This document shows positions 1 to 36,974 of a stretch of DNA of 36,974 nucleotides, in pieces (the stretch's first letter is position 1; every line of letters starts with the position of its first letter). This DNA comes from Fimbriimonadaceae bacterium (GTDB taxonomy: Bacteria > Armatimonadota > UBA10988): positions 77,508-114,481 of the forward strand of contig JADZEX010000048.1 of assembly GCA_020850355.1 (NCBI GenBank), written 5' to 3'. The position numbers and the translations under genes are program-made. Below the pieces are notes generated by a model. The model saw nothing but the letters and a program-made list of their open reading frames with translations, had not been told where the DNA came from and did no database searches.

Positions 1-851
1 CCGGCGCCACGGCGCCGGGGATCCGGGGCTCCGGGTCGGGCTTCCTGGTGGACGCCGCGAAGGGTTACCTGATCACCAACCAGCACGTCGTCGAAGGCGC
101 CGAGGAAGTCAAAGTCACGCTCGACGACGACCGCCGCCTGGACGCCAAGGTGGTCGGCGCCGACAAGCTCAGCGACATCGCCGTGTTGCAGATCACCGCC
201 GACAAGCTGCCCGCGGCGCCGTTGGCGCGGGGCGCCAAGCTGGTGCCCGGCGAGTGGGTGATCGCCATCGGCAACCCCTTCCGGGACTTCCCCCACACCG
301 TCACCGTCGGCGTGGTTAGCGCGCTGAACCGCAACATGCAGCTTCCGGGGCGCGACTACAACAACCTGATTCAGACCGACGCCGCCATCAACATGGGCAA
401 CTCGGGCGGACCGCTCTGCAACCTGCAAGGCGAGGTGATCGGCGTCAACGTCGCCATTGCCTCACCCACTGGCACCTACGCCGGACTCGGCTTCGCGATT
501 GTGATTGACGACGCCTGGCGGATTGCGCAGCATCTGATCGCCCACGGCGGGGTCCCCTGGCTGGGTGTGGCGACCGCCCCGCTGGATGCCGAGACCGCCG
601 CCCGGCTGGGCCTGCGCGCGGGGCAGGGCATCCTGGTCGACAGTGTGCGCGCCGAGGGGCCGGCCGACCGCGCCGGCCTGCGGGCCCAGGACGTCGTGTT
701 GAGCGTCGACGGCACCCCGGTCGAGGAACCGGGCAAGCTGCAGCAGCAGGTCCTGGCGGCGCAGCCCGGCACCGTGCTCAAACTGCGCGTCAAACGCGGC
801 AGTCGTGACTTGACCGTGCGTCCCAAGCTGGGGACGCGCCCGGGAGGCTGA
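1..851 (+). CDS. htrA: HtrA/DegP-family periplasmic serine protease, 5' truncated by the window edge
   Basis: The reading frame is already open at base 3, so the N-terminus (signal peptide and start) lies outside the window; the GTG at 48 falls inside the protease core and is not the start. A trypsin-like domain occupies about the first 175 visible residues. Its catalytic triad can be read directly: His in TNQHVV (codon 84-86), Asp in LSDIAVL (codon 174-176) and Ser in GNSGGPL (codon 402-404). One PDZ domain follows, from about base 555 to 840 (PWLGV...GILV...DRAGL...VVLSVDG). Family knowledge: HtrA proteins degrade or refold damaged envelope proteins. A single PDZ resembles DegS or HhoA types more than two-PDZ DegP. 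The next gene starts 2 bases after the stop, so the two are probably co-transcribed. Confidence 0.93.
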   Translation, partial: GATAPGIRGSGSGFLVDAAKGYLITNQHVVEGAEEVKVTLDDDRRLDAKVVGADKLSDIAVLQITADKLPAAPLARGAKLVPGEWVIAIGNPFRDFPHTVTVGVVSALNRNMQLPGRDYNNLIQTDAAINMGNSGGPLCNLQGEVIGVNVAIASPTGTYAGLGFAIVIDDAWRIAQHLIAHGGVPWLGVATAPLDAETAARLGLRAGQGILVDSVRAEGPADRAGLRAQDVVLSVDGTPVEEPGKLQQQVLAAQPGTVLKLRVKRGSRDLTVRPKLGTRPGG

Positions 852-853
852 CC

Positions 854-1537
854 GTGCGCCATGCCTCGCTGCTGCTGCTGCTCTGCGGCTGCCTCGGCGG
901 CTGTGCCAAGTTCCCGGCCGGGCTGAGCGGCGGCGAGGCGCGGCAACTGCTCGACCTGCGGCTGACCCTGCGGGCCGCGGTCGACGAGAACGCCTACTAC
1001 CTCTTCGGGATCGACATCAACGGCCGCGACGGCGATGGCCCGGAGGTGATTGCGCCGTTCACCGAGTTCCTGGGCAACGGTCGCGCCACGGGGTCGTACA
1101 CGCACTACGTGGAGTACCACCAGCGGCAGTTCGAGCTGTTCCGTGACCAGCCCGAGCAGCAGGGCACCACGGTGCCACCCCGCACCGCGCTCGGCCCGCC
1201 AATCTTCTTTGACAGCACCAGCAGCGCCGGCACGCTGAGTTGCAGTGTCGACCTGGCGCAACTGCGCCTGAACGCCGCCGACCCGAACCCGACGCAGCTC
1301 GAGCTGAACTTCATCACCGTGAATCAGATCGTGCTACCCGGCGAGATCCCCCTGACGCCGCGGCAGAGCGACGGGTTTGGCACCTTGGGGACCACCTTCC
1401 TGTCGATCCGCGCCGAGAACGGCCTGGTGATCAACAACGACGGAATCGAGAGCGGCGGGGAGCTGTTCGGCGGACAGCAACTCGACGGCGCCTACGACTT
1501 GACCGACTTCCGGATCGCCATCCGGCAGGGCTCCTGA
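854..1537 (+). CDS. Small lipoprotein of unknown function
   Basis: The protein has 227 residues. It starts at GTG 854, with a GGGAGG ribosome binding site overlapping the end of the upstream protease gene. The N-terminus is a clear lipoprotein signal: a short basic start, a leucine-rich core and the lipobox LGGC at about residues 14-17, so the mature protein should be lipid-anchored in the envelope. The remainder is soluble and rich in Asp, Glu, Thr and Gln, with no repeats, membrane segments or catalytic motif that I recognise. A motif such as LELNFITVNQIVLPG suggests beta structure. It is coupled to the HtrA gene by a 2-base gap, which suggests an envelope role, perhaps as substrate or partner of the protease (inference). 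I do not recognise the family. Confidence 0.82.
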   Translation: MRHASLLLLLCGCLGGCAKFPAGLSGGEARQLLDLRLTLRAAVDENAYYLFGIDINGRDGDGPEVIAPFTEFLGNGRATGSYTHYVEYHQRQFELFRDQPEQQGTTVPPRTALGPPIFFDSTSSAGTLSCSVDLAQLRLNAADPNPTQLELNFITVNQIVLPGEIPLTPRQSDGFGTLGTTFLSIRAENGLVINNDGIESGGELFGGQQLDGAYDLTDFRIAIRQGS

Positions 1538-1683
1538 CCGCCGCGGCTGGTGGTGACGGTAGAGATGAAAGGCGCAATCCGGGCCGATCAGCCGGGCCGC
1601 CGCGGCGGGTGGCAGGTGGACCCGCCCGCGGAGCACTGCGTCGCGCAGGCGGTAGCGAGTGCGGCTGAGCTGCGCGTCGTCGC

Positions 1684-4600
1684 TCACGATGCAACGCTGG
1701 CCGGCAGCGCCCGCAGCAGGGCGGCGGCCAGCTCCTCGGCGGTGAACGGCTTGAAGAGCACCGCCGCGACGGCGAGCTGGTCCACTTCGGCCGGGTCGAT
1801 CTCCTGGCTGAAGCCCGTCATCACCACCACCGGCAACCCCGGCCGCAGGTCACGCAGCCGCGCCGCGAGTTGCAGACCGGTCAGTCCGGGCATCGTTTGG
1901 TCGGTCAGCACCAGGTCGAAGCGCCCCGGGTCGCTGACCAGGGCCTCGTAGGCCGCGTGGGCCTGGCTGTGCGCCTCGACCGTCATCCCCAACCGTTCCA
2001 GGATGCGGGTCGCCATGCGGACGATCACGGGTTCGTCGTCAACCAGCAGGACATGCCCGGCGCGCGGCACCGCGGCCACCCGGCTGGCCGCCGGCGGCGA
2101 GGCGGCGGCGAGCTGGGCCGGGAGCCAGACGATCACGCGGGTGCCCTGGCCGACGACGGACTCCAGCGCCACCCGCCCCCCTGCGCCGGTGACGATGCCA
2201 TGGACCACCGCCAGCCCCAGCCCAGATCCGACGCCAGGGGCCTTGGTGGTGTAGAACGGCTCGAACACCCGCGGGAGGTGCTCCCGCGCAATGCCCGGGC
2301 CGTCGTCGCGGACGGTCAGGCGGACGTAGGGCCCTGGCGGCAGGTCGGGCTCACCCGGCGCCTGGCCGCGCAGCTCGACGGGCTGCAGTTCCAGGTGCAG
2401 GTGCCCGCCGTGCTCCTGCATCGCCTGCATCGCGTTGGTGCAGAGGTTCATCACCACCTGCTGCCAGCGCGTCGCATCGAGCAGCACCACCGGGCAGTCT
2501 GGCGACAGGCTGCTGGTGATGGCGATGGTGGCGGGCAGCGAGGCGCGCAGGAAGCGGATGGTCTCCTTCAACACCGGCCCCAGGGCCAGCGGCTGCTGGT
2601 CGGGGTCGCCCTTGCGGCTGAAGGCGAGAATCTGCTGCACCAGGTCGCGCGCCCGGCGGCAGGCCGTGAGGACCTCCTCCAGGTCCTCGGCGATCTGAGT
2701 CTCATCGGAGACGGCCGCGCGACTGAGCTGCGCGTAGCCCTGCATCGCCAGCAACAGGTTGTTGAAGTCGTGGGCGATCCCGCCGGCCAGCACCCCGAGC
2801 GACTCCAGGCGCTGGGCCTGGTGCATCTGTTCGGCGAGTTGCTGCCGTTCGTGCTCCGACCGGCGGCGAACGATCTCCGAGGCGGTCCGGCTGGCGAACA
2901 GGCGGAGCACCGTCACGGCGTAGGCTGGGTCAGGAGTCGGGTGGCGGTACATCGCATGAACCAGCCCGACGACCTGGCCGGCAGCGTCGCAGAGCGGCAC
3001 ACCAACGTAGGCCCGGATGCTCAGCTCCTGGAGGCAGACACTGCTCGGGTAGAGCGCGACCGCCTGGTCGCCCACGACGCTCACCTCGCCGCCGGCCACC
3101 GGCTCGCATGGCGTGCCGACGGTCTCGTAGCACACCGCCGGCATCGGTACCTGGTCGATCACGCGCGCCAGAGTCCGGAACTGGGTGGCGTCAACTCGCT
3201 CAGCGACCGTCACGGCGTCGGCTTCCAGGATCCGACTCAGATCGACGGTCAGGGCATCGAAGTAGGCCGGGCCGGTCAGGCTGCCGCTGCTCTCGAGCAA
3301 CGTCTGGACCGCAGTGTTGGTGCGATCCTCGGCGATCCGGGCGCCGAGCAACGAACCGGCCGTCTGCAGGACATCGGCGACCACGGAGGCGCTGAAGTCG
3401 CGGCCGCTGCACTCGTCGAGTCCCAGACAGCCCCACAGCACGCCGCCCACAAACACCGGTACCAGCACAATCGTCTGGATGCCCTGCTCCGTCATCAGCC
3501 AGCGGGCCTCAGGCGGGGCCTGATCGATTCGAGACACGATGGCCTGGCCCGAAGCCACCCGCTCGAACCACGGGCCCAGGCCGTTGGCCTGGACTTCCAG
3601 CACGTCGTAACGTGGGTCGCCGAGCTGCGCAGGCGTCCCGTCGGCGCACCACTCATGGCTCAACCTGCTGGCCGGCTCGCCCTGGCTATCGAACACCAGT
3701 TGCAGCAGGTACACTCGCTCGGTGGCCGTGGCCTCGCCGATCCGCCGGAGCACCTGGTCAATGCACTCCCGCCAAGACGAGCTGGTGGCCAGATCGGTGG
3801 CCGCGGCGGCGACCGCGGCCAGCACCGCATCGCGCTGTTCGAGGCGGTCGATCGCCTGCCGGATCGCCGTAATGTTGCGGGCCGAGACAATCACCCCGGT
3901 CACCGCGCCGGTGGCGTTCTGCTCGGCGTAGAAGGCCACGTCGTAGGTGTTGCCGTCGGTCCACGGCCCCTCCAGACGGCGTGGCTGGGCATCGGCCAAG
4001 ACCGCTCGAATGGCCTCTTCGAACAGCTCCGCCCGCCACGGCTGCATCCCCGCGGCGGCCAGCCGCCGGCCGAGGCAGGCGGGCTCACGCCAGCCCGTCA
4101 GCCGCAAGGCCTGGGGGTTGACGTACTGCAGGCAGAACTCACGGTCGAAGCGGGCGACGGCGTCGAGCGTGCTGTCGGCCAACTCGCGGTAGCGGCGCTC
4201 ACTGTCGCGCAGGGCCTGCTCGGCCTCCAGCCGCAGCAGCGCCTGGGCGAACAGCCCGGCGAAGGTGGCGAGGTGCCGCAGCAACTGGACCGGCCACTCC
4301 CGCGGCGCGCTGCAGACGCTGACCCCCAGCCCACCGACCACTTCGCCGTGCAGCAGCAGCGGCACCGTCAACGCCGCCCGCACGCCGTAGCGCTCGAAGC
4401 TCCGCTGGTCCGTCAGCGCCTCCGGCGGCAGGTTGAGGCGGTCGGACATCAGGAACGGTCGCCCGTCGCGGAGGTGGCCGTCAGCGAACGGGAAACCCTC
4501 CTGGATGGAAGGCACCGCCTCGGGCAGCCCATCGGCGGTCCACAGCGCGGCGACGCGGCGCTCGCCGGCCGGGCCTAGCCGGTAGACCGCCGCGCGGTCG

Positions 4601-5487
4601 ACCTGGCAGAACTCGCCGACGGCCTGGAGTGCTGCCGCCAGGGCCGTCTCGCCGCGCCCGCTGGGGGTGTCGACCAGGTGGCGGGCAACCGCGCCGATGG
4701 CTCGCTCAAACTGCAACCGCGCCTGCTGCTCCCGTTCCGACCGGCGGCGGGCGGTAACTTCTCGGAAGAACACCACCATCTGGCCGTCGTCGCTGGGCAG
4801 GTGACTGACACTGACCTCGCAGTCGATCACGCTGCCATCGCTGCGGCGATGCTGCGTCTCGAAGCGGTCGGCGCCGTGCTGCCGGATTCGCTCGATCCGC
4901 GCCGCCGTCTCGGCCGGCGCCTCGATCGCTTCGACCTCGGCGATGGTCAGCCGGCAGAGCTCCTCGGCGGTGTACCCGAGCAACCGGCAGAGCGCCTCGT
5001 TGCAGTCGACGAAGTGCCCGCGGCGATCGATCCGCGCGTAGCCGTCGTAGGCCGCTCGCACCAGCGCCGCGGCCAGCCGGTCGCCCGCCAGTTGCGAGGT
5101 GACTTCTTCGCAGAGCAACAAGACCTGCTCGCCGACGACCGCGGAGCGGACCTCGATGTCGCGCCGGCCGCCGTCGTGGTCGGGCAGGCTGAGCAGCGAC
5201 GGTCGGACCCGCTGTTCGGGCAGGTCCACCGGCAGCTCGAGCGTGGCCCGCCAGGCCCGCTCCCACGCCGTGGCGGAGATCGGATCGGCCGTCGCCTGGG
5301 CCAGCCAGTCGTGCAGCGTGGCCACGTCGCCCGCCGCGACGCCGCCCAGCTCCTCAAACCGCCAGTTGCGCCAGACCAGCCGCCCGTCGGGAGCCACCAC
5401 CGCCGCCGCCAGCGGGGCCTGCTGCAGCAGTTCTGCCCACGGCGGGTGGGTCCACGGTCCGTCGGCACGACCCAGGTCCACAGGCAT
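1684..5487 (-). CDS. Hybrid sensor histidine kinase with multiple PAS and GAF domains and a C-terminal receiver
   Basis: The protein has 1267 residues, starting at ATG 5487. Approximate order: PAS 18-130, PAS 138-250, GAF 262-420, PAS 428-545, GAF 565-710, GAF 725-870, HisKA 885-965, HATPase 1005-1120, receiver 1148-1260. The phospho-acceptor is His906 in the H-box GGIAHDFNN. The N-box NLCTNAMQAM, G1 box DDGPGIA, F-box FEPFYTTK and G2 box GSGLGLA are intact, so the kinase should be active. The receiver keeps the acidic pair LLVDDEP, phospho-acceptor Asp1196 (TDQTMPG), Thr in VVMTGF and Lys in LFKPF. There is no membrane segment, so it is a cytoplasmic sensor; PAS and GAF domains usually bind small ligands, haem or flavin. 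It has no DNA-binding output. It follows a Gfo/Idh/MocA gene on the same strand, 77 bases upstream, and the two may share a transcript. Confidence 0.93.
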   Translation of the reverse strand: MPVDLGRADGPWTHPPWAELLQQAPLAAAVVAPDGRLVWRNWRFEELGGVAAGDVATLHDWLAQATADPISATAWERAWRATLELPVDLPEQRVRPSLLSLPDHDGGRRDIEVRSAVVGEQVLLLCEEVTSQLAGDRLAAALVRAAYDGYARIDRRGHFVDCNEALCRLLGYTAEELCRLTIAEVEAIEAPAETAARIERIRQHGADRFETQHRRSDGSVIDCEVSVSHLPSDDGQMVVFFREVTARRRSEREQQARLQFERAIGAVARHLVDTPSGRGETALAAALQAVGEFCQVDRAAVYRLGPAGERRVAALWTADGLPEAVPSIQEGFPFADGHLRDGRPFLMSDRLNLPPEALTDQRSFERYGVRAALTVPLLLHGEVVGGLGVSVCSAPREWPVQLLRHLATFAGLFAQALLRLEAEQALRDSERRYRELADSTLDAVARFDREFCLQYVNPQALRLTGWREPACLGRRLAAAGMQPWRAELFEEAIRAVLADAQPRRLEGPWTDGNTYDVAFYAEQNATGAVTGVIVSARNITAIRQAIDRLEQRDAVLAAVAAAATDLATSSSWRECIDQVLRRIGEATATERVYLLQLVFDSQGEPASRLSHEWCADGTPAQLGDPRYDVLEVQANGLGPWFERVASGQAIVSRIDQAPPEARWLMTEQGIQTIVLVPVFVGGVLWGCLGLDECSGRDFSASVVADVLQTAGSLLGARIAEDRTNTAVQTLLESSGSLTGPAYFDALTVDLSRILEADAVTVAERVDATQFRTLARVIDQVPMPAVCYETVGTPCEPVAGGEVSVVGDQAVALYPSSVCLQELSIRAYVGVPLCDAAGQVVGLVHAMYRHPTPDPAYAVTVLRLFASRTASEIVRRRSEHERQQLAEQMHQAQRLESLGVLAGGIAHDFNNLLLAMQGYAQLSRAAVSDETQIAEDLEEVLTACRRARDLVQQILAFSRKGDPDQQPLALGPVLKETIRFLRASLPATIAITSSLSPDCPVVLLDATRWQQVVMNLCTNAMQAMQEHGGHLHLELQPVELRGQAPGEPDLPPGPYVRLTVRDDGPGIAREHLPRVFEPFYTTKAPGVGSGLGLAVVHGIVTGAGGRVALESVVGQGTRVIVWLPAQLAAASPPAASRVAAVPRAGHVLLVDDEPVIVRMATRILERLGMTVEAHSQAHAAYEALVSDPGRFDLVLTDQTMPGLTGLQLAARLRDLRPGLPVVVMTGFSQEIDPAEVDQLAVAAVLFKPFTAEELAAALLRALPASVAS

Positions 5488-5564
5488 CGGCTGTTGTTTC
5501 TCGCCTCACAGAGCGGCCGGACCGACCCGGGCCGGTCCTGCCGCGGTTACCTGCCACAGCGCAG

Positions 5565-6590
5565 TCAGACGGCGATCGCCCGGCCGCTGGCCAGGCTCTC
5601 GTTGGCGGCCAGCGTCAGCAGCAAGGTCTTCGCGGCGTCCGGGTAGGTTGACCGGATCCCGCTGCCGTCGCCGCTCCGGACGGCGTCCAGGAAGACGCGG
5701 TCCTCGACGCTGAAGATGTCCGGCTCGCCCTGGATCTCCTCGGCCGGCTCGCCCTTCCGTAGAATCTTCGCCGCGTGGTCCCAACCCGTGAAGAGGCAAG
5801 TGGTTTGCCTGGCGTACACATTCAGCCAGACCCCGCCACCACCCGCCCCGGCGACGCAGGCGCTCATCAGGTTGGCGACCCCGCCGTTGGCGAGTTGCAG
5901 CACCACGCTGGAGGCGTCGTCGATGGTGTAGTGGTAGATCCCGGTGTTGAACCCGTGGGCGGCCCGGGCGTAGACTTCGACCGCTTCGCCGCAGAGGTAG
6001 CGTAGGACGTCGAAGGTGTGGGTGCACTGCTCCACAATCTGCCCGCCGCTCTTCTCTTTGATGACCCACCAGGACCCGATGTTGGTGTCGCCGGGCTGCG
6101 GGTTCGGCGCCCCGCCGATCCAGCCGCCGTGGACCAGCGCCGGCGGGTCGGCCGCCAGCAGCTCCCTGGCGCGGCTGACGCCGGCGCGGTAGCGGTTCAT
6201 GTAACCCGCGCAGGTCAGCAGACCGCGCTGCTCAACCTCGGCCGCCAGCTCACGGGTCAGGCCCGCCTCCAGGCCGATCGGCTTCTCGACGAAGAAGGGC
6301 TTGCCGGCGGCGAGACAGGCCCGCTCGGCCGGGCCGTGGACGAATGGCGGCAGGAGCACGTAGACGACGTCGGGGTCGGCGTCGGCCAGCATCGTGGCGG
6401 GGTCGCTGTAGGCGACGGGCGCCGCGTCGGGCCGAATCCCCCGCAACTCGGCCACGCGGGCCTCGATCTTCGCGGCATCGGGATCGCAGAACGCGACGAC
6501 CGCGGCGTCCTCGAATGGCCCAATCGCCTTCAAGTGGGCGCTGGCCATGCCCCCGGCCCCAATCATCGCAACGCGTAGCGGCTGACTCAT
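5565..6590 (-). CDS. Gfo/Idh/MocA-family NAD(P)-dependent oxidoreductase
   Basis: The protein has 341 residues, a normal length for the family. It starts at ATG 6590, with GGGAGA six bases upstream. The N-terminal Rossmann fold has the dinucleotide motif GAGGMASAH at about residues 12-20. The family signature EKPIG lies at about 97-101, and the second-domain motif GGQIVEQCTHTFD at about 182-194 contains the conserved His and Asp next to the substrate. Family knowledge: these enzymes oxidise, reduce or epimerise sugars, inositols and sugar acids in the cytoplasm; the exact substrate cannot be read from sequence. It lies between two hybrid histidine kinases on the same strand and near the glycan-enzyme cluster, which suggests it processes a released sugar (inference). 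Confidence 0.93.
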   Translation of the reverse strand: MSQPLRVAMIGAGGMASAHLKAIGPFEDAAVVAFCDPDAAKIEARVAELRGIRPDAAPVAYSDPATMLADADPDVVYVLLPPFVHGPAERACLAAGKPFFVEKPIGLEAGLTRELAAEVEQRGLLTCAGYMNRYRAGVSRARELLAADPPALVHGGWIGGAPNPQPGDTNIGSWWVIKEKSGGQIVEQCTHTFDVLRYLCGEAVEVYARAAHGFNTGIYHYTIDDASSVVLQLANGGVANLMSACVAGAGGGGVWLNVYARQTTCLFTGWDHAAKILRKGEPAEEIQGEPDIFSVEDRVFLDAVRSGDGSGIRSTYPDAAKTLLLTLAANESLASGRAIAV

Positions 6591-6640
6591 CGACGTCTCC
6601 CAAACTGGCTTTCCACTCGGCGGTCGGATTCCCTGCGGCC

Positions 6641-9301
6641 TCAGCCCCGGCCGTGCTGCACGGCGCGCTGCACCACTTCGCTCAGCACGGCCGCGTCGAT
6701 CGGCTTCGCGAGCAGTTCGTGGACCCCCGTCGCGAAGACCTCGTCGGGGCTCAGCGCCGCGGCGTAGCCGGTCAGTAGAATCAGCGGCAGGCCGGGCTCC
6801 GCGGCCAGCAGGCGACTGGCCAGCTCGAGGCCGTCCATTTCGGGCATCATGAAGTCGCAGACCACGGCGTCGAAGCGCTGGCCGCCGAGCACCAGCTCCA
6901 GGGCCGCTGCGGCCGAGAGCACGGTGGTCACCTCGTAGCCGCTGCGGGTCAGCAAGCGCTCCAGCAGGCGCGCCACCGCGGGCTCGTCGTCAACCACCAG
7001 CAGGCGGCCGCTGCCCTGGACCCAGTCGCTGACCGCTGGCGGCGGCGGGCAGGCGGCCTGGCTGGCCGGCAGCCAGACCTCCGCCAAGGTGCCGACCGTC
7101 ACGACGCTCTGCAACCGGATCGCCCCGCGGTGTTGCCGCACGATGCCATGAACCGTGGAGAGCCCCAGGCCGGTCCCTTCGCCCAGTGGCTTGGTCGTGA
7201 AGAAGGGCTCAAAGACCCGCGGCAGCAGATCGGGCGCGATGCCGTCGCCCGTGTCGCTAACTTCCAGCCGAACGTACTCTCCAGGCTCCAACCCCAGGTC
7301 CGGGGCAAGCTGGCCGGCGGCCAGCTCGGCGGCGGCGGCGGTCACGCTGAGCGTGCCTCCGCGCGGCATGGCCTGCGCGGCGTTGGTCGCCAGGTTCATC
7401 ACGACCTGCTGGATCTGCCCCGGATCGGCCAGGACCGCCGGCAGATCGCGCGGGATGTCGCAGAGCACCGTGATGCTGGGCGGCAGCGAGGCCCGCAGCA
7501 GGCGAAGGGACTCGCGGACCACGGGCGAGAGGTTGAGCGGGCGCGTCTGCACGTCGGCCTGTCGCGCAAAGGTGAGGATCTGGCGCGTCAGATCGGCCGC
7601 GCGCCGCGAGGCCTGCCGCACCTGTTGCAGATCGGCGGCCACCTCGCTGCCGGCCGGGAGCCGCTGCAGCGCCAGCTCGGTGTAGCCCAGAATCGCCGCC
7701 AGCACGTTGTTGAAGTCGTGGGCGATCCCGCCGGCCAGCACGCCAAGGCTCTCCAGGCGCTGCGCCTGCTGCGTCTCCCGCTCGCGCCGCTGCTGCTCCT
7801 CACGACGCTGGCGCCGTTCGGTGATGTCGCGGCCGACCCCAATCACCGTGCCCTCCGCGGCCACCCAGGTGCAGTTCCAGGAGATCCAGTGCCACTGCCC
7901 GGCGCGGTCCCGGCAGCGGCACTCGAAGTTCACCTGCTCCCGCTCGGGCCCCAGACTGCGCAGGGCAGCGGTGACCAGGTGCTCGTCGTCACGGTAGATG
8001 AGGCTGGTCCAGACCTCCGGCAGCTCCGCCGCGGTCCAGCCCAGCAGCCGCTCCCAGGCCGGGTTGGCCTGCCGCGGCCGACCATCCGGCGCGATGGTCA
8101 CCAGCAACTCGCTGGAGAGGTTGAAGATCCGCTCCCGCTCCAACTGCGCCGACCGCCGCTCCGTGGTGTCCTGAAAGACACACGCGAACTGCCGGTGCGT
8201 CGGGCAGTAGGCGACCACCTCGAACCACTTGCTCAGACTGGCGGCGTACTGCTCGAACCGCGCCGGCCGCCCGGTCAAGGCCACCTCGCCATAGCGTCGC
8301 AACCAAAGTGGTTCCAGCTCCGGCAGCACTTCGCGCGCGGTGCGGCCGACCACCGTCGCCGCCGTCAGGCCGGTCAGCCGCTCGAAGGCCGGATTCACGG
8401 TCAGGAAGCGATAGTCGATCACGGCGCCGTGGTCGTCGCAGATCACCTCATGCAGCGCAAAGCCGTCGAGCATCGTGTTGAACAGCGCCTGGTAGTCCCG
8501 CGCCAGGTCACGCTCGGTGGTGACGTCACGGGCAATCGCCAGCACCGCACTGACATCGCCGGCCGGGCCGTGCTCCGGCACCGCCCGCCAGTCGAAGACA
8601 TGCCAGCCATCGGCCAGCCGCAACCCCAGCTCCGACTCCCGCGGCCGCCCGGTGGCGTAGACCAGCGCCACGTCGCGCTGCACCAGCTCCACCAGCTCGG
8701 CCGGCGCGCCGACCTCGGCGAGGTGCCGCCCGACCAGCCGCTCGGCTGGCAGCCGCAGGTAGCGGCCGGCCGACGGCGAGAGGAACAGCAGGCGCGCCTC
8801 GTGGTCGAAGCGCGCCAGGATGTCGGGCGAGCATTCGACGATCGCGCGGTGGTGCGCCTCGCTCGTGGCCAGCGCTGCCAGCGTCTTGCGTTGCGCCGTG
8901 ATGTCGACGATCAAGCCGTCCAACCAGCACGGCTGGCCGTCGGCAGCGTAGCTCGCCCGCCCCCGCTCGGCCACCCAGCGCGTCGTCCGCGGATCGAGCT
9001 GCAGGCGGTACTCGACGGTGTAGGCCTGCCGCGCGGCCACTGCCTGGGTCACCACGTCGTCAACCATCGCCAAATCGTCGGGATGCACGAAGTCGGCCCA
9101 GTTGACGCGACCGGCCAGGAAGTCCGCGGCCGGGTAGCCGGTCAGCGCCTCGACTGCGCCGGCGACGTGTTGCATCCGCCAGGGGACCCGCCACTCGCAG
9201 CGGTAGAGCATGCCGTCGAAGTGGCCGAACAGGTTCTGCAGCCACTCCAGATCGGAGGGTTCGGGGATGGTGCCGCAGTTTGCGCCGGGGCCGTGGGTCA
9301 C
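6641..9301 (-). CDS. Hybrid sensor histidine kinase with four PAS domains and a C-terminal receiver
   Basis: The protein has 886 residues. I place the start at GTG 9301, with GGGAGG ten bases upstream. The frame stays open further upstream, but only as the antisense of the divergent secreted-enzyme gene. Approximate order: PAS 20-135 (a PAS_3-like fold ending DITAQRK), PAS 140-262, PAS 265-375 (ending DTTERR), PAS 380-495 (ending DITERR), HisKA 510-585, HATPase 625-740, receiver 765-880. The phospho-acceptor is His528 in GGIAHDFNN; the receiver Asp is Asp816 in CDFMMPEMDG, with Lys in LAKPI. The catalytic boxes NLATNAAQAM, DTGDGIA, FEPFFTTK and GTGLGLS are intact. There is no transmembrane segment. 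It is divergent, over 162 bases, from the WbsX-like enzyme gene at 9464, so it could sense products of that pathway (inference). Confidence 0.92.
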   Translation of the reverse strand: MTHGPGANCGTIPEPSDLEWLQNLFGHFDGMLYRCEWRVPWRMQHVAGAVEALTGYPAADFLAGRVNWADFVHPDDLAMVDDVVTQAVAARQAYTVEYRLQLDPRTTRWVAERGRASYAADGQPCWLDGLIVDITAQRKTLAALATSEAHHRAIVECSPDILARFDHEARLLFLSPSAGRYLRLPAERLVGRHLAEVGAPAELVELVQRDVALVYATGRPRESELGLRLADGWHVFDWRAVPEHGPAGDVSAVLAIARDVTTERDLARDYQALFNTMLDGFALHEVICDDHGAVIDYRFLTVNPAFERLTGLTAATVVGRTAREVLPELEPLWLRRYGEVALTGRPARFEQYAASLSKWFEVVAYCPTHRQFACVFQDTTERRSAQLERERIFNLSSELLVTIAPDGRPRQANPAWERLLGWTAAELPEVWTSLIYRDDEHLVTAALRSLGPEREQVNFECRCRDRAGQWHWISWNCTWVAAEGTVIGVGRDITERRQRREEQQRRERETQQAQRLESLGVLAGGIAHDFNNVLAAILGYTELALQRLPAGSEVAADLQQVRQASRRAADLTRQILTFARQADVQTRPLNLSPVVRESLRLLRASLPPSITVLCDIPRDLPAVLADPGQIQQVVMNLATNAAQAMPRGGTLSVTAAAAELAAGQLAPDLGLEPGEYVRLEVSDTGDGIAPDLLPRVFEPFFTTKPLGEGTGLGLSTVHGIVRQHRGAIRLQSVVTVGTLAEVWLPASQAACPPPPAVSDWVQGSGRLLVVDDEPAVARLLERLLTRSGYEVTTVLSAAAALELVLGGQRFDAVVCDFMMPEMDGLELASRLLAAEPGLPLILLTGYAAALSPDEVFATGVHELLAKPIDAAVLSEVVQRAVQHGRG

Positions 9302-9463
9302 CGTGTACCTGCCTCCCGCCGCCGCGCCGGCCGACCGGCGGCTCCGGCGGTCTGCCCACCCGCAACCTGCTGCGCCGGCCTGTTCGGGCTGCGCCCGCCG
9401 CACTCCTTCCGCCGCAGGGAACAGCCGGGTAACAGCGAAGTGTCGGACCGTTGGAGATCCGCG

Positions 9464-12400
9464 ATGCTGCCTGGCGTGCTGCTGGCCACCCTCCTCCTGG
9501 CCGTCCCCAGCCCGGTGGTCTGGTACACCTTCGACCAGCCGCAGATCGGGGCCGACAGCCGCGGCCAACACCCGCTGCAGCTCGTCGCCGACCGCGCACC
9601 GGGGGCGGTCGGGCAGGCGCTGCGCCTCGGCGGGAGCGGGTTCCAACTGCCCGGCGCCCTGGCCCCAGCGGACGCCGGCTTCGCCTTCAGCGCCTGGATG
9701 CGCTGCGATCAGGTCGATCAGAACGTCACCATCGCTGCCCAGGACGACGCCTGGCTGCTGCGGCTCGATCCGCCCAGCGAGAACGGCGCCGGCCGGCTGA
9801 GCTTCTTCGTCAACGCCAACGGCGCGCTCGAACCGCGGGTCCGCGGGCCGCTGCTGCAACCGGGCACCTGGTACCAGATCACCGCCTCCTGGGACCAGGA
9901 CTACGCCACGCTGTGGGTCAACAGCCACAGTTGGAGCCAGCGTCGGGCCGGCGCCGTGCCAGCCAGCCCGGCACCGATCGTCGTCGGCGGCCCCAGCAAG
10001 TACGGCCCGAGCGGTCTGCGGGGCCTGATCGACGAGGTCCGCCTGTACGATGGCGGCCTGACCGAGGCCGCCGTCCTGGAAAGCGTCTACGACCTCAGCG
10101 GGCCCGGCGACGGCCGGCGTGAGGCCCGCTTCGAGTTCGCCGCCCTGGACGGCTGGACCGCCCGGCCGCCCGCGACCGCCACCGTCGTCGACGGCCAACT
10201 GCGCGCTGCGGTCGATGGCGAGGGTGGCCTGCTACGGCGCAGCGGGCTGGCCGTGCCGGTCGCCGGGCAGCGCTACCTGGCGCTGCGGCTGAGCGTCGAC
10301 CGCGGCGCACGCGGCAAGCTGCTGGTCCGCAGCGACGCCGGCCTGCAGGTCGAGTCCTTCGAGCTGGTCGCCGACGGCCGGCCCCACAGCTACGTCTTCG
10401 ACACCTACCAATGGTCGGACTTCGCCGGCAGCGTGCAGGCGCTGGGACTGGTGCCGTCCGATGTCGCCGCCACCGTGGCGGTCGACTTCGTGCGCTTCGC
10501 GCCGACGCCCGAGGCGCCGCCGGAGGTGCGGCTCGAGCGACTGCTGCCCGCCGCGGTGATCCCACGCGCCGGCCGGCCGGAGGGCATCACGGTGCAGCTC
10601 CGCAACACCGGCGGCCCCGGCCGCGGGCTGTCGGCCGTGCTGCGCGGGCCGGCGCTGAGCGTGCCGCGCGCGACGCTGGAGCTGCCCGAACTGAGCTTCG
10701 GGCAGGCCCTGCCGCTACGCTGGGAGGTCACCGCGGCGCGGGCCGGAACCTTGCCGCTGTCGTGCCAGGTCAGCGGCGCCGGCAGCAGCAGCAGCAGCCT
10801 GTCGGCCAGCATCCGCTTCGCGCCGTTCGTCGCCCCGACCGTCGCCGACTACGTGCCGCCACCGCAACCCGTCGACACCGGCCCCTACCTGGTCGGCGCG
10901 ATGCACTGCCCGCTCTGGCGCCAGGGCACCCGCGGCCAGGGCGGCTGGCAGGAAATCCTGCCCTTCCCCGAGCGCGAACCAGCCCTCGGCTGGTACGACG
11001 AGGGCGACCCGGAGGTCACTGACTGGGAGCTCAAGTTCGCGCTCGACCACGGGATCAACTACTTCGTCTACTGCTGGTACCGCACCAGCCAGGGGCGGCC
11101 GGTCGAGCAGATGCTCGGCCATGCGATCCACGACGGTCTGCTGAAGTCGCGCTACGGCCAGCAGTTCAAGTTCGCCATCATGTGGGAGAACCAGAGCCGC
11201 GGCCGGGCCGGCGTGGCCGACGAGGCCGACCTGCTCCAGAACCTGCTGCCCTTCTGGATCGAGAACTACTTCCGGCAGCCGAACTACCTCACCTTCAACG
11301 GCCAGCCGCTGCTCTACATCTACCGCCCGGAGCAGTTGGTCGACGACCTGGGCAGTGTCGAGAAGGTCCGCCAGGCGCTCGAGAAGGTCCGTGCGGCGAT
11401 GCGCGCGGCGGGCTTTCCGGGCGTGATCCTGCTCGGCGAGTACCGCGGCACCGCGCCGGCGCCGTTGGAGCTGATGAAGGCCGAGGGGATCGACTGCGCC
11501 TTTGCCTACTGCTGGGGCGGCGGCGCCGATCCGACCGACGACCAGGCGATCGCCGCGCAGCAGGGCGTCTGGCAAGAGCGCCGCAAGCTGGGCGTCTTGC
11601 CGGAGATCATGACGGTCTCGATGGGCTGGGACTCGACGCCCTGGCATCCCTCGTTCACGCGTTGGCACCTGCAGCCGGGCCGCTTTCAGGAGCTCTGCGA
11701 GCGGGCCAAGGTGCATCTGGCGGGCGAACCGGCCGGCAGCCTGCAGAGCCGGATGGTGCTGCTGGACAACTGGAACGAGTTCGGCGAAGGGCATTACGTC
11801 GCGCCGCACCGCGAGCACGGCTTCGGCTACCTCGACGCGGTGCGGGCGGCCTTTGCCCCGCAGGCCGCGCCGCATGTCGACCTGGTGCCGCAGGACGTCG
11901 GCCACGGGCCCTACGACGCGCTGTTCGAGAACTACCGCCGGGTGCTGGCCGGCGCCCGGCAGCAGGTCACCGCGCCCGGCGGCCAGCAGCCGGGGCTGCT
12001 GGGCTGGTGGACCTTCAACGACCCCGCCGACGCGCCCTACGCGCTGGACTACACCGGCCACGGCCTGGGCGGGGTGCTGCGCGGCGCGACCCGGGTCGCC
12101 GGGCGGCGGGGGCAGGCGTTGCTGTGCGATGGCGGCGCGGTGAGCGTCGAGCGGCAGCCGGGCTGGGCGCCAGGCAGCGCCATCAGCGTGCTCGCCTGGT
12201 TGCGGCCCAGCGCGGCCGACCAGAACGACACCTGGTTCGTCAACTGCATCTACGGCAACGGCCTCGGTGGCTTCCGCTTCGGCTGCGCGCAGGGCCGGCT
12301 CAGCTTCGCGCTGCCGAAGCAGGCCTGGAGCCACCATGTCCGCGCCGAGACACCCCTGCCGGCCGGCGACTGGATCCACGTCGCGGCGACCTACGACGGG

Positions 12401-12598
12401 ACCACCATCCGCGTCTACCAGGCCGGCCGCCAGGTCGCCCAGGCCCCGCGCGGCGGACCGCTGCTGAAGCCGTTGGGGGCGCTCACGCTGGGCAACTTCG
12501 ACCCGCGCCACCCGGCCCACTTCCGCGGCCTGCTGGACGACGTGCAGATCTGGAACCGCGCCCTCAGCGCCGCTGAGATCGCCGCGCTGGCACAGTAA
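9464..12598 (+). CDS. Secreted LamG-WbsX(GH99-like)-LamG protein, putative glycan-active enzyme
   Basis: The protein has 1044 residues. The start is ATG 9464, with GGAG seven bases upstream; the longer frame upstream is antisense to the kinase gene. A signal peptide covers about residues 1-17. A concanavalin/LamG-like domain spans about 20-205 (VVWYTFDQP...GLIDEVRLYDGGLTE), followed by a second beta-rich region at about 220-350. The central TIM-barrel-like domain spans about 475-805 and matches the WbsX/GH99-like family: GWYDEGDPEV, NYFVYCWYR, IMWENQSR (Glu575), LLYIYRPEQ, and WNEFGEGHY (Glu772) followed by GFGYLDAVR. A second LamG domain spans about 845-1040 (GWWTFNDPAD...GLLDDVQIWNRALS). 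Family knowledge: WbsX was first named as a glycosyltransferase, but GH99-like homologues are hydrolases, so the reaction is uncertain. Secretion and two carbohydrate-binding-type domains favour polysaccharide breakdown. The next gene follows after 9 bases. Confidence 0.88.
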   Translation: MLPGVLLATLLLAVPSPVVWYTFDQPQIGADSRGQHPLQLVADRAPGAVGQALRLGGSGFQLPGALAPADAGFAFSAWMRCDQVDQNVTIAAQDDAWLLRLDPPSENGAGRLSFFVNANGALEPRVRGPLLQPGTWYQITASWDQDYATLWVNSHSWSQRRAGAVPASPAPIVVGGPSKYGPSGLRGLIDEVRLYDGGLTEAAVLESVYDLSGPGDGRREARFEFAALDGWTARPPATATVVDGQLRAAVDGEGGLLRRSGLAVPVAGQRYLALRLSVDRGARGKLLVRSDAGLQVESFELVADGRPHSYVFDTYQWSDFAGSVQALGLVPSDVAATVAVDFVRFAPTPEAPPEVRLERLLPAAVIPRAGRPEGITVQLRNTGGPGRGLSAVLRGPALSVPRATLELPELSFGQALPLRWEVTAARAGTLPLSCQVSGAGSSSSSLSASIRFAPFVAPTVADYVPPPQPVDTGPYLVGAMHCPLWRQGTRGQGGWQEILPFPEREPALGWYDEGDPEVTDWELKFALDHGINYFVYCWYRTSQGRPVEQMLGHAIHDGLLKSRYGQQFKFAIMWENQSRGRAGVADEADLLQNLLPFWIENYFRQPNYLTFNGQPLLYIYRPEQLVDDLGSVEKVRQALEKVRAAMRAAGFPGVILLGEYRGTAPAPLELMKAEGIDCAFAYCWGGGADPTDDQAIAAQQGVWQERRKLGVLPEIMTVSMGWDSTPWHPSFTRWHLQPGRFQELCERAKVHLAGEPAGSLQSRMVLLDNWNEFGEGHYVAPHREHGFGYLDAVRAAFAPQAAPHVDLVPQDVGHGPYDALFENYRRVLAGARQQVTAPGGQQPGLLGWWTFNDPADAPYALDYTGHGLGGVLRGATRVAGRRGQALLCDGGAVSVERQPGWAPGSAISVLAWLRPSAADQNDTWFVNCIYGNGLGGFRFGCAQGRLSFALPKQAWSHHVRAETPLPAGDWIHVAATYDGTTIRVYQAGRQVAQAPRGGPLLKPLGALTLGNFDPRHPAHFRGLLDDVQIWNRALSAAEIAALAQ

Positions 12599-12607
12599 GG
12601 GGGCCCC

Positions 12608-14278
12608 ATGTGGAGCTGCCTGTTGGGAGCCTGCCTGCTGGCCGCTGGGGCTGACCACCCGGTGACGCTCGGCGTCAACTGCGCCGGCAGCGCGCTGCTC
12701 ACCCGGCAGCAGATCCACTACTGGGACCACGAGCCGTTCTACGCCGCGCTCGCGGCGCTCGGCGTGCAGCAGGTTGACCTGCAGATCTGGCCAGTCACCA
12801 ACGCCGGCGCCGACAACAGCCGCCTGACCGCCGCCAGCCTGGCGCGCATCGACGCTGCGTTGCGGGCCCACGGACTGCGTTATACGCTCAACCTGGAGGT
12901 GCCGAACTTCGCCGCGTCGATGGAGGTCGACCCAGGCGTCAACGAGTTCGCGCGGCCCGGCGGGCTGCACCGCTGGGACTTGCGGATGGATTGGCTACAG
13001 GCCCTGCTGCCGGCCGTCCGCGGGCGCTCGCCGGGCTTCGTCGGCCTGACCTACGACGAGTGCGAGCACATGCTGCTGTCGGGCAACAAGTTCAGCGACT
13101 ACCCGCAGGCGAGCTTCGACCAGCCGTTATTGGCGAACACCCACGGCCTGCCGCTGCTGGCGGCCTACGACCGGCTGCTGGTCGCCGCCACGGCCCTCCG
13201 CGCGGAGCACTACCAGAACCGCGTGCCGCTGCACACCGAGCAGGTCTGGCCGGACCTGTTCCACCTGTTCGCCGCGGCCGGCTGGAACATCACGCCCAAA
13301 CTGCTCAAGGAGCATCTCAGCCCGGTGGTGATCAGCATCGCGCTCGGGGCGGCCCTGCAGTACGCCGACCGCGGCATCTCGCTGGGTGCGTCGCCCGATC
13401 TTTGGCGCTACGACCTCTACCCCGGCCACTCTCCGCAGGCGCTGCGCTCGGCGTTGCTGCTCGGGTACTGGCTCGGCTGCGACACGGTCTACGTCGAGAA
13501 CCTCGACTACGACGGTCCCGAGGGACGCCAGCCGCTGGCCGGGCCGGCCGGGTCGCTGCTGCACTGGAGCTCGGCGACCGAGTACCAAGTGACGCCGCAC
13601 GGGCAGGTCTACCGCGAGTTTGCCAGGGACTACCTCCCGGCGCATCCGCGGCGCATCGACTGGCGCGACTACCAGCCGAAGCTGGCGATCATCCGGCTGC
13701 CCGACGGCGGCTGGGGACAGTTCTCGGCCGGCCCGCAGCACGGCGAAGCCGCCTCGCGCAATCGGCTGCTGGGCAATCGCGACCACCCGCTGGACGATCC
13801 GGCGCGGGAGTGGCTGCAGGTCTGGAGCGTGCTGACCCACGGGGTCGCCCGGCCCGGTGCGCTGAGCCTCAACAACCCCTTCGTCTACCCACGCGAGCAG
13901 TGGCCCGACTTCTTCGTGCCCGTCGACAGCGTCGCGGTGTTCGACCACACCGTCCGCGGGCCGGTGCTCGACGGGGTTGAGGCGTTCGTCGTCTGCGGCC
14001 ACGCGCTGTCGGCCGCGACCTTCGCCGAGCTGACCAGCCGGGTCACTGCGGGCGCCTCGTGCCTGATCGCCCGACGGCTCTACCAGCAGCACACCACCAG
14101 CCCGCCCGGCCCGCGCTGGCGGCTGGTCGACGACTTCGCCGACCCGGCCGTGGCGGCCTGGCTGCAGCCGTTCCTGGGCCCGCCCGAGGTGGCCCGCTAC
14201 CGCTTCCGCAACCAGCTTGTCGAGTTCCGTCGCGGTGCTGTCGCCGACGCGGTGGAGGTTCGCGTGACGGACCGCTGA
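12608..14278 (+). CDS. Secreted protein of unknown family, possibly a TIM-barrel glycoside hydrolase
   Basis: The protein has 556 residues, starting at ATG 12608, just after an AAGGGGG site that overlaps the upstream stop. A short signal peptide (WSCLLGACLLAAGA) is visible. I do not recognise the family. Residues about 18-310 read like an alternating beta/alpha barrel, with strand-end acidic residues typical of glycosidases: GLTYDECEH (Asp150, Glu151, Glu153) and TVYVENLDYDG (Glu297). From about 365 to 500 a Rossmann-like region (KLAIIRLP...VAVFDHTV...VEAFVVCGHALS) resembles the glutamine-amidotransferase-like second domain of GH42-type enzymes. That two-domain plan, secretion, and the position between a WbsX-like protein and a glycyl radical enzyme suggest a hydrolase acting on the same glycan. 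This is inference from pattern only. Confidence 0.8.
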   Translation: MWSCLLGACLLAAGADHPVTLGVNCAGSALLTRQQIHYWDHEPFYAALAALGVQQVDLQIWPVTNAGADNSRLTAASLARIDAALRAHGLRYTLNLEVPNFAASMEVDPGVNEFARPGGLHRWDLRMDWLQALLPAVRGRSPGFVGLTYDECEHMLLSGNKFSDYPQASFDQPLLANTHGLPLLAAYDRLLVAATALRAEHYQNRVPLHTEQVWPDLFHLFAAAGWNITPKLLKEHLSPVVISIALGAALQYADRGISLGASPDLWRYDLYPGHSPQALRSALLLGYWLGCDTVYVENLDYDGPEGRQPLAGPAGSLLHWSSATEYQVTPHGQVYREFARDYLPAHPRRIDWRDYQPKLAIIRLPDGGWGQFSAGPQHGEAASRNRLLGNRDHPLDDPAREWLQVWSVLTHGVARPGALSLNNPFVYPREQWPDFFVPVDSVAVFDHTVRGPVLDGVEAFVVCGHALSAATFAELTSRVTAGASCLIARRLYQQHTTSPPGPRWRLVDDFADPAVAAWLQPFLGPPEVARYRFRNQLVEFRRGAVADAVEVRVTDR

Positions 14279-14329
14279 GCCCGCAGGATCGCCCGCCCCG
14301 GCTGCGTATCAGGCGGTGGTGAACCGACG

Positions 14330-16627
14330 ATGCGCTACCCCCTACCGGCGGCCGACCTGGCTGACCTGCTCGCCGTGCGGACCGCCATTCTGGCCGCACC
14401 GCTGCAGGTGGCGACAGCCCGCGCCGCGGCCTACACCCGCGTCTGGCAAGAGCACCCCGCGGCGCCCTGGATCGTGCTGAAGGCCCTGGCGCTCCGCGAG
14501 CACCTCCGCACGGTGCCGCTCTGGCTGCGGCCGGGCGACCGCCTGGCCGGGTCGCTGACCGAAACGCCCGGCGCGCTGCCGTTGCTGGTGGAGCTCGGGA
14601 TCGGTGAGAACGGCATCTTCACCACCGAAGATCCGCACCGGGCGGGTTACCTGCGCGATCAGGTGCCCGCCGAGATCCTGGAGTTCTGGGAACGGCGCAA
14701 CATGTGGGCCGCCTGGCAGGCGTACCTGCAGACCGTCGAGGGTTGGGAGCCACCCGCTGGCGAGACCCTGCCCTACAAGTTCCTGAGCTGCCAGGGTCAC
14801 CTCAGCCCGGCCTACTCCGAAGTGCTGGCGGTCGGCCTGGGTGGCCTGCGCGCCAAGGTTGCCGGTCGGCTGACCACCGAGCGTGACCCGCGGTCCCGCG
14901 AGTTCCTGACCGCCGCGGCGCTGACCCTGCAGGGGCTGAGCACCTGGATCGGACGCTACGCCGCGCTGCTGGCAGACGACCCGGACCCGGCCCGGCGCGA
15001 GGTCGGCGCCGTCGCCGCCCGGCTGGTCGACGACCCGCCGGAGACCTTCCGCGAGGCGCTGCAACTGGTCTGGTTCTGCCAGCAGGCGATCCACATCGAA
15101 GGCCACGGCTACAGCAACACGCCGGACCGGCTCGACCAGATCTTGCTGCCGTTCTACGAAGCCGACCGCGCGGCCGGGAGGATCGACGACGCCGAGGTCG
15201 TCCGGCTGTGCGCCAACTTCGTGCTGAAGATGCGCGACAACACGTTCTGGTCCGTTGAGCACAACCTGACGCAGGGAATCTGCCTCGGCGGCTCGACGGT
15301 CGACGGGCTCGATCAGACCAACCCGCTGAGCTGGCTGTGGCTGCAAGCGGCGGCGGCGATGGCGCTGCCGGAGCCGCTGGTCTGGGTGCGTTGCCACGCG
15401 GCGATGGACCGCGACTTCCTGGACTACTGCCTGCAGACGATCGCCGGCCCGACCTGCTTCCCGCTGTTCATGGGCGACCACGCCGTCCCGGCGATGCTGG
15501 CCGCGCTGGGCGTCGACCCGCTGGACGCTGCCAACTACGTCGCGGCGGGATGCAACGAGCTGGCAGTGCCGGGGATGGCCTACTTCAACCCGTGCGCCTA
15601 CGTCAACTACCTGGCCGCGCTGGAGCGCGCCGTGACGCAGGGTCGCGGTTACCGCGGACAGGCGGCGCCGGACGAACGGCTGCCCGACCCCGCCGCGCTG
15701 AACCGCTTCGAGGACCTCACCGCTGCCATCGGCACCGAACTCTGGCGGCAGGTCGAACAGAGCTACCGCCACGGGCTCCGCGAGCTGGAGTTCCAGCGCC
15801 GCTACGCGCAGTCGCCGTTGACCTCCTGCTTCTTCGCCGACTGTCTCGAGCAGGGGCACGACCTGATCGACGGCACGCGCTACAACATCCTGTCGTGCGG
15901 CGGGACCGCCTTCGCCAACCTGGTGGACTGCCTGGCGGCCCTGCGCGAGGTCGTCTACCAACGCGGCGCGGCGACGCTGGACGAGGTGGCTGCCGCCTGC
16001 GCCGCCAACTTCGCGGGGCACGAGGCCCTCCGGGCGCAGCTCCTGGCGGCACCGAAGCACGGCAACGACGACCCGCGCCTCGAGGAGTTGGTGGCTCTGG
16101 TCGAGCGCCTGCGCGACGAGCCGGTGAAGGCGATCTGCCGCGACCCGCGGAGCGGCACGCCGTTTGGCAACTGCCACGTGGTGCGCTCCAGCGCCGTGCT
16201 GGGCGGCCGCCACACCGGCGCCACCCCCGACGGGCGGCTGGCCGGCGCGCCACTGGCCAGCTCGGTGGCCGCCTGTGGCGGCGCCGAGCAGCGCGGCCCG
16301 ACGGCGCTGCTGAAGTCGATCCTGCAGCTCAACCCAGTGCAGAGCTGGCAGTGTGGCTACAACGTCAACCTGCGCTTCCAGACCGACATGCTGACCGACC
16401 CGGCCCACCGCGCCCGCGTCGCGGCGCTGGTCGACGCGTTCTTCAGCGCGGGCGGGCAGGAGCTGCAACTGAACTGCGTCGACCCGGCCACGCTGCGCGC
16501 GGCGCAGGACGATCCGGCCAGCTACCGCGACCTGGTGGTGCGGGTGGCCGGGTTCAGTGAGTTCTTCACCAAGCTCGAGCCGGCGATCCAAGACGATATC
16601 ATCGGGCGGACGGAGCATGTGGCCTGA
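14330..16627 (+). CDS. Glycyl radical enzyme (pyruvate formate-lyase-like), substrate unknown
   Basis: The protein has 765 residues, starting at ATG 14330; no strong ribosome binding site precedes it. Both hallmarks of the family are present. The active-site loop AAGCNELAVPG carries the thiyl cysteine Cys408 and the partner Glu410, the C-x-E pattern of the dehydratase/lyase group. The C-terminal radical loop RVAGFSEFF carries the glycyl radical residue Gly741, 24 residues before the end, followed by PAIQDDIIGRTEH. Pyruvate formate-lyase itself has two adjacent cysteines, which are absent here, so this is not a classical PFL. The usual substrates of its relatives include diols, choline, glycerol and aromatic acids. 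There is no signal peptide, so it is cytoplasmic and oxygen sensitive. It needs a radical SAM activase; none is encoded in the window. It is the last gene of a three-gene run with two secreted glycan-type proteins. Confidence 0.92.
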   Translation: MRYPLPAADLADLLAVRTAILAAPLQVATARAAAYTRVWQEHPAAPWIVLKALALREHLRTVPLWLRPGDRLAGSLTETPGALPLLVELGIGENGIFTTEDPHRAGYLRDQVPAEILEFWERRNMWAAWQAYLQTVEGWEPPAGETLPYKFLSCQGHLSPAYSEVLAVGLGGLRAKVAGRLTTERDPRSREFLTAAALTLQGLSTWIGRYAALLADDPDPARREVGAVAARLVDDPPETFREALQLVWFCQQAIHIEGHGYSNTPDRLDQILLPFYEADRAAGRIDDAEVVRLCANFVLKMRDNTFWSVEHNLTQGICLGGSTVDGLDQTNPLSWLWLQAAAAMALPEPLVWVRCHAAMDRDFLDYCLQTIAGPTCFPLFMGDHAVPAMLAALGVDPLDAANYVAAGCNELAVPGMAYFNPCAYVNYLAALERAVTQGRGYRGQAAPDERLPDPAALNRFEDLTAAIGTELWRQVEQSYRHGLRELEFQRRYAQSPLTSCFFADCLEQGHDLIDGTRYNILSCGGTAFANLVDCLAALREVVYQRGAATLDEVAAACAANFAGHEALRAQLLAAPKHGNDDPRLEELVALVERLRDEPVKAICRDPRSGTPFGNCHVVRSSAVLGGRHTGATPDGRLAGAPLASSVAACGGAEQRGPTALLKSILQLNPVQSWQCGYNVNLRFQTDMLTDPAHRARVAALVDAFFSAGGQELQLNCVDPATLRAAQDDPASYRDLVVRVAGFSEFFTKLEPAIQDDIIGRTEHVA

Positions 16628-16635
16628 GACGGGCG

Positions 16636-16930
16636 GGTTGGGGCACCGGAGACCCGGCAATCCGCCAGAGGACTCACGCGGAGGCGCAGCGGCGCGGAGA
16701 AGCGGCCTCTATCCAGGTACCGGAGGAACTCCGCCAGAGGTCTCACGCAACGGACCAACTGGGGCACCGGCGCCCGGCAACCCTCCAGAAGTCTCACGCA
16801 GAGGCGCTGAGACGCGGAGAAAGGGCTTCTATACAGGTCGCGGACGTAACCCTCCAGAGGACTCACGCGGAGGCGCGGAGGCGCGGAGAGGAGGGCGTCA
16901 CCAGGGCACCGGAGGATTCCGTAGAGGTCT
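16636..16930 (+). repeat. Degenerate intergenic repeat block of 69/51-bp units
   Basis: The 401-base gap between two convergent genes (16628-17028) holds a repeat block and a hairpin, and no gene. A unit beginning C-C-[GT]-C-C-A-G-A-[GA] followed by CTCACGC starts at 16662, 16731, 16782 and 16851, with a decayed fifth copy (CCGTAGAGGTCT) at 16919. Spacings are 69, 51, 69 and 68. The 69-base units continue with GAGGCGC, an interrupted CGCGGAGA and, in two copies, CTAT-CAGGT-CGGA. The 51-base unit instead carries GGGGCACCGG...CCCGGCAA, which also precedes the first unit at 16640. Units 1+2 and 3+4 therefore form a 120-base higher-order repeat. Copies differ at many bases, so the block is old or recombining. 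Confidence 0.85.
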
Positions 16931-16966
16931 GGTGACGACCCGGGGGGCGGCTTGGGGAAGAAGGGG

Positions 16967-17003
16967 ACGGCCCGCGCCCCGACTGGGTCGAGACGCGGGC
17001 CGT
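16967..17003 (-). terminator. Candidate terminator hairpin downstream of the sialate O-acetylesterase gene
   Basis: A perfect 10-bp inverted repeat pairs 16967-16976 (ACGGCCCGCG) with 16994-17003 (CGCGGGCCGT) around a 17-base loop. It lies 25 bases beyond the stop of the minus-strand gene ending at 17029. Read on the minus strand, it is followed by a pyrimidine-rich tract rather than a pure T run, so termination may be weak or factor-assisted. Confidence 0.5.
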
Positions 17004-17028
17004 GGAGACAGTCTGTGCAGGTGCGGAT

Positions 17029-18567
17029 CTACGGTGCCTTGGGCCGTGGCCAGTTGTCGGTGCGGAACGGGGTGGCTGGGAGGCCGGCCTTGTTCCAGAG
17101 GTTGACCACCGGGAAGTCGGCCCAGCCGTAGCGCACGGCGACCGGCTCGCGGACGGCCGGGCTGGAGACGCAGACCTCGCGGCCGACGATCTGGGCGGTG
17201 GCCTTGTGCCAGACGCGGTCGGCGCCGGCGATGGTGAAGCCGGTCAGCGGCTGGCCGTCGGTGCGGAGCCCGCTGCGGGCGTGCTCGAACTCGACGCGGA
17301 TGGCCGAGCCTTCGATCCGGATGCCGCGGTAGAGCGGTCCGAGCCACTCGTTCTTCCAGCCGTACTGCAGCCGCAGCGCGGCCAGAGCCAGGCGTTCACC
17401 GACCGGCAGCTTCTTCTTGGGGTGAATGTCGGCCTCTTCGCCGACGTCGGTGATCACCGCCATGCCGGTGTTCGGCACGTTCCGCAGCGTGTGGAGCTGC
17501 GCTTCACGGAGTTCCGCCCAGCCCGACTCCTGCGGCTGGTCGACAATCTTCATGTAAGGGGCAAGCTGCACGAATAGGAACGGGAAGTCGCCCTGCCCGA
17601 ACTCCTCGCGCCAGTTGCGGATCATCGTCGGGAAGAGGGTCTTGTATTCGGCGGCGCGGCTGGCGTTGGCCTCGCCCTGGTACCAGATGGCGCCCGCCAC
17701 GGCGTACGGCAGCAGCGGGGCGACCATGCCGTTGAACAGACCGGCCGGCCGGCTCTGGTGGGTCGGACCCATCGGCTGCCCCGGCTGGCGCGGCGCCGGC
17801 TTGCCGGCAGCTTTGGCGGCCGCGACGTCGTCCTTCCACTTCGGTAGCGCGACATCGTTGAACTGCTTGATCCGCGCCGGCCAGTCCATCAGGGTCTTCT
17901 CGAAGTTGGCCGTCAGGGGGCGCAGCTTCGGGTCCAGGAAGAGCGTGCCGTAGTCGGTCCAGGCCTCGGCCGGCGTGCCGCCGTAGCTGGTGTTGATCAG
18001 CCCGACCGGCACCCCCAGGTCGCGGCGCAGCTTGGCGCCGAACCAGTAGGCGACCGCCGAGAAGGACGGCGTGGTGGTCGGATCGGACGCCGCCCACTTC
18101 AGGTCGGCCTGCTCCAGTGGCTCGATGGCGCTCTTGCGCGGCACGGTCAGCAGGCGCAGCTGGCCGTCGGTCGACGCAGCGATGTGCTTCTCGGCCTCGA
18201 AACAGCCACTCAGCGTCATCGCCATGTTGGACTGCCCGCTGGCCAGCCAGACCTCGCCGATCAGGACGTCCTGCACCTTGATGGTGTTGCTGCCGCTGAT
18301 GGTCAGCTCGTACGGGCCCCCGGCCGGCAGGGCCGGCAGGCGCACCATCCAGCAGCCCTCCTCGCAGGAGCAGGCCGTGGTGCTGGCCGTCTGACCGGCC
18401 AGCGTGACGGTGACCGCCTCTTTCGGCGCGGCGTGGCCCCAGACGGGGATCGGCTTGCCGCGTTGCAGCACGGCGTGGTCACTGAACAGGGGGTTGGGCA
18501 CGACCGTCGCCGAACCGGCGCTGACGGCCAGCAGGGCCGTCAACCAGGCCCATCGCATGCGCATCAT
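17029..18567 (-). CDS. Secreted sialate O-acetylesterase-type SGNH hydrolase
   Basis: The protein has 512 residues from ATG 18567, which has GAGG five bases upstream; a GTG six bases earlier is possible. An N-terminal signal peptide (RWAWLTALLAVSAGSA) indicates export. A beta-sandwich segment (PLFSDHAVLQRGKPIPVWG) at about 25-100 is the usual N-terminal part of these proteins. The SGNH core follows, with the catalytic serine in ASGQSNMA at about 113, the oxyanion Gly/Asn region INTSYGGTPAEAW, WYQGEANA, and the Asp/His block DVGEEADIHPKKK at about 388-400. Family knowledge: relatives remove O-acetyl groups from sialic acid or from plant and algal polysaccharides. In this glycan-rich context it probably deacetylates the polymer used by the neighbouring enzymes. 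It is convergent with the glycyl radical enzyme gene and monocistronic, with its own candidate terminator. Confidence 0.93.
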   Translation of the reverse strand: MMRMRWAWLTALLAVSAGSATVVPNPLFSDHAVLQRGKPIPVWGHAAPKEAVTVTLAGQTASTTACSCEEGCWMVRLPALPAGGPYELTISGSNTIKVQDVLIGEVWLASGQSNMAMTLSGCFEAEKHIAASTDGQLRLLTVPRKSAIEPLEQADLKWAASDPTTTPSFSAVAYWFGAKLRRDLGVPVGLINTSYGGTPAEAWTDYGTLFLDPKLRPLTANFEKTLMDWPARIKQFNDVALPKWKDDVAAAKAAGKPAPRQPGQPMGPTHQSRPAGLFNGMVAPLLPYAVAGAIWYQGEANASRAAEYKTLFPTMIRNWREEFGQGDFPFLFVQLAPYMKIVDQPQESGWAELREAQLHTLRNVPNTGMAVITDVGEEADIHPKKKLPVGERLALAALRLQYGWKNEWLGPLYRGIRIEGSAIRVEFEHARSGLRTDGQPLTGFTIAGADRVWHKATAQIVGREVCVSSPAVREPVAVRYGWADFPVVNLWNKAGLPATPFRTDNWPRPKAP

Positions 18568-18621
18568 TGGCACCTCGCTTGAAGGCCCAGTTCGGCGCGG
18601 CGGCCGGTGATCCTGCCGCGC

Positions 18622-18987
18622 TCAGTCGGCGCTCTTCTTGCTGCCGAGCTGCTCGATGATCCAGAGCACGCCAAACCCGATGAAGGCCAACATCGCCACG
18701 AAGCCGAGCAGGTTGATCAGGTAGGCGCCCAGCACCCGCACCGCGATCCCGACGGCCAACGACGCGAGGGCCAGCTTGCCGAACCCGAACTCCTTGATGC
18801 GGCTGGCCTTCTTGGCCGCCTTGCCGACCTTGACGGCCGTCTCGGCGACGCTGATCGGGTCGATCTCCGGCTCCAGGTGTGGCCGCCCGCGCGTGCCGCT
18901 GTCGAGCTCCAGCTCGGCGTCCAGCTCCGCCTCAATCTCGCGCAGCCGCGCCGCGCGTTCGTCTGAATCCATGCGCTCACCGGCCAT
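18622..18987 (-). CDS. Small membrane protein of unknown function
   Basis: The protein has 121 residues, starting at ATG 18987 with AGGAG seven bases upstream. The first 45 residues are highly charged and acidic (ERAARLREIEAELDAELEL), probably helical. Two hydrophobic segments follow at about 70-90 and 94-113 (LALASLAVGIAVRVLGAYL and LLGFVAMLAFIGFGVLWII), and the end is short and basic/acidic (GSKKSAD). It is therefore an inner-membrane protein with a cytoplasmic acidic tail. It closes the long minus-strand run that starts at rbfA and lies 13 bases after the Nudix-like gene. No family is recognised; real-gene status rests on the good ribosome binding site, the coding-like composition and the tight spacing. 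Confidence 0.75.
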   Translation of the reverse strand: MAGERMDSDERAARLREIEAELDAELELDSGTRGRPHLEPEIDPISVAETAVKVGKAAKKASRIKEFGFGKLALASLAVGIAVRVLGAYLINLLGFVAMLAFIGFGVLWIIEQLGSKKSAD

Positions 18988-19000
18988 CGGTGCTCTCCTG

Positions 19001-19645
19001 CTATGGTAGTCCGGCGGCGATCACCGCGCGGCTCCAACCCTCGAACGGCACAGCATCCAGTTTGGCACGCAACTCGGCCGCCGTGAACCAGCCTGCGGCG
19101 ACCAGCTTGTCGGTCTCCCGGACACCACACCCGGCGACCGCCGCGGCGGTCAGGTCCAGTAGCACCACCAGCCCGACATGCACCCGGTCGACCGGCGACT
19201 CGTCGAGCGCCAGGAACCCGTGGATCCGCAACCGACCCAGCCCCTCGGGCGGCTGCGGCAGCAGCAGCTCCTCGTGCAACTCGCGCTGCAGGCCGTCGGC
19301 CAGCAGGTTCGGTTGCAGCTCCGGCGCCAGCGTCAGCCCCGGCACCAGGTGGGCATCGTTGATGTGCCCGCCGACCCCGATGCTGTGACGGTCGACCAGG
19401 CGCGCCTCCCCGGAGGCCGGCAGCCGGCGGTAGGTGAAGTACCCGCCGGCGGGCGCCCTGAGCAGGATGTACGGGATGATCTGCCGCCAGGTTTCGTCGC
19501 TCTCGACCTCGTTGCGCGGGCGGAAGGTGGCCGCCGCGGCCCAGCTCGCTACCCGCGGCGCAGGGTCGGCCTCGCGCCAGAACCCCGCCGCCGGCCGCCC
19601 GGCCAGCGCCACCGCCGCCGGCACACCCCAGACTCGTTCGCTCAA
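19001..19645 (-). CDS. Nudix-like hydrolase of the predicted phosphoesterase (COG4112-like) group
   Basis: The protein has 214 residues. It starts at TTG 19645, and the TTGA overlaps the moeA stop; GGGAG lies seven bases upstream. The core pattern TWRQIIPYILLR, YRRLPASGEARL, HSIGVGGHINDAH and the Nudix-type helix LQRELHEEL at about 118-126 match a Nudix branch annotated as predicted phosphoesterase. Compared with the standard Nudix box GX5EX7REUXEEXGU, the REUXEE core is present, but the first Glu and the terminal Gly are replaced, and an insertion separates GGH from the helix. Metal binding should be possible through the Glu residues, but the substrate cannot be predicted. It is translationally coupled to moeA, whose product uses nucleotide-linked molybdopterin. 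A functional link is only inference. Confidence 0.82.
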   Translation of the reverse strand: MSERVWGVPAAVALAGRPAAGFWREADPAPRVASWAAAATFRPRNEVESDETWRQIIPYILLRAPAGGYFTYRRLPASGEARLVDRHSIGVGGHINDAHLVPGLTLAPELQPNLLADGLQRELHEELLLPQPPEGLGRLRIHGFLALDESPVDRVHVGLVVLLDLTAAAVAGCGVRETDKLVAAGWFTAAELRAKLDAVPFEGWSRAVIAAGLP

Positions 19646-20877
19646 TCGCCCGCTCCCACCCCCGGCGCCAGGCGCTCCACTCGCAGCGGCTCCCCGACGG
19701 CCACCGCGGCCACCCCAGCGGGCACCACGGCATAGGCCATCGCGCCGCGCAGGCTGGTCAGCCGGCCGCTCGACTGGTCACCGGTCGGGCGCGCCCAGAG
19801 CTGGCCGTCCTGCTCGTAGAGCACCACCCGCACATACTCACTGCGGCGCGCGTCGCTCCGCAAATCCTGGGCGGCCCGCGCCGTGAGCGCCTCGCGCCCG
19901 CCGTCGCGCCGGCCGAGCAGCGCGTCGATGGCCGGCCGCACGAAGAGGTCGAGGGTGACCATCGAAGAAACCGGATTGCCCGGCAGTCCGAAGAACAGCG
20001 CCGCGCCCAGTTGCCCGAACAGCAACGGCTGGCCCGGCTTCAGCGCGACCCGCCAGAAGTCGACCTCGCCCAGCTCGCCGAAAACCGGCCGCACGAAGTC
20101 GCGGTCGCCCATGCTAACGCCGCCGCCGGTGATCACCAGATCGACATCCGCAAAGCTGCCGAACAGCTCGCGCAGCCGCGCTGGCGAATCGACGGCGTGG
20201 TGGACGCCGACCACGGTCGCCCCGGCGGCGCGCAGTTGCACCGGCAGGGCGTGCACCGTGGTGTCGCGAAGCTGTCCCGGACCGGGGCGTTGGCTGACGT
20301 CGACCAGCTCGTCGCCGGTGCTGACGATCACCGCGCGGGGGCGCTGCACGACCGCCACCTGGGCCTGGCCGACAGCCGCCAGGAGGGCAATCTCGACATG
20401 CCCCAGGGTGGTCCCCGCGGGCAGCACCAGCTCGCCGCAGCGCAGGTCGTCACCGCGCGGGCGGAGGTTGGCACCGGGCCGGACCGCTCGCCGGAACGCG
20501 ATGAACTCGCCGTCGACGCCGACCCGCTCCAGCGGCTCCATCGCGTCGCTGCCCGGCGGGAACGGCGCGCCGGTCATGATTTTGGCGCACTCTCCGGCGC
20601 CGATCCCGGCCGGTTGGCCCGGCCCGGCGACGATCGCACCGACCAGCCGCAGGCCGACCGGAGTCTGCTCGCTGGCGCCGACCAGGTCGGCCGAGCGCAC
20701 GGCGTAGCCGTCCATCGCGCTGTTGTCAAACGGCGGCAGATCGAGATCGCTGTGGACGTCGTCAGCCAGCACGCGGCCGGCCGCGGCGTCCAGCGCCACG
20801 GTCTCGGCCGGCAGCCGCCGGCAGCGCGCCAGGATGCGTTCGAGGGCGGCGGCGACGGTCAGCGGCGCAGCGTTCAT
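19642..20877 (-). CDS. moeA: Molybdopterin molybdenumtransferase MoeA
   Basis: The protein has 411 residues, the normal length. It starts at ATG 20877, overlapping the upstream stop by the four bases ATGA. Diagnostic motifs include DLPPFDNSAMDGYA near residues 46-59, GECAKIMTGAPFPPGSDAM near 97-115, VSTGDEL near 187, GGGVSMGDRDFV near 250 and LPGNPVSSMV near 300. It inserts molybdate into adenylylated molybdopterin in the cytoplasm, completing the molybdenum cofactor. No other cofactor gene (moaA, moaC, mogA, mobA) and no obvious molybdoenzyme lies in the window, so the rest of the pathway must be elsewhere. It sits in a run with membrane proteins of unknown function. Confidence 0.96.
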   Translation of the reverse strand: MNAAPLTVAAALERILARCRRLPAETVALDAAAGRVLADDVHSDLDLPPFDNSAMDGYAVRSADLVGASEQTPVGLRLVGAIVAGPGQPAGIGAGECAKIMTGAPFPPGSDAMEPLERVGVDGEFIAFRRAVRPGANLRPRGDDLRCGELVLPAGTTLGHVEIALLAAVGQAQVAVVQRPRAVIVSTGDELVDVSQRPGPGQLRDTTVHALPVQLRAAGATVVGVHHAVDSPARLRELFGSFADVDLVITGGGVSMGDRDFVRPVFGELGEVDFWRVALKPGQPLLFGQLGAALFFGLPGNPVSSMVTLDLFVRPAIDALLGRRDGGREALTARAAQDLRSDARRSEYVRVVLYEQDGQLWARPTGDQSSGRLTSLRGAMAYAVVPAGVAAVAVGEPLRVERLAPGVGAGD

Positions 20878-21611
20878 CGAGTCTCCGCGGCCAGCGACTG
20901 CTTGACGTGGTCCAACTCGTCCTCAATCGCCCGCATCCGCTCGCTGACCTCGGCGATGCTGGTCTCGCCCATCTCCTCGCCGAGCACCTGCGCCACCAGC
21001 AGGTTGGCCAGCGAACGGTCGAACGACTGGGCGAGGTCCTGCAGGCCGGAGCACTGCTCGCTGAAGAGCTGCCGCAGCTTGACCTGGTCGTCGTCGCTGA
21101 GGCGGTGGCTCTGGGTGTCGAGGACCTTGCGGATCCGGCCGGTGCGCTCGGCGAGGTCGATGAAGTCGATCACCTGCTCGCGGGCCTGCAGCAGTTGGAC
21201 CTGCCCGAGCTCCACCTGCGGCCCTTCGCGGACCTGGCTCTTGAGCTCGGTGTAGGTGCTCAAGAAGTGCTCGACATACTGCTGCAGCGGCTGAGGCAAC
21301 GGTTCGAGCCGGCCAACGCGGTCCCACAGTTCGCGGTCGACGTTGGTGTGGAGCTGCAGTTGCTGCTCGAAGATGGTCTGCCGCAGCCGCTCGAAGAGCT
21401 TCCGGCGGGCCATCACGAAGCCGGTCACGAGGGCCGCGGTGGCACCCAGCCAGACGACCTGCAGGAACTCGGCGACGGCCGGGGTGCTGATGAACAAGAC
21501 GGCCGCCGCGGCGCCGATGCCGAGCGAGAGCAGCCGCTGGGCGTGCTCCTCCGAGTCCACCGCGGCGGCGCGGTAGTGCTGACGCATCTGGGCCAGGTCG
21601 ACGTTCGCCAT
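20874..21611 (-). CDS. Membrane-anchored coiled-coil protein of unknown function
   Basis: The protein has 245 residues, starting at ATG 21611. After a 25-residue charged N-terminus there are two closely spaced hydrophobic stretches at about 27-45 and 50-66 (LLSLGIGAAAAVLFIS and VVWLGATAALVTGFVM), forming a membrane hairpin. The remaining 180 residues are charged, Gln/Leu/Glu rich and predicted helical, ending in a heptad-like coiled coil (VSERMRAIEDELDHVKQSL). It overlaps moeA by four bases, which implies translational coupling. It resembles generic membrane-bound coiled-coil proteins; I recognise no family. Confidence 0.78.
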   Translation of the reverse strand: MANVDLAQMRQHYRAAAVDSEEHAQRLLSLGIGAAAAVLFISTPAVAEFLQVVWLGATAALVTGFVMARRKLFERLRQTIFEQQLQLHTNVDRELWDRVGRLEPLPQPLQQYVEHFLSTYTELKSQVREGPQVELGQVQLLQAREQVIDFIDLAERTGRIRKVLDTQSHRLSDDDQVKLRQLFSEQCSGLQDLAQSFDRSLANLLVAQVLGEEMGETSIAEVSERMRAIEDELDHVKQSLAAETR

Positions 21612-21665
21612 CGCTCTTAGTGTACGCCCCAGTTCCAGCTTGACGCCACGGGCGGGGCCTGTCTG

Positions 21666-22676
21666 TTACGGCTCGCTGGCCAGCCGGTCGGGCTGCCAGC
21701 GCTCGCCCGGCGGCTCGCTGGCCGGCCGCAGGCTCCCGTCGGCCGGCGGTCCCGGCCGCGCCGGCCGCGGCAGGCGCACGCCAACCACCGCCAGACGCGG
21801 GTCCTGGCCCGCTGCCAGCGTGCGGAACAAAACCAGGTCGCTGAGCCCCAACCAGGCCCGCAGCAGCACCGCGGTGAGCGCTGCCAGCAGCCACCAGGCC
21901 GCGCTCACCGCGCCGGGCGGCGGCTGCCTGGTGAGGAGCACCGTGACAGTCTCGGCCAGGCCGCCGACCGCCTGCAGCGCGCCCAGCCAGAGCAGCCAGA
22001 GCAACAGGTGGCTGAGTCCCCGGCCGAGCAGCAGCCAGCCGTGGCTGCTGGCCAGCCGCACCGCCCCGCCGAGCGCCGGCCAGACGCCTGGCCCACCGCT
22101 GAGCAGAGCGGCAGCGCCGAAGCGGCTGGCCAGTTCGAGCAGTTGCCGCGCCGTGGCCACCGCCGTCAGCAGCAGGCCCTGGCCGAGCAGCCAGACCCAG
22201 CCGCGCTCGGCCCAGACGGCCACCACCGCGCGCGCCCCGCCGACGGTGACGCTGCCCAGGCGGCTGAAGTCGCTGCCGCAGAGCAGGGCCAGGAAGAGCA
22301 GGTAAGCCAGCCCCAGGAGCAGCAGGTTGCCCGCCAGCAGAGCCCCCTGCACCACCGCCAGCCGGAGGGCGGCCGGCCCGGCCGCCGACCAGGCGGCAAC
22401 GTGCGGCCGCCGGCCGCAGAGCCAGCCATCGGCGACCGCCAGCCAGGCGGCGCGTTGCAGCCACCAGACGGCCCCCAGCGCGGCCAGGCCGCCGCCGGCG
22501 ACAGCCCAGGCGCGCTGCCGCTCCAGGGCGCTCAGCTCGCCGCCGGGCAGTCGCAGCAGGGCCAGCGCCAGCAGCAGCAGCGGGACCTCCACCAGCAGCG
22601 CGGCCGCGCACAGCCCGCTGGCTTCGTGCAGCCGCCGCCAGGCGACTTGCAGCGCCGGCCAGGTGCCCGTCCTCAA
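21666..22676 (-). CDS. Polytopic membrane protein of unknown function
   Basis: The protein has 336 residues if it starts at TTG 22676, which has GAAGG five bases upstream and lies one base beyond the upstream stop. An ATG at 22718 would add 14 residues but overlap the upstream gene by 41 bases. At least six hydrophobic segments are visible (for example AALLVEVPLLLLALALL, LLLLGLAYLLFLALL, GWVWLLGQGLLLTAV, LLLWLLWLGAL and AAWWLLAALTAVLL). The C-terminal 40 residues are Pro/Arg-rich and soluble (RLPRPARPGPPADG). There is no transporter signature or conserved charged residue in the membrane that would suggest a function. Its position next to a TPR membrane protein suggests an envelope role. Confidence 0.75.
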   Translation of the reverse strand: MRTGTWPALQVAWRRLHEASGLCAAALLVEVPLLLLALALLRLPGGELSALERQRAWAVAGGGLAALGAVWWLQRAAWLAVADGWLCGRRPHVAAWSAAGPAALRLAVVQGALLAGNLLLLGLAYLLFLALLCGSDFSRLGSVTVGGARAVVAVWAERGWVWLLGQGLLLTAVATARQLLELASRFGAAALLSGGPGVWPALGGAVRLASSHGWLLLGRGLSHLLLWLLWLGALQAVGGLAETVTVLLTRQPPPGAVSAAWWLLAALTAVLLRAWLGLSDLVLFRTLAAGQDPRLAVVGVRLPRPARPGPPADGSLRPASEPPGERWQPDRLASEP

Positions 22677-22677
22677 C

Positions 22678-23316
22678 TCAGCCTTCTCCCCGCGCGAGGC
22701 GTTGCTGACGATAAGCATCCCAGGCGGCGAGGCAGTTCCAGACCAGGCCCAACAGCACGGTGCCCCAGAAGAGCGGCCCCGGCGGCACCTTCAGGCCGAT
22801 CGCGACGCGCTGGCCGCCGCCGGACCGGCCGAGCAGAGCGGTGTACTGCCAGGCCACCGCGCCCCACAGCGGCAGGGCGATCAGGAAGGCCGCGATGCCG
22901 CGTTCGAGGGCGTCGGCATAGGCCTGCCCCAGCCCGGGGACCAGGAACGACAACGCCGCGGCAGTGCTCGGCGTCCGGCGCTGCGCCGTGCGGTCGGTCG
23001 CCGTCGGGTGCTGGACCACGGTCTCCTGCTGCAGCCCGACCAGCGCCTTGCCCAGCCCGACCTCGGCGCTGGCGCGCCGCGGGTCGAGGTCGAGCACGCG
23101 CCGGAAGCACTGCTCGGCGGCCTCCCAGAACTCGCTGTCGAGGTTCAGCTCGCCCATCAGCTCGAGCACGGCCGGCTCCTCGGGCGCCATCGCCAGGGCG
23201 TCGTCGGCCGCCCGCCAGGCCGCGGCGGAGTGGCCACGGCGGCGGTACGAACGAGCCAGGTTGAGCGCCCGGTTGACCGCGTCGACCCGCGGGTCGGGCA
23301 GATCAGTCGGCGGCAT
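22678..23316 (-). CDS. TPR-containing inner-membrane protein
   Basis: The protein has 212 residues, starting at ATG 23316, 14 bases inside the upstream nucleotidyltransferase gene. The N-terminal 95 residues form about two to three tetratricopeptide-like helical pairs (ALNLARSYRRRGHSAAAWRAADDALAMAPEE split by repeats, then EAAEQCFRRVLDLDPRRAS). The C-terminal part has two hydrophobic segments at about 122-155 and 180-198, introduced by FLVPGLGQAYADALERG, which resembles the short signature of DUF5683/TM2-like small membrane proteins (xPGxGQxY...xG). It therefore exposes a protein-interaction module next to the membrane. The function is unknown; tight overlap with the sugar nucleotidyltransferase gene implies coordinated expression. 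Confidence 0.8.
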   Translation of the reverse strand: MPPTDLPDPRVDAVNRALNLARSYRRRGHSAAAWRAADDALAMAPEEPAVLELMGELNLDSEFWEAAEQCFRRVLDLDPRRASAEVGLGKALVGLQQETVVQHPTATDRTAQRRTPSTAAALSFLVPGLGQAYADALERGIAAFLIALPLWGAVAWQYTALLGRSGGGQRVAIGLKVPPGPLFWGTVLLGLVWNCLAAWDAYRQQRLARGEG

Positions 23317-24073
23317 AGGCCTCCCTGTCCGGCATCCCGGCCGCCGCGCGCAGGCGCCGGTCGGCCTCGGTCAGCGACTTCAGGTCGCCGATGTCGTACC
23401 ACATGCCCTCGAACTGGTAGGCGTAAACCGGCACCTGCTTGTGCAACCATTGCAGGAAGTAGCCCGGCGCGTCGGGGTTCTGACCATCGGCGAGGTACTC
23501 CCGCACCCGCGCCACGTCGCCGCGGCTGAACATGTAGCAGCAGATCCCGACCAGATTGGTCTGCGGGTCGTCCGGCTTCTCGATGTAGTTGACGACCCGC
23601 GCGTCGTCGCCCAGGAAGACGGTGCTGTACTTCTTGATCAGCTCCATGTCCGGGAACTCGTAGACCACCGCGGTGGTGCCGTGCTGCGCAAAGAACTGCT
23701 GCAGCTCGGCCAGCGAGAAGTCGAACAGGTTGTCGCCGGCGACGATCAGCAAGTCGTCGTCGATCGGGGCCGAGCGGATCACGTACTCGGCGTCGCCGAT
23801 GGCGCCCAGGCGGTCGGCGTTCTCGAAGGTGTTGTCGTTGTAGACGGCGATTCTGGCACGTTCCGGACGGGCCGCCGCCCAGGTTACGAAGTCCTGGTAG
23901 AAGCGGTTGTTCGAGACCACGTGGATCCGCGTGACGTCGCGCATCGCCGCGACGCGGTCCATGATGTGGTCGATCAGCAGCTTCGGTCCAACCGGCAGCA
24001 GCGGCTTGGCACGGCGTTCGGTCAACGGGTAGAGCCGGGTGGCATAGCCGGCGGCCAGGATAATCACTTGCAT
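23303..24073 (-). CDS. Sugar-phosphate nucleotidyltransferase (NTP_transferase family)
   Basis: The protein has 256 residues, starting at ATG 24073. The N-terminal nucleotide-binding signature LAAGYATRLYPLT at about 6-18 and the following KPLLPVGPK are diagnostic. VAGDN at about 115 is the metal-binding Asp region, and YIEKPDDPQTN near 168 and WYDIG near 232 are typical of glucose-1-phosphate thymidylyl- or uridylyl-type enzymes. It would make an NDP-sugar from a sugar-1-phosphate and NTP for envelope glycan or lipopolysaccharide synthesis. The exact base and sugar cannot be fixed from these motifs. The protein is shorter than RfbA (about 290) and lacks a left-handed beta-helix acyltransferase tail. 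It starts four bases after polX and overlaps the TPR gene by 14 bases. Confidence 0.9.
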   Translation of the reverse strand: MQVIILAAGYATRLYPLTERRAKPLLPVGPKLLIDHIMDRVAAMRDVTRIHVVSNNRFYQDFVTWAAARPERARIAVYNDNTFENADRLGAIGDAEYVIRSAPIDDDLLIVAGDNLFDFSLAELQQFFAQHGTTAVVYEFPDMELIKKYSTVFLGDDARVVNYIEKPDDPQTNLVGICCYMFSRGDVARVREYLADGQNPDAPGYFLQWLHKQVPVYAYQFEGMWYDIGDLKSLTEADRRLRAAAGMPDREAYAAD

Positions 24074-24077
24074 CGAG

Positions 24078-25799
24078 TCAGTCCTTCAGCCAGGCGAGCA
24101 GCTCCTCGCTGGGTCGCGTGTTCAGTACGTCCGAGGCGGTCAGCCAGGCCCGGCGGGCCTGGGCCACGCCGTAGCGCAGGAAGTCGAGGCCGGCGATCTG
24201 GTGGGCGTCGGTGTTGACCACCAGCAACGCCCCGCGGGCGCGCGCCCGCCGGGCCAGGACATCGTCCAGGTCGAGGCGTTCCGGCGAGGCGTTGATCTCC
24301 AGCGCCACGCCGCATTCGGCCGCCGCTTCGGCCACCGGGTCGAAGTCGAATGGCAGGCCCTCCCGGCTGGTCAGCTTGCGGCCGGTCGGGTGCCCGATGA
24401 TATCGACCACCCCGCTGCGGATCGCCCGCAGCAGGCGCGCCGTCGCTTTGGCCGGGTCCTGGTTGAAGTTGCTATGGACCGACGCCACCACGATGTCCAG
24501 TTCGTGCAGCAGGTCGAGCGACAGGTCGAGCGCGCCGTCGCTCAAGATATCGACCTCGATGCCGCGCAGCAGCCGTACCTCCGGCACGGCCTCCTGCGCC
24601 GCGGCGATGTCGTCCCATTGGGCCCGCACTCGCGCTTCGTCCAACCCATTGGCCACCGTCAGCACCTGCGAGTGGTCGCAGAAGGCGTAGTAGGCATAGC
24701 CCCGCTCGCGAGCGGCCTGCGCCATCGCCAGCACGCTCTGCTGGCCATCGCTCCAACGCGTGTGGGTGTGCAGGTCGCCGCGAATCTGCGCGACCGTCAA
24801 CAGGTCGGGCAGCTCGCCCGTCTCAGCCGCCGCCAACTCGCCGCGATCTTCGCGCAGCTCCGGCGGAATCCACGACAGTCCGAGCGCCGCGTAGACCTCG
24901 TCCTCGGTGGCCGCGGCGACCGCCGGGCCGTCCGGGTCGTCGAGCCGCCGGACGCCGTACTCGTTGACGGTCAGCCCGCGTTCGCGAGCCCGCGATCGAA
25001 TCGCGATGTTGTGCGCCTTGGAACCCGTGAAGTACTGCAGCGCGGCGCCCCAACTGCCGGGCGGGACGACCCGCAGGTCGGCGTTCAGCCCGCTGCGCAG
25101 CCGCACACTGGCCTTCGTCTCGCCCTGGCCGGCAATCTCCTCGACCTCCGGCTGCCCCACGAAAGCCGCAATGGCCGCGGCGCCGTCCGTGGCGGAGACC
25201 AGCAGGTCGAGGTCCTTGGTGGTCTCCTGCCCCCGCCGCAGGCTGCCGGCCAGGCTCGCCGCCAATACTCCCGGTTGCGCCTGCAGCAGCGCCAGCAGCG
25301 GCTCGGCGACCGCCAGCGCGGTGGCCGCCAGGACACGCTCGCGGCCGCGCCGCCAGAGGGCGATGTTGGCCAGCAGGTTGGCTTCGCTCTTCGCCCCGAA
25401 GCCCTTCAGATCACGCAGTCGCCCGGCCTGCGCCGCGGCCTCGAGCGCGTCGAGATCGGCCAGGCCCAGCTCGTCGTAGAGCCGCTTGGCGGTCTTCGGG
25501 CCGAGCTCGGGGACTTCCAGCATCTGCACCAGCCCGGGCGGCACCGCGGCCAGCAGCTCCTGGTGGAAGCGGCACTCGCCGGTCTCCAGCAACTCCTCGA
25601 TCTTGGCGGCGATGGCCTCCCCGACGCCGGGGATCTGGCGCAGTTCGCCCCGTGCGGCGAGGTTGCTGAGATCGTCGGTGAGCACCCGCAGGCCGTCGGC
25701 GACGCGCTGGTAGCTGCGCACCCGAAAGCCGTCGGCGCCCTGCAACTGGAGCAGGTCGGCGATGTTCCGAAAGACCTGCTGGACCGCTTTGTTGGTCAT
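24078..25799 (-). CDS. polX: Bacterial family X DNA polymerase with C-terminal PHP domain (PolX)
   Basis: The protein has 573 residues, the standard length. It starts at ATG 25799, with a GGGTGGG-type site upstream. The N-terminal helical domain (NIADLLQLQGADGFRVRSY) is followed by two helix-hairpin-helix motifs (IPGVGEAIAAKIEELL and VPELGPKTAKRLYDELG). The polymerase palm carries GSLRRGQET and the catalytic aspartates in TKDLDLLV, with the third in NADLRVV. The PHP domain, from about 335 to the end, begins with GDLHTHTRWSDG and contains FCDHSQ, VDILSDG, VASVHSNF, IGHPTGRKL and NTDAHQI, the metal-binding histidines and aspartates. It is a cytoplasmic gap-filling repair polymerase with PHP-based 3'-5' exonuclease or AP-endonuclease activity. 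It begins 32 bases after the truB stop. Confidence 0.96.
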   Translation of the reverse strand: MTNKAVQQVFRNIADLLQLQGADGFRVRSYQRVADGLRVLTDDLSNLAARGELRQIPGVGEAIAAKIEELLETGECRFHQELLAAVPPGLVQMLEVPELGPKTAKRLYDELGLADLDALEAAAQAGRLRDLKGFGAKSEANLLANIALWRRGRERVLAATALAVAEPLLALLQAQPGVLAASLAGSLRRGQETTKDLDLLVSATDGAAAIAAFVGQPEVEEIAGQGETKASVRLRSGLNADLRVVPPGSWGAALQYFTGSKAHNIAIRSRARERGLTVNEYGVRRLDDPDGPAVAAATEDEVYAALGLSWIPPELREDRGELAAAETGELPDLLTVAQIRGDLHTHTRWSDGQQSVLAMAQAARERGYAYYAFCDHSQVLTVANGLDEARVRAQWDDIAAAQEAVPEVRLLRGIEVDILSDGALDLSLDLLHELDIVVASVHSNFNQDPAKATARLLRAIRSGVVDIIGHPTGRKLTSREGLPFDFDPVAEAAAECGVALEINASPERLDLDDVLARRARARGALLVVNTDAHQIAGLDFLRYGVAQARRAWLTASDVLNTRPSEELLAWLKD

Positions 25800-25831
25800 C
25801 GCGAACCCACCCTTCGGGCGCCGATTCGGAG

Positions 25832-26731
25832 CTAGCTGACGAGCACCTTCTCGGGGTGGACACCCCCCGGCACCGGCGCCGCGATGGCCAGCAACTCGCC
25901 GTCTGCCGAAAGCAGCGCCAGCGGGCCCTGCTCCGGCGGCGCCGCCAGCAGCAGTTCCGGTCCCAGCACCTTGCCCTGTCGCAAGGGCAGCAGCCCCGCC
26001 GCGGCGACGATCACCTGCGGCAGATGCGCCACCGCCCGCTGCGGTCCGAGCAGTCGCTGGCAGCGCTCCGGCGGCGCCAGCTCGCCGAGCTCGCTGAGGC
26101 TGTGCGCCTCGTCCAGACGGTGGTCACCGACCCGCGTCCGGCAGAGCTTGCGGAGATGGCCGCCGACGCCCAGCATCAGGCCCAGATCGTGCGCCAGGCT
26201 GCGGATGTAGGTGCCCGGGCCACAGACCACCTCGATCGCCGCCACGGCCAGTTCGCCCGGTGTGAAGCTGGTCAGCCGGGCCTCATGGATCTGCACCTGG
26301 CAGGCCGCCCGCTCGATCACCTTGCCCTGCCGGGCCAGTTGGTGGAGCGGCCGTCCGCCAACCTTCTTGGCCGAGACCATCGGCGGGATCTGCCCGATCG
26401 TGCCGACGAAGGTGGCCAGCGCCGCGGCGACCTGGTCGGCCGTCAGGGCGCTGGCGGCGGCGGTTTCGAGGACGGTGCCGGCGTCGTCGTAGGTGTCGGT
26501 GACGGCGCCCAGAACGACCTCGCCGCGGTAGGCCTTGTCGCAGCCGGTGAGGTACTCCAAGAGGCGGGTGCTGCTGCCCAGACAGAGCACCAGCACGCCG
26601 CTGGCGGGCGGGTCGAGGGTCCCGGCGTGGCCGACGCGCTGGGTGTCGAACAGCCGCCGGACCTTGCCGACGACGTCGTGCGAGGTCCACCCGACGGGCT
26701 TGTCGACCACCAGAATGCCGCGGGCCTCCAG
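25832..26731 (-). CDS. truB: tRNA pseudouridine(55) synthase TruB, start codon uncertain
   Basis: The protein has about 299 residues from the position used here. The core is unmistakable: GILVVDKPVGWTSHDVV near the N-terminus, RVGHAGTLDPPASGVL with the catalytic Asp in the LDP motif, KAYRGEVVLG, and GTYIRSLAHDLG. It isomerises U55 of the tRNA T-arm. The start is odd. There is no ATG, GTG or TTG between the rbfA stop (26733-26735) and the first conserved residues. The choices are a CTG at 26731 with GAGGAG upstream (used here), an ATT at 26716 preceded by GGAGG, a GTG at 26710 that would cut into the conserved DKP strand, or an ATG at 26821 deep within rbfA. The gene order rbfA-truB is classical. 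Confidence 0.93.
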   Translation of the reverse strand: MEARGILVVDKPVGWTSHDVVGKVRRLFDTQRVGHAGTLDPPASGVLVLCLGSSTRLLEYLTGCDKAYRGEVVLGAVTDTYDDAGTVLETAAASALTADQVAAALATFVGTIGQIPPMVSAKKVGGRPLHQLARQGKVIERAACQVQIHEARLTSFTPGELAVAAIEVVCGPGTYIRSLAHDLGLMLGVGGHLRKLCRTRVGDHRLDEAHSLSELGELAPPERCQRLLGPQRAVAHLPQVIVAAAGLLPLRQGKVLGPELLLAAPPEQGPLALLSADGELLAIAAPVPGGVHPEKVLVS

Positions 26732-26732
26732 C

Positions 26733-27092
26733 TCAGCTCTCCTCGTCGCCGGTCTCGCGGTGATGCTCGCGGAACAGCTCTTCCAGCCGCTGCGCCCGCC
26801 GCGCGCTGTCGTCGGCCACAAAGTCGAGTTCCGGGACCGTGCGCATCGTCAGCACGCTGGCGAGCTGCCGGCGGACCCAGCCAGCGGCGTCGCGCAGCGC
26901 GGCGACCGCCGCCTGCAACTGCTCCGGTCCGCCCAGCGCCGAGACATGCACCGTCGCCACCGAGAGGTCGCGGTTGACCTCGACGGCGGTGATCGTGACG
27001 TTGGTCAGCCGCGGGTCGCGCATCCGGCGGAGCACCAGCTCGGCCACCTCTTTGCGGATGGCGGTGTTGACTTTGTCGAGACGTGCAGACAT
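26733..27092 (-). CDS. rbfA: 30S ribosome-binding factor RbfA
   Basis: The protein has 119 residues, the normal size, starting at ATG 27092. The family pattern is visible throughout: RLDKVNTAIRKEVAELVLRR split at the N-terminus, DPRLTNVTITAVEVNRDLSVA in the middle, and ALRDAAGWVRRQLA followed by MRTVPELDFVADDSARRA near the end. This is a single KH domain that binds the 16S rRNA central region and helps late 30S maturation. It is the first gene of the minus-strand run. Here infB and nusA, which often precede it, are replaced by a divergent lipoprotein gene. The 79 bases before the start form a divergent promoter region in which I could not identify clear boxes. Confidence 0.96.
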   Translation of the reverse strand: MSARLDKVNTAIRKEVAELVLRRMRDPRLTNVTITAVEVNRDLSVATVHVSALGGPEQLQAAVAALRDAAGWVRRQLASVLTMRTVPELDFVADDSARRAQRLEELFREHHRETGDEES

Positions 27093-27171
27093 CGGGCGCT
27101 CCCCGCAGGCGGTGCCAGGTCGGCCGCGCCAGTTGGCCGGGCGCGTGTTAGGATACCACCAGGAGCGCTCG

Positions 27172-28377
27172 ATGTCTCACCTCGCTCGCTGGATGGTCGG
27201 CTTGGCGGCGCTGGCGGTGGTCTTGACGGGCTGCCGGCAGGACGACCCGCAGGCGCAGTACGCGAAGCTCTTGCAGACCTACCAGCAGGCCCAGGGACTG
27301 GCCTCGGAAGCCACGGTGCGGATCACCATCACACCCACCCGCGATGGTGAGAAGCCGTCCGAGATGCGGGTCACCACGCGCCTGGCACGCCCAGCCAAGG
27401 TCTTCTCGCAGTCCCGCAGCGCCAACGGCAAGTTCGACAGCAGCGCCGCCAGCGACGGTCAGGTGGTGCGGCAGCGGATCAGCCACCACAGCTCGCCGGC
27501 GTTGCTCGAAGCCCCAGCGCCGGCCGACCTCGCCGCGCTGCTGGCCCCCGACGGCCCGATGATCGCCGGAGCGATGGACGGCAGCAACGGCCTGACCACC
27601 GAGGTCGGCCTGTTCGCCGGCCTGCTGCAGCCGGCAGCCGAGACCAAGGTCACCAGCGGCGACAGCGCCGAGACCGTCGGCGGGGCGCCCTGCCAGACGC
27701 TCACCGTGACGCCCCCGGAAGCGCCGCCGCACCGGCTCTGGATCGGCACCGCCGACGGCCTGCTACGGCGGGTTGAGTTTGAGGTGGCCGACCGCAGCGG
27801 CGAGCGGGTGGTGCAGATTCGCTGGGAGGCCTCGCAGGTCGCGCTGAACCCAACCTTCAAGCCGCAGGACTTCACGCTGTCGCCTGCCAAGGGCGAGCGG
27901 CAGGTCGCGGCGGCGACCATCGGCGAGGCGACCGACCACCTGCGTTACGGCGTCGGCCAGCCGGCCCCGGCCTTCGCGCTCAAGTCGGTCGATGGACAGC
28001 GTAGTGTCAAACTGGCCGACCTCCGCGGCAAGGTGGTCCTGCTCGATTTCTGGGCGACCTGGTGCGGGCCGTGCCAGAAGCTCCAGCCGGCCTTGGCGGC
28101 GGTCGCCGCAAAGTATGGCGAGAAGCTGGCGCTGGTGATGGTCAGCGACGAGACCGCGGCGGTGGTCGGCCCGGCGGTGAAGGAGCGCCGGCTGCCGGGC
28201 TTGCAGCTTCTGGACCCCGAGGGGCTGACCGGCCGCAAGTACAGTGTGGAAAGTTTGCCGACGACCTTCCTGATCGACCGCGCCGGGGTGCTGCGACAGG
28301 TCCACAGCGGCTTCGACCCGAACACCGACCAGGTTGCCAAGCTGAGCGCCTGGATCGACCCGCTGCTAGCCCAGTGA
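27172..28377 (+). CDS. Lipoprotein with LolA/DUF2092-like N-domain fused to a TlpA-type thioredoxin
   Basis: The protein has 401 residues. It starts at ATG 27172, with AGGAG six bases upstream. A lipoprotein signal (VGLAALAVVLTGC) ends in lipobox LTGC at about 17-20. Residues about 25-245 resemble the outer-membrane lipoprotein carrier type of fold seen in DUF2092/LolA-like proteins (ATVRITITPTRDGEK, MRVTTRLARPAKVF, LLRRVEFEV, FTLSP). Residues about 260-401 are a thioredoxin fold of the TlpA/ResA kind: QPAPAFALKSVDG, KVVLLDFWATWCGPC with the redox cysteines Cys298 and Cys301, then ESLPTTFLID with the cis-proline. It should be an envelope-anchored, extracytoplasmic thiol-disulfide protein. The fusion suggests redox sensing or repair linked to binding of a hydrophobic ligand (inference). 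Its end overlaps the convergent UbiB kinase gene by 12 bases. Confidence 0.9.
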   Translation: MSHLARWMVGLAALAVVLTGCRQDDPQAQYAKLLQTYQQAQGLASEATVRITITPTRDGEKPSEMRVTTRLARPAKVFSQSRSANGKFDSSAASDGQVVRQRISHHSSPALLEAPAPADLAALLAPDGPMIAGAMDGSNGLTTEVGLFAGLLQPAAETKVTSGDSAETVGGAPCQTLTVTPPEAPPHRLWIGTADGLLRRVEFEVADRSGERVVQIRWEASQVALNPTFKPQDFTLSPAKGERQVAAATIGEATDHLRYGVGQPAPAFALKSVDGQRSVKLADLRGKVVLLDFWATWCGPCQKLQPALAAVAAKYGEKLALVMVSDETAAVVGPAVKERRLPGLQLLDPEGLTGRKYSVESLPTTFLIDRAGVLRQVHSGFDPNTDQVAKLSAWIDPLLAQ

Positions 28378-30036
28378 ACCGTCGCGGGTGCCGCGGTACA
28401 TCGCCAGCAGCAGCACGCTGGCGGAGGCCCCGCCGATGGTCAGCAGCGTGTAGCCGAGGGTGTGGTTGACCGGGTAGACCAGCCCCGCGGCGACGAGCAC
28501 GGCGGCACAGAGCAGGGATGACGCAAGCTGCCCCAGCAGGCGCTGAATGCCGCCCAGGGCCGCGTTGAGGCCGGCGTTCTCGGTCCGCACGCTGACCCGG
28601 CCGGCTTCGAGTTTTCCCAGAATGCTGTGGACCTGGCGCGGCAGATCGGTCCCGGCGCGGGCGAAGCCGCGGAGCGTCGTGGTGAGGTCGCGCGCCAGCC
28701 GCGCCGGGTCGAGGCGGCTGCCGACGATCTGGTCGACCACCGGTTGAAAGGCCGCCCGCAGCTCAAACGCCTCGTCCAACTCCAGACAGGTGCCCTCGCA
28801 GGTCACCAGCACCTTGACCAGCAGCGGGATCTCCGACGGCAACTGGATCTTGTGCTCGTAGCTCAGCTCCAAGATGGTGTGCAGCACCTGCCGCAGCGGG
28901 AAGTCGCGCCGGCTGAGCAGCAGGTAGCGGTCCAAGGCCCGCGATAGGTCACGTCGGAAGCGCTCCAGGTCGGCCGCCTCGTCGACCAGGCCCAGCTCGG
29001 TGATCTCGTCGACCAGCCGTTCGACGTCCTGGGTCATGATGGCCAGGAAAACCTCGTCGAGGCTGTCGCGCAGGCGGCGGGGCAGGTGCCCGACCATGCC
29101 CCAGTCGACCAGCCCGAGGGTGCCGTCGGCCAGCAGGATCAGGTTGCCCGGATGCGGGTCGGCGTGGAAAAAGCCGTCCAGCAGGATCTGCCGCAACAGG
29201 CCAGCAGCCAGCCGCCCGGCCAGTTCGCGGCGCAGCTCCGGGTCGATCTGCTCGGCAGCCGACAGCGGCGTGCCCTCGAACAGCTCGCAGACCAGCACCC
29301 GTGCGGTGGTCAGGTTGCTCCAGACCCGCGGCGCCCGCAGGCCGTCACCGGGCTTCAACGTGGCCGCCTGCCGCTCGGCGTTGCGGGCTTCGATGGTGTA
29401 CAGCAGCTCGTCGCGCAGGGTGTGGGCCAGCTCGTCGACCAGCGTCGTCAGCCGCAGGTGCTGCACCAGCCCCAGCCGCCCCTCGACCAGCCGGGCCAGG
29501 TCGGCGAGCACCGAGAGATCCCGTTCGACAGTCCGCACGATGCCCGGGCGCTGCACCTTGACGGCCACCCGCGACCCGTCGGGCAGCACCGCGCGGTGCA
29601 CCTGCGCCAGACTGGCCGCGGCCAGCGGCTCGCGCTCGAACTCGCTGAAGACCGTGCCCAAGCTGCCGCCGAGCTCGGCTTCGAGCACTTCACGAACCTG
29701 CTCGAAGGGCATCGGGGCGACCTTGTCCTGGAGCTTCCGCAACTCCTTGACCGCCCAATCGGGCAGCAGGTCGCGACGGGTCGAGAGCAGTTGCCCGACT
29801 TTGATGAAGGTCGGGCCGAGCGCTTCGAGCATTCGCCGCAGGCGCTCCGGCTCGGCCAGGCGGGCGACCGCAGGATCGGGCGCCGCCCCACCGCGGCGCA
29901 GCCGATGCAGCCAACCGCGGGGCACTCGCTCGACCTGCTCAACGACCTGCGCGAAGCCGAAGCGGATGGCCACCCGCAGCACCTGCTGGATACGGGCCGC
30001 GTTGCGCAGGCGTTCGACCACCCCAAAGATCGGCAT
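28366..30036 (-). CDS. UbiB/AarF (ABC1) family atypical protein kinase
   Basis: The protein has 556 residues from ATG 30036, which lies two bases after the upstream stop. The diagnostic KxGQ motif appears in LGPTFIKVGQLLSTRRDLLP at about residues 74-93. The alanine-rich nucleotide loop AAASLAQVHRA and VAVKVQRPG follow, then the catalytic loop FHADPHPGN and the metal-binding VDWGMVG. Two hydrophobic segments near the C-terminus (SLLCAAVLVAAGLVY and LLTIGGASASVLLLAMY) anchor it in the membrane, as in UbiB. Family knowledge: UbiB/COQ8 proteins are ATPases needed for isoprenoid quinone synthesis and lipid homeostasis; many relatives have no known substrate. There is no ubiquinone or menaquinone gene nearby. 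It is the last gene of a four-gene run with secreted helical proteins, so an envelope-lipid role fits at least as well as quinone synthesis. Confidence 0.93.
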   Translation of the reverse strand: MPIFGVVERLRNAARIQQVLRVAIRFGFAQVVEQVERVPRGWLHRLRRGGAAPDPAVARLAEPERLRRMLEALGPTFIKVGQLLSTRRDLLPDWAVKELRKLQDKVAPMPFEQVREVLEAELGGSLGTVFSEFEREPLAAASLAQVHRAVLPDGSRVAVKVQRPGIVRTVERDLSVLADLARLVEGRLGLVQHLRLTTLVDELAHTLRDELLYTIEARNAERQAATLKPGDGLRAPRVWSNLTTARVLVCELFEGTPLSAAEQIDPELRRELAGRLAAGLLRQILLDGFFHADPHPGNLILLADGTLGLVDWGMVGHLPRRLRDSLDEVFLAIMTQDVERLVDEITELGLVDEAADLERFRRDLSRALDRYLLLSRRDFPLRQVLHTILELSYEHKIQLPSEIPLLVKVLVTCEGTCLELDEAFELRAAFQPVVDQIVGSRLDPARLARDLTTTLRGFARAGTDLPRQVHSILGKLEAGRVSVRTENAGLNAALGGIQRLLGQLASSLLCAAVLVAAGLVYPVNHTLGYTLLTIGGASASVLLLAMYRGTRDGSLG

Positions 30037-30038
30037 CG

Positions 30039-30365
30039 TCAGAGGTCCGCGGCGGCGACACAGCCCGGATCGGCCGCGGCGGCCTGCCGCTCCAACTCCG
30101 CGACCCGCGCCGCCAGTGACTCGAGCTCTTCCCGCCGCACCCAGCCGTTGCGGCGCAGCAACCGTTCGAGCTCGCCGCGGGTCGCCTGCAGCAGATCGGC
30201 GCCCAGGTGCCGGCTGTCGGTGAGCAGCGTGGTCAACCGCCGTTGCAGCTCCGCGCTCCGCTCCGGACCGTGGCTCTCCGGCCCGCGCAACAGCTCCTCG
30301 GCGGCTTCCTTCCCGAGCACCGCCGCGCCCAGGCCAACCTCCAGACAGCGTCGCCATAGCCGCAT
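30039..30365 (-). CDS. Small coiled-coil protein, phasin/UbiK-like in appearance
   Basis: The protein has 108 residues, starting at ATG 30365. It is almost wholly helical and charged, with no signal peptide or membrane segment. The C-terminal part VRREELESLAARVAELERQ is a heptad-type coiled coil preceded by an arginine-glutamate turn. This resembles the C-terminus of phasins and of the UbiK (BMFP) accessory factor, both small trimeric coiled coils. It sits two bases from the UbiB kinase gene and two bases from the upstream secreted-protein gene, so it is surely co-translated with them. Resemblance to UbiK next to UbiB would make functional sense, but sequence similarity at this length is weak and coiled coils mislead. 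Confidence 0.7.
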   Translation of the reverse strand: MRLWRRCLEVGLGAAVLGKEAAEELLRGPESHGPERSAELQRRLTTLLTDSRHLGADLLQATRGELERLLRRNGWVRREELESLAARVAELERQAAAADPGCVAAADL

Positions 30366-30367
30366 CG

Positions 30368-31258
30368 TCAGCCCTCGCGCCGTTTGGCCAGTTCCTGCAG
30401 CAGCAGCGGTCCCCGCTCGTATGCCAAGGCCTCCCGCAACCGCGCCACCGGGACCCGCTGCACCGCCGCGCTGCCGCCCCGACCGCCGGCCCAGAGCACC
30501 GCGTTGGTCAGCTCGGCAGCCGCCGCCGTGGCCTGCTGGGCGTACTCGTTCGGCCGCATCCGGAAGATCTGCGTCAGCCGCTGCAGCATGAACTGCCCGA
30601 GCTGCTGGTAGCGCTGGTCGTTCGGCGTCAGGCTGGTCAGCTCGCGGATCACGTTGGCCACCTCGCCCGGCGCGCCAGCCTCGAACTGCGCCGGCGTGGC
30701 GACGTTGCGGGCCGCCGTGAAGAGCTGGCCGATCCGCTGGTAGATCCGCTGCCGCTGTTCCTGCAACTGCTGCTGCTCGCGAATCGCCGCAGCCTGCTCC
30801 TCAGCCGCCACGTTGACGCCCTCGGCCGCCACGCGGGCCCGCTGCTCGGCGGTCAGGGCCGCCAGCACGTCCCGCTCACAGACCTCCAGCGCCGCCTTGC
30901 GCTCCGCCGCCAGGCCCGGCTCCAGGGCCTCCAGGCGGGCCAGCGCCGGGAGCTGCTGGCGCCCGATGGCCTGCCCCGTCAGCAGACTGTCGCGCAGCCG
31001 CCGGAGGTCAGCGGTCGCCAGGTTCTCGGCCGCCAGCCGGCGCTGCTGCTGCTCGCGAAGGGTCTCCTGCAGCTCCGCCAGGTGCTTCGCAATGGCGCTG
31101 GCCTGCCCGTTGGTGATACCGAGATCGAGGAACGTGTCGAGGCAGGGCATGTCGGCGAAGGCGACCTGCCCGATCTGAATCTTCTGCGCATCGGTCTGCT
31201 GCGCGGCGAGCGGCGCCGCCAGACAGCCGAGCAGCCCGAGGTAGCTGAACCGGCGCAT
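30368..31258 (-). CDS. Secreted helical protein with LTxxQ-like motifs (paralogue of the next gene upstream)
   Basis: The protein has 296 residues. The start is ATG 31258, preceded by GGGAGG and two bases from the upstream stop; the frame continues upstream only as a shadow of that gene. A signal peptide (SYLGLLGCLAAPLAAQ) ends near residue 19. The mature protein is Gln/Arg/Ala/Glu-rich and helical. It has two LTxxQ-like motifs, ITNGQ at 48-52 and LTAEQ at 135-139, plus a LLTGQ segment at 92-96. The same three landmarks occur with identical spacing in the neighbour 31261-32136, so the two are tandem paralogues. LTxxQ motifs are the hallmark of Spy/CpxP-type periplasmic chaperones and stress sensors, but this protein is longer and membership is inference. 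Operon partners are a coiled-coil protein and a UbiB kinase. Confidence 0.85.
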   Translation of the reverse strand: MRRFSYLGLLGCLAAPLAAQQTDAQKIQIGQVAFADMPCLDTFLDLGITNGQASAIAKHLAELQETLREQQQRRLAAENLATADLRRLRDSLLTGQAIGRQQLPALARLEALEPGLAAERKAALEVCERDVLAALTAEQRARVAAEGVNVAAEEQAAAIREQQQLQEQRQRIYQRIGQLFTAARNVATPAQFEAGAPGEVANVIRELTSLTPNDQRYQQLGQFMLQRLTQIFRMRPNEYAQQATAAAAELTNAVLWAGGRGGSAAVQRVPVARLREALAYERGPLLLQELAKRREG

Positions 31259-31260
31259 CG

Positions 31261-32136
31261 CTATCCTCCCGCCGGCAGCGTGTCCAGCCGCCGGACCAGC
31301 ATGTCGGCAAACACCGCGCTGCGGATCAACTCGCCCCACTCGCTGGCGCTCACCACGAAGGTGTAGCTCGCCTGGAAGTTGAGCGGCGGCATGGCGCTGC
31401 GCACCTGGGCCGGCCAGCCGGCTCGCTGGCTCAGCACGACGTCTGGCCGGAGCGCCCGGACGCGGTCGTAGAGCCCGCCCAACTGATTCGCGACGACGGC
31501 CAGCCGAACGGCTTCGACGCCCGGGTAAGCGGTGTTGAGCACCTGCTGGATGCGGGCCACCCGCTCGCGCTGAAAGGTCGTGGCGTCGGCGGCCCGGACC
31601 CACTCGCCGAGGTCGCGCAGCGCCAGGTCGATGCCCCGCAGCCAGGCCTCGGTGTAGGTCTCTTCCTGCGCCAGCCGCCGCCGTTCGTTCTCCGCGGTCT
31701 CGACCCGGAAGCGCTGCGCATCGCTGAGGCCGGTCCAGATGGCCGTGGCCACCTCGGTCTGCCGCCGCAACTGCGCCACGCGCACCTGCTCACACCGCCG
31801 CCAGGCCGTGTCGACGGTGCTCAGCAGCCGGTTGTCCAACGGCTGGCCCGCCAGCAGGGCGTTCTCCAGGGTGGCCATCGCGCTGCCCGCCTCGAGGTGC
31901 ATCTGCCGCCTGGCCGCCTCGATCTCGGCCACCGTCCGCCGCATGTCGGCCAGTTGCCGGAGCAACGCTGCGGCCTGCGGTCGGCTGAAGCCGAGACCGG
32001 CGATCACCTCCAGCGACCGCACCTGCTGCCGCAACAGCGCTGGCGGGTCGGCCGGGGCCTGCGCCGCCAGGCGGCCACCCGGTAGCGCTCCGGCTGCCAG
32101 CAGCGCCAGCACCCACCAGGGCCTCGCTCTGCGCAT
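31261..32136 (-). CDS. Secreted helical protein with LTxxQ-like motifs (paralogue of the downstream gene)
   Basis: The protein has 291 residues from ATG 32136, seven bases after AGGAG; a GTG at 32139 is possible. A signal peptide (RARPWWVLALLAAGALPGG) is clear, with probable cleavage after LAAQA near residue 26. The mature part is helical and charged. Landmarks are FSRPQ at 50-54, LLAGQ at 94-98 and LSDAQ at 137-141, with exactly the spacing of ITNGQ, LLTGQ and LTAEQ in the downstream paralogue. After about residue 145 the two diverge. This one ends with a beta-like segment (FQASYTFVVSASEWGELI) that could be a second domain. It is the first gene of the four-gene minus-strand run and lies divergent from the LptF/LptG permease, with about 74 bases between the two starts. 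Confidence 0.85.
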   Translation of the reverse strand: MRRARPWWVLALLAAGALPGGRLAAQAPADPPALLRQQVRSLEVIAGLGFSRPQAAALLRQLADMRRTVAEIEAARRQMHLEAGSAMATLENALLAGQPLDNRLLSTVDTAWRRCEQVRVAQLRRQTEVATAIWTGLSDAQRFRVETAENERRRLAQEETYTEAWLRGIDLALRDLGEWVRAADATTFQRERVARIQQVLNTAYPGVEAVRLAVVANQLGGLYDRVRALRPDVVLSQRAGWPAQVRSAMPPLNFQASYTFVVSASEWGELIRSAVFADMLVRRLDTLPAGG

Positions 32137-32210
32137 CACCGCTCTCCTGTGAACCCTTCGACGCCAACCACACCGCGCCGGTTTGCGTTATCATCGGGGG
32201 CGAGGTGTGG

Positions 32211-33308
32211 ATGAAACGGATCGACCGCTACCTGCTCCGCGAGCTGCTGCCGCCGTTCGCGGCCGGCAGCCTGATCTTCATCGCGGTGATCCTGGTCAAT
32301 ACCATCGTCCTCAACAGCGCCGCCATCTTCTCGCTGAAACCACCAGCCAGCGTGATCTTGCGCTGGCTGCTCTTTCGCGTTCCGATCATCTTGACCTTCG
32401 CGCTGCCGGTCGGCTGTCTGCTGGCGACCTCCCTGGTCGTCTCGCGGCTGAATCGTGACTACGAGCTGCTGGCCTGCCGCCTCGGCGGCGTCAGCACCTG
32501 GCGGCTGTTCCGGCCGCTCTACCTGTTCGGCCTGGCCATCAGCGCCCTGAGCCTGGCCAACAACGAGTACGGCGCACCCTACTTCCGCACCAAAGCCAAC
32601 GAGGTGCTGGTGCAGCAGATCGTCCGGATGCCGGGGGCCTGGGTCAAGAGCGACATGCCGTTCCGGGCCGGTGATAGCAGTGTGGCGCATGTCGGGCGGG
32701 TCGATCTGAAGAAGCAGGAACTCTACTTCGTGCTGATCTACCAGTTCCGCGGGGGGCGCCCGCGTGAAGCGATCTGCGCCCCGCTGGCGGTCCGCGAAGG
32801 GCACGGCTGGGTGCTCCGAGACGGGCAGCACAACTGGTTCGACGAGCGCGGCCGCCTGCTACGCACCGAGCGCTTCGCGCGGCAGGCGGTGCAGTTCGAC
32901 CCGAACCTGGCCACGATGTGGGACGACGAGACCGAGCCAGAGCACCTCGCGGCGCACGAACTGGCCCGCCGTTACCGGCTCTACCACGCCGCCGGCGACC
33001 GGCCAGCGGCCAATCGGATGCTCTACTTCTACAACACCAAGTTCGCCGTGCCGCTGACCTGCCTGATCTTCGTGCTGCTGGCCGCCCCGCTCTCGCTGCG
33101 GTTCACCACCCCGGGCAAGGGCAACCCGTTGAGCGGGCTGAGCATCACCATCGCCGTAGTCTTCTTCTGCAACGGCACCATCAACTGGGCCAAGGTAATC
33201 ACCCTGGCCAGCCCGGATCCCTGGCTGCCGCCGATCCCCGCCGCCTGGCTGCACGTGCTCGTGTTCGGCCTGCTCGGCCTGCACCTCGCCCGCCGGCTGC
33301 AGCGCTGA
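32211..33308 (+). CDS. LptF/LptG-family lipopolysaccharide export permease
   Basis: The protein has 365 residues from ATG 32211, which has GAGG five bases upstream; a GTG at 32205 lies within that site and is less likely. It begins MKRIDRYLLRELLPPF, the classical opening of YjgP/YjgQ permeases. Three hydrophobic segments lie in the first 105 residues (SLIFIAVILVNTIV, FRVPIILTFALPVGCLL, LYLFGLAISALSL). A soluble periplasmic domain of about 140 residues follows, then three C-terminal segments (FAVPLTCLIFVLLAAPLSL, SGLSITIAVVFFCNG, LHVLVFGLLGLHL). Family knowledge: LptF and LptG with LptB extract lipopolysaccharide from the inner membrane and pass it to the LptC/LptA bridge. Only one permease is present here; its partner and the ATPase must be elsewhere. 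It supports a diderm cell envelope. Confidence 0.92.
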   Translation: MKRIDRYLLRELLPPFAAGSLIFIAVILVNTIVLNSAAIFSLKPPASVILRWLLFRVPIILTFALPVGCLLATSLVVSRLNRDYELLACRLGGVSTWRLFRPLYLFGLAISALSLANNEYGAPYFRTKANEVLVQQIVRMPGAWVKSDMPFRAGDSSVAHVGRVDLKKQELYFVLIYQFRGGRPREAICAPLAVREGHGWVLRDGQHNWFDERGRLLRTERFARQAVQFDPNLATMWDDETEPEHLAAHELARRYRLYHAAGDRPAANRMLYFYNTKFAVPLTCLIFVLLAAPLSLRFTTPGKGNPLSGLSITIAVVFFCNGTINWAKVITLASPDPWLPPIPAAWLHVLVFGLLGLHLARRLQR

Positions 33309-33312
33309 CCCC

Positions 33313-33341
33313 TTGACAGGCGGCCCGCGGCGGGCTACCGT
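33313..33341 (+). promoter_or_regulatory. Sigma-70-type promoter for the T-box leader and ileS
   Basis: A perfect -35 box TTGACA at 33313-33318 is followed, after exactly 17 bases, by TACCGT at 33336-33341, a weak -10 (three of six positions match TATAAT). Transcription would begin near 33348, just before stem I of the T-box. The promoter lies 4 bases after the LptF/LptG stop. Confidence 0.7.
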
Positions 33342-33349
33342 GGAGGATG

Positions 33350-33655
33350 TCAAAGACGTTGACGGGGACGAGTAGTCCTCTCCACGCTCTCAGAGAGCCG
33401 GCGGGTGGTGCGAGCCGGTGAGCGTCGAGGATCGAAGATCACCCCCGAGTCGGCGGTGCGACCCACCGGTAGCGCCGCTCGGCCTGTCCCACCGTTATCC
33501 GGGACCCGACATCGCGCCGTCCTGCAGTGGCCGGGCGCCGTGTCGCTGAGTGGGCACTCGCCAGCAGCCGCGACAGTGGGTCGCGCGGCGGGCGCCAAAT
33601 CGAGTGGTACCGCGGAGCCTTCCGTCTCGATGCAGACGGGGGCTTTTTGTTTTTG
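33350..33655 (+). promoter_or_regulatory. Isoleucine-specific T-box riboswitch controlling ileS by transcription attenuation
   Basis: The 363-base gap before ileS holds a promoter and a full T-box leader. Stem I shows the conserved AGTA turn (33371-33374), the AGAGAG bulge (33392-33397), the distal GGTGGTG...GAGCC element (33404-33415) and a specifier loop GAAG-ATC-ACCCC. The specifier triplet ATC (33438-33440) is an isoleucine codon and matches the downstream gene. A small hairpin, GTCCC/GGGAC (33486-33490 with 33501-33505), fits stem III. The T-box sequence GAGTGGTACCGCGG (33602-33615) provides the TGG bulge that pairs with the tRNA acceptor end. It overlaps a terminator hairpin. Expected behaviour: uncharged tRNA-Ile stabilises the antiterminator and ileS is transcribed; charged tRNA leads to termination. 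Confidence 0.95.
33616..33655 (+). terminator. Intrinsic terminator of the ileS T-box leader
   Basis: The stem runs from 33616 to 33644, pairing AGCC-TCCGTCT on the left with AGACGG-GGGCT on the right around a CGATGC loop, with one bulged T. It is followed directly by a T-rich tract (CTTTTTGTTTTT, to 33654). It immediately follows the T-box sequence, and in the antiterminator form the region just before it is sequestered. This is the off switch of the riboswitch. Confidence 0.92.
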
Positions 33656-33671
33656 GGGCCGGAGGATCGCG

Positions 33672-36434
33672 ATGAACTACCGTGACACGGTAACCTTGCC
33701 GCAGACCGACTTCGCGCAGCGCGCCAACCTGGCGCAGCGGGAGCCGGCGCGACTGCAGCAGTGGGCCGAGCTGGACCTCTACCAGCGGCAGCTCGCCCGC
33801 CGCGAAGCCGCCGGCGCGCCGGTCTTCGAGCTGCACGACGGCCCGCCCTACAGCAACGGTCACATCCACATCGGCCATGTCCTCAACAAGGTCCTCAAGG
33901 ACATCGTCACCCGTTACCGCGACCTCGCCGGCTACGTGGCGCGCTACCGTCCCGGCTGGGACAACCACGGGCTGCCCATCGAGTACGCCGTCAGCCAGGA
34001 GTTTCAGAAGAAGGGCAAGCCGCTGGAGACCGTCCCCCTGCGGCGGGCCTGTCGCGCCTATGCCGAGAAGTGGGTCAAGGTGCAGCGCGAGGACTTCCAG
34101 CGACTCGGCGTGCGCGGTGATTGGGAACACCCCTACCTGACGATGTCCCACGACTTCGAGGCCGGCATCGTCGAGGCCTTTGCAACCTTGGCGAAGCAGG
34201 GCTACGTCTACCGTGGCGAGCGCATCGTACAGTGGGCACCGTCGCTCCAGACGGCTCTCGCCGACGCCGAAATCGAGTACGCCGAGAAGGTCTCACCGAG
34301 CATCTACGTTGCCTTTGCGGCCACCACCCCCGGTACGGCGCTGGCCGGTCTGGAGGCGCCGCATCTGGTGATCTGGACCACCACGCCCTGGACCATCCCG
34401 GCCAATCTGGCCATCGCGGTGCATCCCGACTACGACTACCGTGTCATCGCAGCCGGGGGACGGCACTACCTGCTGGCCGACCACCTCGCCAACAGCCTGG
34501 TCGAGGCCTTCGGCTGGGCCGACGCTGTCACCGTGCGGGTCGTCAAGGGTGCAGCGCTGCTCGACGTCGTGACGCAGCATCCGCTCTACGACCGCCCATC
34601 ACCGGTGGTGGCAGCACGCTACGTCACCTTGGACGAGGGGACCGGCTGCGTCCACACCGCGCCCGGCCATGGTAAGGACGACTTCGGAACCGGCCGCAAG
34701 CATGGCCTGCCGGCCTACTGCCCGGTCGACGAACGGGGCTGCTTCACCACGGCGGTCGGCGAGCGCCTGGCGGGCCGCAAGGTGCTGCAAGCCAATGACG
34801 AGGTCTGCGCGATGCTCAGCGAGGCCGCAGCCTTGCTGCGGCGCGAGGAGTACCGGCACCAGTACCCGCACGACTGGCGAGCCCACGAGCCGATCATCTT
34901 CCGCGCCACGACGCAGTGGTTCCTGAACATCGACCACGGCCGCGACGGGGTGACCCACCGCGCCCAGGCGGTCGAGGCGGTCAAGGACGTCACCTGGTTC
35001 CCGAAGGAAGGCCACGACCGCATCCGACCGATGGTCGAGAACCGTCCCGACTGGTGCCTCTCTCGCCAACGCGCCTGGGGCGTCGGCATCCCGGCCTTCT
35101 ACTGCCAGTGCGGGGAGACCATCCTCAACCCCGCGACGCTCGACGCCGTGGTAGAAGTGGTCCGCCAGCAGGGCAGCGACGCCTGGTTCGAGTTGCCGCC
35201 GGAGCAGTTGCTGCCAGCCGGCTACACCTGCCCACAGTGCGGTGCCGCCGGCGCTACGTTCCGCAAAGAGACCGACGTGCTGGACGTCTGGTTCGACAGC
35301 GGCTCGACCCACCAGGTCTGCTACCCGCCGGAGCAGCGGCCGGTCGACCTCTACCTGGAGGGCAGCGACCAGCATCGGGGCTGGTTCAACTCCTCGTTGA
35401 TGGTCAGCGTTGGTGTGGACCGGCAGGCGCCCTACCGCAGCGTCGTCACCCACGGCTTCGTGCTTGACAGCGCTGGCAAGGCGATGAGCAAGAGCCTCGG
35501 CAACGTAGTCGCCCCGTCGACCGTGATCGACCAGTACGGTGCCGATGTGCTGCGGCTGTGGGTCGCCTCCATCGACTTCTGTCAGGATGTCCGCCTGGGC
35601 GACGAAATCCTGAAGCGGGTCGCCGACAGCTACCGCACGCTGCGCAACTCGTTCCGCTTCTTGCTGGGCAACCTGCACGACTTCGACCCGGCAGCCGACC
35701 GCGTCGCGTTCGATGCGCTGGGCGGTCTCGACCGCTACATTCTGCACCGCCTGGAAACGCTCAAGGCCCAAGCTGTGGCGCAGTATGAGAGCTACGAGTT
35801 CCAGAAGCTGGTCCAGGGCGCGCAGGCCTTTGTGCAGGAAGTCAGCGCGGTCTACCTCGACGTCGCCAAGGACGAGCTGTACTGCGGCGCGCCCAATGGT
35901 CCGGGTCGCCGCGCCATCCAGACGGTGCTCTACGATGTCTGTAGCGAACTGGCCCGGATCCTGGCGCCCGTGCTCTGCTTCACCTGCGACGAGGTCTGGG
36001 AGCATCTACCGGGAGTCGCCGGCAGTGTCCACCTGACAGACTGGCCGCTGGCGGTGCCAGAGCGGCTGGACGCAGCGCTGGCCAGCGACTTTGCGCGTCT
36101 CCTGGAGCTGCGCGACTTCGTCAAACTGCACCAAGAGCAGTTCAACGCCGACAAGCCGAAGGGAGAGAAGACCAATCCCCTGGAGATGGCGGTCGCCCTG
36201 GCCCTGCCCGCTGACGACCTGGCCATCGCGACGCGCTGGTCAGCCGAGCTGCGGGCGCTGTTGGTGGTCAGCCAGGTCTCCCTGGCAGCCGGCGAGCTGG
36301 CCTGCACCGTGCAGCCGGCCGCTGGCCACCGCTGCGAGCGCTGCTGGCGCGTCTGGGAGCCGGCCGAGTTCGGTCAAATGGCTGGTCATGAGAAGGTCTG
36401 CAACCGCTGCGCAGCGGTGGTGGAGCAGCGGTGA
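33672..36434 (+). CDS. ileS: Isoleucyl-tRNA synthetase
   Basis: The protein has 920 residues from ATG 33672, with GGAGG six bases upstream. The frame is open back to 33405, but that part lies inside the T-box and terminator and is not coding. Class I signatures are present: HIGH at residues 66-69 (in NGHIHIGHVLNKVLKD) and the KMSKS-type loop KAMSKS ending near 608. The editing domain holds WTTTPWTIPANLA and GTGCVHTAPGHGKDDF. The anticodon-binding region follows, and the C-terminus has a zinc-binding pair CERCW and CNRC, as in bacterial-type (IleS1) enzymes. It charges tRNA-Ile and edits mischarged valine. Expression should respond to tRNA-Ile charging through the T-box. Its last four bases overlap the start of the GIY-YIG gene. 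Confidence 0.98.
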   Translation: MNYRDTVTLPQTDFAQRANLAQREPARLQQWAELDLYQRQLARREAAGAPVFELHDGPPYSNGHIHIGHVLNKVLKDIVTRYRDLAGYVARYRPGWDNHGLPIEYAVSQEFQKKGKPLETVPLRRACRAYAEKWVKVQREDFQRLGVRGDWEHPYLTMSHDFEAGIVEAFATLAKQGYVYRGERIVQWAPSLQTALADAEIEYAEKVSPSIYVAFAATTPGTALAGLEAPHLVIWTTTPWTIPANLAIAVHPDYDYRVIAAGGRHYLLADHLANSLVEAFGWADAVTVRVVKGAALLDVVTQHPLYDRPSPVVAARYVTLDEGTGCVHTAPGHGKDDFGTGRKHGLPAYCPVDERGCFTTAVGERLAGRKVLQANDEVCAMLSEAAALLRREEYRHQYPHDWRAHEPIIFRATTQWFLNIDHGRDGVTHRAQAVEAVKDVTWFPKEGHDRIRPMVENRPDWCLSRQRAWGVGIPAFYCQCGETILNPATLDAVVEVVRQQGSDAWFELPPEQLLPAGYTCPQCGAAGATFRKETDVLDVWFDSGSTHQVCYPPEQRPVDLYLEGSDQHRGWFNSSLMVSVGVDRQAPYRSVVTHGFVLDSAGKAMSKSLGNVVAPSTVIDQYGADVLRLWVASIDFCQDVRLGDEILKRVADSYRTLRNSFRFLLGNLHDFDPAADRVAFDALGGLDRYILHRLETLKAQAVAQYESYEFQKLVQGAQAFVQEVSAVYLDVAKDELYCGAPNGPGRRAIQTVLYDVCSELARILAPVLCFTCDEVWEHLPGVAGSVHLTDWPLAVPERLDAALASDFARLLELRDFVKLHQEQFNADKPKGEKTNPLEMAVALALPADDLAIATRWSAELRALLVVSQVSLAAGELACTVQPAAGHRCERCWRVWEPAEFGQMAGHEKVCNRCAAVVEQR

Positions 36435-36745
36435 GCGAGCACCTCGCCTACCTCCTGCGCTGCGCCGACGGCACCCTCTACGTCGGCCTGACCGACGACC
36501 TGGAGGGCCGCGTCGCGGAGCACCAAGAAGGACTGGGCTCGGACTACACGCGCCGCCGCTTGCCGGTTGCGCTGGCCTGGTCCGACCGCTTCGCCACCCG
36601 TGAAGACGCGGCCGCCCTCGAGCGGCAACTGAAGGGCTGGAGCCGAGCCAAGAAGGAAGCCCTGATCCGCGGCGACTTTGCCGCCCTCCCTGCTCTGGCC
36701 AGACGCCGCTCGGCCAGGCCAATCGACCAGGAGCCAGGCCAATGA
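36431..36745 (+). CDS. GIY-YIG nuclease superfamily small protein (UPF0213/YhbQ-like)
   Basis: The protein has 104 residues, starting at GTG 36431, which overlaps the ileS stop (GTGA). The domain is complete: YLLRCADGTLYVGLTDDLE is the GIY-YIG strand pair (here YLL and YVG), the catalytic Arg is in LEGRVAEHQEG, YTRRRLPVALAW follows, and the conserved Glu is in AAALERQLKGWSRAKKEALI. Typical length for stand-alone GIY-YIG proteins is 80-110 residues. The members have nuclease-like folds, and their cellular substrates are mostly unknown. It is translationally coupled to ileS and so probably falls under T-box control, which is unexpected for a nuclease-type protein. The stop is followed by the inverted-repeat region at the window end. 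Confidence 0.9.
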   Translation: MSEHLAYLLRCADGTLYVGLTDDLEGRVAEHQEGLGSDYTRRRLPVALAWSDRFATREDAAALERQLKGWSRAKKEALIRGDFAALPALARRRSARPIDQEPGQ

Positions 36746-36756
36746 CCGGGTGCCTC

Positions 36757-36913
36757 GCCCTTCGACTCGGCTCCTTCGGAGCCGGCTCAGGACAAGCAGT
36801 TCAGGGGCGGGCAGCGCTCCAGGATCCGGCCGCCATCGCCGGGCCCGGCCACCCCTCCTGCCAAACCCCACCAGCTTGTCCTGAGCCGGCCGTCCGCGGC
36901 CGAGTCGAAGGGC
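36757..36913. repeat. Long imperfect inverted repeat downstream of the GIY-YIG gene
   Basis: The left arm, 36757-36797, reads from GCCCTTCGACTCGG to GCCGGCTCAGGACAAGC. The right arm, 36874-36913, is its reverse complement except for the centre. In the left arm the centre is a hairpin CGGCTCC-TTC-GGAGCCG; in the right arm it is CGGCC-GTCCGC-GGCCG read on the same strand. So the centres differ but each stays self-complementary. The arms flank a 76-base spacer. No gene is seen in 36746-36974. Confidence 0.88.
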
Positions 36914-36974
36914 GGAGTCGCCGCACCAACTGCCAGCACGCTGCTCCGTGCTCCGCCTACCAACCCCCACCAGC
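36861..36974 (+). repeat. Direct repeat of a 15-bp C-rich tract at the window end
   Basis: CCAAACCCCACCAGC at 36861-36875 recurs as CCAACCCCCACCAGC at 36960-36974, with one mismatch, exactly at the window edge. The first copy runs directly into the right arm of the inverted repeat (CTTGTCCTGAG...), so a further inverted-repeat copy may follow outside the window. Confidence 0.6.

Follow-up and report, generated by a model that had tools for sequence, protein, structure and literature searches.

A predicted isoleucine T-box upstream of ileS in a Fimbriimonadaceae bacterium carries an extra helix conserved among T-boxes of two phyla

The window analyzed here, a stretch of 36,974 nucleotides from a Fimbriimonadaceae bacterium (assembly GCA_020850355.1, contig JADZEX010000048.1), contains the isoleucyl-tRNA synthetase gene ileS (33672..36434, +, ATG at 33672), whose 920-aa product matches the NCBIfam model TIGR00392 with 876 bits against a cut-off of 621. 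The nearest IleS proteins are those of Armatimonadetes MAGs, with 68% identity to UBA5419. Immediately upstream of the leader lies a gene for an LptF/LptG-like permease (32205-33308, +; both NCBIfam models matched below their cut-offs), and ileS is followed by a small ORF (36431-36745, +; MSEHLAYLLRCADGTLYVGLTDDLEGR...) that has the look of the GIY-YIG family and for which no NCBIfam match was found. Ahead of its ATG the ileS reading frame continues without a stop over most of the leader (33405-36434, +), the first GTG lying at 33405, and a gene caller may place the start of IleS within the T-box; ATG 33672 is the probable start, supported by the Shine-Dalgarno sequence and by conservation of the N-terminus. 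The features of the region ahead of this ATG are as follows.

33313..33341, +: predicted sigma-70-type promoter TTGACA-17 nt-TACCGT, from the sequence, with a layout shared with relatives
33350..33632, +: T-box leader RNA, a full-length covariance-model match to RF00230
33350..33449, +: stem I, from the RF00230 alignment and kept in ileS leaders of relatives
33371-33374, 33392-33397 and 33404-33410, +: stem I elements AGTA, AGAGAG and distal GGTGGTG, aligned to the RF00230 consensus
33438..33440, +: specifier codon ATC (Ile), its position fixed by the RF00230 alignment; ATC also in loci L116 and L121
33450..33479, +: stem II with GTAG S-turn at 33469-33472, from the RF00230 alignment
33480..33505, +: pseudoknot IIA/B, with a first helix from the RF00230 alignment (CGG 33480-33482 with CCG 33492-33494) and a second pairing read from the sequence and retained in relatives (GTCCC 33486-33490 with GGGAC 33501-33505)
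33492-33497, +: F-box CCGTTA, within pseudoknot IIA/B
33507..33545, +: extra helix CGACA-UC-GCGC (33507-33517) with GCGC-CG-UGUCG (33535-33545), outside the RF00230 model
33548..33599, +: start of the discriminator, from folds: purine string GAGTG 33548-33552, stem III 33553-33596 and AAA 33597-33599
33600..33630, +: antiterminator TCGAG 33600-33604 with CTCGA 33626-33630, from the RF00230 alignment, -9.8 kcal/mol
33605-33611, +: T-box bulge TGGTACC, in the antiterminator
33616..33654, +: intrinsic terminator AGCCTTCCGTCT / AGACGGGGGCT plus T-runs, hairpin 33616-33644, -15.3 kcal/mol
33661..33665, +: Shine-Dalgarno GGAGG, from the sequence, outside the terminator

The T-box model RF00230 matched the leader at 33350-33632 (+) over model positions 1-219 of 219, with 89.0 bits (E 4.1e-20, and E 1.3e-19 in a search of the whole genome), while the next-best Rfam match in this stretch scored only 15.7 bits. 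Run with default settings on the whole window, an Rfam scan reported no matches, because 89.0 bits falls below the RF00230 gathering score of 93; the element was therefore detected with an E-value threshold in place of the curated cut-off. The covariance search proposed in a preliminary description of this DNA thus returned a full-length and highly significant match, and the same score, read literally against the threshold, would fail the element. The deficit plausibly fits a GC-rich element with an insert of about 40 nt that the model lacks. Base-by-base reading of 33300-33700 found each landmark named in that description (AGTA, AGAGAG, GGTGGTG, ATC, T-box and terminator) at its place, and the agreement that it had noted between the ATC specifier and the downstream gene holds, with ileS identified by its protein family match. 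The discriminator, GAGUG...AAA, corresponds to the published motif of RRRxG, stem III and AA (PMC7583486).

The -35 element TTGACA (33313-33318) was confirmed to lie 17 bases before the -10 at 33336-33341, the latter being weak (TACCGT, three of six positions matching TATAAT). A further 11 T-box leaders of family f1 have the layout TTGAC[ACG]-16..18-TANNNT, and the -10 elements of the ileS leaders in the relatives G001 and G002 are TAGACT and TATACT. Transcription would start near 33348, and stem I, stem II and pseudoknot IIA/B would fold around tRNA-Ile(GAU), the anticodon of which would pair with the specifier AUC. The antiterminator and the terminator have 33616-33630 in common and are mutually exclusive. 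With uncharged tRNA, the NCCA end would pair with the bulge UGGU and hold the antiterminator (33600-33630), allowing RNA polymerase to read into ileS; with charged tRNA, the terminator (33616-33654) would form and transcription would stop. Membership of the T-box family thus predicts that ileS is controlled by tRNA charging. Among the 44 tRNAs found in the assembly tRNA-Ile(GAU) is absent, which probably reflects an unassembled rRNA operon.

Like the class I transcriptional T-boxes that RF00230 describes, the leader has all stems, the conserved elements, agreement between specifier and gene and the terminator/antiterminator switch; it differs in a 39-nt hairpin (33507-33545) that the model handles as an insertion and in scoring just under the curated cut-off. 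Specifier, T-box, discriminator and terminator are all retained upstream of ileS in G001 and G002; the G003 leader is almost complete on the two sides of an assembly gap, and in G004 (UWMA-0252, contig DTZQ01000269.1) the 3′ half is preserved. In the UBA5419 assembly (G003) this gap is an N scaffold gap inside the ileS T-box (L006, about 2760-2930, and L129), with antiterminator sequence repeated on either side of it. The covariance model, the retention of leader, promoter and terminator ahead of ileS in relatives and the protein family match support the T-box, its isoleucine specificity, its ileS target and its transcriptional mode. Taken together, these findings indicate that the window very probably holds a class I, transcription-attenuating isoleucine T-box upstream of ileS.

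Control mainly at translation initiation, through sequestration of the Shine-Dalgarno sequence, is known for actinobacterial ileS T-boxes, which belong to class II and share with the present leader the regulated gene and the amino acid (PMC1262725; TBDB, PMC7778990), and the organism is GC-rich. We nevertheless consider it very unlikely here: stem I is long rather than ultrashort, the hairpin of -15.3 kcal/mol, after which comes TTTTTGTTTTT, stops some 17 nt short of GGAGG and leaves it out, and the terminator with its T-runs is conserved in relatives. Neither of the features that define class II, a Shine-Dalgarno-sequestering hairpin and an ultrashort stem I, is present in the leader. That the match is a chance or decayed element in front of a constitutive ileS, as the score below the gathering threshold and the weak -10 might suggest, is already largely refuted, and has next to no likelihood, given an E-value of 4e-20, functional sequence elements that are all intact and conservation of the T-box at the same place in four relatives or more. 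When the whole leader is folded without constraints, the structure of minimum energy differs from the T-box fold, and its stability exceeds that of shuffles only weakly (z -1.33); as T-boxes need tRNA and include a pseudoknot, this counts for little against the transcriptional T-box.

Five T-boxes were found in this genome, on ileS (specifier AUC), valS and ilvB (both GUC), leuA (CUC) and probably pheS (UUC); the pheS assignment rests on N-terminal resemblance, while valS, ilvB and leuA were confirmed. In a sampling from family to phylum, T-boxes were present in 44 of 61 genomes. Armatimonadota T-boxes control the usual branched-chain genes, and loci L194, L207, L212 and L221 also place them on cimA, a non-discriminating aspS and, apparently, threonine synthase. 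A 2008 survey listed T-boxes in Firmicutes, Actinobacteria, Chloroflexi, Deinococcus-Thermus and two Proteobacteria (PMC2494555), and we found no paper in the open literature on T-boxes together with Armatimonadetes or Armatimonadota. The ileS T-box is in itself an ordinary, textbook one; what lifts the finding is the extra helix.

The preliminary description had put the distance between stem I and the T-box at about 140 bases and suggested unusual additions in this linker, possibly in stem II or III. The distance measures about 155 nt, and an addition is indeed present: a helix of its own, placed after pseudoknot IIA/B and ahead of stem III. Enlargement of stem II does not account for the long linker, since stem II matches RF00230 with no large insert. 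Instead, the unusual length is due to a second, conserved hairpin of 39 nt (33507-33545) directly after pseudoknot IIA/B and before the discriminator, which is built of five pairs, a U.G wobble beside a C.C mismatch and then more pairs. In the window's family, CCGUUA and the T-box lie 96-123 nt apart, compared with mostly 40-75 nt, holding one hairpin, in about 38 ileS T-box loci outside Armatimonadota. Bacillota ileS T-boxes (L036, L042, L052 and L066) resemble the present leader in stem I and the specifier region, pseudoknot IIA/B, stem III and the terminator, but show the shorter spacing, and the extra helix was absent from the approximately 38 Bacillota ileS leaders tested. A scan of the linkers of 86 Armatimonadota T-boxes for a helix with the UC/CG step gave about 19 good cases, nearly all of them 14-16 nt after CCGUUA. 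As these cases had been chosen by eye as well as by the scan, independent tests were made.

A covariance model, R1, was built from ten seeds that excluded the window (59 positions, CCGUUA flank included). In a local search it matched the window at 33492-33554 (32.9 bits, E 7.1e-7), and in 291 whole Armatimonadota genomes it gave 79 matches in 52 genomes (E <= 0.01), a count that leaves out the window's own copy, which appears in local searches only and goes unlisted under the strict filters of the whole-genome search. All 79 matches fall in T-box leaders: 66 lie inside independently found RF00230 matches and the other 13 proved to be T-boxes when scanned singly. By our count, only 26 of these 79 T-boxes exceed the RF00230 cut-off. 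In the phylum of Desulforamulus, R1 gave 108 matches in 86 of 299 genomes, and the 30 loci fetched were all in T-boxes (26 by a crude sequence test, L338 and L345 among them also by Rfam, and the other four by Rfam). The phylum of Hakubella yielded one match, in one of 198 genomes and again in a T-box. Among 76 ileS loci from many phyla, about half of them with T-boxes, there was no convincing R1 match outside Armatimonadota.

Because the CCGUUA within R1 itself marks T-boxes, we also built a hairpin-only model, R2, from 31 sequences. In a local search the window hairpin is recovered by R2 (18.9 bits, E 5.1e-5), whose 21 matches in the 291 genomes include 17 in T-boxes; the other four lie in coding DNA with E-values of 6e-4 to 9e-3, about the chance expectation. 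A free-standing motif outside T-boxes was therefore rejected.

In Armatimonadota, the extra helix occurs in leaders of ileS, leuA, cimA and aspS, and in the Desulforamulus phylum in those of leuA, aroF, pheA, trpS, a trpB-like gene, proC and trpE, with gene identities HMM-checked for examples and assigned for trpE by sequence. The helix is therefore not tied to one amino acid, and a restriction to ileS or to Armatimonadota was likewise rejected. The valS, ilvB and pheS T-boxes of the window's family are without it. A short Bacillota example is an aroF or trpS T-box that reads GGUAUCGG...CCCGUACC. A separate occurrence in Deltaproteobacteria was considered and rejected: the name of the record concerned, 'Deltaproteobacteria bacterium DeMMO5_3' (L302, genome G293), looks wrong, and the genome is assigned to the same phylum group as Desulforamulus.

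Several loci have further peculiarities. L341 (1501-1873) and L357 (1501-1985) each contain two extra-helix matches 300-400 nt apart in one leader, which suggests tandem T-boxes that both carry the helix. In L356 (1359-1657), a further long insert lies between stem III and the T-box, where another hairpin resembling a terminator, with a T-run, precedes the final T-box, and in L344 (1974-2227, -) a HEARO RNA (RF02033) lies near a T-box with the extra helix.

Pairing of the helix is maintained in 98.9% of cells in the 10-sequence seed, 97.4% among 40 distinct matches, and 99.1% and 97.7% in alignments of 37 and 31 sequences. Covariation scores across the four alignments were 0.37-0.73, whereas shuffled partners gave 0.16-0.26 and slid partners no more than 0.18. 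Two of the alignments, having been fitted to the model, are biased in its favour; no structure was used in aligning A2 and A5. Individual stem pairs are free to vary, and the loop shows no conservation, differing greatly in both length and sequence. The U.G pair, on the other hand, is near-invariant (40 of 40 and 36 of 37), the mid-helix step reads UC/CG in 69 of 80 rows, with most of the rest UC/UG or UU/UG, and the helix keeps a fixed distance from CCGUUA. This pattern of conservation suggests that the mid-helix step, rather than the loop or the plain stem sequence, makes a contact.

The anatomy of the leader, its family membership, the gene behind it, the conservation and covariation of the extra helix and its confinement to T-boxes are computed results; the role of the helix has to be argued from the pattern of conservation. 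Our best guess, a tentative one that falls somewhat short of even confidence, is that the accessory helix (33507-33545) acts as a rigid strut docking through the U.G/C.C step, which would fix how the half that decodes the tRNA is positioned relative to the half that senses aminoacylation. As most T-boxes are without it, the helix is not essential to T-box action.

A conserved internal mismatch in a variable stem is also typical of protein sites, and NusG-stimulated pausing has been reported near stem III of glyQS (PMC6197855), so that the helix might instead bind a ribosomal protein, NusA/NusG or a dedicated factor, or serve as a pause hairpin. We hold this to be improbable, though it fares best among the alternatives to an intramolecular strut: a general protein site should turn up in other places as well, whereas the motif is confined to T-boxes, R2 finding little beyond chance outside them, and sits at a fixed place. 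Somewhat less probable still is a passive, lineage-specific insertion, a spacer with no specific role. The great variability of the loop would suit a spacer, as would the many T-boxes that work without the helix and the insertions of unknown function noted in every T-box domain (PMC7583486), yet a spacer would not be expected to retain a mid-helix mismatch, here a near-invariant UC/CG step within a covarying stem, nor does it sit well with a fixed distance from the pseudoknot in two phyla and on genes of several amino-acid pathways.

Among the T-box accessory elements named in reviews is Stem Sa of staphylococcal glyQ, likewise an additional helix on the T-box core, which has been discussed among insertions in the discriminator (stem III and helix A2) (PMC7583486). 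By that review's description, the window helix differs in lying between pseudoknot IIA/B and stem III and in being found on many genes and in two phyla. TBDB annotates only stems I, II, IIA/B and III plus the antiterminator (PMC7778990), and no description of the extra helix was found in the open literature; subscription papers were mostly outside the scope of this search, and an earlier description is possible. In two phyla, a large subset of T-boxes shares this conserved module, which is missing from the standard model. The broader proposal, that these T-boxes form a widespread unnamed subclass in which the UC/CG step, a U.G wobble plus a pyrimidine-pyrimidine mismatch, makes a specific tertiary contact needed for charging sensing, and many members of which current models overlook, seems to us evenly poised between right and wrong.

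These findings extend T-box regulation of branched-chain amino-acid genes to a phylum unmentioned in the surveys consulted and expose a conserved RNA module that the standard T-box model lacks. A model extended by the helix should pick up T-boxes that are now lost in default annotation; at present, only 26 of the 79 in Armatimonadota pass the cut-off. The module sits where tRNA decoding meets aminoacylation sensing, a junction described in reviews as poorly understood; it offers a concrete target for mutagenesis, and its role at this junction a testable hypothesis.
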